A stretch of 55,024 nt of DNA from Pseudomonadaceae bacterium. GTDB lineage: Bacteria > Pseudomonadota > Gammaproteobacteria > Pseudomonadales > Azotimanducaceae. The DNA lies in assembly GCA_024743175.1 (NCBI GenBank), contig JANSXA010000016.1, forward strand, positions 1 through 55,024. The letters are read 5' to 3'. The notes beneath the pieces were generated by a model, which saw only the letters and a program-made list of their open reading frames with translations, was not told where the DNA came from and ran no database searches. Shown here piece by piece: positions 1 to 55,024 of the stretch. The position numbers and the translations under genes were made by a program. The number at the start of each line of letters is the position of its first letter. Within the stretch, counting starts at the first letter, position 1.

Positions 1-56
1 ATCACACACAGATTCACTGAACGCAGTGATACATCCAATCCAACGTAGTAAGTCAT
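1..56 (-). CDS. IS110-family transposase, N-terminal 18 codons only
   Basis: From the ATG at 56 the translation begins MTYYVGLDVSLRSVNLCV and runs off the window. YVGLDVS near the N-terminus, with the Asp being the first acidic residue of the DEDD RuvC-like catalytic core, is the hallmark start of IS110/IS1111 transposases. A good ribosome-binding site (AAGGAG) lies 8 bases upstream. Such enzymes catalyse excision and RNA-guided integration of their own element. Only 18 residues are visible, so completeness and activity cannot be judged. Confidence 0.75.
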   Translation of the reverse strand, partial: MTYYVGLDVSLRSVNLCV

Positions 57-123
57 CTCTCTTCTCCTTGGTTGATTCTTATGAATCGTACAAGGAGCTC
101 AACCTCGCGTGTTGCCCGCCCGA
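1..123 (-). mobile_element. 5' end of an IS110-family insertion sequence, cut by window edge
   Basis: Reading leftward, the acyl-CoA dehydrogenase reading frame stops at 124. After about 65 noncoding bases with a ribosome-binding site (AAGGAGAAG), a transposase start opens at 56. Its first residues match the N-terminus typical of IS110-family DEDD transposases. The exact element end is not visible. It probably lies between about 57 and 140, because the host frame still reads a plausible dehydrogenase sequence up to about 135. IS110-group elements carry their bridge RNA in a long leader before the transposase. The short leader here fits the IS1111-type arrangement better, with the RNA gene downstream and outside the window. 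The family call is fairly secure; the subgroup is inference. Confidence 0.72.
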
Positions 124-501
124 TTACTTATGCTTCTGGCCATCCAGCAGCGGCTTTAGGAATTTCTCCTTCTGGAAGTCTGTGCCGTGCTCCAGCAGGG
201 TCAGCATGGTGGCGTCATCGGGTCCCTGGGTGTTAAGGGCCAGTGCACCCAGATAGCTTTCACCCAGTTCCATCTGAACCAGCGCGTTCGCCAGGGGCCG
301 TAAACCCATCCCACCATACTCTTCAGGTATAAAGGGACACCACAAACCCTGCCCACGGGCTTTACCCCGCAGTTCAGCCAGCACACTTTCAAAATTATCT
401 GCCGTACATTTTTCTTCAGCAGGAATACATTCATTCTGTACAAATTCGCGAACCTTGGCTCGAACGGCCTTGGTTTCGTCAGGTATCTCAAAATCGATCA
501 T
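124..501 (-). pseudogene. Acyl-CoA dehydrogenase, N-terminal fragment truncated by an IS
   Basis: The 125 residues match the N-terminal helical domain of acyl-CoA dehydrogenases: an early IPDETKAVRAKVREF helix, then a PEEYGGMG segment, then FLKPLLDG just before where the beta-barrel domain should begin. The family is normally about 380-410 residues with FAD- and substrate-binding domains after this point, all absent here. The last codons (QKHK, stop) probably come from the inserted IS110-type element. The start at 501 has a strong AAGGAGAGAGAAG site. Without the flavin site and catalytic base the product cannot be an active dehydrogenase. The rest of the gene may lie beyond the element, outside the window. 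Confidence 0.8.
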
Positions 502-584
502 CTTCTCTCTCCTTAAATGAGTGACGGAACTATATCAGGCCCATCAGTACTAAACCGCTTGTGATGTCAGGCTGTAAAACCCGA

Positions 585-1394
585 CTAATCCATGCGTCCG
601 ATCCAGACCTGTTTACTTGATGCGCAAAGGGTGCCGGCTTCGTCAAACAGCGCGGTACCGGCAAAATGTTTGCTGCGTTCAACCTCAATACACCAACCTG
701 TCACAACAAATTTCTGCTGCGCGGGTACCGGCTGCAGGATTTTTGCCGTCATCCGGCCGAGCATGCCGGTTCGGATGCCACTGGCCAGGTAAGCAAACTG
801 ACCGGGACAGTCCAAAGCCGCCCAGATCACGGCTACGGGTAGATTGCCTTGCCGATCAGCAAATGCCTCCCCCGGCTGCCACGCAGCGGCGACGCCAGCA
901 TAGCCGGCAACGGGCGCGGCATAGACATGCAGACCTTCATCCGTCGCCACATCCGCCCCACAGCAGAAACATATCGGATGAAAGCCCGTTCCGTTGGCAA
1001 TCAGCGAGTTCAGACCTTGCTGCAGAGAAGCTGAGTCTGCTCGAGCGGCTTCGGCTGTCACAAAGTCTGGCGGCTCGGGTACATCTATCTGCAACTGCGT
1101 GGTTTTCGCCTGCGCAATCAACGTCTCGCCGTCGACTACAGTCAGACCACCGGTGGCATCAAGCGCTGCAGTCATGGATTTATCCAGAGGTATTGGCGCA
1201 CGCAGGGTAACTTCTACCGCCTGATCCGGTGCAAGCTCTCGAGCGGAGATCAGCAGATCAGCAACAGCGCCGCTGACATAACCACCATTACCGGATTGTG
1301 GTGGACCTCGAAACTGGCTGGCAATGGTGAGTGATGCAGGGGTAGCCGATGTGACAGGCACAGGCTTCGAATCAGGTCCTTCCATGAAAAGCAT
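585..1394 (-). CDS. Thioesterase-like hotdog-fold protein
   Basis: The 269-residue product has an early FRGPPQSGNGGYVSGAVADLL-type segment. That motif is typical of the central helix of hotdog-fold acyl-CoA thioesterase-like proteins, and the length allows two hotdog domains. A HPICFCCG Cys-rich turn sits near the middle, and the second half has a WAALDCPGQFAYL stretch resembling a second hotdog helix. No signal peptide is seen, so it is probably cytosolic. It lies upstream, on the same strand, of the broken acyl-CoA dehydrogenase, which suggests an acyl-CoA pathway. A second in-frame ATG at 1385 is an alternative start. The substrate is unknown and the catalytic residue was not identified. 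Confidence 0.55.
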   Translation of the reverse strand: MLFMEGPDSKPVPVTSATPASLTIASQFRGPPQSGNGGYVSGAVADLLISARELAPDQAVEVTLRAPIPLDKSMTAALDATGGLTVVDGETLIAQAKTTQLQIDVPEPPDFVTAEAARADSASLQQGLNSLIANGTGFHPICFCCGADVATDEGLHVYAAPVAGYAGVAAAWQPGEAFADRQGNLPVAVIWAALDCPGQFAYLASGIRTGMLGRMTAKILQPVPAQQKFVVTGWCIEVERSKHFAGTALFDEAGTLCASSKQVWIGRMD

Positions 1395-1523
1395 ACCGAG
1401 AAAAAGTTAAGCGTATCTGACGTCACAAGCTTATCCCAGGTCAAGCCATGCGCTGGACAAAACAGATATCAATCATCAAAGTATCACTCTCCTATTACAC
1501 CCCTATCTGCAAGGCTTTCATTT

Positions 1524-2798
1524 ATGTCTTTCATTCGCACCGTCGTCATTTTGTTCAGTCTGGTTTTACTGCTTACAGCCTGCTCCGAAACCGAGCCTGA
1601 CGTTAAAGAGCTGAGCGAGGATAAGCCAGCTGCGGTATCCGTCCCGGACAACATAGATGCAATGCAGATTCATGAACGCCTGGTCACGATGGATACACAT
1701 CTGGACACGCCAGCACTGCTGGTTCAACCCGGATTCGATATCACACACCGGCATGACCCGCTGAGCGATTACTCCCAGGTTGACCTGCCCCGAATGATCG
1801 AAGGTGGGCTGGATGGCGGTTACTGGGTCATCTTTACCCGCCAGGGTGAACTGACGGAATCTGCTTATGCAGATGTGCTGCAACTTGCAGTAGAGCGATC
1901 AGAAGCAATCCGCAAAATGGTTTCATCAAACCCGGAAAATTTTGAGCTGGCCCTGGTCGCACAGGACGCTGCTCGTATTGCCGCAGCAGGCAAGCGCATC
2001 GTCTATCAGAGTATCGAAAACGCCTATCCATTGGGTGAGGACCTGAGCAATCTTGAACGCTTTTTTGATCTGGGCGTACGTATGGTAGGTCCCGTGCATT
2101 TTGCCAACAATCAGTTTGCAGACAGTTCCACAGACCCGGAAGGACCCACCTGGCAGGGTCTGTCGCCGCTGGGCAAAGAACTGGTTGCAGAAGCCAACCG
2201 CCTGGGCATGATTCTGGATGCATCCCATGCTCATGATCTTGTGTTTGATCAGTTGTTGGAACTTTCTGCGACACCTATCATTCTGTCACACTCGGGAGCG
2301 AAAGCTGTATTTGATCACCCGCGCAACATTGATGACGCCCGGTTACTGCAACTGGCTGAGCATGGTGGTGTCATCCAGATGAACGCATTAGGTGCATACC
2401 TGACGGAGCTACCCGCAAATCCCGAGCGGCAGGCTGCCATGGGTGAATTGTTTGCGGAAATGCGGGCAACACCTGACATGAGCGAAAGCCGTCGTGCAGA
2501 ACTCACCCAGCGGCGGCGTGAAATTGACGCTCGGTTTCCACCTGCCCTGGCAACCTTTGAAGACTATATGGATCACTTCCTACACGTCCTTGATTTGATC
2601 GGTGCGGACCACGTCGGAGTTGGTGCGGATTGGGATGGCGGTGGTGGCGTAGCCGGTATGCTGGATATCGCTGCGTTTCCACGCATCACGGAGCGACTGC
2701 TTGCCGAAGGTTATACAGAAGATGACCTTGCCAAAATCTGGGGAGGCAACGTAACAAGGTTGTTGGGCGCGGCACAAGCACACGCTGCTGGTCAGTAG
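1524..2798 (+). CDS. M19 family membrane dipeptidase, lipoprotein
   Basis: This 424-residue protein starts with a hydrophobic signal ending LLLTAC, a lipobox, so it should be a lipid-anchored envelope protein. The body matches peptidase family M19 (renal-dipeptidase type). It has the metal-binding HxD in MDTHLDTP, the bridging Glu in QSIENAYPLG, an LSHSGAKAVFDHPRN segment with His and Arg ligands, and HVGVGADWDGGG near the C-terminus. The family hydrolyses dipeptides, including D-residue peptides, with a zinc centre. A second M19 lipoprotein lies at 14843-16189. The next gene begins only 3 bases after the stop, suggesting cotranscription with the zinc peptidase. Confidence 0.88.
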   Translation: MSFIRTVVILFSLVLLLTACSETEPDVKELSEDKPAAVSVPDNIDAMQIHERLVTMDTHLDTPALLVQPGFDITHRHDPLSDYSQVDLPRMIEGGLDGGYWVIFTRQGELTESAYADVLQLAVERSEAIRKMVSSNPENFELALVAQDAARIAAAGKRIVYQSIENAYPLGEDLSNLERFFDLGVRMVGPVHFANNQFADSSTDPEGPTWQGLSPLGKELVAEANRLGMILDASHAHDLVFDQLLELSATPIILSHSGAKAVFDHPRNIDDARLLQLAEHGGVIQMNALGAYLTELPANPERQAAMGELFAEMRATPDMSESRRAELTQRRREIDARFPPALATFEDYMDHFLHVLDLIGADHVGVGADWDGGGGVAGMLDIAAFPRITERLLAEGYTEDDLAKIWGGNVTRLLGAAQAHAAGQ

Positions 2799-2801
2799 AT
2801 A

Positions 2802-3692
2802 ATGGTTCAATGGCGCGGACGCCGTACCAGTTCAAACGTTGAAGATGCTCGCGGCCAGCGGGCCTCTCGCGGCGCCGGTGGCGGTGGACTGAAGCTCAAA
2901 GGCGGCATCGGCACTCTGGTGCTGATTGCTGTGGTGTACTTTATGGGTGGTGATGTGTCGCAGATACTGGGTCTGCTGCTAGGTGGCAATGGCGGAGCAC
3001 AAGTGAGCCAGAGCGCACCTGAGGTGCCTCCCGGACCTCTAGGCAATGACGATGCAGCTCAGTTTGTTGGCGTTATTCTGGCCGACACCGAAGACACGTG
3101 GACCGCTTTGTTTGCGCAGGCCAATGCACAATATCCACAACCGAAGCTGCGCTTGTTCAGCGATGCGGTCAATTCAGCCTGCGGCTACAACACCGCGGCG
3201 GTCGGGCCGTTTTATTGCCCACCTGATCAAAGAGTTTATCTGGATCTGTCCTTTTTCAATCAGCTTGCACAACTGGGTGCTCCGGGTGATTTTGCACAGG
3301 CTTACGTTATCGGCCATGAAGTGGGACACCATATCCAGAACGTCACCGGCGTGTTGGAAACTGTCGCTGAGCGTAAGCGCGGTCTGCCCTCCAGTGATGC
3401 AAATAAACTCCAGGTCCTGGTCGAGTTACAGGCTGACTGTTATGCGGGTATCTGGGCTCATTACGCTGAAAATGAACGGAATCTGCTGGACCCGGGAGAT
3501 GTCGAAGAAGGCCTGGCCGCAGCCGCCTCGATTGGCGATGACGCACTACAACGCCGAGCAGGCAGGCAGGTTCGCCCTGAATCGTTCACACATGGTACAT
3601 CCCGACAACGCCAGGCCTGGTTCAACACCGGCCTTCAACATGGCAGTGTAGCCGCGTGCGACACTTTCAGAGACGCTGGCGTGGCGCTGTAA
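2802..3692 (+). CDS. Neutral zinc metallopeptidase (YpfJ / PF04228 family)
   Basis: The 296-residue protein begins MVQWRGRRTSSNVEDARG, the conserved N-terminus of this family. It has one membrane helix at about residues 35-50 and then a soluble domain containing HEVGHH at residues 172-177, the zinc-binding HExxH. Conserved Cys and Trp/Tyr positions follow (AGIWAHYAE, late SVAACDTF). The family is a membrane-anchored putative zinc peptidase of unknown substrate; length is normal. The ATG at 2802 has no ribosome-binding site and follows the dipeptidase stop by 3 bases, so translational coupling is likely. It converges on the gene at 3694 with a 1-base gap. Confidence 0.88.
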   Translation: MVQWRGRRTSSNVEDARGQRASRGAGGGGLKLKGGIGTLVLIAVVYFMGGDVSQILGLLLGGNGGAQVSQSAPEVPPGPLGNDDAAQFVGVILADTEDTWTALFAQANAQYPQPKLRLFSDAVNSACGYNTAAVGPFYCPPDQRVYLDLSFFNQLAQLGAPGDFAQAYVIGHEVGHHIQNVTGVLETVAERKRGLPSSDANKLQVLVELQADCYAGIWAHYAENERNLLDPGDVEEGLAAAASIGDDALQRRAGRQVRPESFTHGTSRQRQAWFNTGLQHGSVAACDTFRDAGVAL

Positions 3693-3693
3693 A

Positions 3694-4746
3694 TCAGCCA
3701 GAGTCTGGCCGACTAGCGAAACTCAAGAGGGTTTCACAACCAGTACCCGCCAGGATCTCGTCAACCTGTCTTCGATCTGCTGCGGTCAGTTGTTGATATT
3801 CCTGGTTGATCCATTGCAGGCATTTGCCCTGATACGCAAAAGCCGGCTGCTGCCAGGCCCTACCATCGATGGTTGCTTGCATCTGTTCCTGGCCCGCCTG
3901 CAAAGCCGCGGCATTGGCCAGCAGCGCAGGCGCATAGACGCGACCGATTTCAGTCAACAGCTCTTCCAAGGTAGTTCTAACAGCATCAACAGACATCCAA
4001 CCATCTGATGATGCTGCGTTTCCGCTCTGGTCATCCAACAAATCTGTCCACGCGTGTACGCGCGGTGCAACCTGCATACACAACGCCGCGGGAGTTGGGT
4101 CAAACTTGGCCAGTTGAGTCAGCTGCGCATACAAGCCAAAATCTGCAGAACTCGGGCGGCTGCCCAGAACAAAGGGCTGCTTCTGGATGAGGCGATCAAA
4201 AATCTGCAGAAATCTTTTGTAGCTGTCTTCTATTACCGGCGCTGTAACGTCATTAGAACCGACAACATACAGACGGGAAATCTGTCGATCGGCAATATAA
4301 CTACTCATCTTCTGCAGCTGCTCGGCAGACATCTGAACCGACTGCCACAATGGCAGGATTGTGCCCGCCATCTTGATGTCGGCATCGTAGTACCAGCGAT
4401 AGTGGAACATGGCTTTGGTTAACCACTCATCTGCATAGTCTTCGATCAGATAATTCACAAAGGCCAGTACCGGGTTATCCGGAACAGCATGGCGTCCGGC
4501 CACTTCAGCTTCAAACCGCCGGATCAGCGGCGTTGAATCTACAACGGCTTTCAAGTCGCCATCCTCGTCCGGCAGGTAGAAGGTTGGCAACAACCCGACT
4601 TTGGGTTCCGGTAAGCCGAGATCGGTTGCGTGGTTACCGATCAGCAGCTGGTAACTGATATGCCTGAAACGCAGGTAGGCCAACATTTTTCGTGTATACG
4701 GAGAGCCTGGTGCGCCTTTTAACTGTACCGGTTGATTAATGGTCAT
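3694..4746 (-). CDS. Glutathione S-transferase-like protein
   Basis: The 350-residue product opens with a thioredoxin-like GST N-terminal domain. GAPGSPYTRKMLAYLRFRHISYQ is followed by VGLLPTFYLPDEDG with the cis-Pro loop, then VDSTPLIRRFEAE in the glutathione gamma-glutamyl binding position. The C-terminal region is helical and longer than usual for GSTs (about 220 residues). It includes PFVLGSRPSSADFGLYAQL, the typical C-domain N-capping segment with the conserved Asp. There is no signal peptide. The long C-terminal part could make it a distinct GST-fold subfamily rather than a classical transferase. Substrate unknown. Confidence 0.7.
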   Translation of the reverse strand: MTINQPVQLKGAPGSPYTRKMLAYLRFRHISYQLLIGNHATDLGLPEPKVGLLPTFYLPDEDGDLKAVVDSTPLIRRFEAEVAGRHAVPDNPVLAFVNYLIEDYADEWLTKAMFHYRWYYDADIKMAGTILPLWQSVQMSAEQLQKMSSYIADRQISRLYVVGSNDVTAPVIEDSYKRFLQIFDRLIQKQPFVLGSRPSSADFGLYAQLTQLAKFDPTPAALCMQVAPRVHAWTDLLDDQSGNAASSDGWMSVDAVRTTLEELLTEIGRVYAPALLANAAALQAGQEQMQATIDGRAWQQPAFAYQGKCLQWINQEYQQLTAADRRQVDEILAGTGCETLLSFASRPDSG

Positions 4747-4891
4747 TTTCTGATTTATCCATTGCTGTGCTGCGGTGTCTGACTTTCCAGTTTATATAAC
4801 TTTCCGCTGTGGCCGCCAGGATAAGACAAATAGGCTACCTTGGCAGCTGTCTTCAGCACGTGTTTAATACATTCAGATTCTGACCAAAGTG

Positions 4892-6571
4892 ATGCCAATG
4901 ACTAAGATATGTTCTTACCTCCTACTACTTCTAGGGTCGATTGGCAGTGCGCAACTCAGCTTCGCCGCATCTCCCACCAACGACCCACACCAGGACACCG
5001 ACCAGATCCTGTTCTACAACGGTGTTGTGCTCCTGTTGGACCAGGCCAACACACAAACTCAGGCAATAGTTGTTGCAGGCGACAAGGTCCTCGACGTTGG
5101 TGACAACACACTGCGCGCAGAGTATCCGCATGCAAAGTTGATCGACCTGAATGGCCAGACTGTCATGCCGGGCTTCATCGATACCCATGTTCATATCTCC
5201 GGTAAAGCCCAACGCTATATCGATTTAACCAAAGTCAGCTCAATTGTGGAGATACAGAAACTTATCCGCGAAAAAGCAGCTCAATTACCACCAGGAGACT
5301 GGATCACCGGATACGGCTGGTCTGAGGACACGTTAGCAGAACTGCGCCGCCCTCTGATTGACGATCTTGATGCCGCCGCACGTGACAACCCAATTATGTT
5401 GACTCGTGCCGGGGCACATAGCGCAGTGTTCTCCAGCGAAGCCTTACGGCTGGCTGGCATTGACGCACAAACACCAGACCCGGAAGGCGGCACTATCGAA
5501 CGGGACGATGAAGGCGCGTTAAATGGCATAATTCGCGAGAGACACCAGGACATGGTGGGCAAACTGATCCCCTCTGCCAGCAATAAGGAATTGCGACCGA
5601 GCCTGGTGCAGGAACTGCAGAATCTTTTCCCGCTGGGAATCACTTCCATCGTCGAAGCTTCCAACACCGTCGACTACTATCCTGAATGGCAACATATCTA
5701 CGCTACCCATCGGGGCAGGTTGCCCCGTGCCACCGTGCAACTGGCTTATGCGGGAGATGAAAAAATGGCGTCTTTTGGACTGAAGAGTGGAGATGGGGAT
5801 GCCCACCTTCGAGTAGGTGCGATCAAAATATTTGCCGATGGTGGCTTCACTGGTCCTGCCGCTTACACCACCAAACCCTATCGCGGCGAAGATGAGTACC
5901 GCGGCAAACTTAATATGACCGAAGGCGATTTACGCGCCCTCATCCGCAAGGCACATGCACAAAACTGGCAGCTGGGTATCCATGCTATCGGCGACGCGGC
6001 TATTGAACTGGTTGTGATCTATCTCAGGGAGGCGTTAGAAGATATGCCACGTGAAGATCACCGCCACTATCTTAATCATTTCACCATTAAACCCAGCGAC
6101 CAGGCTATGAAAACAATGGCCGCCAATAATATCGCGATCTCCCAGCAACCCAACTTCATGTATACCCTTGAAGGTAGATATACCGAATATCTCGATGGCC
6201 AGCGCCTGCAATCAAACAACCCTATGAGGAGCCCGATGAATCACGGTATTCATGTCGCTATGTCGAGCGACATTCTGCCGCTGGGCCCGTGGGTGGGGAT
6301 CTACGCAGCAACAACACGAAAGGGTATGTCTGGCGCGGTTTTTGGCGCGCAGGAGAAGATTTCACGATTTGAGGCTCTTCGGGCTTATACGGCTTCAGGT
6401 GCCTATTTAACCCGAGAGGAAGACATCAAAGGGCAACTGCTACCAGGCATGCTGGCAGATTTTATTATCCTTGAAGACAACCCGCTTATTGTGCCTGATA
6501 GCAGGCTTCTTAACATGCAAACGAACGCAGTATACCTGGGAGGGCGACAGGTCTGGTCTAAGCCGCTCTGA
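4892..6571 (+). CDS. Exported amidohydrolase, YtcJ-like
   Basis: This is an amidohydrolase of the YtcJ-like (amidohydrolase 3) type, about 559 residues. A signal peptide (TKICSYLLLLLGSIGSAQLSFAA) indicates export. Metal-site motifs in order are PGFIDTHVHISG with HxH, a lysine-bearing AIKIFADGGFTGPA, IHAIGDAAIE, HYLNHF, and SSDILPLGPW carrying the late Asp. The family hydrolyses N-acyl or cyclic amide bonds with diverse, mostly unknown substrates. Start choice: GTG 4889, ATG 4892 and ATG 4898 are all in frame and none has a strong ribosome-binding site. I use 4892; starting at 4898 would leave the signal peptide intact. The next gene follows after 2 bases. Confidence 0.85.
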   Translation: MPMTKICSYLLLLLGSIGSAQLSFAASPTNDPHQDTDQILFYNGVVLLLDQANTQTQAIVVAGDKVLDVGDNTLRAEYPHAKLIDLNGQTVMPGFIDTHVHISGKAQRYIDLTKVSSIVEIQKLIREKAAQLPPGDWITGYGWSEDTLAELRRPLIDDLDAAARDNPIMLTRAGAHSAVFSSEALRLAGIDAQTPDPEGGTIERDDEGALNGIIRERHQDMVGKLIPSASNKELRPSLVQELQNLFPLGITSIVEASNTVDYYPEWQHIYATHRGRLPRATVQLAYAGDEKMASFGLKSGDGDAHLRVGAIKIFADGGFTGPAAYTTKPYRGEDEYRGKLNMTEGDLRALIRKAHAQNWQLGIHAIGDAAIELVVIYLREALEDMPREDHRHYLNHFTIKPSDQAMKTMAANNIAISQQPNFMYTLEGRYTEYLDGQRLQSNNPMRSPMNHGIHVAMSSDILPLGPWVGIYAATTRKGMSGAVFGAQEKISRFEALRAYTASGAYLTREEDIKGQLLPGMLADFIILEDNPLIVPDSRLLNMQTNAVYLGGRQVWSKPL

Positions 6572-6573
6572 TT

Positions 6574-7116
6574 ATGGAGGAGACCAGAATCGTTCGCGCG
6601 GTTGAGCATTGGATCAGCCAGTTTGTAGTTGATCTGAACCTCTGTCCGTTTGCGCGGCGCGTGTCTTTAAACGGTGGCATCAGATATTCAGTCACCCCTG
6701 CCATCACTGCAGATGAACTGACAAAGGCGCTGCAGAGCGAGCTTGATACGCTTCTGACAACACCGACCATCGAAACCACGCTGCTGATCCACCCACAGGT
6801 GTTAACCAACTTCTACGATTACAACGATTATCTGTCTGAGGCAGAAGAACTACTTGCACAGGAAACCTACGACGGGCTGTTTCAGATCGCCAGCTTTCAT
6901 CCAGACTACCAGTTTGCCGGGACAGTGCCTGATGATGCCGAAAACTATTCAAATCGCGCACCTTACCCTTTGCTGCATATACTGCGGGAAAGCTCGGTAA
7001 CAGCAGCAGTTGACAGCTACGCGGATGTTGAGTCGATACCAGAAAACAATTTGCAGCGACTTAACGCTTTAGGTAGTGACGTGTTAAACGAAATGTGGCT
7101 ACGCTGCTCATCCTGA
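6574..7116 (+). CDS. DUF1415 domain protein
   Basis: The 180-residue cytosolic protein matches the DUF1415 family. It has a VEHWISQFVVDLNLCPFARR start with the conserved Cys-Pro, then FYDYNDYLSEAEELL, then FQIASFHPDYQFAGT and SNRAPYPLLHILRESSV. The function of this proteobacterial family is unknown. The conserved Cys-Pro-Phe and His-Pro-Asp motifs are seen here. The start codon lies 2 bases after the amidohydrolase stop, so it is probably cotranscribed with it. Confidence 0.88.
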   Translation: MEETRIVRAVEHWISQFVVDLNLCPFARRVSLNGGIRYSVTPAITADELTKALQSELDTLLTTPTIETTLLIHPQVLTNFYDYNDYLSEAEELLAQETYDGLFQIASFHPDYQFAGTVPDDAENYSNRAPYPLLHILRESSVTAAVDSYADVESIPENNLQRLNALGSDVLNEMWLRCSS

Positions 7117-7303
7117 AGCGATATCCAGATCATGCACACGCCTTGTTAACCTTGCATTGCGTTGTCCGGTCTTTTTTTGACTCAGATTTGCGCGCGGCAT
7201 AAATCTCCTGAAAGTGAATACAACCTAATTGGAGTCACGATAGCGTGATTAGCGTCATCCGGAAAAGTGGGACAACACTGGCAATGCGAGCCAATTTAAA
7301 CCA
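7117..7303. other. Intergenic gap between convergent genes
   Basis: This short gap separates the DUF1415 gene from the end of the B12 transport operon. A run of seven T residues follows TTGTCCGGTC at about 7165-7180. I see no convincing hairpin, promoter or small gene in it. Confidence 0.4.
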
Positions 7304-8083
7304 TCAGGTAGATCCATCCTCATATCCAGCAATCAACATATACGCGTGGTCATTGGACTGCACTACTGACGCTTTCACAGAAAACAGAGAGGCAACAAAC
7401 TGCGACGTCACCTCATGCGGCAAGTGTTCACCGGCAATGACGCCATCGTTCAACCAGATAATCCGATCCGCGTAGGTGAGCGCAAGATTAAGGTCGTGCA
7501 GAACCAGCAGTACACCGCGGCCCTGATCTACCGCGTCGCGGTACAGCGCCATGAGGCGATGCTGGTGATACAGGTCCAAACCTGCAGTGGGTTCATCCGC
7601 AACGATCAGAGGCGATTGTGACGCAAAGATGCGCGCACAGTGAACCCGCGCCAATTCACCACCCGAGAGTGTATCCAGACGCCGATGGCGAAGTTCCTGA
7701 AGCGCACAACTGTCAATCGCGCCCTCAATCGCAGCTTCATCACGGGTTGAAAAACTACCCAGATAGGCGCCGTGGGCATAGCGTCCAAGGGCTACCACAT
7801 CCTGCACTTCATTGGGCCAGACCAGCTCACGTTGTTGTGGCAGATAACTGACACGCAGCGCACGGGTCTGGTCGTTGAACTGAGAAATCGGTTGATCCTC
7901 AAGGTGGATTTGACCGTCACTGACAGCCTGCAGACCTATCAGAGCACGAAGCAGTGTTGTTTTGCCGGCACCGTTAGGCCCCAGCACGGCTACCAGTTCG
8001 CCCTGCTGTAAACTGGCATCAACCTTATGCAGCAACTTAACGCCCCGCTTCGCTACAACAATGCCTTGTCCCTTCAGATTCAT
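7304..8083 (-). CDS. btuD: Vitamin B12 ABC transporter ATP-binding protein
   Basis: About 259 residues form an ABC ATPase. Walker A is GPNGAGKTT, the signature is LSGGELARVHCARI, Walker B is LIVADEPTAGLD, and the H-loop is in VLLVLHDLN. The sequence most resembles FecE/HmuV/BtuD-type ATPases of iron-siderophore, haem and cobalamin importers. B12 specificity is inferred from the cobalamin riboswitch heading the operon. I choose the ATG at 8083, one base after the btuC stop, because it places MNLKGQGIVV at the normal family N-terminus. A TTG at 8116 is also in frame but would add 11 unneeded residues. It acts at the inner face of the membrane with BtuC. Confidence 0.85.
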   Translation of the reverse strand: MNLKGQGIVVAKRGVKLLHKVDASLQQGELVAVLGPNGAGKTTLLRALIGLQAVSDGQIHLEDQPISQFNDQTRALRVSYLPQQRELVWPNEVQDVVALGRYAHGAYLGSFSTRDEAAIEGAIDSCALQELRHRRLDTLSGGELARVHCARIFASQSPLIVADEPTAGLDLYHQHRLMALYRDAVDQGRGVLLVLHDLNLALTYADRIIWLNDGVIAGEHLPHEVTSQFVASLFSVKASVVQSNDHAYMLIAGYEDGST

Positions 8084-8084
8084 G

Positions 8085-9071
8085 TCAGACGCCTCTGACG
8101 CTACGGTGGAAGGCAATCCATATGAATACTGGAGCCCCCAGCAGCGCCGCTACTACGCCAAGCTTGAGCTCCCCGGTGGTAGGCAACAGGCGCAAAATTA
8201 TGTCTGCCACCACCAGTAGCAATCCACCCAATAGAGCACTGGGGAACAGCGTTCGGGCAGGATCAAAGTTGACCCAGGGGCGTATGAGATGAGGTGCAAC
8301 AATGCCGACAAATCCGATTGCACCGGCTAAGGCAACCGCAGCCCCGGTGGCAATACCTGCACCTGTGACAACCAGCAGGCGCTGACGGCGAAGGTTCAGG
8401 CCAATTCCCTGTGCAGCCTCGTCCCCCAGCGACAGGGCTGACAGCCCTCGCCGGCTTATCCACAACACGCCCACGCCCACCATCAGAAAAGGCAGGGACA
8501 GCTGCAGATCAGCGTAGCTGCGATTAGCGACAGAGCCGAGCATCCAGTTGATCATATCTGCCAGGGTGAAGGGATGAGGCGCAAAGTTCATCAGCAGGGA
8601 CATTAAAGCCGCGGCAAAACTGGATATGCCAACGCCGATCAGAATCAGTGTCACCGCAGAAGCTGAAACAAGAGCTGCTGCGGCAATGAAACCTGTCGCC
8701 ACAAGGGCGCCGAAGATGGCCGCCAGAGGTAACAGCAAGGCACTGAGTTGAACCCAGCCGTAATAGATCACCACAGTAGCCACCAAGGCCGCTGACGCCG
8801 AAACACCCAGCACTCCAGGTTCAGCCAGCGGGTTACGCAACAATCCCTGCAGTGCGGCGCCACTCATGCCCAGGGCTGCCCCCACACACAACGCTGCCAA
8901 TGCTCGTGGCAGGCGTATCTGCCAGACAATAATCAGGTCTGCTGGATCACCATAGCCACCAAGCGCCTGCAGCACGGTAAGCGGAGCAAGTGTGGTCGAA
9001 CCCAGCAGGCAGGCAGAGAACAGGCCTGCCACCAGCAGCAAGCACAAAAAAATGTTGATTCTGGCAAACAT
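8085..9071 (-). CDS. btuC: Vitamin B12 ABC transporter permease (FecCD family)
   Basis: The 328-residue, highly hydrophobic protein belongs to the FecCD/BtuC permease family. It has about ten predicted membrane segments, the conserved QIRLPRALAALCVGAALGMSG region after the first helices, LRNPLAEPGVLGVS, and VGIVAPHLIRP, the cytoplasmic coupling segment. It forms the channel through which substrate delivered by the binding protein enters the cell. It starts 2 bases after the upstream binding-protein stop, and its own stop is 1 base before the ATPase start, so the three genes form one operon. Specificity is inferred from the riboswitch. Confidence 0.88.
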   Translation of the reverse strand: MFARINIFLCLLLVAGLFSACLLGSTTLAPLTVLQALGGYGDPADLIIVWQIRLPRALAALCVGAALGMSGAALQGLLRNPLAEPGVLGVSASAALVATVVIYYGWVQLSALLLPLAAIFGALVATGFIAAAALVSASAVTLILIGVGISSFAAALMSLLMNFAPHPFTLADMINWMLGSVANRSYADLQLSLPFLMVGVGVLWISRRGLSALSLGDEAAQGIGLNLRRQRLLVVTGAGIATGAAVALAGAIGFVGIVAPHLIRPWVNFDPARTLFPSALLGGLLLVVADIILRLLPTTGELKLGVVAALLGAPVFIWIAFHRSVRGV

Positions 9072-9073
9072 GG

Positions 9074-9946
9074 TTACTTAACAGCCTGCCCCGCATCCGC
9101 CAGTTGTTCCGCATGCTCTCGAAACAGTGCCTCAACCGCATCCATCAGAAACCAGGCACCACATGAGGTCCAGGCGCCGTCCAGAGATACGCGCGAGGCG
9201 TTGGATAACTGACGCCGGGCAACCGGGTGACCTGCGGCAGACCAGAGATCCCGGTGGCCATATGCAGATTGATAAAAAGCTTGCGCGACCACGTCGGGTC
9301 CGGCGTAGACCAGGCGTTCAAGAGGTAGCGCTCGCCAGCCAGGTTTGTCCTCAAAATTGTCAAATCCTGCAGCCAGCAGAATATCGTGTATCAACGTGCC
9401 TGGGCCTGCAGTGACCCCCGTGGGTGTCGTGTACAGTGCCGATCCTTGCACCTTGCCAGCAGAAACTTTGATTTCCTGCAGCCGTTTACGCATCGATGCC
9501 ACAATCTGTTCACCCTGTTCTACTGTGCCTAACGCAGCAGACACGCTCAATACGGACTGCTGCACTTCGGCTAACGTATTGGCATAACCGATCTGCACTA
9601 CCGGTATTTCCAGCTGATCCAACACCTCTACTATGCCGAAGCCACCGCCGTAAGAACGAACCACCAGATCCGGCTTAACTGCTATAACGTCCTCGACAAT
9701 CGGGCGCACCGTTGGAAAGCCTTGAGCCTGCTCGCGTAGATAACTGAATTCGCGAACCGCTTCAGGAGATAGCGCGAGAATGTCCTCAGTCGCAGCAAAC
9801 TGCAGGACATACTGATCAGCGCAGTAATCCAGACTGACAATCCTTGTGGGCTGCTCTTGAATAGGATTCGGGGCATCGGCATGAAGACATTGCAAATCTC
9901 CGCAAAAGAGCAGCAGCGCTAGAGCAACAACGTAAACAGGATGCAT
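9074..9946 (-). CDS. btuF: Vitamin B12 periplasmic binding protein
   Basis: About 290 residues with a signal peptide (MHPVYVVALALLLFCGDLQCLHA). The mature part fits class III substrate-binding proteins of the BtuF/FhuD type: PTRIVSLDYCADQYVLQF at the N-terminus, KPDLVVRSYGGG in the first lobe, a long linking helix around residues 150-180, then a second lobe. I choose the ATG at 9946 because a GAGG site precedes it by 6 bases and it begins the signal peptide. An in-frame TTG at 9985 would put charged and hydrophobic residues before the signal. It is the first gene after the cobalamin riboswitch and should deliver B12 to BtuC. No btuB gene is seen here. Confidence 0.85.
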   Translation of the reverse strand: MHPVYVVALALLLFCGDLQCLHADAPNPIQEQPTRIVSLDYCADQYVLQFAATEDILALSPEAVREFSYLREQAQGFPTVRPIVEDVIAVKPDLVVRSYGGGFGIVEVLDQLEIPVVQIGYANTLAEVQQSVLSVSAALGTVEQGEQIVASMRKRLQEIKVSAGKVQGSALYTTPTGVTAGPGTLIHDILLAAGFDNFEDKPGWRALPLERLVYAGPDVVAQAFYQSAYGHRDLWSAAGHPVARRQLSNASRVSLDGAWTSCGAWFLMDAVEALFREHAEQLADAGQAVK

Positions 9947-10067
9947 GGATAGCCTCACAGCAACAAAAACGCCCACACTGTACAAGAGCCCAAGGACTCA
10001 GAGCGGGATAATGTCGCTACAAAGGAAAACTTCCCGTCTTTGACAAGCTGTTCCCGGCTTGAGACGA

Positions 10068-10262
10068 GCGACACGACGGCAGGTTTCCTGGCTTACCGAT
10101 TCACACAAACGATCCCTTCCCAACGCAAACCTGCGTTTCGTCAGTGGTTTTGATCGTCTATTTTCGGCTTACAGTTGCGGGCACAGCCCCGGCTTTAAAC
10201 CAACACCATCTGATGATGGTTTACCGGATTCCCTCTTAGCGCTTTAAGCGCACCGTCTGCGT
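10068..10262 (-). promoter_or_regulatory. Cobalamin riboswitch
   Basis: Read on the - strand, this region carries the conserved blocks of the cobalamin aptamer in order. They are GGGAATCCGGT, then GGGGCTGTGCCCGCAACTGT, then CCACTG, then GGGAAGG, then the B12 box AAGCCAGGAAACCTGCC near 10077-10097. The AdoCbl-type L5/L13 landmarks are present. About 120 bases separate the B12 box from the btuF start at 9946. They contain a 7-base inverted repeat (AGCGACA 10067-10073, TGTCGCT 10012-10018) that could belong to the expression platform. The expected role is to repress the B12 importer when cobalamin is plentiful. The outer limits are approximate. Confidence 0.93.
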
Positions 10263-10289
10263 CACAGTTTGGCGGGGGCAGCTATGATG

Positions 10290-11159
10290 TCAAGTCAGCT
10301 TAATACCAAAATACTCATCAAACCTGGCGTTGTACTCCTCATCAGAGAGTTCATCACCCATTTCAATCCAGCTCTCCGCTGAAACTTTGCCCCTGGCATC
10401 CATGAAGCCCTGCGCATCTGGTCCAACCGGCCAGCGTAGTTTGTAGTCCTGTGTTTCTATGGCTTCCAGGATCGTTTCGGAGACCAGTTCCGGAGGCACG
10501 GCCCTGGCGAAACCAGCAGCGAACATTTTGCCGTTGCGGCGCATCGTGGGTTGGTAGGGTGAGGTTTTGTCGTATCTCGTCTGCTCCGCAGAGTTTTCAA
10601 AAATGTTGGTCATGATGACACCCGGTTCCACATTCACAACGCGTACGCCAAACCGGAAGACTTCGTGAGCCAGCGCCTCTCCAAGACACTCCAGCGCCCA
10701 TTTGGAAGCTGAATAGGCTATCTGATTAGGTGTCGCAATTAAACCTACAGCTGAGGTGATGTTGACTATGCACCCTGTACCTCTTTCGCGCATCGCGGGC
10801 AACACTGCCTGGATGCAGCGCACAGCGCCAAAGTAGTTGGTTTCAAACATCTGTTTGTGTTCGTCTTCAGGGGTGAGCTCCAGCGGTGATGCGCCGCCGA
10901 TGCCTGCGTTGTTGATCAACACATCAACGTTGCCACGGGCAAGGATGTCAGCAAAGGCAGACTCAACAGATTGTGCATCACAAATATCGAGTTGCACTAT
11001 TTCAATTGGAAGATCCTGCGCCTTGGCAATGTCCTGCAGAGCATCTGCCTTAGCCAGATTACGCATGCCGGCAAACACCTGATAACCATTTTTTGCCAGA
11101 TGCACGCTCACGGACAGACCAATGCCGGTGCTTGTTCCGGTTACCACAGCTACTTTCAT
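10290..11159 (-). CDS. Short-chain dehydrogenase/reductase (SDR)
   Basis: The 289-residue protein is a classical SDR. It has a VVTGTSTGIG glycine-rich NAD(P)-binding loop at residues 5-14, a LDICDAQS segment, INNAGIGG, a catalytic Ser in NITSAVG, and a YSASK catalytic motif. It contains a C-terminal extension (YKLRWPVGPDAQGFMDARG) seen in SDRs acting on larger hydrophobic alcohols or ketones. No signal peptide is present. It is divergent from the Baeyer-Villiger monooxygenase starting at 11330. This fits an alcohol-to-ketone step feeding that enzyme, although the link is inferred from proximity only. Confidence 0.88.
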   Translation of the reverse strand: MKVAVVTGTSTGIGLSVSVHLAKNGYQVFAGMRNLAKADALQDIAKAQDLPIEIVQLDICDAQSVESAFADILARGNVDVLINNAGIGGASPLELTPEDEHKQMFETNYFGAVRCIQAVLPAMRERGTGCIVNITSAVGLIATPNQIAYSASKWALECLGEALAHEVFRFGVRVVNVEPGVIMTNIFENSAEQTRYDKTSPYQPTMRRNGKMFAAGFARAVPPELVSETILEAIETQDYKLRWPVGPDAQGFMDARGKVSAESWIEMGDELSDEEYNARFDEYFGIKLT

Positions 11160-11329
11160 ATTTCTATCTCAGTTGTTTTATCTGTAACAGAGTCTATCGA
11201 TCCTGAAGACACTTACCTAGTCGGTTTGCACTGCAAGTCGATCCGCAGGGGATCGTTTGGCAGAGGAATACACTGGCATAATTTTGTAATATCAATCCCA
11301 TTTATGGCATACATCCCGGGAGAGCAACC

Positions 11330-13165
<1,836 letters not shown>

Positions 13166-13302
13166 TCTGTACAAAACAGCATGCCGGTAATTCCGAACAG
13201 TAGTGTCGCGCATATCAGATTGTTCAGTCACGGGCGGTCCTTAGAATGGCCGCCGGATTCAAAGCTATTAAACAAACTGATTCACGCTTGAAAGGAAAAA
13301 CC

Positions 13303-13479
13303 ATGTCTAACGCTGAAAACCTGGCCAAAGATGTACCTGTGATAAAGGAAACCCTCAGTACAAAAACAGCACGCTGGATTGACGATCCTGTGGGTTCCGT
13401 CGTTGCCGGTATCGCCTTCCCAACTGCCGCCGTCGGCATTGTTATGGGCGGCATCTGGGGACTGGGTTTCGTTTATTAG
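13303..13479 (+). CDS. Small membrane protein (58 aa)
   Basis: The ATG at 13303 is preceded by an AAAGGAAAAA ribosome-binding site. The 58-residue product has a polar N-terminal half (MSNAENLAKDVPVIKET) and a C-terminal hydrophobic stretch (AGIAFPTAAVGIVMGGIWGLG) long enough for one membrane helix. No domain is recognised. The stop overlaps the stop of the convergent P450 gene by 3 bases. The good ribosome-binding site and the sensible amphipathic pattern support a real gene. Confidence 0.6.
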   Translation: MSNAENLAKDVPVIKETLSTKTARWIDDPVGSVVAGIAFPTAAVGIVMGGIWGLGFVY

Positions 13480-14795
13480 TGGGGATGCACACGCACTGGC
13501 AGGTCGGTAATCCCGCGTACAAAACTTGATCGTAAACGCTGGGGCTCGCCGACCACCTCTACTGTCTTAAACGCCGGCAATATTTCTTCCCACAGCACGC
13601 GCAGCTGCATCTCAGCCAGACGATTACCCATACACCGATGGATACCAAAACCGAAGGATAAATGATGCCGCGCATTCGGGCGGTCAATCAGAAACTCATC
13701 TGGACGGTCTATTGCCTCTTCATCACGGTTGCCAGACACGTACCACATCAACACCTGATCGCCGGCTTTGATCTGCTTACCGCGAATCTTTATATCCTGA
13801 TTGGCGGTTCGCCGCATATACGGCAGGGGTGTCTGCCAGCGAATAATTTCCGGCACCATATTTGTGATCAGCTTTGGATCATTGCGCAACTTTTCATATT
13901 CTGCGGGGTTCTGATTCAGGGCAAGCACACCGGCACTCATTGAATTTCGGGTTGTATCATTGCCGCCGACAATCAGCAGAATCAGATTGCCTAAAAATTC
14001 AAAGGGCTGCATATCTTTAGTATCTTTGCCATGCGCGAGCATTGAGATGAGATCGGTGCCAGGCGCTTTGTTTATGCGTTCATTCCACAACCTGGTGAAA
14101 TACGCCAGGCATTCCATTAACTCTTCTCGGCGCTGTTCGGCGGTATCCACAATACCGGTGCCCGGAGGTGCGGTAGCGACATCAGACCAGCGGGTTAATT
14201 TGCGCCGCTCTTCAAACGGGAAATCAAACAGGGTGGCCAACATCTGAGTCGTCAACTCGATGGAGACACGGTCAACCCAGTTGAACGTTTCTCCCACGGG
14301 CAGCTCGCTTAACACCTTACGCGTTCGCTCTCGGATGGTGGATTCCAGTTTTGCCAGGTTGCGCGGCGCGACAACGCCAGTGACGGTTGCGCGCTGTAGA
14401 TCATGTTTTGGCGGATCCATGGCTATGAAGTTTGCAAACTGCAGTTCATCGCCTCGCTTCGGCGCATCAATCTGAGGTCCCAGCGCGATACCATGCGCAG
14501 ACGAAAACAGTTCGTGATGGGTATCGACGAACATGATGTCTTCAAACTTGGTCAGCGACCAGTATCGTCCAATCCCAGGTATCTCATTAAAGTGAACCGG
14601 ATCTTCCTCACGCAGCCGCTTGAAGTGTGCCCAATGGATATCACGTTGAAACAGACGCCCATCGATAACGTTGATATCTTCGATCGGCACTCCGTATGGA
14701 TCCTCAATCACCGGCGGAGGGTTGTTAGACAGATAGGGGCTGAGGAAATCGTTAACATCTTCCTGCTCAGTTTTTTCCTGGCTTACTTCACTCAT
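13476..14795 (-). CDS. Cytochrome P450
   Basis: The 439-residue soluble P450 has the I-helix oxygen-activation motif GGNDTTR near residue 277, an ExxR pair in the K helix (PEIIRWQ), and the haem-thiolate loop FGFGIHRCMGNRLAE with Cys near residue 387. Length and the GNDTTRNSMS pattern resemble the bacterial class I CYPs that hydroxylate sterol side chains, terpenes or alkyl groups (CYP125/CYP142-like); the exact family is unsure. Such enzymes need a ferredoxin and reductase, not seen in the window. The start is supported by AAAGGAGACAGTT. A decayed close paralogue lies at 31827-32302. Confidence 0.92.
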   Translation of the reverse strand: MSEVSQEKTEQEDVNDFLSPYLSNNPPPVIEDPYGVPIEDINVIDGRLFQRDIHWAHFKRLREEDPVHFNEIPGIGRYWSLTKFEDIMFVDTHHELFSSAHGIALGPQIDAPKRGDELQFANFIAMDPPKHDLQRATVTGVVAPRNLAKLESTIRERTRKVLSELPVGETFNWVDRVSIELTTQMLATLFDFPFEERRKLTRWSDVATAPPGTGIVDTAEQRREELMECLAYFTRLWNERINKAPGTDLISMLAHGKDTKDMQPFEFLGNLILLIVGGNDTTRNSMSAGVLALNQNPAEYEKLRNDPKLITNMVPEIIRWQTPLPYMRRTANQDIKIRGKQIKAGDQVLMWYVSGNRDEEAIDRPDEFLIDRPNARHHLSFGFGIHRCMGNRLAEMQLRVLWEEILPAFKTVEVVGEPQRLRSSFVRGITDLPVRVHPH

Positions 14796-14842
14796 AACTG
14801 TCTCCTTTAGACCCGCTTGTTTCTAGGCTATCAAATACTGTA

Positions 14843-16189
14843 TTACTCAGCAGGAGGTGCTTTGCCGTCCTGCGCAGCGCGCATCACGCGAAGAAAATTC
14901 TGCCCCCACAGCTGATAAATGTCGTCCTCGCTGTAGCCTGCCTGCAACAAAGCCTCTGTTACGTTCTGCGCCTCACTGGCATCGTTGTAACCCGCAATAC
15001 CACTGCCGTGATTAAAATCGTTCCCAATACCAACATGCTCTATACCGACCAGATTCACCACATAATCAATATGGGCAATCATGTCAGCAATACTTCCAGG
15101 GCCTAACAGATCGCTGACTGTTGTTAAATACGTTTCCTGAATCTGACTGTCGTCAATTTCCCAGTACAATTCAAACGGATAATCGTAGTCTTCTGCGATG
15201 CCGGCTACTCGACGCGCAGTGCGAATGTCCGCATCAAGCTTGGCGTCATTAGAATCAAACAGATAACCCCTGAATGCAGATATATGAATCGTACCGCCAG
15301 CAGCAGCAATGGCCCGAATTTCTTCGTCGGAAAGATTACGACGCACGTTTGACAGCGCCTGCACATTTGAGTGGCTGGCAATAACCGGAGCCGTCGAGAG
15401 GGACAACACCTCAAGAGTTGCCGCTTTTGACAGTTGTGAAACGTCTATCACCCCGCCCAGTTCGTTAATCCTGGTGATTGCTGCCCTACCCAGATCAGAT
15501 AACCCACCATGTTCCTCGTTAACTTCGTAACTGCCGGTTTCACCGATAAACACCGGCCGGGAAGAATCCGCAAAATCGTTATGTCCCATGTGGGTCAACG
15601 CAAACACTCGCACACCTGCAGCATAAAACTCATCCAGCGCTGAAACCTCTCGACCCAGTATTCGCGCATTCTGAAAACCAAGAATTAGAGCACTTCGACC
15701 CGCCGCCTGTGCCGCAAGCACTGCATCTGCATCGGTTGCAATCACCGTATTGTTTGCCGGGTCTGCAGCCAGGGCGAGCGCTGCTGCAAGTTCCTCATCA
15801 GCGCGTAACCTGGCCTGTGCATAACCCGCTTCATCGCGCGGACCAGGCCCGACAGCAATGGCCATGACAACCGCATCCACTCCACCTGCCTGCATTTTGT
15901 CCGGTGCTACCTGGGATAAACCATCATCGCCAACATAGCGTGAGTAGTTTCCGGGAATCTCGATATCCGCGTGCGCATCTATGACAAGTGCGTTCTTATG
16001 AATAAGGCTGGCATCGGGCATATGCGGGACCGAGGCCACAGGCGCATCTGTGACTGCTTCGGTTTGGGATTCAGATTGGTCCGCGGCTTCCTGTGAACAA
16101 GCCGCCATCACGAGGCCCAATAAGACAACACAGACACCACCTGTTACATGCCTCCAGCTCAATTTACCGATTTCATCCTTTTGCCCCAT
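14843..16189 (-). CDS. M19 family dipeptidase-like lipoprotein, second copy
   Basis: This 448-residue M19 family protein has a signal ending VMAAC (lipobox) and an acidic, Ser/Thr-rich linker, so it is an envelope lipoprotein. Metal-site landmarks include VIDAHADIEIP (HxD), FALTHMGHNDFADS, VIASHSNVQALSNVRRN, and HVGIGNDFNHGSG. At the position of the bridging glutamate (QSIENAY in the copy at 1524-2798) this protein reads GFQNARI, with Gln instead of Glu. That could change or weaken the binuclear zinc site. The strong GGAGAGGGGAA site supports the start. Dipeptidase activity is probable but less sure than for the first copy. Confidence 0.82.
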   Translation of the reverse strand: MGQKDEIGKLSWRHVTGGVCVVLLGLVMAACSQEAADQSESQTEAVTDAPVASVPHMPDASLIHKNALVIDAHADIEIPGNYSRYVGDDGLSQVAPDKMQAGGVDAVVMAIAVGPGPRDEAGYAQARLRADEELAAALALAADPANNTVIATDADAVLAAQAAGRSALILGFQNARILGREVSALDEFYAAGVRVFALTHMGHNDFADSSRPVFIGETGSYEVNEEHGGLSDLGRAAITRINELGGVIDVSQLSKAATLEVLSLSTAPVIASHSNVQALSNVRRNLSDEEIRAIAAAGGTIHISAFRGYLFDSNDAKLDADIRTARRVAGIAEDYDYPFELYWEIDDSQIQETYLTTVSDLLGPGSIADMIAHIDYVVNLVGIEHVGIGNDFNHGSGIAGYNDASEAQNVTEALLQAGYSEDDIYQLWGQNFLRVMRAAQDGKAPPAE

Positions 16190-16277
16190 TTCCCCTCTCC
16201 CTGTACACCTGTTGTTTTCTTCGTCGACAAACTAACATATCTGCTTGCACTAGTTATCAACCTGAAAAGGGGGAACC

Positions 16278-17096
16278 ATGGCCCAGTTTGAATCTGAAAC
16301 CAGCGATCTTCAGGTTGAAGCGATAAACGGCGTTGCTGTCCTGACGCTGAACCGACCTGAGGCACGAAACGCGCTCTCTCCTGCCATGTCACAGGCACTG
16401 ATCAGCGCAATCGCCTGGGCTGCTGCCGAACGAGCGATTGGTGCTGTGATGCTGACTGGTGCTGGTAGTGCGTTCTGTGCCGGTGGAGACGTCAAAGCCA
16501 TGGGAAGTTCCGCAACTGTTGATCAGCCCACGCCCACCTTTGAAGCACAGTTTCAGGCCCTGCAACACAGACACCAGGGTATTGCTGGGGTACTGCGAAA
16601 AATGTCGAAGCCCTCAATCGCGGCCTTACCCGGGGCTGCTGCCGGTGCCGGCATGGCAATAGCACTTGCCTGTGATATGCGTATTGCAGCGAAATCCGCT
16701 TTTCTGAGTACGGGTTATGCACGCATAGGTCTGAGTGGCGATTATGGTATCGCCTGGCTGCTCAGTCGGACCGTGGCACCTGCGGTCGCACGCGCTTTAA
16801 TGCTGACGTCAGAACGCGTTACCAGCAAGCGGGCTTTAAGAATGGGATTGATCAACCACCGGGTTGACGACAAAGATCTGCACGTAGAGGCATTAGCACT
16901 GGCGACGCAACTGGCCAACGGTCCGCAGACTGCCTATAAATATCTCAAGCAGAATCTCGACGAGGCGCTGGAGATCGATCATGCCACAGCGATCGATCGG
17001 GAAGCTGATCGCTTACTGAAAAGTCGGACCACGCAAGACCACAAAGAGGCCGTCAAAGCGTTTGCAGAAAAGCGTGCGCCGCAGTTTGTGCGTTAA
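16278..17096 (+). CDS. Enoyl-CoA hydratase/isomerase family protein
   Basis: The 272-residue crotonase-fold protein has the canonical segments. These are VLTLNRPEARNALS near the N-terminus, an oxyanion-hole AFCAGGDVKAMG, and KPSIAALPGAAAGAGMAIALACDMRIA with the second oxyanion Gly. FLSTGYARIGLSGDYGIAWLL follows, where classical hydratases carry Glu. The residue here is Asp in GDYG, so the exact reaction (hydratase, isomerase or other) is uncertain. A strong AAGGGGGAA site precedes the ATG. The stop lies 2 bases from the convergent E2 gene stop. The role is beta-oxidation-type metabolism of an acyl-CoA, probably with the other CoA genes nearby. Confidence 0.9.
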   Translation: MAQFESETSDLQVEAINGVAVLTLNRPEARNALSPAMSQALISAIAWAAAERAIGAVMLTGAGSAFCAGGDVKAMGSSATVDQPTPTFEAQFQALQHRHQGIAGVLRKMSKPSIAALPGAAAGAGMAIALACDMRIAAKSAFLSTGYARIGLSGDYGIAWLLSRTVAPAVARALMLTSERVTSKRALRMGLINHRVDDKDLHVEALALATQLANGPQTAYKYLKQNLDEALEIDHATAIDREADRLLKSRTTQDHKEAVKAFAEKRAPQFVR

Positions 17097-17098
17097 GC

Positions 17099-18394
17099 CT
17101 ATGAGCCGGGTCGTGCGGGGATAAACAGCGTGGCTGGGTGTTCAAGGCGTGCCTTTATCGCCTGAATCATCGACGCCGCGTCAAAACCGTCAACAAATCG
17201 ATGATCAAAAGAACTGGACAGATTCATCATCGAACGGACCTGCACGGTATCATTTACAACCATTGGTCTTTGCATCACCTTGTTGACCCCGATAATCGCG
17301 ACCTCCGGGTAGTTGATAATGGGTGTAGATACCACGCCGCCAAGTTTGCCGAGACTGGTGAGCGTTATTGTTGATCCGCTTAACTCAGCAGGTTTCGCCA
17401 GCCCCTCACGCGCTCGCAGAGCCACTGCGGCAATCGCGTCCACCAGTGCCCAGAAAGACAGATCATCTGCATTTGCAACAACAGGGACCTTGAGGCCATC
17501 AGGCGTTTGAGTCGCTACGCCTAACTGCACGTCAGGGTAACTGCGCAGCACCCCAGTATCAGCCAGATAATGCGCGTTGCATTGAGGAAACTCAGGGAGC
17601 GTACGCAGCAGAGCCAAAGCGATGAAGGGAAGAATAGAAAGTTTCATATCGTGACTGGATTGAAGGTGCAATCTCAGATCTTCAAGCGCAGTGACATCCA
17701 CTTCTTCAACGTAGGCAAAATGAGGTATCTCTCGTTTACTTTGCGACAATCTTTCAGCAATAACTCGCCGGATACCAATTATTCTGGTGTCCTGGGCGGA
17801 CAGCGACTTACGCGAGCCGGGACCTGAATCCTCTGCTTTCACCGACCCGCCCTTTTCAATATGCTGGTCAAGATCCTGCAACAGAATTCGACCGTTGGAT
17901 CCAGTACCTGCAACAGATGCCAGGTCAATACCCGCTTCGAGCGCCCGCTTACGCACCGCCGGAGACGTGAGCACTCTTGCGCGTTTTGTACGCGGATTTG
18001 CCGGGGCTGAAGTTTCTGCTTCAGCCTCAGGTTGAGGTTCAGGCTCTTTTGCAGGGGGCGATGCTTCCGATTCGTCTGGCTCGGTGGGTTGTGACACTTC
18101 TGATCTAACTGGCTCAATAGGTTTCATAGGACCTGTATCGGGCTTAACGCCTTTGCCTATCTCAAAGGCTATGAGCTCACCGCCCACAGCAACCACATCT
18201 CCAGGCTCTCCAGAAACACGCAGAACGCATCCACTCACAGGTGCAGGCACTTCAACGTTAGCTTTGTCTGTCATGACGTCAGCTATCGTCTGACCCTCAA
18301 CAACATCGTCACCAGGCTTAACATGCCACTCTACAATTTCAGCTTCGACGGTGCCCTCTCCCAGATCAGGCAACTTGAAGATAAATTCACTCAT
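17099..18394 (-). CDS. bkdB: Branched-chain 2-oxoacid dehydrogenase E2 (lipoamide acyltransferase)
   Basis: About 431 residues in the usual E2 order. An N-terminal lipoyl domain has VMTDKANVEVPAP, whose Lys is lipoylated. An acidic Pro/Glu-rich linker follows (about 105-150), then a peripheral E1/E3-binding domain (SPAVRKRALEAGIDLASV), then a catalytic CoA-acyltransferase domain with the C-terminal SFDHRFVDGFDAA active-site motif (DHRxxDG). The ATG at 18394 overlaps the E1beta stop (ATGA) and has GGAGGAAGG upstream; an in-frame upstream start would add 21 unrelated residues. It transfers the acyl group from lipoyl to CoA. Lipoyl-domain details favour the branched-chain or acetoin-type rather than the pyruvate complex. 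Confidence 0.9.
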   Translation of the reverse strand: MSEFIFKLPDLGEGTVEAEIVEWHVKPGDDVVEGQTIADVMTDKANVEVPAPVSGCVLRVSGEPGDVVAVGGELIAFEIGKGVKPDTGPMKPIEPVRSEVSQPTEPDESEASPPAKEPEPQPEAEAETSAPANPRTKRARVLTSPAVRKRALEAGIDLASVAGTGSNGRILLQDLDQHIEKGGSVKAEDSGPGSRKSLSAQDTRIIGIRRVIAERLSQSKREIPHFAYVEEVDVTALEDLRLHLQSSHDMKLSILPFIALALLRTLPEFPQCNAHYLADTGVLRSYPDVQLGVATQTPDGLKVPVVANADDLSFWALVDAIAAVALRAREGLAKPAELSGSTITLTSLGKLGGVVSTPIINYPEVAIIGVNKVMQRPMVVNDTVQVRSMMNLSSSFDHRFVDGFDAASMIQAIKARLEHPATLFIPARPGS

Positions 18395-19407
18395 CCTTCC
18401 TCCAGCAGCGCCTGCATGGCTGCCATGACCCGTTTCTGCCCGGGAAAATACTCCCATTCAAAAGCGTGAGGATATGGCGTATCAAACCCACACACCCGGC
18501 GTATTGGTGCCTCAAGGGAGTAAAAGCACTCTTCAACAACCGTTGCAGACAGCTCAGCTCCGTAGCCGGAAAAGCGTGTGGCTTCGTGCACGATCAGACA
18601 ACGCCCGGTTTTTTCCACCGACTGCTTAATGGTCGCAACGTCCAGCGGCAGCAGCGTACGTATATCGATAATATCTGCAGCAATCTGCAGCCGCTCGGCT
18701 GCAGCCTGGGCTACGTGTACCATGGTGCCGTAACATAAAACGGTGAGTTCCTCGCCACTCGCCACCAGCTCTGCACGCCCTATCGGCAGGCTGTAATAGT
18801 CCTGGGGTACTTCGCCACCAGGATGGGTACTCCAGGGCACGGCTGGTTTGTCTGCATCGCCGTCAAAAGGACCGTTGTACAGCCGCTTCGGCTCAAAAAA
18901 TACAACCGGATCGTCATCTTCGATAGCGCTGATAAGCAGGCCTTTCGCGTCATAAGGCGTGCTGGGCATCACCACCTTCAGGCCACACACGTGAGTAAAC
19001 AGCCCTTCCGGGCTTTGAGAATGAGTTTGTCCGCCGCGGATACCCCCACCACAAGGGGTGCGGATGGTGACCGGCGCGGTAAAGTCGCCACCGGTACGAT
19101 AGCGCAGTTTAGCCAGCTGGCTGGCAATCTGATCAAAACCAGGATAGATGTAGTCGGCAAACTGAATTTCAGCGATGGGCCGCAAACCGTTAACCCCCAT
19201 GCCGATGGCTGCGCCTATGATGCCACCTTCTGCAATGGGTGCATCAATAACCCGTTGTTCTCCATGTTTACGCTGCAGACCGTCTGTGGTTCGAAAAACA
19301 CCCCCAAAATAGCCCACGTCTTCGCCGATCACGATCACCGCTGCATCCCGGGACAACATGATATCCATGGCTGAATTCAACGCTTGAATCATATTCATCT
19401 GAGGCAC
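18391..19407 (-). CDS. bkdA2: 2-oxoacid dehydrogenase E1 beta subunit
   Basis: The 338-residue protein has the transketolase-like beta-subunit pattern: MIQALNSAMDIMLSRD, GEDVGYFGGVFR, the conserved EGGIIGAAIGMGVNGLRPIAEIQFADYIYPGFDQI, and a C-terminal transketolase domain ending PRV/FDTPYPHAFE-like (RRVCGFDTPYPH). With E1alpha it decarboxylates a branched-chain 2-oxoacid using thiamine diphosphate. The GTG at 19407 is chosen because GAGGAGG lies 7 bases before it; an ATG at 19398 is the alternative. The stop overlaps the E2 start by 4 bases. Confidence 0.9.
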   Translation of the reverse strand: MPQMNMIQALNSAMDIMLSRDAAVIVIGEDVGYFGGVFRTTDGLQRKHGEQRVIDAPIAEGGIIGAAIGMGVNGLRPIAEIQFADYIYPGFDQIASQLAKLRYRTGGDFTAPVTIRTPCGGGIRGGQTHSQSPEGLFTHVCGLKVVMPSTPYDAKGLLISAIEDDDPVVFFEPKRLYNGPFDGDADKPAVPWSTHPGGEVPQDYYSLPIGRAELVASGEELTVLCYGTMVHVAQAAAERLQIAADIIDIRTLLPLDVATIKQSVEKTGRCLIVHEATRFSGYGAELSATVVEECFYSLEAPIRRVCGFDTPYPHAFEWEYFPGQKRVMAAMQALLEEG

Positions 19408-19409
19408 AG

Positions 19410-20651
19410 TCAGTCCTCCTCGAGCTGCCGGCGCAATTCATCACGCTGCTCTAACAGATGATTAGGCATGTCTTTGTAAACGTCTTCAAACAGCTCACTA
19501 TGATCCAGGTAAGGTCCTTCACTCATGGTGCCGTAACTGCACGCGTCCTCCCAGGAACCTGTTACGATATCCGTGAGCTCTTCTGTTAGTGCAGAGTGTT
19601 TGGCTTCGCTCCAGCCATGGAACCTGATCATATGCGATTGCAATCGCTGCAGGGGATCACCGAGCGGCCATGCGGCAAATTCGTCCTTGGGTCGATAACG
19701 CGAGGGGTCATCGCTGGTAGAATGCGCACCTGCCCGATAGGTCACATGCTCGATCAAGGCGGGGCCAATCCCTCTACGCGCGCGTTCAGCTGCCCAGCGT
19801 GTTACCGCGTGAACCGCCAGAAAATCGTTACCATCAACACGTATCGATGCAATACCGTAGCCGGGCCCACGAGCGGCAAACGAACGGCGCTCTCCTCCAG
19901 CAAATCCTTGAAACGTGGATATTGCCCATTGGTTGTTGACTACATTGAGAATGACCGGCGCCTGATACACCGCCGCAAACGTTAACGCGTGGTGAAAATC
20001 CGCTTCAGCCGTAGCGCCTTCGCCAATCCAGGCTGCCGCAATATCGTCTTCGCCTTTGATTGCTGCAGCCATTGCCCAACCCACCGCTTGTGGATAGTTA
20101 ACCGTCAAATTACCCGTCACGGAAAAGATATTACCCCGCTCCCAGTGATACATGATGGGCATTTGTCTCCCCTTGCACATATCGTTGGTATTTGAAAGAC
20201 ACTGGCACATCAGTTCCATCAGATTACGGCCACGAGAAATCTGCAGGCCCTGGTTGCGATAGGATGGAAACAGCATGTCCGACGGTTCGAGGGCCATTGC
20301 CTGCGCGACTGATATGGCCTCTTCGCCGAGAGATTGCATATAAAAGGAGATTTTCCCCTGCCGCTGCATACGAACCATGTGGGCATCAAACAGACGTGTG
20401 AGCAACATGTTGCGCAACCCAATCTGCAGTTCCCCGGCGTCAAGTTGCGGATCCCAGGGACCAACCGCCGCATGCTCATCATCCATGACCCGCACCAGAT
20501 CATCCGTGAGATGGTTCATGCTGCGCACGGAACTGTTTACTTCCGGACGTTCCACTGCACCCGCAGCGGAAATCTGAACATAATCAAAATCGGGTGCATC
20601 ACCGGGACGAGCCGGCGGATGCGGGATGTTTAGGCTTGGTTTGCGGCTCAT
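19410..20651 (-). CDS. bkdA1: 2-oxoacid dehydrogenase E1 alpha subunit
   Basis: About 413 residues. The thiamine-diphosphate-binding region is GEGATAEADFHHALTFAAVYQAPVILNVVNNQWAIST, matching the family GDG-x(25-30)-NN motif with GEG in place of GDG. Other marks are RMQRQGKISFYMQSLGEEA and the phosphorylation-loop-like RAGAHSTSDDPSRYR. The extended N-terminus (SLNIPHPPARPGDAPDFDY) is typical of the proteobacterial branched-chain enzyme. I use the ATG at 20651, with AGGTGG 8 bases upstream; a GTG at 20663 is also open. The order E1alpha-E1beta-E2 with gaps of 2 and -4 bases marks one operon. No E3 (lipoamide dehydrogenase) gene is seen, so E3 must be supplied from elsewhere. Confidence 0.9.
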   Translation of the reverse strand: MSRKPSLNIPHPPARPGDAPDFDYVQISAAGAVERPEVNSSVRSMNHLTDDLVRVMDDEHAAVGPWDPQLDAGELQIGLRNMLLTRLFDAHMVRMQRQGKISFYMQSLGEEAISVAQAMALEPSDMLFPSYRNQGLQISRGRNLMELMCQCLSNTNDMCKGRQMPIMYHWERGNIFSVTGNLTVNYPQAVGWAMAAAIKGEDDIAAAWIGEGATAEADFHHALTFAAVYQAPVILNVVNNQWAISTFQGFAGGERRSFAARGPGYGIASIRVDGNDFLAVHAVTRWAAERARRGIGPALIEHVTYRAGAHSTSDDPSRYRPKDEFAAWPLGDPLQRLQSHMIRFHGWSEAKHSALTEELTDIVTGSWEDACSYGTMSEGPYLDHSELFEDVYKDMPNHLLEQRDELRRQLEED

Positions 20652-20701
20652 CTGCCTCACCACCTGAGAAATGTAGCTCTATTGTGGAGGATTGTTTCCG
20701 T

Positions 20702-20721
20702 TGGAGCTAGCTGGAGCTAGC
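20702..20721. repeat. Two tandem copies of a 10-base unit
   Basis: TGGAGCTAGC occurs twice head to tail between the channel gene and the E1alpha gene. Because GCTAGC is palindromic, the pair can also fold into a small hairpin with a TGGA loop. No T-run follows, so terminator function is doubtful. Confidence 0.5.
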
Positions 20722-20724
20722 GTA

Positions 20725-22098
20725 TCAATCCTCCTGCTTTGGCCAGGATTTCACGTGCAGGTCACGCTGAGGAAAGGGAATCTCGATACCCTGTTCCGCC
20801 AGAGCGTCCCAGATATTCAACAGTACCTGGCTGCGCACGTTTGCAAGTCCACTTTCCGGATCGGTGATCCAGAAACGCAGATCAAAATTGACTGAGCTGT
20901 CGCCAAACTCAACCAGATTACATACCGGTGACGGCGAAGATACCACCCGATCTACCGCCAACGCGGCATCAGCAGCCAGCTTCTGCACTGCACGCAGATC
21001 CTTGTGAGCATAGGTAATGCCGAAAGGCGCATGCAGACGCACTACGCGATCCGAGCGGGACCAGTTAACAACCCCTTCACTCATGAATCGATCATTAGGA
21101 ATCAGCATTTCAGTGCCATCACGTGTGCGCAGGGCAACATAACGTGCCTGCATGGCCGTCACCCAGCCCATGACACCGTCAACCTCAATTGTGTCGCGCG
21201 GCTTGATCGACTTGTCTGCAATCAGGGTAAAACCGGCCACAAAATTTGCCACGATGGTCTGCAGCCCCAGGCCTACACCCAAACCCACGGCACCACTGAA
21301 CACCGCAAGGGTTGCAAGATTGAAGCCGACAATCTGTAGAGCGATCAGCAAAGCGATGACGGGTAACAAAACACTCAACACTTTGCCAATCAGCGCCTTC
21401 AGAGCAGGGCTGATCTCATCAATCTGGTCCAGCTGCTGCTGCGCAACTTTGCTGAGCAGATTTGCTGCCCAGAACAGTATTGCGAAATAAAAGAGCGTGC
21501 GGAAGATATCGAACAGACTGATTCTGACCGGCGACCCGGCATCATTCTGACCCAGCGGAATAGCCAGTGCCTGCATCTGTTCAATCACGGGCATCAGCAT
21601 GCCAAACGCGTCAAGTGCGGCTATCGGCCAGGCGATGTAAAACGCAACTCTTGACCAGAAATCCGATTGAATAATCAGCGTGACCAGACGTACGATTATC
21701 CAGGCATTCATAAGCGCAATGGCAGCGCCTATCCAGCTTACGCCATAACCGGCACTACCAAAGGCGATCCGCATCGCGGTCAGCGTCAGGTACAACGCCA
21801 GCGGCAGGGCTATACTCGCAAACGCGTTGGCGATCTTCTGCAGCCATCCATTGGGCACCCGGGCGGCCACCTGACCACTTAAAAACTTCTTTAACCGCGG
21901 GCCAAACAATGCCGCTGGCACCAGAGCAGCCACAATGGCAATGATCTGAATACCGATATCGATGGTCAGTAAATTCAGCTGAATCCATTCAACTGCCCGC
22001 AGGACAAAAGACTCCAGTATTTCTACTGGGATAAGGTCATCGAGGACCTGAGTGTCCGTGGCGGTGCCCGTCGGATCAGAAGATGGCTGGCTGTTCAT
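20725..22098 (-). CDS. MscS-family mechanosensitive ion channel
   Basis: The 457-residue membrane protein has an N-terminal set of about four or five hydrophobic helices. The conserved MscS pore region and beta domain follow: FSGAVGLGVGLGLQTIVANFVAGF, IADKSIKPRDTIEVDG, GWVTAMQARYVALRTRDGTEMLIPND. The C-terminal alpha-beta domain is also present. Such channels open under membrane tension and release solutes on osmotic downshock. The larger size than E. coli MscS reflects extra N-terminal helices, as in YnaI-like channels. It lies downstream of and on the same strand as the stress genes, and may be part of the same response. Confidence 0.9.
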   Translation of the reverse strand: MNSQPSSDPTGTATDTQVLDDLIPVEILESFVLRAVEWIQLNLLTIDIGIQIIAIVAALVPAALFGPRLKKFLSGQVAARVPNGWLQKIANAFASIALPLALYLTLTAMRIAFGSAGYGVSWIGAAIALMNAWIIVRLVTLIIQSDFWSRVAFYIAWPIAALDAFGMLMPVIEQMQALAIPLGQNDAGSPVRISLFDIFRTLFYFAILFWAANLLSKVAQQQLDQIDEISPALKALIGKVLSVLLPVIALLIALQIVGFNLATLAVFSGAVGLGVGLGLQTIVANFVAGFTLIADKSIKPRDTIEVDGVMGWVTAMQARYVALRTRDGTEMLIPNDRFMSEGVVNWSRSDRVVRLHAPFGITYAHKDLRAVQKLAADAALAVDRVVSSPSPVCNLVEFGDSSVNFDLRFWITDPESGLANVRSQVLLNIWDALAEQGIEIPFPQRDLHVKSWPKQED

Positions 22099-22182
22099 TC
22101 TGCAACAATATCATAACAAGCCCGAGGGCCGAACGCGTAAACGTCATGGCACCCGCCACTAAGCAAACAAATTACTACGTAA

Positions 22183-22359
22183 CTATTTGGGCCCGAGAAA
22201 AAACCACAAAAGCACACCGAGCACGGGTAACAACAGAATTAACACAACCCACAGCACCTTTCTGCCCGTGCTGGCTGCACTGCCAACTACGCGGATGATC
22301 GCCCAGACGTTTATGATCAGTATGATCAGTCCAAATAGACCGCCAACTTCAATTCCCAT
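22183..22359 (-). CDS. Small PLDc_N-type membrane protein (58 aa)
   Basis: This short gene is found by direct reading. The ATG at 22359 has a GGGAGAAGAGC leader. The product begins MGIEVGGLFGLIILIINVWA and ends with LLPVLGVLLWFFLGPK, stop. Two membrane helices separated by a short Arg/Lys-bearing loop, with a final GPK, match the PLDc_N (PF13396) family of small inner-membrane proteins. The family is often found with stress or membrane genes; function unknown. It lies between the ferritin-like gene and the MscS gene on the same strand. Confidence 0.82.
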   Translation of the reverse strand: MGIEVGGLFGLIILIINVWAIIRVVGSAASTGRKVLWVVLILLLPVLGVLLWFFLGPK

Positions 22360-22398
22360 GCTCTTCTCCCAATTCCAGATCGATAAAATTATTATTCT

Positions 22399-22417
22399 GC
22401 GCTGAAGCTGTCAGCGC
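22399..22417. terminator. Possible hairpin terminator or attenuator
   Basis: GCGCTGA and TCAGCGC form a perfect 7-base stem with a 5-base loop, between the ferritin-like gene stop and the PLDc_N gene. On the - strand the following bases are A/T-rich but lack a T-run, so a strong intrinsic terminator is unlikely. Partial termination or an RNA-stability element is possible. Confidence 0.35.
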
Positions 22418-22490
22418 GTCTTCGAAATTGTATTAGACAAGCGGTCAATTGACACGCTCATCTGAAATCATACAACTGTTCTATGCCAGC

Positions 22491-23045
22491 CTATCTCTTA
22501 TTCGTCTGGTCACTGGCCAGAAGACCCGCCAGGTCATCTGCATGTTCTTCTTCCACAGCAAGAATATGTTCCAACATACGCCGGGTTGTTGGATCATCAT
22601 CACCCAGAAACGCTACCATTTCACGATAAGTGTCTATCGCTACACGCTCTGCAATCAGGTTCTCCTTGATCATATCCGGCAGTTTGGTGGCCACCGCGTA
22701 CTCCGAGTGGCTCCTCTTTTTCAATCCTTCGGGAGAAAAATCGGGGTCTCCACCTAACTGCACAATCCGGGCCGCAAGCGCGTCGGCGTGTTCCTGCTCC
22801 TGTTCGGCGTGCTCAAGAAACTCTTCAGCCGCTGCCTGGGCGTGAATACCAACGGCGGTGAAGTAGTGATACTTGTAACGCAGGGCGCAGACCAACTCCG
22901 TCGCCAGAGCGCCGTTCAGCATGTCCACCACCGCTTTGCGGTCGGCTTTATACCCTTCTGTTACCGCACCGGCCTCAACATGTTGACGCGCGTGTTTGCG
23001 GATGCTTTTGATATCCGATTTAAATTCAGTGTTTGCTCTGGTCAT
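22491..23045 (-). CDS. Ferritin-like (bacterioferritin-type) protein
   Basis: About 184 residues. A four-helix ferritin-like domain carries the di-iron pattern. A Glu lies in NGALATELVCALRYKYHYF, then EHAEQEQEHA (ExxH), a Glu in MIKENLIAERVAID, and EEEHADDLA (ExxH). LATEL followed by HYF resembles bacterioferritin and Dps-like proteins. It probably stores or detoxifies iron, or scavenges peroxide. I choose the ATG at 23045, with GGAAAGG upstream; an upstream in-frame start adds 25 unrelated residues. It is the third gene of the operon that begins with the universal stress protein behind a sigma-54 promoter. Confidence 0.83.
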   Translation of the reverse strand: MTRANTEFKSDIKSIRKHARQHVEAGAVTEGYKADRKAVVDMLNGALATELVCALRYKYHYFTAVGIHAQAAAEEFLEHAEQEQEHADALAARIVQLGGDPDFSPEGLKKRSHSEYAVATKLPDMIKENLIAERVAIDTYREMVAFLGDDDPTTRRMLEHILAVEEEHADDLAGLLASDQTNKR

Positions 23046-23094
23046 AATCCTTTCCGTAAAGTCTGGTTTTGAACTTGGTTCAGCACACATATTT

Positions 23095-23385
23095 TCAGCT
23101 CTTAAAGCGCTGAGCGGCACTGTCCACTGATTCAGACAACGATTTCCAGGCCATCTCCAGCCCGATTTTCACGTCGTCCCATGCAGCATCGCCGGCAGAG
23201 CGAAGCTCATGTAACTTCCCTTCAACTTGAGTGCGTGAGGCTCGCAGGTCATTAAGTTCCTGGTGAATTTCATTTTTCAATTCACCCGAGGCTCGCTCCG
23301 CTTTTGCTTCGAGCTTATCCAGCTTGTTGTTCAGCGCATCAAGCTGGTTCTTTGCTTTCTCTATGTAGTCTTCTCGTGAGGCCAT
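23095..23385 (-). CDS. Coiled-coil stress protein (96 aa)
   Basis: The ATG at 23385 is preceded by GGAGAAAAAAA. The 96-residue product is almost entirely charged helix with heptad-like repeats (LDALNNKLDKLEAKAERASGE). A short C-terminal amphipathic segment (WDDVKIGLEMAWKSLSESVDSA) resembles the small coiled-coil proteins of the sll1863-type stress family. No catalytic motif is present. It sits between the universal stress protein and the ferritin-like gene, with gaps of about 70 and 49 bases, and probably shares their sigma-54 promoter. Its function is not known; a structural or membrane-stress role is an inference. Confidence 0.72.
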   Translation of the reverse strand: MASREDYIEKAKNQLDALNNKLDKLEAKAERASGELKNEIHQELNDLRASRTQVEGKLHELRSAGDAAWDDVKIGLEMAWKSLSESVDSAAQRFKS

Positions 23386-23455
23386 TTTTTTTCTCCTTTC
23401 CTGATTGAGGGTGAATGTGTATCTCAGCACCGTGCAGATTCTCCTGCGACAGCAA

Positions 23456-24790
23456 CTACTGAGTTAACTCGGCAGATTCCACAGCTTCAGTTTCCGCTGC
23501 GTGATTCAGCAGTGAGCGGGCTGCAATAATTGAATTCAGCTCGCTTGCCAGGGTGGAACGAATCGGCCCACCTTCATCCTCTTCCCGCATCTGGCCGCGT
23601 ACATCCTGTTCCCAGATCTGCAGGATTCGATGCCGCATTGACGTGCTGAGCTCTTCGCAGGTAACCAGTGTATGAGGTGACCCGAAAGCACCCTTAGGGT
23701 CCAGCACGGCTTTTTCCATATCGATCACTGGCATGCCATGAACTGCAGCTTTCTCGGCTTTCGGAACGGCGGTGTCATCCGCATTTTTAATAAACACGAT
23801 GTCACACGGGGCCGCGGCAAGTACGGGTTCTGCGGTGACCGATCGAAACAAGCGCTCCCATCTGGACAGCTGCCGCGCAGCCATGACTACGAGATTCGCG
23901 TGCAGGTCTGCAGCAGCCTGAGGAATGACCTGACTGGCGGGACCTTCGGCAATCCGGACCCCATCCAGATTTAAGTGGAAATAGTCAGCAAAAGCCTCGA
24001 TCGCCTTACCGTGTTTACGCGCGACTTCAGAACGAGTCTGCCCTGCGGTCAGCGCCGCCGGCGGTGGATGCGCAACGCCACCAAACTCCGGTGCATAGGC
24101 CGCGAATGCGCGAATACTCTGCGGCACCTGATACGCATGAACGGGAAAGTTGACACCGTCAAAACTTTCCGCAATGCGGTTTGCGAAGCGAAACACGCTG
24201 TAGTCTTCCGCAGCGATCATCTCGTCTTTCTCAGCACTGGCGCCGATCGCAGTTACTACCCGTTCAATCTCGTTCGAGCCGTTTTCATTAACGAACCACA
24301 GATGAGCTGGCGACTGACGAATCAGATCCCAGTCCGTGTTCCCCAGCAGTCCCAGGACATAGTCGTATTCGCGCGACTGTTTCATCACAAGATCGGGCTT
24401 ACACTCATCAATCTTGCGCAAAATCGCTGCGCTGCGAGGTGAATCCCAACGGGTATCGTGGCGAATGATAACGCCTTCTGACGCAAGTCGGACCACAAGC
24501 TCCGCCATCAAGGTTGCATCGCGGTCCAGCATTGCGTCCCGGTCCCGGCGCATCTGATCTGCATCGTCAAAGAAGGCAGGCACCATTGATGAGTCGTGGC
24601 ACACATGGAACAGCTCGAGCTCGCAGCCGGTCGCTTTCGCGAGCGCAACGGCCCGATTGATAAGGACTGACTCCTCGGGAGCTCCGGGCTTAACAAGATC
24701 AGGGCTGATCACCACCAAAACCCGATTCAGAGCGGTATCTTTTGCCACCGGCTGATGCTTTTCTGACCGACTGTTAATGTCTGTAATCAT
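23456..24790 (-). CDS. Universal stress protein with tandem Usp domains
   Basis: The 444-residue product contains two Usp-like domains. The first (about 18-150) starts NRVLVVISPDLV; the second (about 160-310) includes NLVVMAARQLSRWERLFRSVTAEPVLAAAPCDIVFIK, the usual C-terminal strand region. A further C-terminal tail of about 120 residues (MEKAVLDPKGAFGSP, then an acidic helix) has no recognised domain. Tandem Usp proteins are induced in starvation, low oxygen or osmotic stress. The start at 24790 has GAGG 8 bases upstream. A near-perfect sigma-54 promoter lies 37-51 bases upstream on the same strand, so it heads the stress operon. Confidence 0.87.
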   Translation of the reverse strand: MITDINSRSEKHQPVAKDTALNRVLVVISPDLVKPGAPEESVLINRAVALAKATGCELELFHVCHDSSMVPAFFDDADQMRRDRDAMLDRDATLMAELVVRLASEGVIIRHDTRWDSPRSAAILRKIDECKPDLVMKQSREYDYVLGLLGNTDWDLIRQSPAHLWFVNENGSNEIERVVTAIGASAEKDEMIAAEDYSVFRFANRIAESFDGVNFPVHAYQVPQSIRAFAAYAPEFGGVAHPPPAALTAGQTRSEVARKHGKAIEAFADYFHLNLDGVRIAEGPASQVIPQAAADLHANLVVMAARQLSRWERLFRSVTAEPVLAAAPCDIVFIKNADDTAVPKAEKAAVHGMPVIDMEKAVLDPKGAFGSPHTLVTCEELSTSMRHRILQIWEQDVRGQMREEDEGGPIRSTLASELNSIIAARSLLNHAAETEAVESAELTQ

Positions 24791-24826
24791 CTTTTTGACC
24801 TCTTTCGCGAATTCACTAGAACAGGT

Positions 24827-24841
24827 GCAAACTGCGTGCCA
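24827..24841 (-). promoter_or_regulatory. Sigma-54 promoter for the stress operon
   Basis: On the - strand the sequence is TGGCACGCAGTTTGC. It matches the sigma-54 -24/-12 consensus (TGGCAC-N5-TTGC) at every defined base, with the diagnostic GG-N10-GC spacing. Transcription would start about 12 bases further left, near 24815, giving a leader of about 25 bases before the universal stress protein start. It is the best sigma-54 match I saw in the window, and a sigma-54 activator gene lies nearby. Confidence 0.85.
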
Positions 24842-25011
24842 GCGTCAGTAACGGGCTCCCATTGGGCTTCTCAGGTCGTCTGACGGGAATCAAGCCCTGC
24901 TGCAGGCTATTTTGTGCATATTCTGCAATACCCAGTGCAGGACATGCATAAATACTGCTCCGGGGCAGTGCTTATCCGCCCAGCAGGTAGAGATTCCAGC
25001 ACAAATCCTGC
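24842..25011. promoter_or_regulatory. Shared region between divergent sigma-54 promoters, with dyads
   Basis: Between the two promoters lie two dyads likely to be activator sites. CCTGC-T-GCAGG is at 24896-24906, about 55 bases upstream of the - strand promoter. ACTGC-N6-GCAGT is at 24954-24969, about 45 bases upstream of the + strand promoter. Both share a CTGC/GCAG core. A one-mismatch match to the IHF consensus (AATCAAGCCCTG) lies at 24888-24899. This fits upstream activating sequences with DNA bending for a sigma-54 activator. No binding data are available. Confidence 0.5.
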
Positions 25012-25016
25012 TGGAA
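24994..25016. promoter_or_regulatory. Inverted repeat overlapping the -24 element
   Basis: TTCCAGCA and TGCTGGAA form perfect 8-base arms around a 7-base spacer. The right arm runs into the TGG of the -24 element of the + strand promoter. A protein bound here could block sigma-54 polymerase, so this may be an operator. Chance cannot be excluded. Confidence 0.45.
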
Positions 25017-25027
25017 CAGATGTTGCA
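25012..25027 (+). promoter_or_regulatory. Sigma-54 promoter for the PRC-barrel gene
   Basis: TGGAACAGATGTTGCA has the GG-N10-GC spacing of sigma-54 promoters, with one change from TGGCAC at the -24 side. Transcription would begin near 25038, about 36 bases before the gene at 25074. It diverges from the - strand sigma-54 promoter at 24827-24841. Confidence 0.72.
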
Positions 25028-25073
25028 GGCTTGAACCCCTAAGCACACTTGTGAGGATGGAAGGAACTGGCAG

Positions 25074-25289
25074 ATGCAGGAACTATCAAAATTGTTTCAC
25101 GGCAAAGTCAGCAACGAAAAAGGACAATCGTTGGGATACATAGAGGAGGTCCTGTTTTGCGGAAAGTCCGGGCGTATCCGGGCTGTCATTGTCAAAGCAG
25201 AAAATCACACGCGAATGCGCGTACCCTGGACAGATCTATCTATCAACGACGATTCCTTCGTCGTGCAGAAAACCCGGCACCTCAGTTAG
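25074..25289 (+). CDS. Small PRC-barrel-like protein (71 aa)
   Basis: The 71-residue protein has the small-barrel pattern of PRC domains: KLFHGKVSNEKGQSLGYIEEVLF, then SGRIRAVIVKAE, then RMRVPWTDLSIN. The start at 25074 is preceded by GGAAGGAACTGGCAG. PRC-barrel proteins bind RNA, photosynthetic or membrane partners and are often stress-linked; no catalytic residue is expected. It is transcribed divergently from the universal stress operon under its own sigma-54-type promoter, so it likely belongs to the same regulon. Confidence 0.78.
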   Translation: MQELSKLFHGKVSNEKGQSLGYIEEVLFCGKSGRIRAVIVKAENHTRMRVPWTDLSINDDSFVVQKTRHLS

Positions 25290-25310
25290 TTGAGGCACTT
25301 CAGCTGAGGT
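25279..25310. terminator. Possible bidirectional terminator between convergent genes
   Basis: ACCTCAG (25279-25285) and CTGAGGT (25304-25310) are perfect inverted arms spanning the PRC-barrel stop and the gap before the activator's stop at 25332. A nested CTCA/TGAG pair allows a second fold. There is no strong T-run on either side, so termination is only likely, not certain. Confidence 0.4.
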
Positions 25311-25331
25311 ACCTTCGCTGACATGAGCACT

Positions 25332-26684
25332 TCATCCAGTTTCATCTTCCGGATTGCCAGAAGCCCCGTCTTCTTCATATTCATTCAGGCGGTTGTACAA
25401 AGTCCGCAACGACATCCCCAACATATCTGCCGCCGCCTGTTTATCATCGCCATTTGCTTCCAGTGTCGCCAGGATCAATTTGCGCTGCGCCTCATCAATA
25501 GACTCGCCAACAGAGATTTTTAAATCTCCGCTGCCCGCAAGCGCATCATTTTTCGGCAGGTGCTCCGGCAGGATTTCACCATCCGCTAAAATGTAAGCCT
25601 GTTCGACGGCGCTGCGTAACTCCCGCACATTCCCTGGCCAGCTGTGCTGTTCAAGCTGCTCCAGAGCCGCCGCTGACAGCGTTATTGATTGGCTATTTTT
25701 TTCATTGTGCGCATCAATGAAAAACTGCGTGAGACCAGCTACATCACCCTCTCGCTCGCGCAGCGCCGGTAGCTGTATCGGGAAGCGGGCAATGCGGTAA
25801 TAGAGATCCTCGCGCAACAAGTTGTCAGCAATGGCGCGCTCGGGATCACGATTCGTAGCGCCTATGATGCGCACGTTGCTTTGCAGGTCTGCTTCTCCCC
25901 CAACCCGTCGATAAGCACCTACCTCCAGCACACGCAGGAGTTTTGCCTGCAGTTCGATAGGCATTTCCGCCAGTTCATCAAAAAAAAGCGTGCCGCCCTG
26001 TGCACGCTCAAAAAAGCCCGCGTGCCTGCGCTCGGCACCGCTGAAGCTGCCTTTCTCGTGACCAAACAACTCGCTCTCAAACAGTTCTTCAGGGATCGCG
26101 GCACAATTCATGGCCATAAACGGGCCCTGCGCAACATCACTCATCTGATGCAGTGTGCGCGCCACCAGTTCTTTGCCTGTGCCGCTTTCACCCAATAGCA
26201 ATACGCTGGTATCCGTCGGTGCAACCTTACGCAGGAGCCGATACAGTTTGCGCATCTTCGCGGAACTACCACGAAGTTCACCAAACTGATCAAGCGGCTC
26301 AATATCCTGATCTTCGTCCAGAACCACAGTCTGTCTGGCTTCTTCGAACACATCCGCCAGCAGGGGCTGCAAAAAATCAACATCGAACGGCTTACAGAAA
26401 AAATAGGTTGCCCCCTGCGCGATCGCCTGACGCACTTGAGGTGCATCATCTTCATCCGCCATTAGAATAATTTCAGCGGTGCCATCCTGACTGGCGGTTT
26501 TTATCAAACCGGCCAGATCAATATCTGGCAACTCCATATTTAGAAACCAGACTCTGACGTTTGCATCGCTTGCTACGGGATCTGTCGTTACATCAACGTC
26601 AAAACCTACTGACTCAAGCAGGGCTACCAGTGCGGATGTGTGCTCGCAGGGTAGATCAATAACGCGTGCAGCAGGTTTGCTCAA
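25332..26684 (-). CDS. Sigma-54-dependent activator with degenerate receiver domain
   Basis: 450 residues in three parts. A receiver-like domain (about 1-115) reads WFLNMELPD, with Asn49 where the phosphoacceptor Asp should be. It keeps Lys98 (CKPF), but Ala76 sits at the Thr/Ser switch position. The AAA+ domain has Walker A GESGTGKE (Lys171), the sigma-54 loop as GSFSGA (212-217, usual GAFTGA), and Walker B GGTLFFDE. A Fis-type helix-turn-helix lies at 400-440 (KQAAADMLGMSLRTLYNRL). Such proteins open sigma-54 promoters by ATP hydrolysis. The start is TTG at 26684; no ATG occurs before residue 50. It lies next to two sigma-54 promoters and probably controls them. Confidence 0.9.
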   Translation of the reverse strand: MSKPAARVIDLPCEHTSALVALLESVGFDVDVTTDPVASDANVRVWFLNMELPDIDLAGLIKTASQDGTAEIILMADEDDAPQVRQAIAQGATYFFCKPFDVDFLQPLLADVFEEARQTVVLDEDQDIEPLDQFGELRGSSAKMRKLYRLLRKVAPTDTSVLLLGESGTGKELVARTLHQMSDVAQGPFMAMNCAAIPEELFESELFGHEKGSFSGAERRHAGFFERAQGGTLFFDELAEMPIELQAKLLRVLEVGAYRRVGGEADLQSNVRIIGATNRDPERAIADNLLREDLYYRIARFPIQLPALREREGDVAGLTQFFIDAHNEKNSQSITLSAAALEQLEQHSWPGNVRELRSAVEQAYILADGEILPEHLPKNDALAGSGDLKISVGESIDEAQRKLILATLEANGDDKQAAADMLGMSLRTLYNRLNEYEEDGASGNPEDETG

Positions 26685-26894
26685 AGCCCTGCCGCTCGCA
26701 ATGTGTCGAATATCAGTAACATGCGGTCCATGTCAGAAAGCGCACCCATCAAAAACCAAACGTAAGTATCGTCGCACCCAGCAGCCAAGGCAACGACGCA
26801 CTTGTGCAATGACAAAACTTGACACTACTATCCGATACACGAGGGCAAAACAATCTGCGTGGCCGCGGCGCTGCGCGAAATGGGGAGATTAGAG

Positions 26895-28217
26895 ATGAGC
26901 GAAGCGAGTCCGGCCTGGCACCTGCGAGGTAACTGGGCGCCGTTGCGGGAAGAGAACACGCATCACAACCTGGTTGTTGAAGGCAAAATCCCAAGCAGCT
27001 TAAGCGGCGTGTACATGCGCACGGGTCCCAACCCCGCTGGTGGCGAATCTCCGCACTGGTTCTTAGGTGACGGCATGGTGCACGGCATTCGCATCGAAAA
27101 TGGCAAAGCGGTATGGCACAAGAACAGGTTCATCAGAACACCCAATATCACCAACCCTGACCACAAGCCGGACAACCCGTTTGATTTGGGATACGGCACG
27201 GGTAACACCCACATCATGCAGCACGCAGGGAAAATACTTTGTCTGGAAGAAGCCCACTGGCCCTGGCGTATTGATGGCGATCTCAACACCATTGGTGTGG
27301 AAAATTTCGAGGGCGCTCTGACCTGCTCCATGACTGCGCATCCGAAGGTTTGCCCGAAGACAGGGGAGCTGCTCGCTTTCAGCTACTTTTCCTTTGAGCA
27401 GCCTTTTTTACAATATATTCGCATCGGTGCCGACGGCGCGGTCAAACAGATAGAGGGCATCAACTTACCCAACATGGTGATGATGCATGACTTCAACATC
27501 ACCGAGAATTACGCCGTTTTCATGGACCTGCCGTTGGTGCTTGATCTTGAACTGCTGGCGACCGGCGTGCCGTTCTCCTTCCAGAAAGAAGCCGGTGCGC
27601 GGCTGGGTGTGATGCCACGTGAAGGCACAGCGGAAGATATCCGTTGGTTCGAAATTGACCCCTGTTACGTTTTCCACCCGGTAAACGCCTACGACAAGGA
27701 CGGCATCATCACGCTCTATGTTTCACGGCAGGCGTCTGCTTTCAGTGGTGGCTCCGATGAATACGGCAACGTCGCACGACTGTGGCAATGGCAAATCAAT
27801 CTACATAGCGGCACAGTCACAGAAACAGCCATGGATGATCGACCTGGTGATTTCGGGCGCACAGATGACCGGCTTGTTGGCCAGGACAGCCGCTATGGTT
27901 ACCTGATGGCGTTGGGCGGAGAAGGTAACAGCGAAGAGCCCGTTTACGGCGACAAGCTGTACAAATACGATTTACCCGCGGGCACCTGTGAAGAACATGA
28001 CCTGGGTAAAGGTATCCGAGGATCAGAACCCGTGTTTGCGCCTGGTGGCACAGGTGAAGACGAAGGCTGGATCCTCAATCTCAACCATGACGAACGTACC
28101 GGCAAGTCTCGCATGTTGATCATAGACGCGCAGAATTTCAGCGCGCCTCCTGTGGCTACAATTCATTTGCCCAAGCGCGTGCCTTATGGTGCGCACGGTA
28201 ACTGGATATCAGATTAA
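26895..28217 (+). CDS. Carotenoid/stilbene cleavage oxygenase (RPE65 family)
   Basis: About 440 residues. The fold is a seven-bladed propeller with a four-histidine iron site. Visible histidines sit in TCSMTAHPKVC, NMVMMHDFNITENY, CYVFHPVNAYD and the C-terminal YGAHGNW. YMRTGPNPAGG and WFLGDGMVHG near the N-terminus are also typical. The enzymes cleave a C=C double bond with O2; substrates range from carotenoids and apocarotenoids to lignostilbenes. The ATG at 26895 is preferred because GGAG lies 7 bases upstream; an ATG at 26880 and a GTG at 26859 are in frame. No signal peptide. Substrate not determinable. Confidence 0.9.
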   Translation: MSEASPAWHLRGNWAPLREENTHHNLVVEGKIPSSLSGVYMRTGPNPAGGESPHWFLGDGMVHGIRIENGKAVWHKNRFIRTPNITNPDHKPDNPFDLGYGTGNTHIMQHAGKILCLEEAHWPWRIDGDLNTIGVENFEGALTCSMTAHPKVCPKTGELLAFSYFSFEQPFLQYIRIGADGAVKQIEGINLPNMVMMHDFNITENYAVFMDLPLVLDLELLATGVPFSFQKEAGARLGVMPREGTAEDIRWFEIDPCYVFHPVNAYDKDGIITLYVSRQASAFSGGSDEYGNVARLWQWQINLHSGTVTETAMDDRPGDFGRTDDRLVGQDSRYGYLMALGGEGNSEEPVYGDKLYKYDLPAGTCEEHDLGKGIRGSEPVFAPGGTGEDEGWILNLNHDERTGKSRMLIIDAQNFSAPPVATIHLPKRVPYGAHGNWISD

Positions 28218-28248
28218 TCGACGCCACGGTGGATCCGGGAGGTGTATT

Positions 28249-29886
28249 TTACCGATTCACCGCTGACGTAGTCGCCAGCAACTCAGATTTTGCGTACTCG
28301 GTTATGGCTTTATAGTCTGCCTTGCCATTACTGGCGCGTCCGAGGCTGGCTTTAATCAACACCCGTTTTGGTGTTTTGTAACCAGCCAGATGTTTGCGCG
28401 CGTGAGCCTGTATCGCTGCCTCGTCAAGTATCTGATCTTCATCAGGCTGTACCACCGCGGTGACCATCTGACCCCACTTGTCATCCGGCAAACCCACAAC
28501 CAGGGCATCAAGCACACCGGGAAACGTTTTCAGCACTTCCTCCACTTCTTCCGGATATACCTTTTCTCCCGCCGTGTTGATACAGACACTGCCCCGACCC
28601 ATGAGAATCAGCGTGCCATCTGCTGCAACTTTGCAGAAATCTCCAGGGATGGAATAACGCACGCCATCAATTTCAGGAAAGGTTTTTGCCGTTTTTTCTT
28701 CGTCTTTGTAATAACCCAGAGGGATGGGACCCGACTTGGCAACAAAACCAGCTTCGTCGCTGCCCGGCAACACCTCGCGAAAATCTTCCGTGAAAACTTT
28801 GCAGCTTTCACCCAGTTCGAAACGCGCCACCTGCATAGTCCCCTCAGCCGTGGTAATTGAACGGCCAAAACCGACGGCTTCTGATGCACCAAAAGAATCT
28901 GTGAGAACCATGTTTGTATTATGCTTGAGCAATCCGGCTTTAACCTCCGGACTCCACATTACGCCGCTGGAAACCATACCCAGCAGCGAAGAAATATCGT
29001 ATTTGCCCGGATGTTCATCCAGTTCGCGCAGCATTGGTTTAGCAAACGCATCGCCGACAATGGCAAGGGCATTAACTTTGTGGCGCTCTACCGTTTCCCA
29101 CAACTCCCGGGCATCAAAGCCGTGCCCTTCCAGCGTCACAATTGTACCGCCCCGCGCCAGAGTAGAAATGCCGGTGAACAAACCTGTGCCGTGCATCAAC
29201 GGACAACAGGGAATGGTGGTGCCGCCGCTGACCGCTGCAGCAACGTTTTGCAGATGAGCCTGCATGTCGACTGCGGGCAGCAGATCAGCCGCTATCGCTG
29301 CACCACCCCCCACCGCGTGCCAGTGATCGTCATGGGTCCACATCACACCTTTCGGCATTCCGGTGGTGCCACCCGTGTACAGAAACAGCAGGTCGTCTCC
29401 ACTGCGCTTAAGGTCCAGAGGCGCACCATCTCCCTGCTCAGCAAGTTCTTCATAGCTGCGGGAAAATGAAGTTGCAGGCGTGTCGTCACCACACACCTCT
29501 ATCCACATCGATACATCGGGCAGGCGATCTCGAAGCGCTTCAACGTGGCCAGCAAACTCACGGTCGTAGACCACAATCTTCGCGTCCGAGTTGTCGAGGA
29601 TGTACCACAGCTCGTCATCCACATATCGGAAATTAACATTCACGTGGGTCAAACGCGCCTTAAAACAGGCGCCTAACGTTTCGCTATAGGCGGGTGAATT
29701 GCGCATGTAGAAGGCAACTTTATCTCCCGTCTTTGCACCCTGTTTCAGGAACCCGGCACCAAGATTGTTTGTCCGGCGGGTGAAATCAGCCCAGGTAATC
29801 ACCCGATCACCGTGAATCAGACACGCTTTGTCCTGCGGCACCACTTCTGTAATGCGATCTAAAACATCTCCATAATTCCAAGCCAT
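28249..29886 (-). CDS. Acyl-CoA synthetase (AMP-binding)
   Basis: The 545-residue adenylate-forming ligase has the P-loop-like LLFLYTGGTTGMPKGVMW near residue 165. A DSFGASE adenine-binding segment, YSIPGDFCKV, the hinge motif GRGSVCINTAGEKVYPEEVEE, and the C-terminal catalytic Lys region (SNGKADYK) follow. It activates a carboxylic acid to its CoA thioester with ATP. The YPEEVEE and ACS pattern resembles the FadD3/FadD17-type ligases that act on steroid-ring or bulky acids, but this is inference. The start at 29886 has a GGGAGGGG site; upstream in-frame codons lack one. It diverges from the sulfatase gene. Confidence 0.9.
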   Translation of the reverse strand: MAWNYGDVLDRITEVVPQDKACLIHGDRVITWADFTRRTNNLGAGFLKQGAKTGDKVAFYMRNSPAYSETLGACFKARLTHVNVNFRYVDDELWYILDNSDAKIVVYDREFAGHVEALRDRLPDVSMWIEVCGDDTPATSFSRSYEELAEQGDGAPLDLKRSGDDLLFLYTGGTTGMPKGVMWTHDDHWHAVGGGAAIAADLLPAVDMQAHLQNVAAAVSGGTTIPCCPLMHGTGLFTGISTLARGGTIVTLEGHGFDARELWETVERHKVNALAIVGDAFAKPMLRELDEHPGKYDISSLLGMVSSGVMWSPEVKAGLLKHNTNMVLTDSFGASEAVGFGRSITTAEGTMQVARFELGESCKVFTEDFREVLPGSDEAGFVAKSGPIPLGYYKDEEKTAKTFPEIDGVRYSIPGDFCKVAADGTLILMGRGSVCINTAGEKVYPEEVEEVLKTFPGVLDALVVGLPDDKWGQMVTAVVQPDEDQILDEAAIQAHARKHLAGYKTPKRVLIKASLGRASNGKADYKAITEYAKSELLATTSAVNR

Positions 29887-30085
29887 GTTCCCCTCCCAGG
29901 ATAAAAGTTGGTCAGTTGCTGTCATCACCTGATCATCAATGGTGATGGTTGTAACAAAAAGCAATTTATCTTAACCAGACGCTGTCGCGGTGGCCATGCC
30001 TTTGGTCAGGAGAATGGCGGGTCCCTGACGCTGATACCCCAACCAGGCTAAACTGCATCAAATAGCAGCATCCGGTACACGAACA

Positions 30086-31825
30086 GTGAGCAAAAATTCG
30101 AGAAAACGTTGTGTTGTTGTCATGTTTGACACTCTGTGCCGACACTTCATGCCCAGCTACGGTAACGAATGGGTCAAAGCACCCAACTTCGCAAGATTGG
30201 CCACTCGGTCAGTGCAGTTTGACAACTTCTATGTCGGTTCGATGCCCTGCATGCCGGCCCGACGTGAAATGCATACGGGGCGCTACAACTTTCTGCACCG
30301 CTCCTGGGGACCGCTGGAACCCTTCGACGACTCCATGCCCGCTGTTCTCGACGCAAATGGCGTCCATACCCATAAAGTTACCGACCATTATCACTACTGG
30401 GAGGATGGTGGCGCGACTTATCATCAGCGCTTCACAACATTCGACCTGGTGCGCGGTCAGGAAGGTGACAAATGGATCGGTGATGTAGAAAAGCTCCGAG
30501 ACCCGAACTACGGCGCTGATCGATGGCCAGAGCATCAGCGCGCAAAACTGCAGAAGCAGGACAATATTAATCGGGAGCACATGACAAGTGCATCCGAACA
30601 ACCGCAACACAAAACTTTCAGCCTTGGATTGGAATTTATCGAACGAAATCTCAACACCGATGACTGGTATGTGCAGATTGAAACCTTCGACCCGCACGAA
30701 CCTTTTTTCTCGCAGCGGGAGTTTCATGATCTCTACCCGCATGAGTACGACGGTCCGGCATTTGACTGGCCACCCTATCGCGAAGTGCGCGAAGACGAGC
30801 AGACCGTTGCCCATATCCGATATATGTATGCATCCCTTGTCTCCTTTTGCGACCAGCAACTGGGCCGCGTATTAGATCTGTTTGATGAACACAACCTATG
30901 GGAAGATACATTGCTGATAGTCAACACCGACCATGGCTTTCTGATGGGTGAACACGACTGGTGGGCAAAAGTGGTTACACCGTTTTTCCAGGAGGTGGCG
31001 CACATACCTTTCTGGATTTACGACCCACGCCAGCCGGAATGCATTGGTCACAGACGCAACGCGCTCGCCCAGACGATAGATTTACCCCCCACAATCCTGG
31101 ACTACTTCGGGGTGGATATTCCCCCTGACGTCCAGGGTAACAACCTGATAGATCGAATGCGGACAGATGAGCCGCATAGAGAGGCGGTATTATATGGCGT
31201 CATGGGTGGTCAGGTGAACGTCACCGACGGCCGCTATGTCTACATGCGTGCACACGCTACCGAGAACAATACACCACTGTTCGACTACACCCTTATGCCG
31301 ACGCACATGCACAGCCTGTTTTCAGTCCGGGAGATGCAAACCTGGGACAAACATGACGGTTTTGAATTCACCAAAGGCTGTCCGGTTATGCAGATCCCAA
31401 CACGTACGCCAAAGGCATTCCTGAATAACAAAACACCCTACGGCAGTGGGCGCAGTGCCACTTTGTTGTTTGATGTGCTCAACGACCCGGCCCAGGAACA
31501 ACCGATTTTCGATAAAGAAATTGAAACCCGTATGCTGCGGCTGATGATCAGAGAAATGGCGCGCAACGATTGCCCACCAGAACAATATGAACGCCTGGGA
31601 ATCCCTGCAGCCGCAAAAACTGCGCCCGGACATCATGACAAAAGCATAACCATGCCAACTGATGCGCAAATTCGCGCAGCGTGTGTATTACAAAGCAAAA
31701 GCGGCCAGGAAGCAGCCAACGCTGGCTGCAGAGCACTTCCCATGATGCCGTTTCGAAGCCTTATGGAAAATGAACCTCCGTTCCCGCAAAACCTGCGTTT
31801 GAGGCGGGAGTATCCTCATCAATGA
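30086..31825 (+). CDS. Sulfatase family protein (Cys-type)
   Basis: The 579-residue protein matches the alkaline-phosphatase superfamily sulfatases. VVVMFDTLCRHFMPSYG carries the first metal Asp. CMPAR with Cys55 is the formylglycine motif (C-x-P-x-R). TDHGFLMGEHDWWAK carries later ligands and the conserved Lys. Cys-type enzymes need a formylglycine-generating enzyme, absent here. No signal peptide: the GTG start at 30086 leads straight into the first strand, and the next ATG would remove the metal Asp. A cytosolic enzyme acting on imported sulfate or phosphonate esters is likely. The C-terminal 90 residues have no recognised domain. Confidence 0.87.
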   Translation: MSKNSRKRCVVVMFDTLCRHFMPSYGNEWVKAPNFARLATRSVQFDNFYVGSMPCMPARREMHTGRYNFLHRSWGPLEPFDDSMPAVLDANGVHTHKVTDHYHYWEDGGATYHQRFTTFDLVRGQEGDKWIGDVEKLRDPNYGADRWPEHQRAKLQKQDNINREHMTSASEQPQHKTFSLGLEFIERNLNTDDWYVQIETFDPHEPFFSQREFHDLYPHEYDGPAFDWPPYREVREDEQTVAHIRYMYASLVSFCDQQLGRVLDLFDEHNLWEDTLLIVNTDHGFLMGEHDWWAKVVTPFFQEVAHIPFWIYDPRQPECIGHRRNALAQTIDLPPTILDYFGVDIPPDVQGNNLIDRMRTDEPHREAVLYGVMGGQVNVTDGRYVYMRAHATENNTPLFDYTLMPTHMHSLFSVREMQTWDKHDGFEFTKGCPVMQIPTRTPKAFLNNKTPYGSGRSATLLFDVLNDPAQEQPIFDKEIETRMLRLMIREMARNDCPPEQYERLGIPAAAKTAPGHHDKSITMPTDAQIRAACVLQSKSGQEAANAGCRALPMMPFRSLMENEPPFPQNLRLRREYPHQ

Positions 31826-31826
31826 G

Positions 31827-32302
31827 CTGTTGTTATCTTTACTGACAGCAGGAATTCACTTTGAGGTTGACCCGCTGCAGGGTGACCCTGAACAGCTACA
31901 GGGTAAAAGCTTCATTCAGCTGGACGAACCGCGTCATAAACTTGGCAAACTCTGGTGATTCACATGCGCCGAACGGCATTGCAGGACTACACCCTGGGAG
32001 GCAAAAACATCAAAGAGGGTGACAAGGTGAGCATGTGGTATCTGTCGGGTAACCATGACGAAACCGTTTTCGATAATGCCGATCAACTGATTATCGATCG
32101 CCCTAACGCCCACGTCGCGTTTGGTTTTGGTGTTCATCGCTGTATGGGCAATCGTCTGGCGGGAATGCAGTTGCGTATTCTGTGGGAAGAAATTATGCAG
32201 CGATTCAGTTACGTTGAAGTTGTTGATGATATCAAACGTCTACCTAATAACTTTATCCGCGGTATTAAAGACGTGCCGGTGCGCCTTCATCCGCTGCATT
32301 AG
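31827..32302 (+). pseudogene. Decayed cytochrome P450, internal deletion
   Basis: Two pieces of a P450 lie directly after the sulfatase. Piece 1 (31827-31958) reads SFIQLDEPRHKLGKL, which aligns with FIAMDPPKHDLQRA of the P450 at 13476-14795, then hits a stop. Piece 2 (31955-32302) is in another frame. It runs from MRRTALQDY through the haem loop FGFGVHRCMGNRLAG to the C-terminus. About 200 codons between them, including the oxygen-activating I helix and the ExxR helix, are missing. The C-terminal part is very similar to the intact P450, so this is a decayed paralogue. Any product of piece 2 alone would not bind or activate oxygen. Confidence 0.8.
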
Positions 32303-32364
32303 ATTTGTAGCCCCTTACGGGCAGTGGCAGAATCAGATCTCTTATCCCGACCCAGGCCAGCACC

Positions 32365-34047
32365 ATGTACGATCTTCTGATTAAAAACGCCACGGTGATT
32401 GACGGTACCAGCCAGCCAGAATTCTACGCCGACGTCGCTATCAGCAACGGCACTATTGGCGCGGTAGATCCGAGCTGTAGTCTATCCGGTGCAAAACGGA
32501 CAATTGACGCCGACGGTTTATTGCTGACACCAGGTTTTGTGGATATTCATACCCACTACGATGGCCAGGTGTGCTGGGACAAGCACGTCACGCCCAGTTC
32601 GTGGCACGGCGTAACCACTGTGGTGATGGGAAACTGCGGCGTAGGTTTTGCACCCGTGCGTCCAGGTACAGAAGGCGAGCTTGTTGCCTTGATGGAAAGT
32701 GTTGAAGACATTCCCGGCACGGCGCTGCACGAGGGTATACCCTGGGGCTGGGAGACGTTTGCCGAGTACCTCGACACCATCGATACGCCTTACACCATAG
32801 ATATCGGCACTCAGGTTCCTCACGTCGCGATTCGACACTACGTGATGGGTGACCGCTGTTACGACGATGCAACCGCCACCGACATGGCGCAAATGCGTGA
32901 CATTACCCACCAGGCTCTGAAAGCTGGCGCACTGGGGTTTTCTACTTCAAGGTTTTACGGGCACATGGACAAAAACGGTCACGTTGTGCCCGGCACGCAC
33001 GCTTCAGCGGAAGAAATGTGCACTATTGGGGATGCCTTTGCAGGCCTGGACCATGGCACGATAGAAATTATTTCAGATTATCTGGAAGACGACGAAGAGC
33101 TTTCCTGGATCGAACATATCGTGCGCAGCACGGGCCGCCCGATCACAACCCTGGCAGGCGCAGGCAAAGGAAAACTCTGGCAGCTCGCCGAGCGCCTTGA
33201 AGCAGAAGGATTAACTCTAAGACCACAGATAGGTGCCAGACCCGCTTCGATTCTGATGACCCTGGAAGGCACCATCAATCCGATGCGGCAACACACAGCC
33301 TATCGCGAGATCCAACATCTGACTTTAGCTGAGAGGCAACACGCCCTGAGAGACCCCGCTTTTCGCAAACGAGTCCTCACCGAAGAACCCATTCTGCCCC
33401 GCAACAGAGATGCACAACGTTTCATGAACGATTACGCGCGCATTTTTGTAATGGACGACGCATTAAGCTACGAACCGAGCGCAGCAGATTCTATTGCAGG
33501 TATCGCCGCTGTTGAGAACCTGCATCCACTTGAGGTAATCATGGATACCATGGCTGCAGGTATTCCGCTGCTGGTATTTTTCACGGGTTACAAAGATGAC
33601 CTCGAACCGCAGCGTAAAATCATAGAAGAAAAACTATCGGTATTCGGCCTGTCTGACGGCGGCGCTCACTGTGGTGTGCTGGTCGATGCAAGCGTCCCCA
33701 CCTACATGCTTGCTTATTTCACCCGTGACCGGCAGCGCGGCCCACAGATGTCGTTACCATTTGTCGTGCACAAATTGACCCAGGATACGGCAGCGCTGTA
33801 CGGCCTTCACGACCGTGGTGTGGTTGCGCCAGGATACAAAGCCGATCTCAACCTGATCGACTACAGCAAGCTGAAGTTACATGCGCCGGAAATGGCCTAT
33901 GATCTGCCAGCTGGCGGCAAACGCCTGGTACAGCGGGCCGACGGCTACCAGATGACCATCTGCGGCGGCGAAATCACATATGAACAGGGCCAGCATACCG
34001 GCGCTCTACCAGGCAAACTGTTAAGAGGTGGCACCACTGCGCCATAA
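32365..34047 (+). CDS. N-acyl-D-amino-acid deacylase family amidohydrolase
   Basis: The 560-residue protein matches the D-aminoacylase/N-acyl-D-amino-acid deacylase type of amidohydrolases. MYDLLIKNATVIDGTS and LTPGFVDIHTHYDGQVCWD (HxH metal site) are at the N-terminus. Then come VTTVVMGNCGVGFAPVRPG, LGFSTSRFYGHMDKNG, and SDGGAHCGVLVDASVP with the catalytic Asp. The C-terminal barrel edge (GYKADLNLIDYSKL) is intact. There is no signal peptide. The family hydrolyses N-acyl-D-amino acids, but many members act on other amides, and the substrate here is unknown. It is upstream of and on the same strand as the keto-glycoside operon, 82 bases before it. Confidence 0.85.
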   Translation: MYDLLIKNATVIDGTSQPEFYADVAISNGTIGAVDPSCSLSGAKRTIDADGLLLTPGFVDIHTHYDGQVCWDKHVTPSSWHGVTTVVMGNCGVGFAPVRPGTEGELVALMESVEDIPGTALHEGIPWGWETFAEYLDTIDTPYTIDIGTQVPHVAIRHYVMGDRCYDDATATDMAQMRDITHQALKAGALGFSTSRFYGHMDKNGHVVPGTHASAEEMCTIGDAFAGLDHGTIEIISDYLEDDEELSWIEHIVRSTGRPITTLAGAGKGKLWQLAERLEAEGLTLRPQIGARPASILMTLEGTINPMRQHTAYREIQHLTLAERQHALRDPAFRKRVLTEEPILPRNRDAQRFMNDYARIFVMDDALSYEPSAADSIAGIAAVENLHPLEVIMDTMAAGIPLLVFFTGYKDDLEPQRKIIEEKLSVFGLSDGGAHCGVLVDASVPTYMLAYFTRDRQRGPQMSLPFVVHKLTQDTAALYGLHDRGVVAPGYKADLNLIDYSKLKLHAPEMAYDLPAGGKRLVQRADGYQMTICGGEITYEQGQHTGALPGKLLRGGTTAP

Positions 34048-34129
34048 AGCTCGGATTCAGCATAATGCCCGGTAAAGGTCCGTGATAGCATCTTCCGAAG
34101 GGGTACGATAGGGAATTGGAGGGGAGCCA

Positions 34130-34876
34130 ATGAAATCTTTACGGAACACGATACAACTGCGCTACGCGCTGACGGTTTTCGCTGCCTGGGCGATATGGCT
34201 ACCGGCAGGCGCTTTTGCCGACCCGGGCGACTCTGCCCACAACTCCCTCTCCAACGCCGAGCGCGAAGCCGGCTGGCAATTGTTGTTCGACGGCCGAAGC
34301 CTTGATGAGTGGCGAAGTTACGGCCGGTCGACGGCTGGATCACAATGGCAGATTCGCGATGGCGCTTTAGTCCTGACTGAACAAGGTGGCGGTGACCTGA
34401 TCACCCGCAAGAGCTTTGCAGATTTTGAATTGCAGTTGCAATGGAAGATTGCAGAAGGTGGCAACAGCGGCATATTTTTTCACGCTGACGAAAGCGATCT
34501 GCCGATTTACGTGCACGCCGCAGAAATCCAGCTTCTAGATGATGCCCGCCATCCGGATAACAAAAAAACCAACCGCCGGTCGGGCTCTCTTTACGACCTG
34601 ATCGCCGCACCTGCCGCCTCACAAAAACCGGCAGGCGCGTGGAACACCGTAGTGATCTCACATGAAGACGGTCATCTACAGGCGTGGCAGAACGACGTTC
34701 AAACGGTAGACATCGATTTGCGCAGCGAGGCGTTCCAGAATCTGGTTGCAGGCAGCAAGTTTGCAGAATGGCCAGGGTTTGCGGAAAACGTTGAAGGTCA
34801 CATCGGATTACAGGATCACGGCGATGTAGTGTCTTTCAGAAATCTGAAAATCCGCGCGTTGGGAGAGGCACAATGA
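34130..34876 (+). CDS. DUF1080 protein, putative 3-keto-glycoside hydrolase (first copy)
   Basis: The 248-residue protein has a signal peptide (YALTVFAAWAIWLPAGAFA) and one DUF1080 concanavalin-like domain. The domain contains GWQLLFDGRSLDEW, the DFELQLQWKIAEGGNSGIFF core, IQLLDDARHP, and a final LQDHGDVVSFRNLKIR. Characterised DUF1080 members are 3-keto-disaccharide hydrolases or lyases acting on 3-oxidised glycosides. The start has a GGAGGGGAGCC site. Its stop overlaps the first GMC dehydrogenase start by 4 bases (ATGA), so the two are translationally coupled. It is periplasmic, like the Tat-exported dehydrogenases after it. Confidence 0.85.
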   Translation: MKSLRNTIQLRYALTVFAAWAIWLPAGAFADPGDSAHNSLSNAEREAGWQLLFDGRSLDEWRSYGRSTAGSQWQIRDGALVLTEQGGGDLITRKSFADFELQLQWKIAEGGNSGIFFHADESDLPIYVHAAEIQLLDDARHPDNKKTNRRSGSLYDLIAAPAASQKPAGAWNTVVISHEDGHLQAWQNDVQTVDIDLRSEAFQNLVAGSKFAEWPGFAENVEGHIGLQDHGDVVSFRNLKIRALGEAQ

Positions 34877-36570
34877 CCGGGACAAGTTATCAGGGTTTTG
34901 CATACGATGTCGTTGTGGTCGGCTCCGGTGCTGGAGGCGGCATGGCCGCCTACGTGCTGACCCAGGCTGGCCATCGGGTACTCATGCTCGAAGCGGGTCG
35001 CGACTATGACCCGAAAACTGAAACCCCAATGTTTCACACTGCTGCGCAGGCACCCTTGCGCGGTACGTCTACACCAGATAAGAATTTCGGATTCTATGAT
35101 GCCACCGTCGATGGCGGCTGGCAGGTGCCCGGAGAACCCTATACCACCGCTCCCGGTAGCGAATTTCTCTGGTGGCGCGCACGTATGTTGGGTGGCCGTA
35201 CCAATCACTGGGGACGTTTCTCGCTGCGCTTCAGCGAACATGATTTCAAAGCATACAGCCGCGATGGCCTTGGTGCCGACTGGCCAATGGAGTACGCAGA
35301 TCTTGCGCCCTGGTACGACCAGGCAGAAAAACTGATTGGCGTTTCAGGTGACAACTCCGGGCTTGACGATATGCCGGATTCGTCTCCCGGGGTTTTACAG
35401 CCACCGCCACAACCCCGTGTGCCTGAACTACTTTTGTCAGCGGCAGCGAAGAAACTGGGTATCCCCACGGCTTATATGCACCGGGCGGTTCTGACAAAGC
35501 CCCTGGACGAGCGACAAGCGTGTTTTTATGCCACTCCATGCGGTCGGGGTTGTTCGATTGGAGCTGCTTTCCAGACGACAACCTCTCTGTTACCGATGGC
35601 TGAAGCAACAGGCCGTCTGAAAATTGTCACTGACGCCATGGTCAGCCGCGTCACTACCGACAAAAACGGCAAAGCTGAAAATGTCAGCTTCGTGGACCGC
35701 ACAACGCAGAAAACCGTCGACATTCCGACTCATGTTCTGATACTGGCCGCGAGCGCCTGTGAAACCGCACGCATTCTGCTGAACTCGAAAGACGACAGAC
35801 ATCCCGGTGGGCTTGCCAACAGCAGTGGTGAATTGGGCAGAAACCTTATGGATTCTACCGGCGCCAACTTTACCGGCTATATCGATAGCCTGGAGGGTAG
35901 ACCTCGGTACAACGAAGATGGCAATACATCCAACCATCTGTTTATTCCATGGTGGGGACACAAAGCTCAGGCACGCGGCGAACTTGATTTTGCACGAGGC
36001 TATCACTTCGAGTTTGGTGGTGGATTTGGCGCGCCGGGTATGGGTATCGGCGGATTGGCTGAGGGTTATGGTTCAGAGTTAAGGCGCAGTGTGCATAAAG
36101 GTTACGGCTCAACCGTTCGCCTTGCACTGCGTGGAGAGATGCTACCTAACTCAGATTGCTTCATGGAAGTAGATGACAAGGTTGTCGATAAATGGGGTAT
36201 TCCGGTACCGAAGTTCCACTGGCGCTGGTCGGAGCAGGAACTGAACCAGGTTGCCCATGGCCAGAAGACCGCCCACCAGATCATAAAAACCATGGGTGGC
36301 AGAGTATACGAGCCGGACATGACACCCGAAGAGTTGCTGAAAAAAGGCGGCGAGATTATTCACGAAGTGGGCACTACCCGCATGGGCAGCAGTGCAAAAC
36401 ATTCTGTCACCAACCAGTGGGGGCAATGCTGGGATGTGCCTAACCTGTTTATTATGGATGGTGGTGTGTTTGCATCCAACCCACACAAAAACTGTACGCT
36501 GACCTTGATGACGTTAGCAATGCGAAACGCCGACCATCTGAGCACAACCATGGTCAGGGGCGAGTTGTGA
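34873..36570 (+). CDS. GMC-family dehydrogenase, large subunit (first copy)
   Basis: The 565-residue flavoprotein has the FAD-binding VVVGSGAGGGMAAYVL at the N-terminus, GGRTNHWGRFS, and HEVGTTRMG. The C-terminal part around NPHKNCTLT is where GMC enzymes keep catalytic His/Asn. Cys217, Cys223 and Cys227 (C-x5-C-x3-C) recall the iron-sulfur ligands in the FAD glucose dehydrogenase large subunit. It has no signal of its own. The next gene encodes a Tat-signal subunit III, so export by the hitchhiker mode is likely. It probably oxidises a sugar or glycoside at C3. It is closely followed by a homologous pair (37294-39618). No cytochrome subunit is in the window, so the electron acceptor is unknown. 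Confidence 0.88.
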   Translation: MTGTSYQGFAYDVVVVGSGAGGGMAAYVLTQAGHRVLMLEAGRDYDPKTETPMFHTAAQAPLRGTSTPDKNFGFYDATVDGGWQVPGEPYTTAPGSEFLWWRARMLGGRTNHWGRFSLRFSEHDFKAYSRDGLGADWPMEYADLAPWYDQAEKLIGVSGDNSGLDDMPDSSPGVLQPPPQPRVPELLLSAAAKKLGIPTAYMHRAVLTKPLDERQACFYATPCGRGCSIGAAFQTTTSLLPMAEATGRLKIVTDAMVSRVTTDKNGKAENVSFVDRTTQKTVDIPTHVLILAASACETARILLNSKDDRHPGGLANSSGELGRNLMDSTGANFTGYIDSLEGRPRYNEDGNTSNHLFIPWWGHKAQARGELDFARGYHFEFGGGFGAPGMGIGGLAEGYGSELRRSVHKGYGSTVRLALRGEMLPNSDCFMEVDDKVVDKWGIPVPKFHWRWSEQELNQVAHGQKTAHQIIKTMGGRVYEPDMTPEELLKKGGEIIHEVGTTRMGSSAKHSVTNQWGQCWDVPNLFIMDGGVFASNPHKNCTLTLMTLAMRNADHLSTTMVRGEL

Positions 36571-37250
36571 AACAGATGATCAGCCGTCGAGAATCACTTC
36601 GAAGAATGACCTTATTGGCTGCAAGCTGGGGAATGCCTTTCAGTTTTGTGGCAGCCAGCGACCTCAGCGCAGCCCCGTGGATAAACGTCGAACCAGAACC
36701 GGTCACCGCGCCTGGATATGGCACCGATCCTGACTTACTGCATCCGGCACCTGTACCCTGGCCTAAAACGCTGACGAAAGATCAACAGGTTTTGATCAGC
36801 ACTCTGGCGGATATTCTGATACCCACCGAAAATGGTCTTCCAAGTGCTTCCGAAGCCGGCGTTGTTGAAGTGTTAGATGAATGGGTGAGCGCCCCTTACC
36901 CAAGTCAACAGGCACACCGTGCGCAAATACTTTCCGGCCTGATATGGTGCGACGCCCGGGCACAGCACCTGTTTGCCCAACCGTTTTCCCAGCTGAATGC
37001 TGATGCGCAGCGCAAGATCATTGACGAGATCGCCTTCCCGGTTACCGACGACAAACAGGAAGTTCCAGCTCCAGTCTCGTTTTTCAGCCTGTTGCGCGCG
37101 CTTGTCACCGGTATGTACTACTCGAGCCCCGCGGGTGTGCAGGAACTCGGCTATCAGGGCAATGTACCCATCAGCGGTGATTACCCGGGCCCCAGTCGCG
37201 AAGCCCTGCAACACCTGAATACCATCAAAGCAGAGCTGGGATTGGAGTAA
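36567..37250 (+). CDS. Gluconate 2-dehydrogenase subunit 3 family, Tat signal (first copy)
   Basis: The 227-residue protein opens with a twin-arginine signal (SRRESLRRMTLLAASWGMPFSFVAA). A helical PF13618-type domain follows, with QVLISTLADILIPTENGLPSASEAGVVEVLDEWV and FFSLLRALVTGMYYSSPAGVQELGYQG. In related dehydrogenases this subunit pairs with the GMC large subunit and carries it through the Tat pore. The GTG start at 36567 overlaps the large-subunit stop (GTGA), giving translational coupling. It has no catalytic motif of its own. Confidence 0.88.
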   Translation: MKQMISRRESLRRMTLLAASWGMPFSFVAASDLSAAPWINVEPEPVTAPGYGTDPDLLHPAPVPWPKTLTKDQQVLISTLADILIPTENGLPSASEAGVVEVLDEWVSAPYPSQQAHRAQILSGLIWCDARAQHLFAQPFSQLNADAQRKIIDEIAFPVTDDKQEVPAPVSFFSLLRALVTGMYYSSPAGVQELGYQGNVPISGDYPGPSREALQHLNTIKAELGLE

Positions 37251-37293
37251 CTGCAGCCCTGTGTCCGCCAGCATCCACACGAGGTGATCCATT

Positions 37294-38979
37294 GTGTCCA
37301 AAACTGAAACTAAATTCGACGCCATTGTAGTCGGCTCGGGCATCTCAGGAGGCTGGGCGGCAAAAGAACTGACCGAACGCGGTTTAAACGTTCTGTTACT
37401 AGAACGCGGCAAAAACGTTGAACATATCAAAGACTACGTGAATGCACGTAAAGGACCGTGGGAGTACCCACATCGTGGCCAACGAACCTACGCGATGGAA
37501 GAAGCTTACCCTGTCTTACGTCGCGACTACCCTCTGAACGAGCGTAATCTCGACTGGTGGGCCTCCGATCAGGACTCACCCTACACAGAAGTGAAACGCT
37601 TCGACTGGTATCGCGGTTATCAGGTGGGTGGCAGATCATTGACCTGGGGCCGCCAGAGTTATCGACTGGGTGATCTCGATTTTGAAGCGAACGCCCGCGA
37701 GGGTATCGCGGTAGATTGGCCGGTCCGCTATGACGAACTGAAGCCGTGGTACGACCACGTTGAACGCTTCGCCGGTATTTCAGGCTCCAAAGAAAATCTC
37801 CCGCAGCTACCTGACGGCGAATTTCAACCGGCTATGCCGCTGAATTGTGGCGAACAACAGGCTGCTGAACAGTTAAAAAAGGCCTTTGACGGGCAGCGTC
37901 ACATGATTCCGGGACGGGTCGCCAATCTCACCCAGCCGCTACCCGGACGATCACCTTGTCAGTATCGAGCGGCGTGTTATCTGGGTTGCCCGTATGGGGC
38001 CTATTTCAGCAGTCAGTCTTCGACCCTGCCGGCAGCCATGGCTACCGGGAAACTTGTTCTGCGACCGTTTGCGATTGTTACCGAACTGAACTACGACAAA
38101 GATAAACAAAGAGTTGTAGGCGTGCGTGTGCAGGACGCGATAACCAACAACACCACTGAGTATCAGTCGAAAATAGTATTTTTGTGTGCCTCCACTTTAA
38201 ATTCGACCTGGCTGTTAATGCGCTCTGCGACTGATATCTGGCCAGGGGGGCTGGGCAGCAGCTCGGGCGAGCTCGGCCACAATCTGATGGACCATCACTT
38301 TCGTCTTGGTGCTCGAGGGCGCCTCGAAGGCCTCGACGACAGATATTATTTTGGTGCCCGTCCCACCGGCTTCTACATACCTCGATATCGCAACCTTAAA
38401 GGCGACAAACGGGACTATCTGCGCGGCTTCGGCTACCAGGGTTCCGCTTCGCGTGGCGATTGGTCCAGGGCTGTGCGGGAACTGGGTATCGGCGCCAAGT
38501 TCAAAGACGCGCTCACCCAGCCCGGGCAATGGAGTATCGGCGCCACGGCATTTGGCGAAATGTTGCCGGACCACAACAATAAAATTTCGATAGATTTGAC
38601 CCGTACTGATAAGTGGGGGCAACCGGTGCTTGCCATCGATTGCGAAATTGGCGAAAACGAAAAGCTTATGCGCAAAGACATGATGAATGACATGGCGGAA
38701 ACGCTGCAGGCCGCCGGCGCCGTAGATGTACAGACCTATGACGCCGGTTATGCGCCGGGCCAGGGGATTCACGAAATGGGAACGGCACGCATGGGGCGCG
38801 ACCCCAGCACCTCTGTGCTTAACCGCTGGAACCAGGTATGGGATGCACCTAACGTTTTTGTTACCGACGGCTCCTGTATGACCTCCGCCGCCAACCAGAA
38901 CCCTTCTCTTACGTACATGGCATTGACTGCACGTGCTGCAGACTATGCCGTGGCTGAACTGAAACGACAGAATCTGTAG
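37294..38979 (+). CDS. GMC-family dehydrogenase, large subunit (second copy)
   Basis: The 561-residue flavoprotein is homologous to the one just upstream. It has IVVGSGISGGWAAKELTERG for FAD, GGRSLTWGRQS, and HEMGTARMG. The C-terminal part reads SAANQNPSLTYMAL, which differs from the NPHKNCTLT of the first copy. That suggests a different substrate or electron path. The same Cys spacing occurs at Cys222, Cys228, Cys232. The GTG start at 37294 is preceded by GAGGTGATCC. No signal peptide; export would depend on the Tat subunit encoded 9 bases downstream. The function is probably oxidation of a glycoside or sugar. Confidence 0.88.
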   Translation: MSKTETKFDAIVVGSGISGGWAAKELTERGLNVLLLERGKNVEHIKDYVNARKGPWEYPHRGQRTYAMEEAYPVLRRDYPLNERNLDWWASDQDSPYTEVKRFDWYRGYQVGGRSLTWGRQSYRLGDLDFEANAREGIAVDWPVRYDELKPWYDHVERFAGISGSKENLPQLPDGEFQPAMPLNCGEQQAAEQLKKAFDGQRHMIPGRVANLTQPLPGRSPCQYRAACYLGCPYGAYFSSQSSTLPAAMATGKLVLRPFAIVTELNYDKDKQRVVGVRVQDAITNNTTEYQSKIVFLCASTLNSTWLLMRSATDIWPGGLGSSSGELGHNLMDHHFRLGARGRLEGLDDRYYFGARPTGFYIPRYRNLKGDKRDYLRGFGYQGSASRGDWSRAVRELGIGAKFKDALTQPGQWSIGATAFGEMLPDHNNKISIDLTRTDKWGQPVLAIDCEIGENEKLMRKDMMNDMAETLQAAGAVDVQTYDAGYAPGQGIHEMGTARMGRDPSTSVLNRWNQVWDAPNVFVTDGSCMTSAANQNPSLTYMALTARAADYAVAELKRQNL

Positions 38980-38988
38980 AGACCTGAT

Positions 38989-39618
38989 ATGGCGACAAGC
39001 GAAAATACAAACAGTGGACAACCGAATTCCCCGAGCCGGCGCGAAGTCATCAGGAATGCCCTGCTCCTCAGTGGATACACGTCTCTTGTCGGTACAGGCA
39101 CTCTGGCGACCGGGTGTGCAACCACTTTAAATCGGTCAGATGCGGTCACCTCAACAGCCTTCAGTGTGGATGAAATTCAGTGGTTGGACGAAGTGGCTGA
39201 AACAATATTGCCGGAAACCGATACACCAGGCGCAAAAGCCGCGGAGGTTGGCGCCTTTATCGCCATTATGGTGACCGATACTTATTCACCTGAAGAACAG
39301 GCTTTATTTCACGCAGGCACCAGGGCGCTCGAATCAGAATGTGTTGCGACGTATGGCACAGGTTTTATGGGCGCTACAGCATCACAACGCCTGTCACTCC
39401 TGGAACGACTGGACCAGGAACAGATCACCTACACGCTTAACAAGCCAGCAGACTCAGCGCCACACTATTTTCACACCATCAAACAACTTACCGCGTTTGG
39501 CTACTTCACTTCAGAGATCGGTTATACCCAGGCATTAAGGTACGTTGAAAGTCCGGGGCGTTTTGACCCCTGTGTTGAGTACACACCCGGCGAACGCGCC
39601 TGGGCTCGACACGCCTGA
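38989..39618 (+). CDS. Gluconate 2-dehydrogenase subunit 3 family, Tat signal (second copy)
   Basis: The 209-residue protein has an N-terminal PSRREVIRNALLLSGYTSLVG twin-arginine signal, followed by a Cys after LATG that could allow Tat lipoprotein anchoring. A PF13618-like helical domain follows, with DEVAETILPETDTPGAKAAEVGAFIAIMV and FTSEIGYTQALRY. It should pair with the second GMC subunit just upstream. Its stop lies 1 base before the end of the convergent DUF1080 gene, so the two operons meet here. Confidence 0.85.
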   Translation: MATSENTNSGQPNSPSRREVIRNALLLSGYTSLVGTGTLATGCATTLNRSDAVTSTAFSVDEIQWLDEVAETILPETDTPGAKAAEVGAFIAIMVTDTYSPEEQALFHAGTRALESECVATYGTGFMGATASQRLSLLERLDQEQITYTLNKPADSAPHYFHTIKQLTAFGYFTSEIGYTQALRYVESPGRFDPCVEYTPGERAWARHA

Positions 39619-39619
39619 G

Positions 39620-40411
39620 CTATTGTACTGCGGGTGGTGTGAGCGGTTCGAGGTTGAGCAGCTCAATGTTACGAAACTGAATCGGATGCCCTTCGCTTTG
39701 CAGCGAGATGTAACCCGCATCCAGCACTTTACCTTCAGGTTTCATTTCCGGTCGATGACCTGAAACCACACCGCCCCCTGTTGTGATTCCGCCATAACTC
39801 ATGACTTCCACGCCGTTCACAAAATGGCTGATCTGGTAATCACCTGATACCACCACGTCAATCTTCACCCATTGATCATCATGGAATGTAGGTGAAGACG
39901 CGGGCACGCAGTGAGTGTCGGTGAATTCACCCTGGTAAACGATATGGGTACCCGGCGAACACATATTTGCCGTCGGCCGCTCTTTCCCATCACCCAGGCC
40001 ACCAAGAAACTGAACCTCGATCGAAATAGGGAAATCCTGAGCTGCTGGCATGGTCCGGGGGTCCTGGCTGTGCACCATCACACCACTGTTCTTAAATGCC
40101 CACGCCGGCGCACCCGGCGCCTGCTCGCCAATAAAACGATACTCAAGCCGCAGGCGATAGTGACTATAGGGTGTTGCGAAGAACAGGTGGCCAAACTGAT
40201 TGTTGAAATCATCATAGTCGGCATACGAAACCGTCAGCAACCCATCCTCGACTCTGAAAGTATTGGCTGGATCCTCGCCCCATTCATAGCCTCGAATTTT
40301 AGGCTGCCAGCCGGTCAGGTCCGTGCCGTTGAATAACGGCTGCCACTGATTCTGAGCCAGTGCAGGCATGCACGTGAAAAACACAACCAGGAAGACTGCA
40401 GTCTTACGCAT
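39620..40411 (-). CDS. DUF1080 protein, putative 3-keto-glycoside hydrolase (second copy)
   Basis: The 263-residue exported protein has signal peptide RKTAVFLVVFFTCMPALAQ and one DUF1080 domain: WQPLFNGTDLTGWQPKIRGYEW, the HYRLRLEYRF strand, AWAFKNSGVMVHSQDPRTM, and a final YISLQSEGHPIQFRNIELLNL. It is longer than the copy at 34130-34876 and only distantly like it, so substrate choice may differ. A CAGGAGATTACC site supports the start. It is third in the - strand operon after the symporter and the isomerase. Confidence 0.85.
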   Translation of the reverse strand: MRKTAVFLVVFFTCMPALAQNQWQPLFNGTDLTGWQPKIRGYEWGEDPANTFRVEDGLLTVSYADYDDFNNQFGHLFFATPYSHYRLRLEYRFIGEQAPGAPAWAFKNSGVMVHSQDPRTMPAAQDFPISIEVQFLGGLGDGKERPTANMCSPGTHIVYQGEFTDTHCVPASSPTFHDDQWVKIDVVVSGDYQISHFVNGVEVMSYGGITTGGGVVSGHRPEMKPEGKVLDAGYISLQSEGHPIQFRNIELLNLEPLTPPAVQ

Positions 40412-40432
40412 GGTAATCTCCTGATAACATTG

Positions 40433-41260
40433 CTAGTAGCGGAGCGCCTGCAATGTCTTGATGCTGTATTGGACAGATGCCAGCGAATCTTCGGGACGAT
40501 CATGTTCAACAAAGTAATGCTGCAGACCGCTGCCTGCGGCAAACATGGCTGCAAAATCTATCACCCCTTTGCCTACCGAAACCATTTCACCCGCCGCTGT
40601 GCGATCTTTGACATGACACAATGGAAATCTTTCCGGGTCAGCCTGAAGATAGCTGCGCGCATCCACACCCGCATGAGTCGCCCAGAACAGATCCAACTCG
40701 AATTGAACCAGCCGAGCATCACACTCTCGCAGCATGACGTCAAAAGCCCGCTCATCACCCAGCGCTTCAAACTCAAAATCATGGTTGTGATAACACAACT
40801 GCACACCCGCACCACGGCATTGCTCGCCAAAGGTGTTGAGTACCTCTATGACCTGGCTGTAACCTGCCAGCGTTCTGAGTTCCGGTGCAATCCAGGGCAA
40901 GACAATAAACTGATAACCAATGGTTTCTGCTGCTTCAAGAATCGCTTCTGGCGAAGCTGCCATCAAGTCGAAAGGCACATGGGCTGCCGGTGCTGTCAGA
41001 TTGTTGTCCTGCAGCGCAGCAACAAACTGTGCCGGACTCAGATTACCAGTGCCGGCGGTTTCAACTTCAACGTAACCCGCTTGCGCAATGGCTGCCAGGG
41101 TTGCCGCAACGTCTTTAGCCATCAGGTCCCGCACCGTATACAGCTGCAGGCCAATCCTCTGCAGATGTCGTGTTTTTTCAAGGGCGAGCAACGGTGCTGC
41201 TAACACCCCAGCGCTTCCAAGCCCTAGCGCTTGCAGGTACTGACGACGCGTCAAACTCAT
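40433..41260 (-). CDS. Sugar phosphate isomerase/epimerase-like TIM barrel, Tat signal
   Basis: About 275 residues. The ATG at 41260 overlaps the MFS stop by 4 bases and has AGGAGAACCTAC upstream. The N-terminus LTRRQYLQALGLGSAGVLAAPLLALE is a Tat signal. The rest is a xylose-isomerase-like TIM barrel (IGLQLYTVRDL, YVEVETAG, CYHNHDFEFEAL with likely metal ligands, FELDLFWATHAGVD, PLCHVKDR). In keto-glycoside systems such proteins act as eliminases or epimerases on 3-oxidised sugars; the family also contains plain sugar epimerases. Tat export fits cofactor insertion or metal loading before export. Function is inferred from context. Confidence 0.83.
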   Translation of the reverse strand: MSLTRRQYLQALGLGSAGVLAAPLLALEKTRHLQRIGLQLYTVRDLMAKDVAATLAAIAQAGYVEVETAGTGNLSPAQFVAALQDNNLTAPAAHVPFDLMAASPEAILEAAETIGYQFIVLPWIAPELRTLAGYSQVIEVLNTFGEQCRGAGVQLCYHNHDFEFEALGDERAFDVMLRECDARLVQFELDLFWATHAGVDARSYLQADPERFPLCHVKDRTAAGEMVSVGKGVIDFAAMFAAGSGLQHYFVEHDRPEDSLASVQYSIKTLQALRY

Positions 41261-42495
41261 GTAGGTTCTCCTGCGGATTGAACGGTTGCGGATCCCTGCG
41301 CGGTGGTGTCCTCGCGGAACACCATGGCAAATATGATGGCAATCAGACCGGCAAAAGCGCAGGGCACAAGCCATATCGTCTGCCAGTCGTGGCCATCCTG
41401 TACAACAAAGCTCTCAACGATCTGTCCGGCAATGAACGTGCCTATCGCCATGCCGGCGCCATAGGTAAGTAAAGTGATGAATCCCTGAGCGGAAGCCCGC
41501 ATTTCTTCCGGCGCACGCTGGTCGATGTAGATCTGACCGGTAACAAAAAAGAAGTCGTAACAGACCCCGTGTAACAGAATGCCCAGATACAACAGCCCGA
41601 TCAGGTCAACAGAGCCGAAAGCAAATACACCGTATCGCAGCACCCAGGCCAGCATGCCTACCAACAACATCCATTTCACGCCCAATCGACGAAAGAAAAA
41701 AGGCATCGCTAACAGAAACAAGGCTTCAGACACCTGACCCAGGGTCATTTTGGCAGCCACCCCCTGCATGCCAATTTCGTTAAGAAAAAGATTGGCAAAG
41801 CTGTAGTAGAAGGCCAGTGGAATACAGATCAGTAGAGAGCTTGCAGCAAAAATCGCAAAGGAGCGTTCTTTCAATAAAGACAGTGCCTCCAGCCCCAATA
41901 CCCGCCCCATGGTCACCTGTTCACCCCGACTCGCCGGCGGTGTATTCGGCAACGTGAAGCAGTACAACCCCAGAACCGCTGAACTGGCCGCTGCCATTGT
42001 CATCGGCAGGGCAGTGGCTTCAACATTACCGCCACCGCTGGCCAGCACGTAGGTAATCGACAAACCTGCCACTATCCAGCCAATGGTTCCCCACACTCTG
42101 ACTTTCGGAAATTGCAGGTCGGGTGACTGCATCTGCGCAAAACCAATACTGTTGGCCAGGGCAAGGGTCGACATATAACAGGCATTATAGACAAGCAGCC
42201 AGAAAATGATGTCGCCTGCCTGGCTCAGGCTTGTGACATGAAACAACACCGCTGCGCCAACCAGGTGCAACAGCGCAATCACTTTCTCCGAATCAAAAAA
42301 CCGGTCAGCGACCATGCCTACAAATATAGGCGCAATAATGGCGCCGATATTATTTGTCAGGTAAGCGGTGCCGATGTCTGATCCTGAAAAGCCCAATGCG
42401 TTGAGGTAGGTCCCCAGGGTTACAAACCAGGCTCCCCAGACAAAAAACTGCAGAAACATCAGCAGGCTCAAACGGCTGTAGATAGATGAAGTCAT
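41257..42495 (-). CDS. MFS transporter, nucleoside:H+ symporter type
   Basis: About 412 residues with 12 predicted membrane helices. The N-terminal LSLLMFLQFFVWGAWFVTLGTYLNALGFSGSDIGTAYL matches the NupG/XapB-type (Nuc_H_symport) family. These import nucleosides or sugars with protons. Homologues of this subfamily often sit next to DUF1080 and isomerase genes, so sugar or keto-sugar uptake is likely. I choose the ATG at 42495 for the N-terminus; a start at 42540 would add 15 non-family residues. It heads the - strand operon that meets the GMC operon. Confidence 0.82.
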   Translation of the reverse strand: MTSSIYSRLSLLMFLQFFVWGAWFVTLGTYLNALGFSGSDIGTAYLTNNIGAIIAPIFVGMVADRFFDSEKVIALLHLVGAAVLFHVTSLSQAGDIIFWLLVYNACYMSTLALANSIGFAQMQSPDLQFPKVRVWGTIGWIVAGLSITYVLASGGGNVEATALPMTMAAASSAVLGLYCFTLPNTPPASRGEQVTMGRVLGLEALSLLKERSFAIFAASSLLICIPLAFYYSFANLFLNEIGMQGVAAKMTLGQVSEALFLLAMPFFFRRLGVKWMLLVGMLAWVLRYGVFAFGSVDLIGLLYLGILLHGVCYDFFFVTGQIYIDQRAPEEMRASAQGFITLLTYGAGMAIGTFIAGQIVESFVVQDGHDWQTIWLVPCAFAGLIAIIFAMVFREDTTAQGSATVQSAGEPT

Positions 42496-42637
42496 AACGG
42501 TCAGGGCTCTGCAGCGGCAACAGCTCCGAGAATACACCATGACTGAGATAGCGGCGAACAGGCTTTCCGATTGGGTTCTGATGATAGCTTGCTATACTCA
42601 ACTGCCATTATCCGACGGCACAGCACAAGGTAGACAT

Positions 42638-44458
42638 GTGAGCACAACCAACACCCTCTCAACATCTCATACACCTGAAGACCTGGGGTTTGATCCCGAT
42701 GTCTTACGCGAGAAATACCGTATCGAGCGTGATAAACGTCTGCGGAATGACGGTAACAGTCAGTACACAGAAGTCACCGGCGATTTCACGCACTACGTAG
42801 ATGATCCTTATATCGAAAAACGCATCGAGCGCGAACCGCTGACAGACGAGATGGACGTCATTGTTATCGGTGGTGGCTTCGGTGGTCTGATCACCGGTGC
42901 ACGTCTGCGCGAGGCCGGCATCAAAAAGATACGCATTATTGAGAAAGGTGGCGACTTTGGTGGCACCTGGTACTGGAATCGTTATCCCGGCGCAGCCTGT
43001 GATGTGGAGTCCTACATTTACCTGCCGCTGTGCGAAGAACTCAATTTTGTACCCAGAGAAAAGTACACCCACGCACCCGAAATACTTCAGCACAGCCACA
43101 ATATCGGCAAAAAATATAACCTCTATGAAGATGCCTGCTTCCAGACTGAGGTCACTGCTCTGAACTGGGATGAAGCCAGCGCTCGCTGGGTCGTTCACAC
43201 CAATCGCGGCGACGCCATGCAGGCTCGCTTTGTGGCGATGTCTAACGGTCCACTGAACCGACCGAAACTGCCAGGGATTGCAGGTATCAGCGACTATCGG
43301 GGGCATACCTTCCACACCAGCCGCTGGGACTACAACTACACCGGTGGCGGACCAGAAGGTAACCTGGAAAAGCTGGCAGACAAGCGCGTGGCCATCATCG
43401 GAACTGGTGCAACCGCTGTCCAGTGTGTACCGCACCTCGGCGCTTCTGCTCAGGAACTGTTTGTTTTCCAGCGCACCCCCTCCTCCATTGATGTGCGCGA
43501 CAATCGGCCGACTGATCAGGAGTGGGCTGCGAGCTTGAAACCCGGCTGGCAGCAGGAACGCATGGAAAACTTCAATACGCTGACCTCAGGTGGCATTGTT
43601 GAAGAAGACCTGATTCAGGATGGCTGGACAGAAATCATCCGCAACCTCATTTCCATGGCTAACTACCGCGGCAAGGATATTCCGCGCGCTGAAGTCCCCA
43701 GGCTTATGGAGCTTGCAGATTTCAAGAAGATGGAACAGGTGCGCGCTCGCGCGGAGGCTATTGTCGAGGATCCGGACACGGCTGAATCGCTCAAACCCTT
43801 TTACCGTCAGTTCTGCAAACGTCCCTGTTTCCACGACGAATATCTACCTACTTTCAATCGGAAAAACGTTCACCTGATTGATACGGATGGCAAAGGTGTT
43901 GAACGCCTGACTGCCAGAGGTGTGGTTGCCAACGGCCGTGAATATGAAGTGGACTGCGTTATTTTCGCTACGGGTTTCGAGGTCGGCACCGACTACACCC
44001 GTCGCGCGGGGTATGATGTAACCGGTAGAAACGGCCTGACGCTCAGTGAGAAATGGCGCGATGGTATGCGTACACTGCATGGCCTGCACAGCCGGGGATT
44101 TCCAAATCTTTTTATCATCAGCAACGGCCAGGGTGCCTTCACCACGAATTTCCCTCACGCGATGAATGAGTCTGCCAAACACATCAGCTATATCGTTAAA
44201 CAGTGCAATGCCGGAAACATCACCTGCATTGAGCCGAGCCAGGCCGCTGAAGACGCCTGGGTTGAAGAAATTATTTCTCTGGCCCGATTCAGTGAGTCTT
44301 TCCAGGCGTCCTGCACACCAGGCTATTACAATAACGAAGGCAAGCCGAACCCGAAAAGCGTGCAGAACGCCAGCTACGGCAAAGGGCCGAATCCCTTCTT
44401 TGCGAAAATGAAAGCCTGGCGGGAAGACGGCACTATGCCTGGCCTGGAATTGAGTTAA
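42638..44458 (+). CDS. Baeyer-Villiger monooxygenase, second copy
   Basis: About 606 residues. The arrangement matches the copy at 11330-13165: N-terminal extension LREKYRIERDKRLRNDG, FAD site VIGGGFGGLI, GGDFGGTWYWNRYPGAACD, BVMO fingerprint YRGHTFHTSRWD near residue 220, and second dinucleotide site IIGTGATAVQ. The GTG at 42638 with AAGG upstream aligns the N-terminus with the paralogue; an upstream ATG at 42539 would add 33 residues without family support. Role as for the first copy; substrate unknown. It is divergent from the symporter operon. Confidence 0.9.
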   Translation: MSTTNTLSTSHTPEDLGFDPDVLREKYRIERDKRLRNDGNSQYTEVTGDFTHYVDDPYIEKRIEREPLTDEMDVIVIGGGFGGLITGARLREAGIKKIRIIEKGGDFGGTWYWNRYPGAACDVESYIYLPLCEELNFVPREKYTHAPEILQHSHNIGKKYNLYEDACFQTEVTALNWDEASARWVVHTNRGDAMQARFVAMSNGPLNRPKLPGIAGISDYRGHTFHTSRWDYNYTGGGPEGNLEKLADKRVAIIGTGATAVQCVPHLGASAQELFVFQRTPSSIDVRDNRPTDQEWAASLKPGWQQERMENFNTLTSGGIVEEDLIQDGWTEIIRNLISMANYRGKDIPRAEVPRLMELADFKKMEQVRARAEAIVEDPDTAESLKPFYRQFCKRPCFHDEYLPTFNRKNVHLIDTDGKGVERLTARGVVANGREYEVDCVIFATGFEVGTDYTRRAGYDVTGRNGLTLSEKWRDGMRTLHGLHSRGFPNLFIISNGQGAFTTNFPHAMNESAKHISYIVKQCNAGNITCIEPSQAAEDAWVEEIISLARFSESFQASCTPGYYNNEGKPNPKSVQNASYGKGPNPFFAKMKAWREDGTMPGLELS

Positions 44459-44553
44459 GCGGGGCGTACTGATGCGCTCGCTAAAGTCGAGCGTTCACGC
44501 GATACTCACCGCTGCAGGAGTAATCTTGTCCTACTTTTAAGAAGAAGTTTTGC

Positions 44554-45654
44554 ATGACGCGGTTCAGTTACAACATCACTAAATTTGCTCTGATCGCGGC
44601 TCTGTTGCCCGCCTTGGGCCATACAGCAGCGCCCGGCGGCCCACCACCACCAACCGCCGTCATTGTCGAAAAGGTAACTACACAGACAATTGCAGATACC
44701 CTTGAAGCGCTGGGGACACTGCGCGCCAATGAGTCGGTTCAAATAACTGCAAAAGTAGCCGACACCATATCCGCTGTCCGCTTCAATGATGGCGAATCTG
44801 TATCTGCAGGCGATGTACTCGTTGAGCAGACCGACGCGGAAGAAGCAGCCCTGCTGGAGGAAGCCGAGTCCCTGGCGGAAGAAGCCAAACGCCAGTTCGA
44901 GCGCATCGAAAGCCTGGTTGCCCAAGGCAGTGCATCCGAATCGCTGCTGGATGAGCGACGTCAAAACTGGCGCACCGCCAGCGCAAGAGAGAGCGCTGTT
45001 CGCTCGCGCTTGAAAGATCGCCTGATTACCGCCCCTTTCAGCGGACATGTGGGCCTGCGGCGCATCAGTCCAGGTGCTCTGGTTTCCCCCGGTGATGTCA
45101 TCACAACGCTGGTCGACGACTCCAGCATGAAACTCGATTTCACGATCCCGGCTGTTTATCTCGATACCGTACGCGTCGGTACCGTTATCGACGCCACCAC
45201 CTCTGTTTATCCACAGCGCGCATTCCGCGGTACCGTCAGTTCGGTCGACAGCACCATCGATCCGGTAACGCGCTCTATTACCATCAGAGCCATCCTGCCC
45301 AACGACGATCACGCTCTGGTTCCCGGAATGCTGATGACCCTTGAGCTGCGGCGTAACCCACGCGAGGCAATTGTGATTTCTGAAGAAACGATCATTCCAC
45401 GCGGCAGCGAAACCCATGTGTTAGTCGTTGATGAAACCGTCAGCCCTGCTGTCGCTGAGCAGCGCAGCGTCGTCTTAGGTCGACGCCTGGCAGGCAAAGT
45501 TGAAGTACGTAGCGGACTCAGTGAAGGTGAGACGATCATTTCTCACGGCACTCTGAAGGTGCGACCCGGTGCACCTGTACGCATTCAGGCTGTTGATGAC
45601 AACACGCGATCTATCGCTGACATGATTCGCAGCGAGCCTGCAGCCAGCGGATGA
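44554..45654 (+). CDS. RND efflux periplasmic adaptor (membrane fusion protein)
   Basis: The 366-residue protein has a signal peptide (NITKFALIAALLPALGHTAA). Next come a lipoyl/biotinyl-like first half (TLEALGTLRANESVQITAKVADTISAVRF), a coiled-coil hairpin (about 85-140) rich in Glu/Ala/Leu, and the HlyD-like barrel (LITAPFSGHVGLRRISPGALVSPGDVITTLVD). The order is that of AcrA/MexA-type adaptors. Its stop overlaps the transporter ATG (ATGA), so the pair is translationally coupled. An outer-membrane channel gene is not seen, so TolC must be supplied elsewhere. Confidence 0.9.
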   Translation: MTRFSYNITKFALIAALLPALGHTAAPGGPPPPTAVIVEKVTTQTIADTLEALGTLRANESVQITAKVADTISAVRFNDGESVSAGDVLVEQTDAEEAALLEEAESLAEEAKRQFERIESLVAQGSASESLLDERRQNWRTASARESAVRSRLKDRLITAPFSGHVGLRRISPGALVSPGDVITTLVDDSSMKLDFTIPAVYLDTVRVGTVIDATTSVYPQRAFRGTVSSVDSTIDPVTRSITIRAILPNDDHALVPGMLMTLELRRNPREAIVISEETIIPRGSETHVLVVDETVSPAVAEQRSVVLGRRLAGKVEVRSGLSEGETIISHGTLKVRPGAPVRIQAVDDNTRSIADMIRSEPAASG

Positions 45655-48600
45655 TCATTTCTGATATTTCCGTACGCCGACCGGTATTCGCGGCAGTTAT
45701 CTCCCTTATTCTGATTGCCTTCGGTCTGATTGCCTTTGATCGGCTTCCGCTGCGGGAATATCCTGATATCGACCCACCCATCGTCGGCATTGAAACGGTA
45801 TATCGAGGCGCTGCTGCTTCGGTTGTTGAAAGTCGTATCACCGAGCAGATAGAAGAACGCATAGCCGGTGTTGAGGGCATAGAATTCATTCAGTCCTCCA
45901 GCCAGGACGGGCGCAGCAATATTACCGTTCAGTTCAGTGTTGGCCGCAATGTAGACGATGCCGCCAATGACATACGGGACCGGGTCTCCAGCGCACTCGG
46001 CAGCCTGCCTGTTGAAGCTGAACCACCGGAAGTCCGCAAGGTGGACTCCAATCAATCGGTGATCATGTGGATTAACCTGGTCAGCGACCGGCTGACTGTG
46101 CCAGAGCTCACTGACTTCGCCGAACGCAATCTGGTGGATCGCTTTTCCGTACTCGACGGTGTTGCTCGGGTGTTTGTCGGCGGCGCCCAACGATACGCCA
46201 TGCGCATCTGGCTGGACCGTCAGCAACTTGCTGCACGCGGGCTGACCGTCGCTGATGTCGAGAGCGCACTACGGGCCAGCAACGTGGAACTACCTGCCGG
46301 AGAAGTGGAATCCGAAGAACGCCGCTTCACCGTGCGTGTGGAACGCGCTTTCGAAGATGCCGATGACTTCAGTCAGCTGGTCCTGGGCGAGAGTAGTGAT
46401 GGTTACCTGGTGCGTCTGGGCGATGTAGCCCGTGTTGAACGCGGTACCGAACAGGATCGCACCCTGTTCCGCGGTAACGGCATCCCCCAGGTCGGTCTGG
46501 GTGTGGTACGGCAATCCAACGCCAACCTGCTTGATGTTGCGCGTATCGCAAAGCGTGAGATGGCGCTATTAGGTCCTGGTTTACCCGAAGGTATGGCTTT
46601 CAAACAAAGCTACGATTCATCCATTTTTGTTGAAGGTGCGGTTAACGAGGTTTATAAAACCCTGGGCATTGCCGTCGTCCTGGTGGTCCTGACCATCTAT
46701 CTGTTCCTGGGCAGCGTTCGCGCTATGCTGGTGCCTGCGTTGACCGTGCCGGTATCAATCATTGCCACCTGTATCGCTCTGTACACGCTGGGCTTTTCCA
46801 TCAACCTGTTGACCCTGCTGGCCCTGGTACTGGCCATTGGACTGGTTGTGGATGATGCTATTGTTATGCTGGAAAATATTCACCGCAGAATAGATCAGTT
46901 AGGTGAACCGCCGCTGGTGGCAGCCTATCGCGGTGCGCGACAGGTCGGCTTTGCTATTGTGGCCACCACTGCCGTACTGCTTGCGGTTTTTGTACCTATC
47001 GGCTTTCTCGAGGGTGATATCGGGCGGCTGTTTTCGGAATTTGCTTTGACCATGGCCGCAGCCGTTGTATTTTCATCGCTGGTGGCACTCACCCTCGCAC
47101 CCGCGCTTGCCTCTAAGGTGTTGCGATCCAGTGAGAGCGAAAACTGGTTAACGCGGCGCATTGATCACAACTTTACGGTGGTCAACCGCATCTATCGGCG
47201 TGCACTGGGTTTTATTCTGCGACACCCTGTGCTGCCTATGGTCACTCTGGGAGGCATCATCGCACTAAGCGTCTGGCTGGTGAAAGTGCTTCCGGAAGAG
47301 TACACCCCTGACGAGGACCGAGGCAGCTTCTTCACCTTTGTACGCGGTCCCGAGGGTGCCACATTTGAATATATGAAACCCTACGTCGACGAAATAGAAC
47401 GGCGCATGATGCCTTATGTCGAGTCAGGAGAAGTGCGTCGGGTTCTGGTCCGTACGCCCGGCGGATTTGGTGCCATACCTACATTCAATACCGGCGCGGT
47501 GATCATTGTGCTGAGTGACTTCGGTGAGCGTCGTCCGGGTAAGGTCATCATGGATGAGGTGCGCGGCAAACTGATGGATCTGCCGGGTGTTTTTGCCTTC
47601 CCCGTCATGCGCCAGGGCTTTCGTTCCAGTGCAGATAAACCCCTGCAATTTGTGATCGGGGGTGGAGAGTACGCGCAGCTGCAGGCCTGGCGGGATGTGC
47701 TTATTGAGGCGATCAACGCGGACAATCCCGGGCTGCTCGGTCTGGACTGGGATTACAAAGAAACTCAACCGCAACTACGTGTCAGCATCGACTACAATCG
47801 GTCTGCCGACCTGGGCGTGCCCATCGTCGATATCGGCAGAACGCTGGAAACGCTGCTGGGGTCACGTCGCGTGACCACTTATATGGAGAATGGCGAGGAA
47901 TACGAAGTTATTCTTGAAGGTGAACGCGACACGCAAAAAACTCCAACAGCAATGGAGAACATTTACGTACGATCCACTACAACCAATCAACTCATCCCTC
48001 TGTCCAACCTCGTTTCCATTGAGGAATTTGCCGATTCAAACACTTTGAATCGATACAATCGCGTGCGCGCAATCACCCTGGAAGCCAACCTGGCACCGGG
48101 CTATGCGCTGAATGAAGCGGTTGAATATCTGACCACGCTGGTACGGGAAAAACTGCCTGAAGACGTTGTGATTGATTACAAAGGCCAGACCCGTGACCTG
48201 CAGGAGTCTGAGTCGTCAATTGTATTTGTCATGTTGTTAGGCCTGGCTGTTGTTTTCCTCGCTCTGGCCGCCCAGTTTGAGAGTTTCAGGCACCCCCTGA
48301 CAATCATGTTAACCGTACCCATAGCTATCACTGGCGGACTGCTGGGTCTGTGGGTGACCGGCATGACCATTAACATTTACAGCCAGATCGGTCTGGTTAT
48401 GCTCATTGGCCTGGCAGCCAAGAATGGTATTTTAATTGTTGAATTCGCAAATCAGTTGCGTGATGAGGGTATCGAGTTCATCGAAGCCCTGGTCAGCGCC
48501 TGTGAAGTGCGTCTGCGACCGATCGTGATGACCACCATCACAACCGCGGCAGGCACCTTACCTCTTATTTTTGGCAGCGGTCCCGGTGCAGAAACACGCC

Positions 48601-48785
48601 AGGTTATCGGCGTTGTTGTATTCAGCGGTGTCACCGTTGCCACCCTCTTTACCCTGTTCATCGTGCCTGTAGTATATAAGCTCATATCTGGCGAGAGCGC
48701 CTCCCCGCTGGCAACCAGCCGCGAACTGGACACCGCGCTGGAAGAAAATCCTGACACGGATCAATTGATCAACTCGACTCATTGA
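45651..48785 (+). CDS. RND multidrug efflux transporter (HAE1 type)
   Basis: This is an AcrB/MexB-type inner-membrane pump of 1044 residues with 12 membrane helices and two large periplasmic loops. It starts MIISDISVRRPVFAAVISL. The proton relay is present: GLVVDDAIVMLENIHRR (Asp-Asp of helix 4) and IGLAAKNGILIVEFAN (Lys of helix 10). Such pumps expel hydrophobic drugs, bile salts and solvents, which suits a cell handling hydrophobic substrates. It forms an operon with the adaptor. The C-terminus is of usual length, with no sign of damage. Confidence 0.95.
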   Translation: MIISDISVRRPVFAAVISLILIAFGLIAFDRLPLREYPDIDPPIVGIETVYRGAAASVVESRITEQIEERIAGVEGIEFIQSSSQDGRSNITVQFSVGRNVDDAANDIRDRVSSALGSLPVEAEPPEVRKVDSNQSVIMWINLVSDRLTVPELTDFAERNLVDRFSVLDGVARVFVGGAQRYAMRIWLDRQQLAARGLTVADVESALRASNVELPAGEVESEERRFTVRVERAFEDADDFSQLVLGESSDGYLVRLGDVARVERGTEQDRTLFRGNGIPQVGLGVVRQSNANLLDVARIAKREMALLGPGLPEGMAFKQSYDSSIFVEGAVNEVYKTLGIAVVLVVLTIYLFLGSVRAMLVPALTVPVSIIATCIALYTLGFSINLLTLLALVLAIGLVVDDAIVMLENIHRRIDQLGEPPLVAAYRGARQVGFAIVATTAVLLAVFVPIGFLEGDIGRLFSEFALTMAAAVVFSSLVALTLAPALASKVLRSSESENWLTRRIDHNFTVVNRIYRRALGFILRHPVLPMVTLGGIIALSVWLVKVLPEEYTPDEDRGSFFTFVRGPEGATFEYMKPYVDEIERRMMPYVESGEVRRVLVRTPGGFGAIPTFNTGAVIIVLSDFGERRPGKVIMDEVRGKLMDLPGVFAFPVMRQGFRSSADKPLQFVIGGGEYAQLQAWRDVLIEAINADNPGLLGLDWDYKETQPQLRVSIDYNRSADLGVPIVDIGRTLETLLGSRRVTTYMENGEEYEVILEGERDTQKTPTAMENIYVRSTTTNQLIPLSNLVSIEEFADSNTLNRYNRVRAITLEANLAPGYALNEAVEYLTTLVREKLPEDVVIDYKGQTRDLQESESSIVFVMLLGLAVVFLALAAQFESFRHPLTIMLTVPIAITGGLLGLWVTGMTINIYSQIGLVMLIGLAAKNGILIVEFANQLRDEGIEFIEALVSACEVRLRPIVMTTITTAAGTLPLIFGSGPGAETRQVIGVVVFSGVTVATLFTLFIVPVVYKLISGESASPLATSRELDTALEENPDTDQLINSTH

Positions 48786-48794
48786 GAGACCCGT

Positions 48795-49361
48795 ATGCGT
48801 TTCGATAATCTGACAAAAACGATAAGCCTGATAACTCTGTCATTCGTCGCTTTCACTGCACAGGCAGCCGATTTTCGCAAAGCGAATTGGGGTATGACGA
48901 TGGCAGAAGTGAAAAATCTTCATCAGGGAGAGATCCCGGCCAATCAACGCCAGGCCATGATCAATTACGATGGCAAACTTGCCGGCTTGGATGTGCTCAT
49001 ATTTTATCGTTTCGATGGGCTGGGCGAGCTGTTCCAGGCTGGCTACGAATCCAACGCCGATCACAGCGACAGGAACAGATATATTGATGAGTACAATCAA
49101 CTGAACAGCCTGCTACGCAAACGCTACCCGGAATCCGAAACACCAATGCAGGTGTGGAACAATCGATTATTTGAAAACAAGCCAGACAACTGGGGGCGCG
49201 CAGTCGCCTTGGGCCACCTGATTTATCAATGGTCTTACGAAACCAGTGAGACTCGGATCAGGCACGAACTCAGTAACGATAAACGCCGACGTATCACACA
49301 CGTGCTGACCTATGAAGCGGTTGTCGACGCTGCGGATACTGATATCCTCGACGAACTATAG
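48795..49361 (+). CDS. Exported protein of unknown function (188 aa)
   Basis: This 188-residue protein has a signal peptide (KTISLITLSFVAFTAQAA) and a mature part that begins DFRKANWGMTMAEVKNLHQGE. The pattern resembles small periplasmic proteins with a short alpha/beta domain, and no named family is recognised. The 9-base gap from the RND gene suggests it could be cotranscribed. It lies 4 bases from the convergent CNNM-type gene. Confidence 0.7.
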   Translation: MRFDNLTKTISLITLSFVAFTAQAADFRKANWGMTMAEVKNLHQGEIPANQRQAMINYDGKLAGLDVLIFYRFDGLGELFQAGYESNADHSDRNRYIDEYNQLNSLLRKRYPESETPMQVWNNRLFENKPDNWGRAVALGHLIYQWSYETSETRIRHELSNDKRRRITHVLTYEAVVDAADTDILDEL

Positions 49362-49365
49362 CGTT

Positions 49366-50442
49366 TTATTCTTCCAAGCCGGGTTTATCAAGAGCACCAA
49401 GGCTTTTAGCACGGCGATCACGGTGTCTTTCCGCCAGAATGCGCATATCGGTTGTTGTATCTGTTTCGTCAACAATTTCGAAACCCAGCAGAGTTTCAAT
49501 CACGTCTTCCATGGTCACGATACCTGCCATGCCACCGAAGTCGTCCATCACCACTGCTATATGCTCCTGACGTTCGCGCAGGGTACTGAACAGATCCATG
49601 ATCCCATAGGTCTCACCAACAGCAATAATCTCGCGCCGCAAGGACGCCAGCGGTTCGTCACCCCGTCCTTCAACCAGAGCCGTTAACACATCTGCTTTCA
49701 ACACATAGCCGGTGATGTGATCTTTGGAGGCGTTAAAAACAGGAATGCGCGAGAAGCGCTGTCGTTTTCCCGGTGTATGGAAGCTGCCAATCAGATCGTC
49801 TTCTGCTGCCGCCGCCACGACGGTACGTGGCGTCATGACGTCACGCACCTGCACGGCCTGGAATCGGATCATGTTCCCAATCATCTGGCTTTCTTCTTCG
49901 TGGAAGACGCCTTCCTCGGCGCCAATTTCTGCCATTGTCAGAAAATCTGTACGCGTCAGTACCTGCTGATTGCTCCCGTGTTTCAGCTGCCGGGTGATGT
50001 ACTGACTCATCCACACCAGTGGAGCAAGCGCAAAGATCAGAAGCCTCAAGCTGTGCACAGTAAACGTCACCAGCCGCTGCCAGTACAGCGCGCCGATGGT
50101 CTTAGGCACAATTTCTGACAACACCAGAATTGCAATTGTCATTAGTGCCGGCACACCAAACATTGTGATCCACGGATTTGCGTCTGCCCATATCGCGGCC
50201 GCCTGCTGGCCCACACCAATCGCACCAACGGTGTGTGCAATAGTATTGAGGGTCAGAATTGCAGACAGCGGACGGTCTATGTTGGCTTTAAAGTCTTCCA
50301 GATAACGGCCAACCACGGTGCCTTCCTGAAACTGCACGCGCGCGTAAGTGGGCGTGGTGGACAGCAGTACCGCCTCCCACATTGAACAGAGAAAGGAAAA
50401 AACAAGAGCCAGCAGGAAAAACGTAATCAGCAGCGTATACAT
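49366..50442 (-). CDS. CNNM-type (DUF21) membrane protein with CBS domains
   Basis: The 358-residue protein begins with DUF21 transmembrane helices (LLITFFLLALVFSFLCSMWEAVLLS). Then come GVFHEEESQMIGNMIRFQAVQVRDVMTPRTVVA and a pair of CBS domains (RFSRIPVFNASKDHITGYVLKADVL, then VVMDDFGGMAGIVTMEDVIETLLG). The C-terminal CorC/HlyC domain is absent. The family is linked to magnesium or cobalt homeostasis. The ATG at 50442 fits the DUF21 N-terminus; the longer version starts in Cys-rich unrelated sequence. No ribosome-binding site is visible before 50442. Confidence 0.85.
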   Translation of the reverse strand: MYTLLITFFLLALVFSFLCSMWEAVLLSTTPTYARVQFQEGTVVGRYLEDFKANIDRPLSAILTLNTIAHTVGAIGVGQQAAAIWADANPWITMFGVPALMTIAILVLSEIVPKTIGALYWQRLVTFTVHSLRLLIFALAPLVWMSQYITRQLKHGSNQQVLTRTDFLTMAEIGAEEGVFHEEESQMIGNMIRFQAVQVRDVMTPRTVVAAAAEDDLIGSFHTPGKRQRFSRIPVFNASKDHITGYVLKADVLTALVEGRGDEPLASLRREIIAVGETYGIMDLFSTLRERQEHIAVVMDDFGGMAGIVTMEDVIETLLGFEIVDETDTTTDMRILAERHRDRRAKSLGALDKPGLEE

Positions 50443-50548
50443 ATTCTGGCGCGAGGTATCTGGTGGCGGAGTAGTTTTGGCACAGCAACAGCATACCTGA
50501 GTTGACTGAACAACCAAGCCTCCGCCTGTCTGATTGAATGCTTCGGAT

Positions 50549-51601
50549 TTATCGAACAGTGGCTAACAATTGATAAGGTGTCATATCCATACCGAATGGA
50601 CTGTAACGGGCTTCAACAGCGGCAAGGGTCGCTTCACTCCAATAGGATGAACCCGGCTGAGGAAAACCCAGCACCGCACGTTGCGCCAGGCTGGCCTTGG
50701 CAATCAGGCGTTCCAGGAATTTGCTTTTTCGGTAGGCAGACCAGGCCCAGCCTGGGTGCAGCGTACTTACCCATTCGCATTCAGCCCGCCGGTAGGTAAT
50801 GTTCTGCACCAGGCGCAACGTGCCGGGTATCATGGGCGTGCCTCTGTGCCAGGTATCGTGCCGATAGAACAACACATCACCCGCTTTGAAGCGGGTATAT
50901 CTCTCGCGTTTGTAAAGAGATTCACGCCATTTCGTCAAAGCTGGTCGCTGCTCCGAAAAGTAGGTTTCAGCGGTTGCTCGGTCATTCACATAATCCAACT
51001 CACCGATACCCGGTGAATCTACAATTGGCCAGCGGTAGGCTGGATCAGCGTCACCCTCTCGCGGTACTACGGCTGTAGGCCCACCGCAGCTTTCCACATC
51101 ACTGAGATACACAATCATTTCTACCGCTTCTGGACGGAACCACTCCGTAGGGTGTGCAAGAGTATGGTTTGGATAATCGATGTGTATACGCTGATCCATA
51201 TTGTCCAGGGCTGCTGCAGACTTTTCGGTTCTACCATACTTCGGCCAAAGATCAGATTGACTGAGACGTAAAGCTTCCACCGGAGTCTGCAGCAAGGCCG
51301 ATACACTTGACAGCAGGCGCTCATCAAGCGTCAGGTCATTAAGCGCAGCCAACGAGCTGGGGAAACACAGGTCGCTACCGAAATCAGACACATGTTGAGC
51401 AGCTGCACTACCCGCTGCTGGAAATCTTTTTATAGCGGCTTGACGTAAAGTATCGATCAGCGATGGGCGAAACATGTTTGAAACCAGCGCAAAACCCTGC
51501 TGTTGCCAGGCGGCTATCTGTCCAGGCGTCAAAACGTCCGAGCCTGAACCTGCGGGTGTTGCGTCTACCCACCGATCCATCTCGTTGGTCACTGACGTCA
51601 T
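50549..51601 (-). CDS. Phytanoyl-CoA dioxygenase (PhyH) family protein
   Basis: The 350-residue protein has a 2-oxoglutarate/Fe(II) double-stranded beta-helix with the HxD at His140-Asp142 (IHIDYPNH). The distal His lies in RHDTWHRGTP, with a nearby Arg for oxoglutarate. VIVYLSDVESCGGPTAVVPREG is the typical strand between. PhyH-family enzymes hydroxylate or decarboxylate small hydrophobic acyl or CoA compounds. A GCGGAGGGGAAA site supports the start. It diverges from the GST gene; substrate unknown. Confidence 0.9.
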   Translation of the reverse strand: MTSVTNEMDRWVDATPAGSGSDVLTPGQIAAWQQQGFALVSNMFRPSLIDTLRQAAIKRFPAAGSAAAQHVSDFGSDLCFPSSLAALNDLTLDERLLSSVSALLQTPVEALRLSQSDLWPKYGRTEKSAAALDNMDQRIHIDYPNHTLAHPTEWFRPEAVEMIVYLSDVESCGGPTAVVPREGDADPAYRWPIVDSPGIGELDYVNDRATAETYFSEQRPALTKWRESLYKRERYTRFKAGDVLFYRHDTWHRGTPMIPGTLRLVQNITYRRAECEWVSTLHPGWAWSAYRKSKFLERLIAKASLAQRAVLGFPQPGSSYWSEATLAAVEARYSPFGMDMTPYQLLATVR

Positions 51602-51657
51602 TTTCCCCTCCGCGCTTTTCTGTCATGATGCATTTTTCCCAACCATGTTGTAAACCG

Positions 51658-52338
51658 ATGAAACTCTACACTGGTGATCTGAGCCCCTATTCCGCAAAAG
51701 TACGTATGCAGATCTACGCCATGGGCATCAACAATATAGAATTCGAGCTACCGGTATCTTTCTACCTGGGCAAACTCGGCGAAATATCACCCATCGGACG
51801 CATACCGGTGCTTGAAGTAGACGATGGGGTTATTCCTGAATCCGAAGTCATCGCTGAATATCTCGACGAGGTGTACCCGGAAAAATCGTTGGCTGGTGAT
51901 ACACCACGGCAACGCGCAAACGTTAGATTATTGTCTCGTATCGCCGATATTTATCTGATGAACAATATATTCATGGCGCTACCCCAGATCCCTCGCGCCA
52001 GCCGCGTAGACGCCATTCGTGACCTGTTCGCAGCGCAGATAACCCGCGGCATGGGCGCATTGGAACGCCATCTGGCTGATGATAAATTTGCTGCTGGACC
52101 TGAGCTGACTCGAGCAGACTGCACGTTGACGCCCGCATTGTGGATGTGTGAAAACACCGTGCCCAGACTTGATGTGCCCAATCCGATAGACAGCACGGAA
52201 CGCGTTGCCGGTTATTGGTCCAGAATCCGCAACAACAAACACGCGGCAAAAATTCTAGCAGAAATGGATCGAGGCATGCAGGCACGTCTGGATGGTACCG
52301 AGCGCAGGATGATTGAAGAGGCCCGCGCTAAGCTTTAG
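51658..52338 (+). CDS. Glutathione S-transferase
   Basis: 226 residues. The N-terminal thioredoxin-like domain has MKLYTGDLSPYSAKVRMQIYAM, then the cis-Pro loop in SPIGRIPVLEV and IPESEVIAEYLDEVYP with the SNAIL/TRAIL-like ESE motif. The C-terminal helical domain includes LADDKFAAGPELTRADCTLTPAL. The ATG at 51658 is chosen because a family N-terminus starts there; a longer version begins inside the overlap with the PhyH gene. It is a cytosolic detoxification or isomerase enzyme. Confidence 0.85.
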   Translation: MKLYTGDLSPYSAKVRMQIYAMGINNIEFELPVSFYLGKLGEISPIGRIPVLEVDDGVIPESEVIAEYLDEVYPEKSLAGDTPRQRANVRLLSRIADIYLMNNIFMALPQIPRASRVDAIRDLFAAQITRGMGALERHLADDKFAAGPELTRADCTLTPALWMCENTVPRLDVPNPIDSTERVAGYWSRIRNNKHAAKILAEMDRGMQARLDGTERRMIEEARAKL

Positions 52339-52365
52339 TGGGCGACAAAGGCTGAACAACTGCTT

Positions 52366-53688
52366 CTAGGGGGTCTTTTCATCTTCAGCTGGCTGTTCTT
52401 TCATCACAAAAATCTGCAGTTTCTTATCAGATCTAAGCTCAAGATTGATCAGGGATGCAATTGTGTTCTCTGTCAGGGTGGTGCCTTTGGCCAGTAACAC
52501 TACACCTTCTTCGGTTATCAGATCTCTGGCCAGACGCATGGCAGGCAGCAGTGAAACGGTTCTGACACTGGTTTCATCCAGGGATGGGTCAAGCTCATCG
52601 ATGGTACGCACAACATTTTGAAAGACAGCAACTACGTCGCCGTCATAAGCATCATCAGATTCTGCCACGATGCGCGCAACCGCTTCGGCCGGCGTTAACC
52701 GGGTCTTATCAATTTCGCCTGCCATCAGGTCGTAGTAATCCCGCGCAACCGCCAGAATTCTTGCACTGAGTGGAATTCCTTCACCGGTCCGTTTCTCGGG
52801 AAAGCCATGGCCATTAAAGTGCTCGTGCTGATTGGCGATAATTTCACTCGCCTTACGCAGGCGTGGAACGCTGAACAGAACCGCCTGAGCATAAGCCGGA
52901 TGTTTTTCGAAGGCCGCAAGTTCCTGACCTGTAAGAGTGAGTAATGGTTTAGCGGTAATACTTCTCGGCACACCTACCCAACCGAGCTTATGCAGCCGGG
53001 TGGCGTACTTCAGATGCACCAGATCCTCTTCATCCAAACCAAGCTCAGCACCCATAGCCAACGCTAACTTCAACTTGCGGCGTGCCTTGTCACTTTCAGG
53101 GTTAGGCAAAGCGGCTATGTTGGCCACCAGGTCAACCATCAGCTCATGGGTTTCCTCCAGCTCGGCCAGCGTATTGCTTAACATCCCGTTAACGTGCTGT
53201 AACTCTTGTGTGCGTTGCTCAACCCGTTCTTCAAGCTCATTGTTTAAACTCAGCAGTTCGGTGTTCTGAGCCTGGGTTAACTCATAAAGCGCATCGTTCT
53301 CTCGAGCCAGGGTTGCTATCTTCAGGGCTTCGCTGACTGCTCGGCGAAGCTCATCATCTTTCCACGGAATATCCAGATACCTGGATACACCACCTTCATT
53401 GATGGCAGCTTTGGCGTCTTCCAGTTGCGCATCGTCGGTCAGCATGATGCGGCGGGCATGCGGCTGTAAGGCTGCGACCTGCTTCAGAAATTCAGAACCT
53501 GTCATTTCAGGCATACGCATATCTGTGATGACAACATCCACCGTCCGAGCTTCAAGCACCGCCAGACCTTCCTTTCCGGATGATGCGGTGAGCACTTCGA
53601 TGTCGAGCTTACTGAGCGTCTTCTCGATCAATTCAAGAATACTTTGATCATCGTCAACGCTGAGAAGCACGGGCTTTGGATCGCCCAC
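52366..53688 (-). CDS. Response regulator with degenerate HD-GYP-type domain
   Basis: About 440 residues. The receiver domain has the Asp pair and phospho-Asp56 (VITDMRMPEM) but reads YLDIPW where a conserved Lys should precede the Pro. A coiled coil (about 130-185) follows, then an HD-GYP-like domain. The HD pair is HKLGW (His233-Lys234), so the metal Asp is lost. GYP is replaced by GHGFP, although HEHFNGHGFP keeps the His-His-like region. The phosphodiesterase may be inactive, acting as a c-di-GMP sensor or a partner-binding output. The GTG at 53688 follows CAGGTCTACC; a TTG at 53712 is also open. Confidence 0.82.
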   Translation of the reverse strand: MGDPKPVLLSVDDDQSILELIEKTLSKLDIEVLTASSGKEGLAVLEARTVDVVITDMRMPEMTGSEFLKQVAALQPHARRIMLTDDAQLEDAKAAINEGGVSRYLDIPWKDDELRRAVSEALKIATLARENDALYELTQAQNTELLSLNNELEERVEQRTQELQHVNGMLSNTLAELEETHELMVDLVANIAALPNPESDKARRKLKLALAMGAELGLDEEDLVHLKYATRLHKLGWVGVPRSITAKPLLTLTGQELAAFEKHPAYAQAVLFSVPRLRKASEIIANQHEHFNGHGFPEKRTGEGIPLSARILAVARDYYDLMAGEIDKTRLTPAEAVARIVAESDDAYDGDVVAVFQNVVRTIDELDPSLDETSVRTVSLLPAMRLARDLITEEGVVLLAKGTTLTENTIASLINLELRSDKKLQIFVMKEQPAEDEKTP

Positions 53689-53712
53689 GGTAGACCTGCC
53701 TGAATAGCGCAA

Positions 53713-54093
53713 TTATCTGAGTATAGTCCAGGCTTTGAAAAGCGCTGCACTGGTGGCAGAGACGCGTGGAGTTATTGCCGGTTAAAGCATAAGTCTGCCG
53801 TTTTGTAATCCCCCGGAAAGTTAGTGCATCTGGAAGTAGAATTTTCCACTAACAGAGATTCTACAAATCAAACGCCGCTATATGCGGTAGCGTCGAGATG
53901 TGGCGCGGTAGCTCTCTCTAGAACAGTCATTCAATCACGCTGAGCAATTGACTCTGGGCGCCCATCAACTGTCATTCGTCTTCCCTGGAATCACATAAAC
54001 TCAATTGACCGCTTCACCGATCAAGCGGACCTGAAACAGTCAAAGTTTCTGGGCGTAAAAGCGGAAGTTTCGGCCAACAGCGGTCCTCGCTTA
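53713..54093. other. Noncoding gap with hairpins, start of an accessory region
   Basis: No convincing gene is seen over these 380 bases. GTTAGTG (53820-53826) and CACTAAC (53847-53853) form an inverted pair with an inner GGAA/TTCC pair. CCGCTT/AAGCGG (54009-54028) is a second hairpin. The sequence looks more A/T-rich and less gene-like than the preceding 53 kb. These may be ends or scars of mobile elements; no known element is recognised. Confidence 0.4.
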
Positions 54094-54759
54094 TCAACTC
54101 GGAACACAATTTTCTCGATCAACTCCGAAGGGAGCTAAAAGTTCGAATACCACACCGAGCTTGATCACTGACCATCGTTTACTGACATGGAAACAAGCGT
54201 CTTGAACCATCGATAATGGCCAAGTGTTACTCAGTCGCGCTGATACTACATCTCCGTCAACTAACTCCACCAAAGCCTCGCCAGACTGTTCATTTGTAGG
54301 AGCGATTACGATTTCGACCACTCGACCTGTGTAACGAGTTCGTTCAAGAAAGTCATGGGTCCACACCATCAAGAAAATGACAGGAACTATTAGAAGAAAA
54401 CTCAAAGGGAAGTCCGCGCTGACATTCGGGAAATCAGAATTGCGAAAAATCCCAAGAAACCAACCTAAACAACCTGTTAGTAGGCCGACTGCTAGATAAA
54501 TAACCGTGTTAGGGATTACAAATTGATCGAAGTCTCGTCCGGATTCGATCAACGCGAAACCAACACCTCCAAGTAGCCCCACCAATGCTGCATGCCACCA
54601 GTTGAGCCATCCAAATTTCCGAAAGATTAAAAAGCAAGGAAGGGCGACAATGGCTACTGCAGCAAGCATAAACGGCAGTACCACGATGCCAAGAAATCCT
54701 GCCCAGGCGAAAGCTACTAGGGTAGGTGCCAGTATCATCGCGACTAAAACTCGCACCAT
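54094..54759 (-). CDS. Membrane protein of unknown function
   Basis: The 221-residue protein has about four hydrophobic helices in the first 110 residues (MVRVLVAMILAPTLVAFAW, FLGIVVLPFMLAAVAIVALPCFLIF, ALVGLLGGVGFALIE, VIYLAVGLLTGCLGWFLG). A fifth hydrophobic helix at about 120-133 is followed by a soluble tail of about 90 residues. No family is recognised. The start at 54759 is a plain ATG. It lies next to palindromes and the integrase start, in a region likely acquired horizontally; its reality is fairly sure because the frame is long and helical. Confidence 0.6.
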   Translation of the reverse strand: MVRVLVAMILAPTLVAFAWAGFLGIVVLPFMLAAVAIVALPCFLIFRKFGWLNWWHAALVGLLGGVGFALIESGRDFDQFVIPNTVIYLAVGLLTGCLGWFLGIFRNSDFPNVSADFPLSFLLIVPVIFLMVWTHDFLERTRYTGRVVEIVIAPTNEQSGEALVELVDGDVVSARLSNTWPLSMVQDACFHVSKRWSVIKLGVVFELLAPFGVDRENCVPS

Positions 54760-54959
54760 TTAAGCGTCCAATTCGCAGATCAAAAAGAGACCAAGTAAAC
54801 CCCAATTGTTTGAACTTGTGAACGACCGGTCTGGGTCGATAGTACGCATTCCACTACATATTGCCGTAACGGCAGCTTTTCCTTTGTGAGCTGCCGATAA
54901 CAGACATCTCCCCTGACCTAATCTAGAGCTTAGCTTCCAAAAACTTCATAAGGAAGCTC
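54760..54959. other. Gap with palindromes upstream of an integrase
   Basis: TGCCGTAACGGCA (54862-54874) is a perfect 13-base palindrome. CGGCAGCT (54870-54877) also pairs with AGCTGCCG (54889-54896). The two folds compete because they share bases. This lies about 65 bases upstream of the integrase start and could be a recombination or regulatory site. No gene is seen in the gap. Confidence 0.45.
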
Positions 54960-55024
54960 ATGTACGATTTAATCGAATACCAACCTAAACAGGAGCCTTG
55001 GAATAAGGGAAAACTCGTTGGCCA
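54960..55024 (+). CDS. Probable tyrosine-type site-specific integrase, N-terminus only
   Basis: From the ATG at 54960, preceded by AAGGAA, the translation begins MYDLIEYQPKQEPWNKGKLV and runs off the window. The PWNKGKLVG pattern matches the start of a widespread family of phage-type integrases that continue GQK-P-L. Only 21 residues are seen, so the assignment rests on this motif. It marks the edge of a mobile or accessory region. Confidence 0.62.
   Translation, partial: MYDLIEYQPKQEPWNKGKLVG

Follow-up and report, generated by a model that had tools for sequence, protein, structure and literature searches.

The window (the whole stretch of 55,024 nucleotides analyzed) contains two transcription units that diverge from a 283-bp gap, confirming the layout of a universal stress protein operon and a PRC-barrel gene described in the initial annotation. 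A gene for a sigma-54 activator, also noted there, adjoins the module and is convergent with the PRC gene. The genes and candidate control elements are as follows (window coordinates, strand, feature).

20725-22098, minus strand, MscS-family channel (Pfam MS_channel_2nd, 7.8e-16)
22183-22359, minus strand, small membrane protein PLDc_N, 58 aa (Pfam PLDc_N, 7.3e-12)
22491-23045, minus strand, ferritin-like, DPS-like protein, 184 aa (Pfam Ferritin, 6.3e-25; PDB 8w1d "DPS-like protein", 5.3e-69)
23095-23385, minus strand, coiled-coil protein of the sll1863 stress family, 96 aa (NCBIfam sll1863_fam, 95.8 bits, cut-off 35)
23456-24790, minus strand, UspE-like tandem universal stress protein, 444 aa (Pfam Usp, 6.5e-21; PDB UspE, 2.4e-13)
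24826-24841, minus strand, predicted sigma-54 promoter of the uspE operon, TGGCACGCAGTTTGCA, which matches the sigma-54 consensus throughout (20.6 bits)
24915-24948, no strand, candidate enhancer between the promoters, two facing TGCA-N5-TGCA 13-mers 21 bp apart
24994-25016, no strand, perfect 8-bp inverted repeat TTCCAGCA-N7-TGCTGGAA, overlapping the -24 element of the PRC promoter
25012-25027, plus strand, predicted sigma-54 promoter of the PRC-barrel gene, TGGAACAGATGTTGCA, with A at the fourth base (15.2 bits)
25074-25289, plus strand, single PRC-barrel protein, 71 aa (Pfam PRC, 2.8e-8)
25332-26684, minus strand, sigma-54 activator with a degenerate receiver, an AAA+ domain with a GSFSGA loop, a Fis-type HTH and a TTG start (Pfam Sigma54_activat, 5.3e-66)

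Genes of the module

The UspE-like protein comprises two Usp stretches (NCBIfam UspE 93.5 bits, below the cut-off of 227) and a C-terminal extension of ~100 aa (window 23456-23770, minus strand). Part of this extension was matched at 29% by a stand-alone 129-aa frame in genome G183, and the UspE-like protein of G627, a genome considered below, likewise carries an extension. The structure prediction for UspE (four sequences) had a mean pLDDT of 45.3, too poor for use. Later starts, each preceded by a good ribosome-binding site, were assigned to the genes for the ferritin (23045) and the coiled-coil protein (23385). Compared with DPS-like proteins (PDB 8w1d and 2vzb), the window ferritin matched 8w1d over 168 residues. 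It has a single Cys in the aligned part, whereas the thioferritin motif of archaeal DPSL proteins has conserved cysteines, according to an excerpt of PMC12532284.

Downstream of the ferritin gene lie the PLDc_N and MscS genes, which were absent from the initial annotation. In the 131-bp gap between ferritin and PLDc_N, a sigma-70-like match was weak and terminator-like matches were absent, and the gap between PLDc_N and MscS holds one terminator-like match (22134-22120). The two genes may thus or may not belong to the transcript of the uspE operon. On the other side of the module, a terminator-like hairpin (25298-25277) is located between the convergent PRC and activator genes (42-bp gap). Elsewhere, the window contains a cobalamin riboswitch (10062-10272, minus strand, 99.5 bits).

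Divergent promoters and candidate binding elements

A sigma-54 promoter had been proposed for each of the divergent units, and we located both sites. They were scored with a weight matrix based on the sigma-54 consensus and evaluated against 20,000 shuffles of the 283-bp gap that preserved its dinucleotides. Both carry GG and GC at -24 and -12 within a 16-base frame near the consensus; the uspE-side promoter has no base off consensus and the PRC-side promoter a single -24 base. While any site of at least 15 bits arose in 168 of the 20,000 shuffles, none of them yielded a site of at least 20 bits (observed 20.6) or sites of at least 15 bits on both strands. In the whole window, the two promoters were the only sites reaching 15 bits (mean of 1.0 in 20 shuffles). 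The genome also encodes rpoN (482.6 bits, cut-off 277.35).

Genome-wide, the strict pattern TGGCAYN5TTGCW had 23 matches versus 6 for the reversed control. Both window sites fit the looser TGGNACN5TTGCW; with 29 matches versus 21, this pattern is weak evidence when taken alone. This small excess would fit the view that the promoter matches arose by chance and that the genes use sigma-70 or sigma-S promoters. We consider that view highly improbable: against it stand the absence of the pair from all gap shuffles and the excess of strict matches, and there is no sigma-70-like match inside the 283-bp gap and no excess of such matches across 20500-27000 (4 versus a shuffle mean of 4.9). The promoter sequences, through the shuffle test, and the parallel second operon described below lend good support to sigma-54 control of both divergent units, which is likely on these sequence grounds. 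Transcripts would be expected to start near 24815 for the uspE operon and near 25038 for the PRC-barrel gene.

The gap also contains several repeat elements. The dyads with a CTGC/GCAG core that the initial annotation placed upstream of each promoter are present as strings (24955-24968 and 24896-24906) but do not exceed chance, inverted repeats scoring at least 5 numbering 6 against a shuffle mean of 3.59, with 46 of 300 shuffles having as many. The best inverted-repeat score was reached in 22 of the 300 shuffles, which is also the figure for the perfect 8-bp repeat at the PRC promoter. Two TGCA-N5-TGCA 13-mers appeared in 10 of 20,000 shuffles, a motif picked by eye after it had been sighted. 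The whole window holds 8 exact matches to it, 6 of them outside the gap; it was absent upstream of the promoters scanned in the sigma-54 island described below, and no pair occurred in the loci of relatives. It was therefore rejected as a shared enhancer, and the pair in the gap is regarded as no more than a candidate given this absence and the 6 matches elsewhere. No enhancer motif common to the window gap and the island or the relatives was found.

The activator and its relatives

The activator displays NtrC-class features (AAA+ sigma-54 domain, Walker A GESGTGKE and Fis-type HTH), with the loop GSFSGA in place of the NtrC-class GAFTGA. Its receiver part scored 22.3 bits against Pfam Response_reg (1.5e-4), below the curated cut-off of 30.2. 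In the alignment, the phosphate-accepting Asp is replaced by Asn, the acidic pair reads D-L and the Thr is Ala, with the Lys kept. The protein does not have the Asp, acidic pair and Thr/Ser of a response regulator and is classed here as having a pseudo-receiver, defined in an excerpt of PMC12632262 as a receiver-like sequence without key phosphorylation residues. The structure prediction for this part (one sequence, mean pLDDT 46.9) was too poor to confirm the fold. Since the phosphate-accepting Asp is missing, the activator is most likely switched otherwise than by phosphorylation of that site, through its amount, a ligand or a partner protein.

The best PDB matches were 4l4u and 3dzd (1.4e-75, activator residues 39-436), which we take to be NtrC1 and NtrC4 of Aquifex; the window activator differs from such NtrC-family response regulators in having Asn for Asp and FSGA for FTGA. 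The phage shock response likewise has a sigma-54 activator beside a stress operon: the gene for PspF, which has no receiver domain, adjoins the psp stress operon that PspF controls, and we infer a comparable control here. However, the Pfam scan of genes at this locus turned up no psp gene, and the coiled-coil protein scored only 21.8 bits against NCBIfam PspA (cut-off 242.95). The AAA+ domain was also matched by PDB chains of FleQ (~2e-68) and of VpsR (9.6e-43), a sigma-54 activator with a pseudo-receiver. In FleQ, the Arg of the FRS stretch has a role in c-di-GMP binding; it aligns with Gly in the window activator, and FleQ-type c-di-GMP sensing was accordingly rejected. The FSGA loop and the other neighbours distinguish the window activator from VpsR and from FleQ, which is treated as a pseudo-receiver protein in an excerpt of PMC12632262.

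We aligned 34 activators (from 29 search loci and three further ones, together with the window activator and act2, a second activator of the same genome) and inferred a tree. Eight activators from eight genomes, including that of the window, grouped together with 88/82 support, and 90% of 200 bootstrap trees gave them a single origin. All eight have the FSGA loop, whereas the other 26 have FTGA. The receiver Asp is absent in 8/8 (N, A, A, E, S, T, S and G), the Glu being that of locus L004; it is also absent in 11 of the 26 activators outside the group and hence is no group hallmark. Eight sigma-54 activators without the receiver Asp (L007-L014; seven from family f27, one from G177 of f38) have kept GAFTGA.

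A strict TGGCAYN5TTGCW site was located within 10 kb of the activator in six of the eight group genomes. By Poisson estimates that use rounded genome sizes, this proximity has a probability of 5e-7, of 4.7e-6 without the window genome and of 1.7e-4 when G696, whose site and gene content fall in an unclear, partly masked stretch (part reads N), is left out as well. No strict site was found within 10 kb in G106, nor in G004, where the activator (locus L005) is at a contig end. Activators of this class are often near sigma-54 sites anyway, so proximity in 6/8 genomes is no proof that activator and promoter are paired. Matrix sites of at least 15 bits numbered 12 in 128.8 kb of seven relative loci versus 4 in 415 kb of 23 other loci, these controls coming from other genomes than the seven. 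Genes for stress or ion balance (Usp, MscS, PRC, CsbD, MgtC and NhaA) are among the neighbours in five of the six site-bearing genomes. The neighbourhoods in six relatives are as follows.

G627, coiled-coil, UspE-like with extension, MgtC, SOD, TrkA/TrkH, NhaA and Usp
G623, NhaA back to back with UspE-like/DAGK, with one sigma-54 site on each side (18.0 and 17.3 bits)
G115, DUF1328-CsbD-MscS-PRC, convergent with the activator as in the window (PRC 20.1 bits, just below the cut-off of 21.2)
G180, MscS-PLDc_N plus one gene without assignment
G106, PLD/VTT gene, with a weak site (14.4 bits)
G004, DUF2254, with no site seen

The exact gene set was met in this genome alone among those sampled. Conservation of promoters and genes in relatives, on which the initial annotation had made its proposal depend, thus holds only partially: coiled-coil, UspE-like, MscS and PRC genes recur as a theme, but their order does not. 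The initial annotation knew of no described system with this gene set, and a literature search (titles and abstract openings, among the matches listed) found no description of the module. Close ferritins occurred in 18 of 368 other genomes sampled from the class, in addition to a weak match in G433 and a split match in G220. The simple gene caller lost the ferritin ORF in 4 of the 18 maps, and 14 were usable. In these 14 (two contigs being shorter), BLAST, which can miss coiled-coils, detected neither a coiled-coil gene nor a UspE gene within 6.5 kb of the ferritin; no site of at least 13.5 bits lay directly upstream of it, and a BON gene was nearby in 3. Among 205 other genomes of the family, close ferritins were present only in G609 and G572, in another setting. 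Other genomes of the same genus contained no close ferritin (E below 1e-20) and no close activator (E <= 1e-85).

UspE was matched at E <= 1e-25 in 3 of the 368 other class genomes. Three loci of named MAGs contained relatives of UspE with the extension; by length and place, one of these loci is on the contig of G557. Directly upstream of UspE, sites of at least 12 bits were absent from all three. NhaA genes (L080:7339-8595 and L081:3180-4424) are near UspE in two of these loci, as in G623 and G627. A plasmid origin was considered and rejected: the only record of the plasmid collection that UspE matched is 4.9 Mb long and the match was distant, and the 95 plasmid records with activator matches (E <= 1e-70) all showed <60% identity.

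A second operon and the control of the module

The same genome harbors a second UspE/coiled-coil/ferritin operon in the same gene order (C9:470421-472411), behind a sigma-54 site, TGGCATGGAGATTGCA, that starts at 470360. Its UspE is 46% identical to that of the window and has no extension; its ferritin is 71% identical. The surrounding island encodes SOD, a sortase, a hybrid kinase, BON, an aldehyde dehydrogenase, MgtC, LpxR and the activator act2, whose receiver is intact. Six of the 23 strict sites of the genome fall in a 12.6-kb stretch of this island (probability 3.5e-11 for one given stretch, ~1e-8 allowing for genome length). The island spans G000:C9:449254-477563 (loci L061 and L062), and L062 has 7 sites of at least 15 bits in 20 kb versus a shuffle mean of 0.2. 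The five nearest tree relatives of act2, from five genomes, all have kinase-like genes nearby (5/5, BLAST), along with BON-ferritin (G057), sortase-MgtC (G003), BON-MgtC (G118) or BON (G126 and G098). In G057 (L164:14989-16256), BON and a ferritin 55% identical to that of the window lie near the act2-type activator and kinases. Scoring of 8 of 18 candidates gave at least 8 activator matches in the genome, and each of these could in principle act at the window promoters.

We hypothesize, and consider probable, that the locus is a small local sigma-54 stress regulon run by the neighbouring pseudo-receiver activator, conserved in theme and not in order. Sigma-54 RNA polymerase would wait at the two divergent promoters until the NtrC-type activator next door, presumably in response to stress, opens both after binding at some point within the 170 bp that separate them, switching on the UspE-like, coiled-coil and DPS-like ferritin genes on one side and the PRC-barrel protein on the other. 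Regulation by this activator had already been put forward in the initial annotation; the strict sites near its group in 6/8 genomes speak for it indirectly, but no binding site was established.

A less probable account, which still deserves some weight, keeps the promoters sigma-54 dependent but has act2 drive both operon copies, with the pseudo-receiver neighbour modulating or competing at the same sites. The two operons are paralogous and the recognition helices nearly the same (SLRTLYNRL in the window activator, SPKTLYNRL in act2), and the act2-type loci in five other genomes adjoin kinases and BON, MgtC, ferritin or sortase genes. However, no common enhancer motif was found upstream of the two operons, and the window activator belongs to its own group with its own neighbours. 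It is more doubtful still that the sigma-54 sites are real, the adjoining activator is unrelated and the genes were united by chance or transfer. Such an origin would suit a gene set met here alone among the sampled genomes and the patchy distribution of UspE and ferritin relatives across the class, but it sits poorly with the PRC gene convergent with the activator in G115 and with the UspE-like and coiled-coil genes that recur in G627.

Because sigma-54 promoters open only with the help of their activators, a local regulon run by the pseudo-receiver neighbour would gate the stress response tightly. Genes of the CsbD/DUF1328/BON/Usp kind, elsewhere discussed mainly under sigma-S, sigma-B or similar factors, occur beside both activator groups, several of them behind sigma-54 sites. 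As a tentative extension, the general stress response in parts of the source's order may be run by sigma-54 through phosphorylation-independent activators (pseudo-receiver, FSGA) whose neighbouring stress and ion-balance genes come in exchangeable sets, and these activators may share sites with a kinase-linked sister activator. We regard the activator group with its recurring stress neighbours as the most interesting part of these results. How pseudo-receivers are switched is called a mystery in the abstract of PMC12632262, and a group in which the phosphorylation site is missing and the sigma-54 contact loop altered would offer a tractable case for pseudo-receiver switching.
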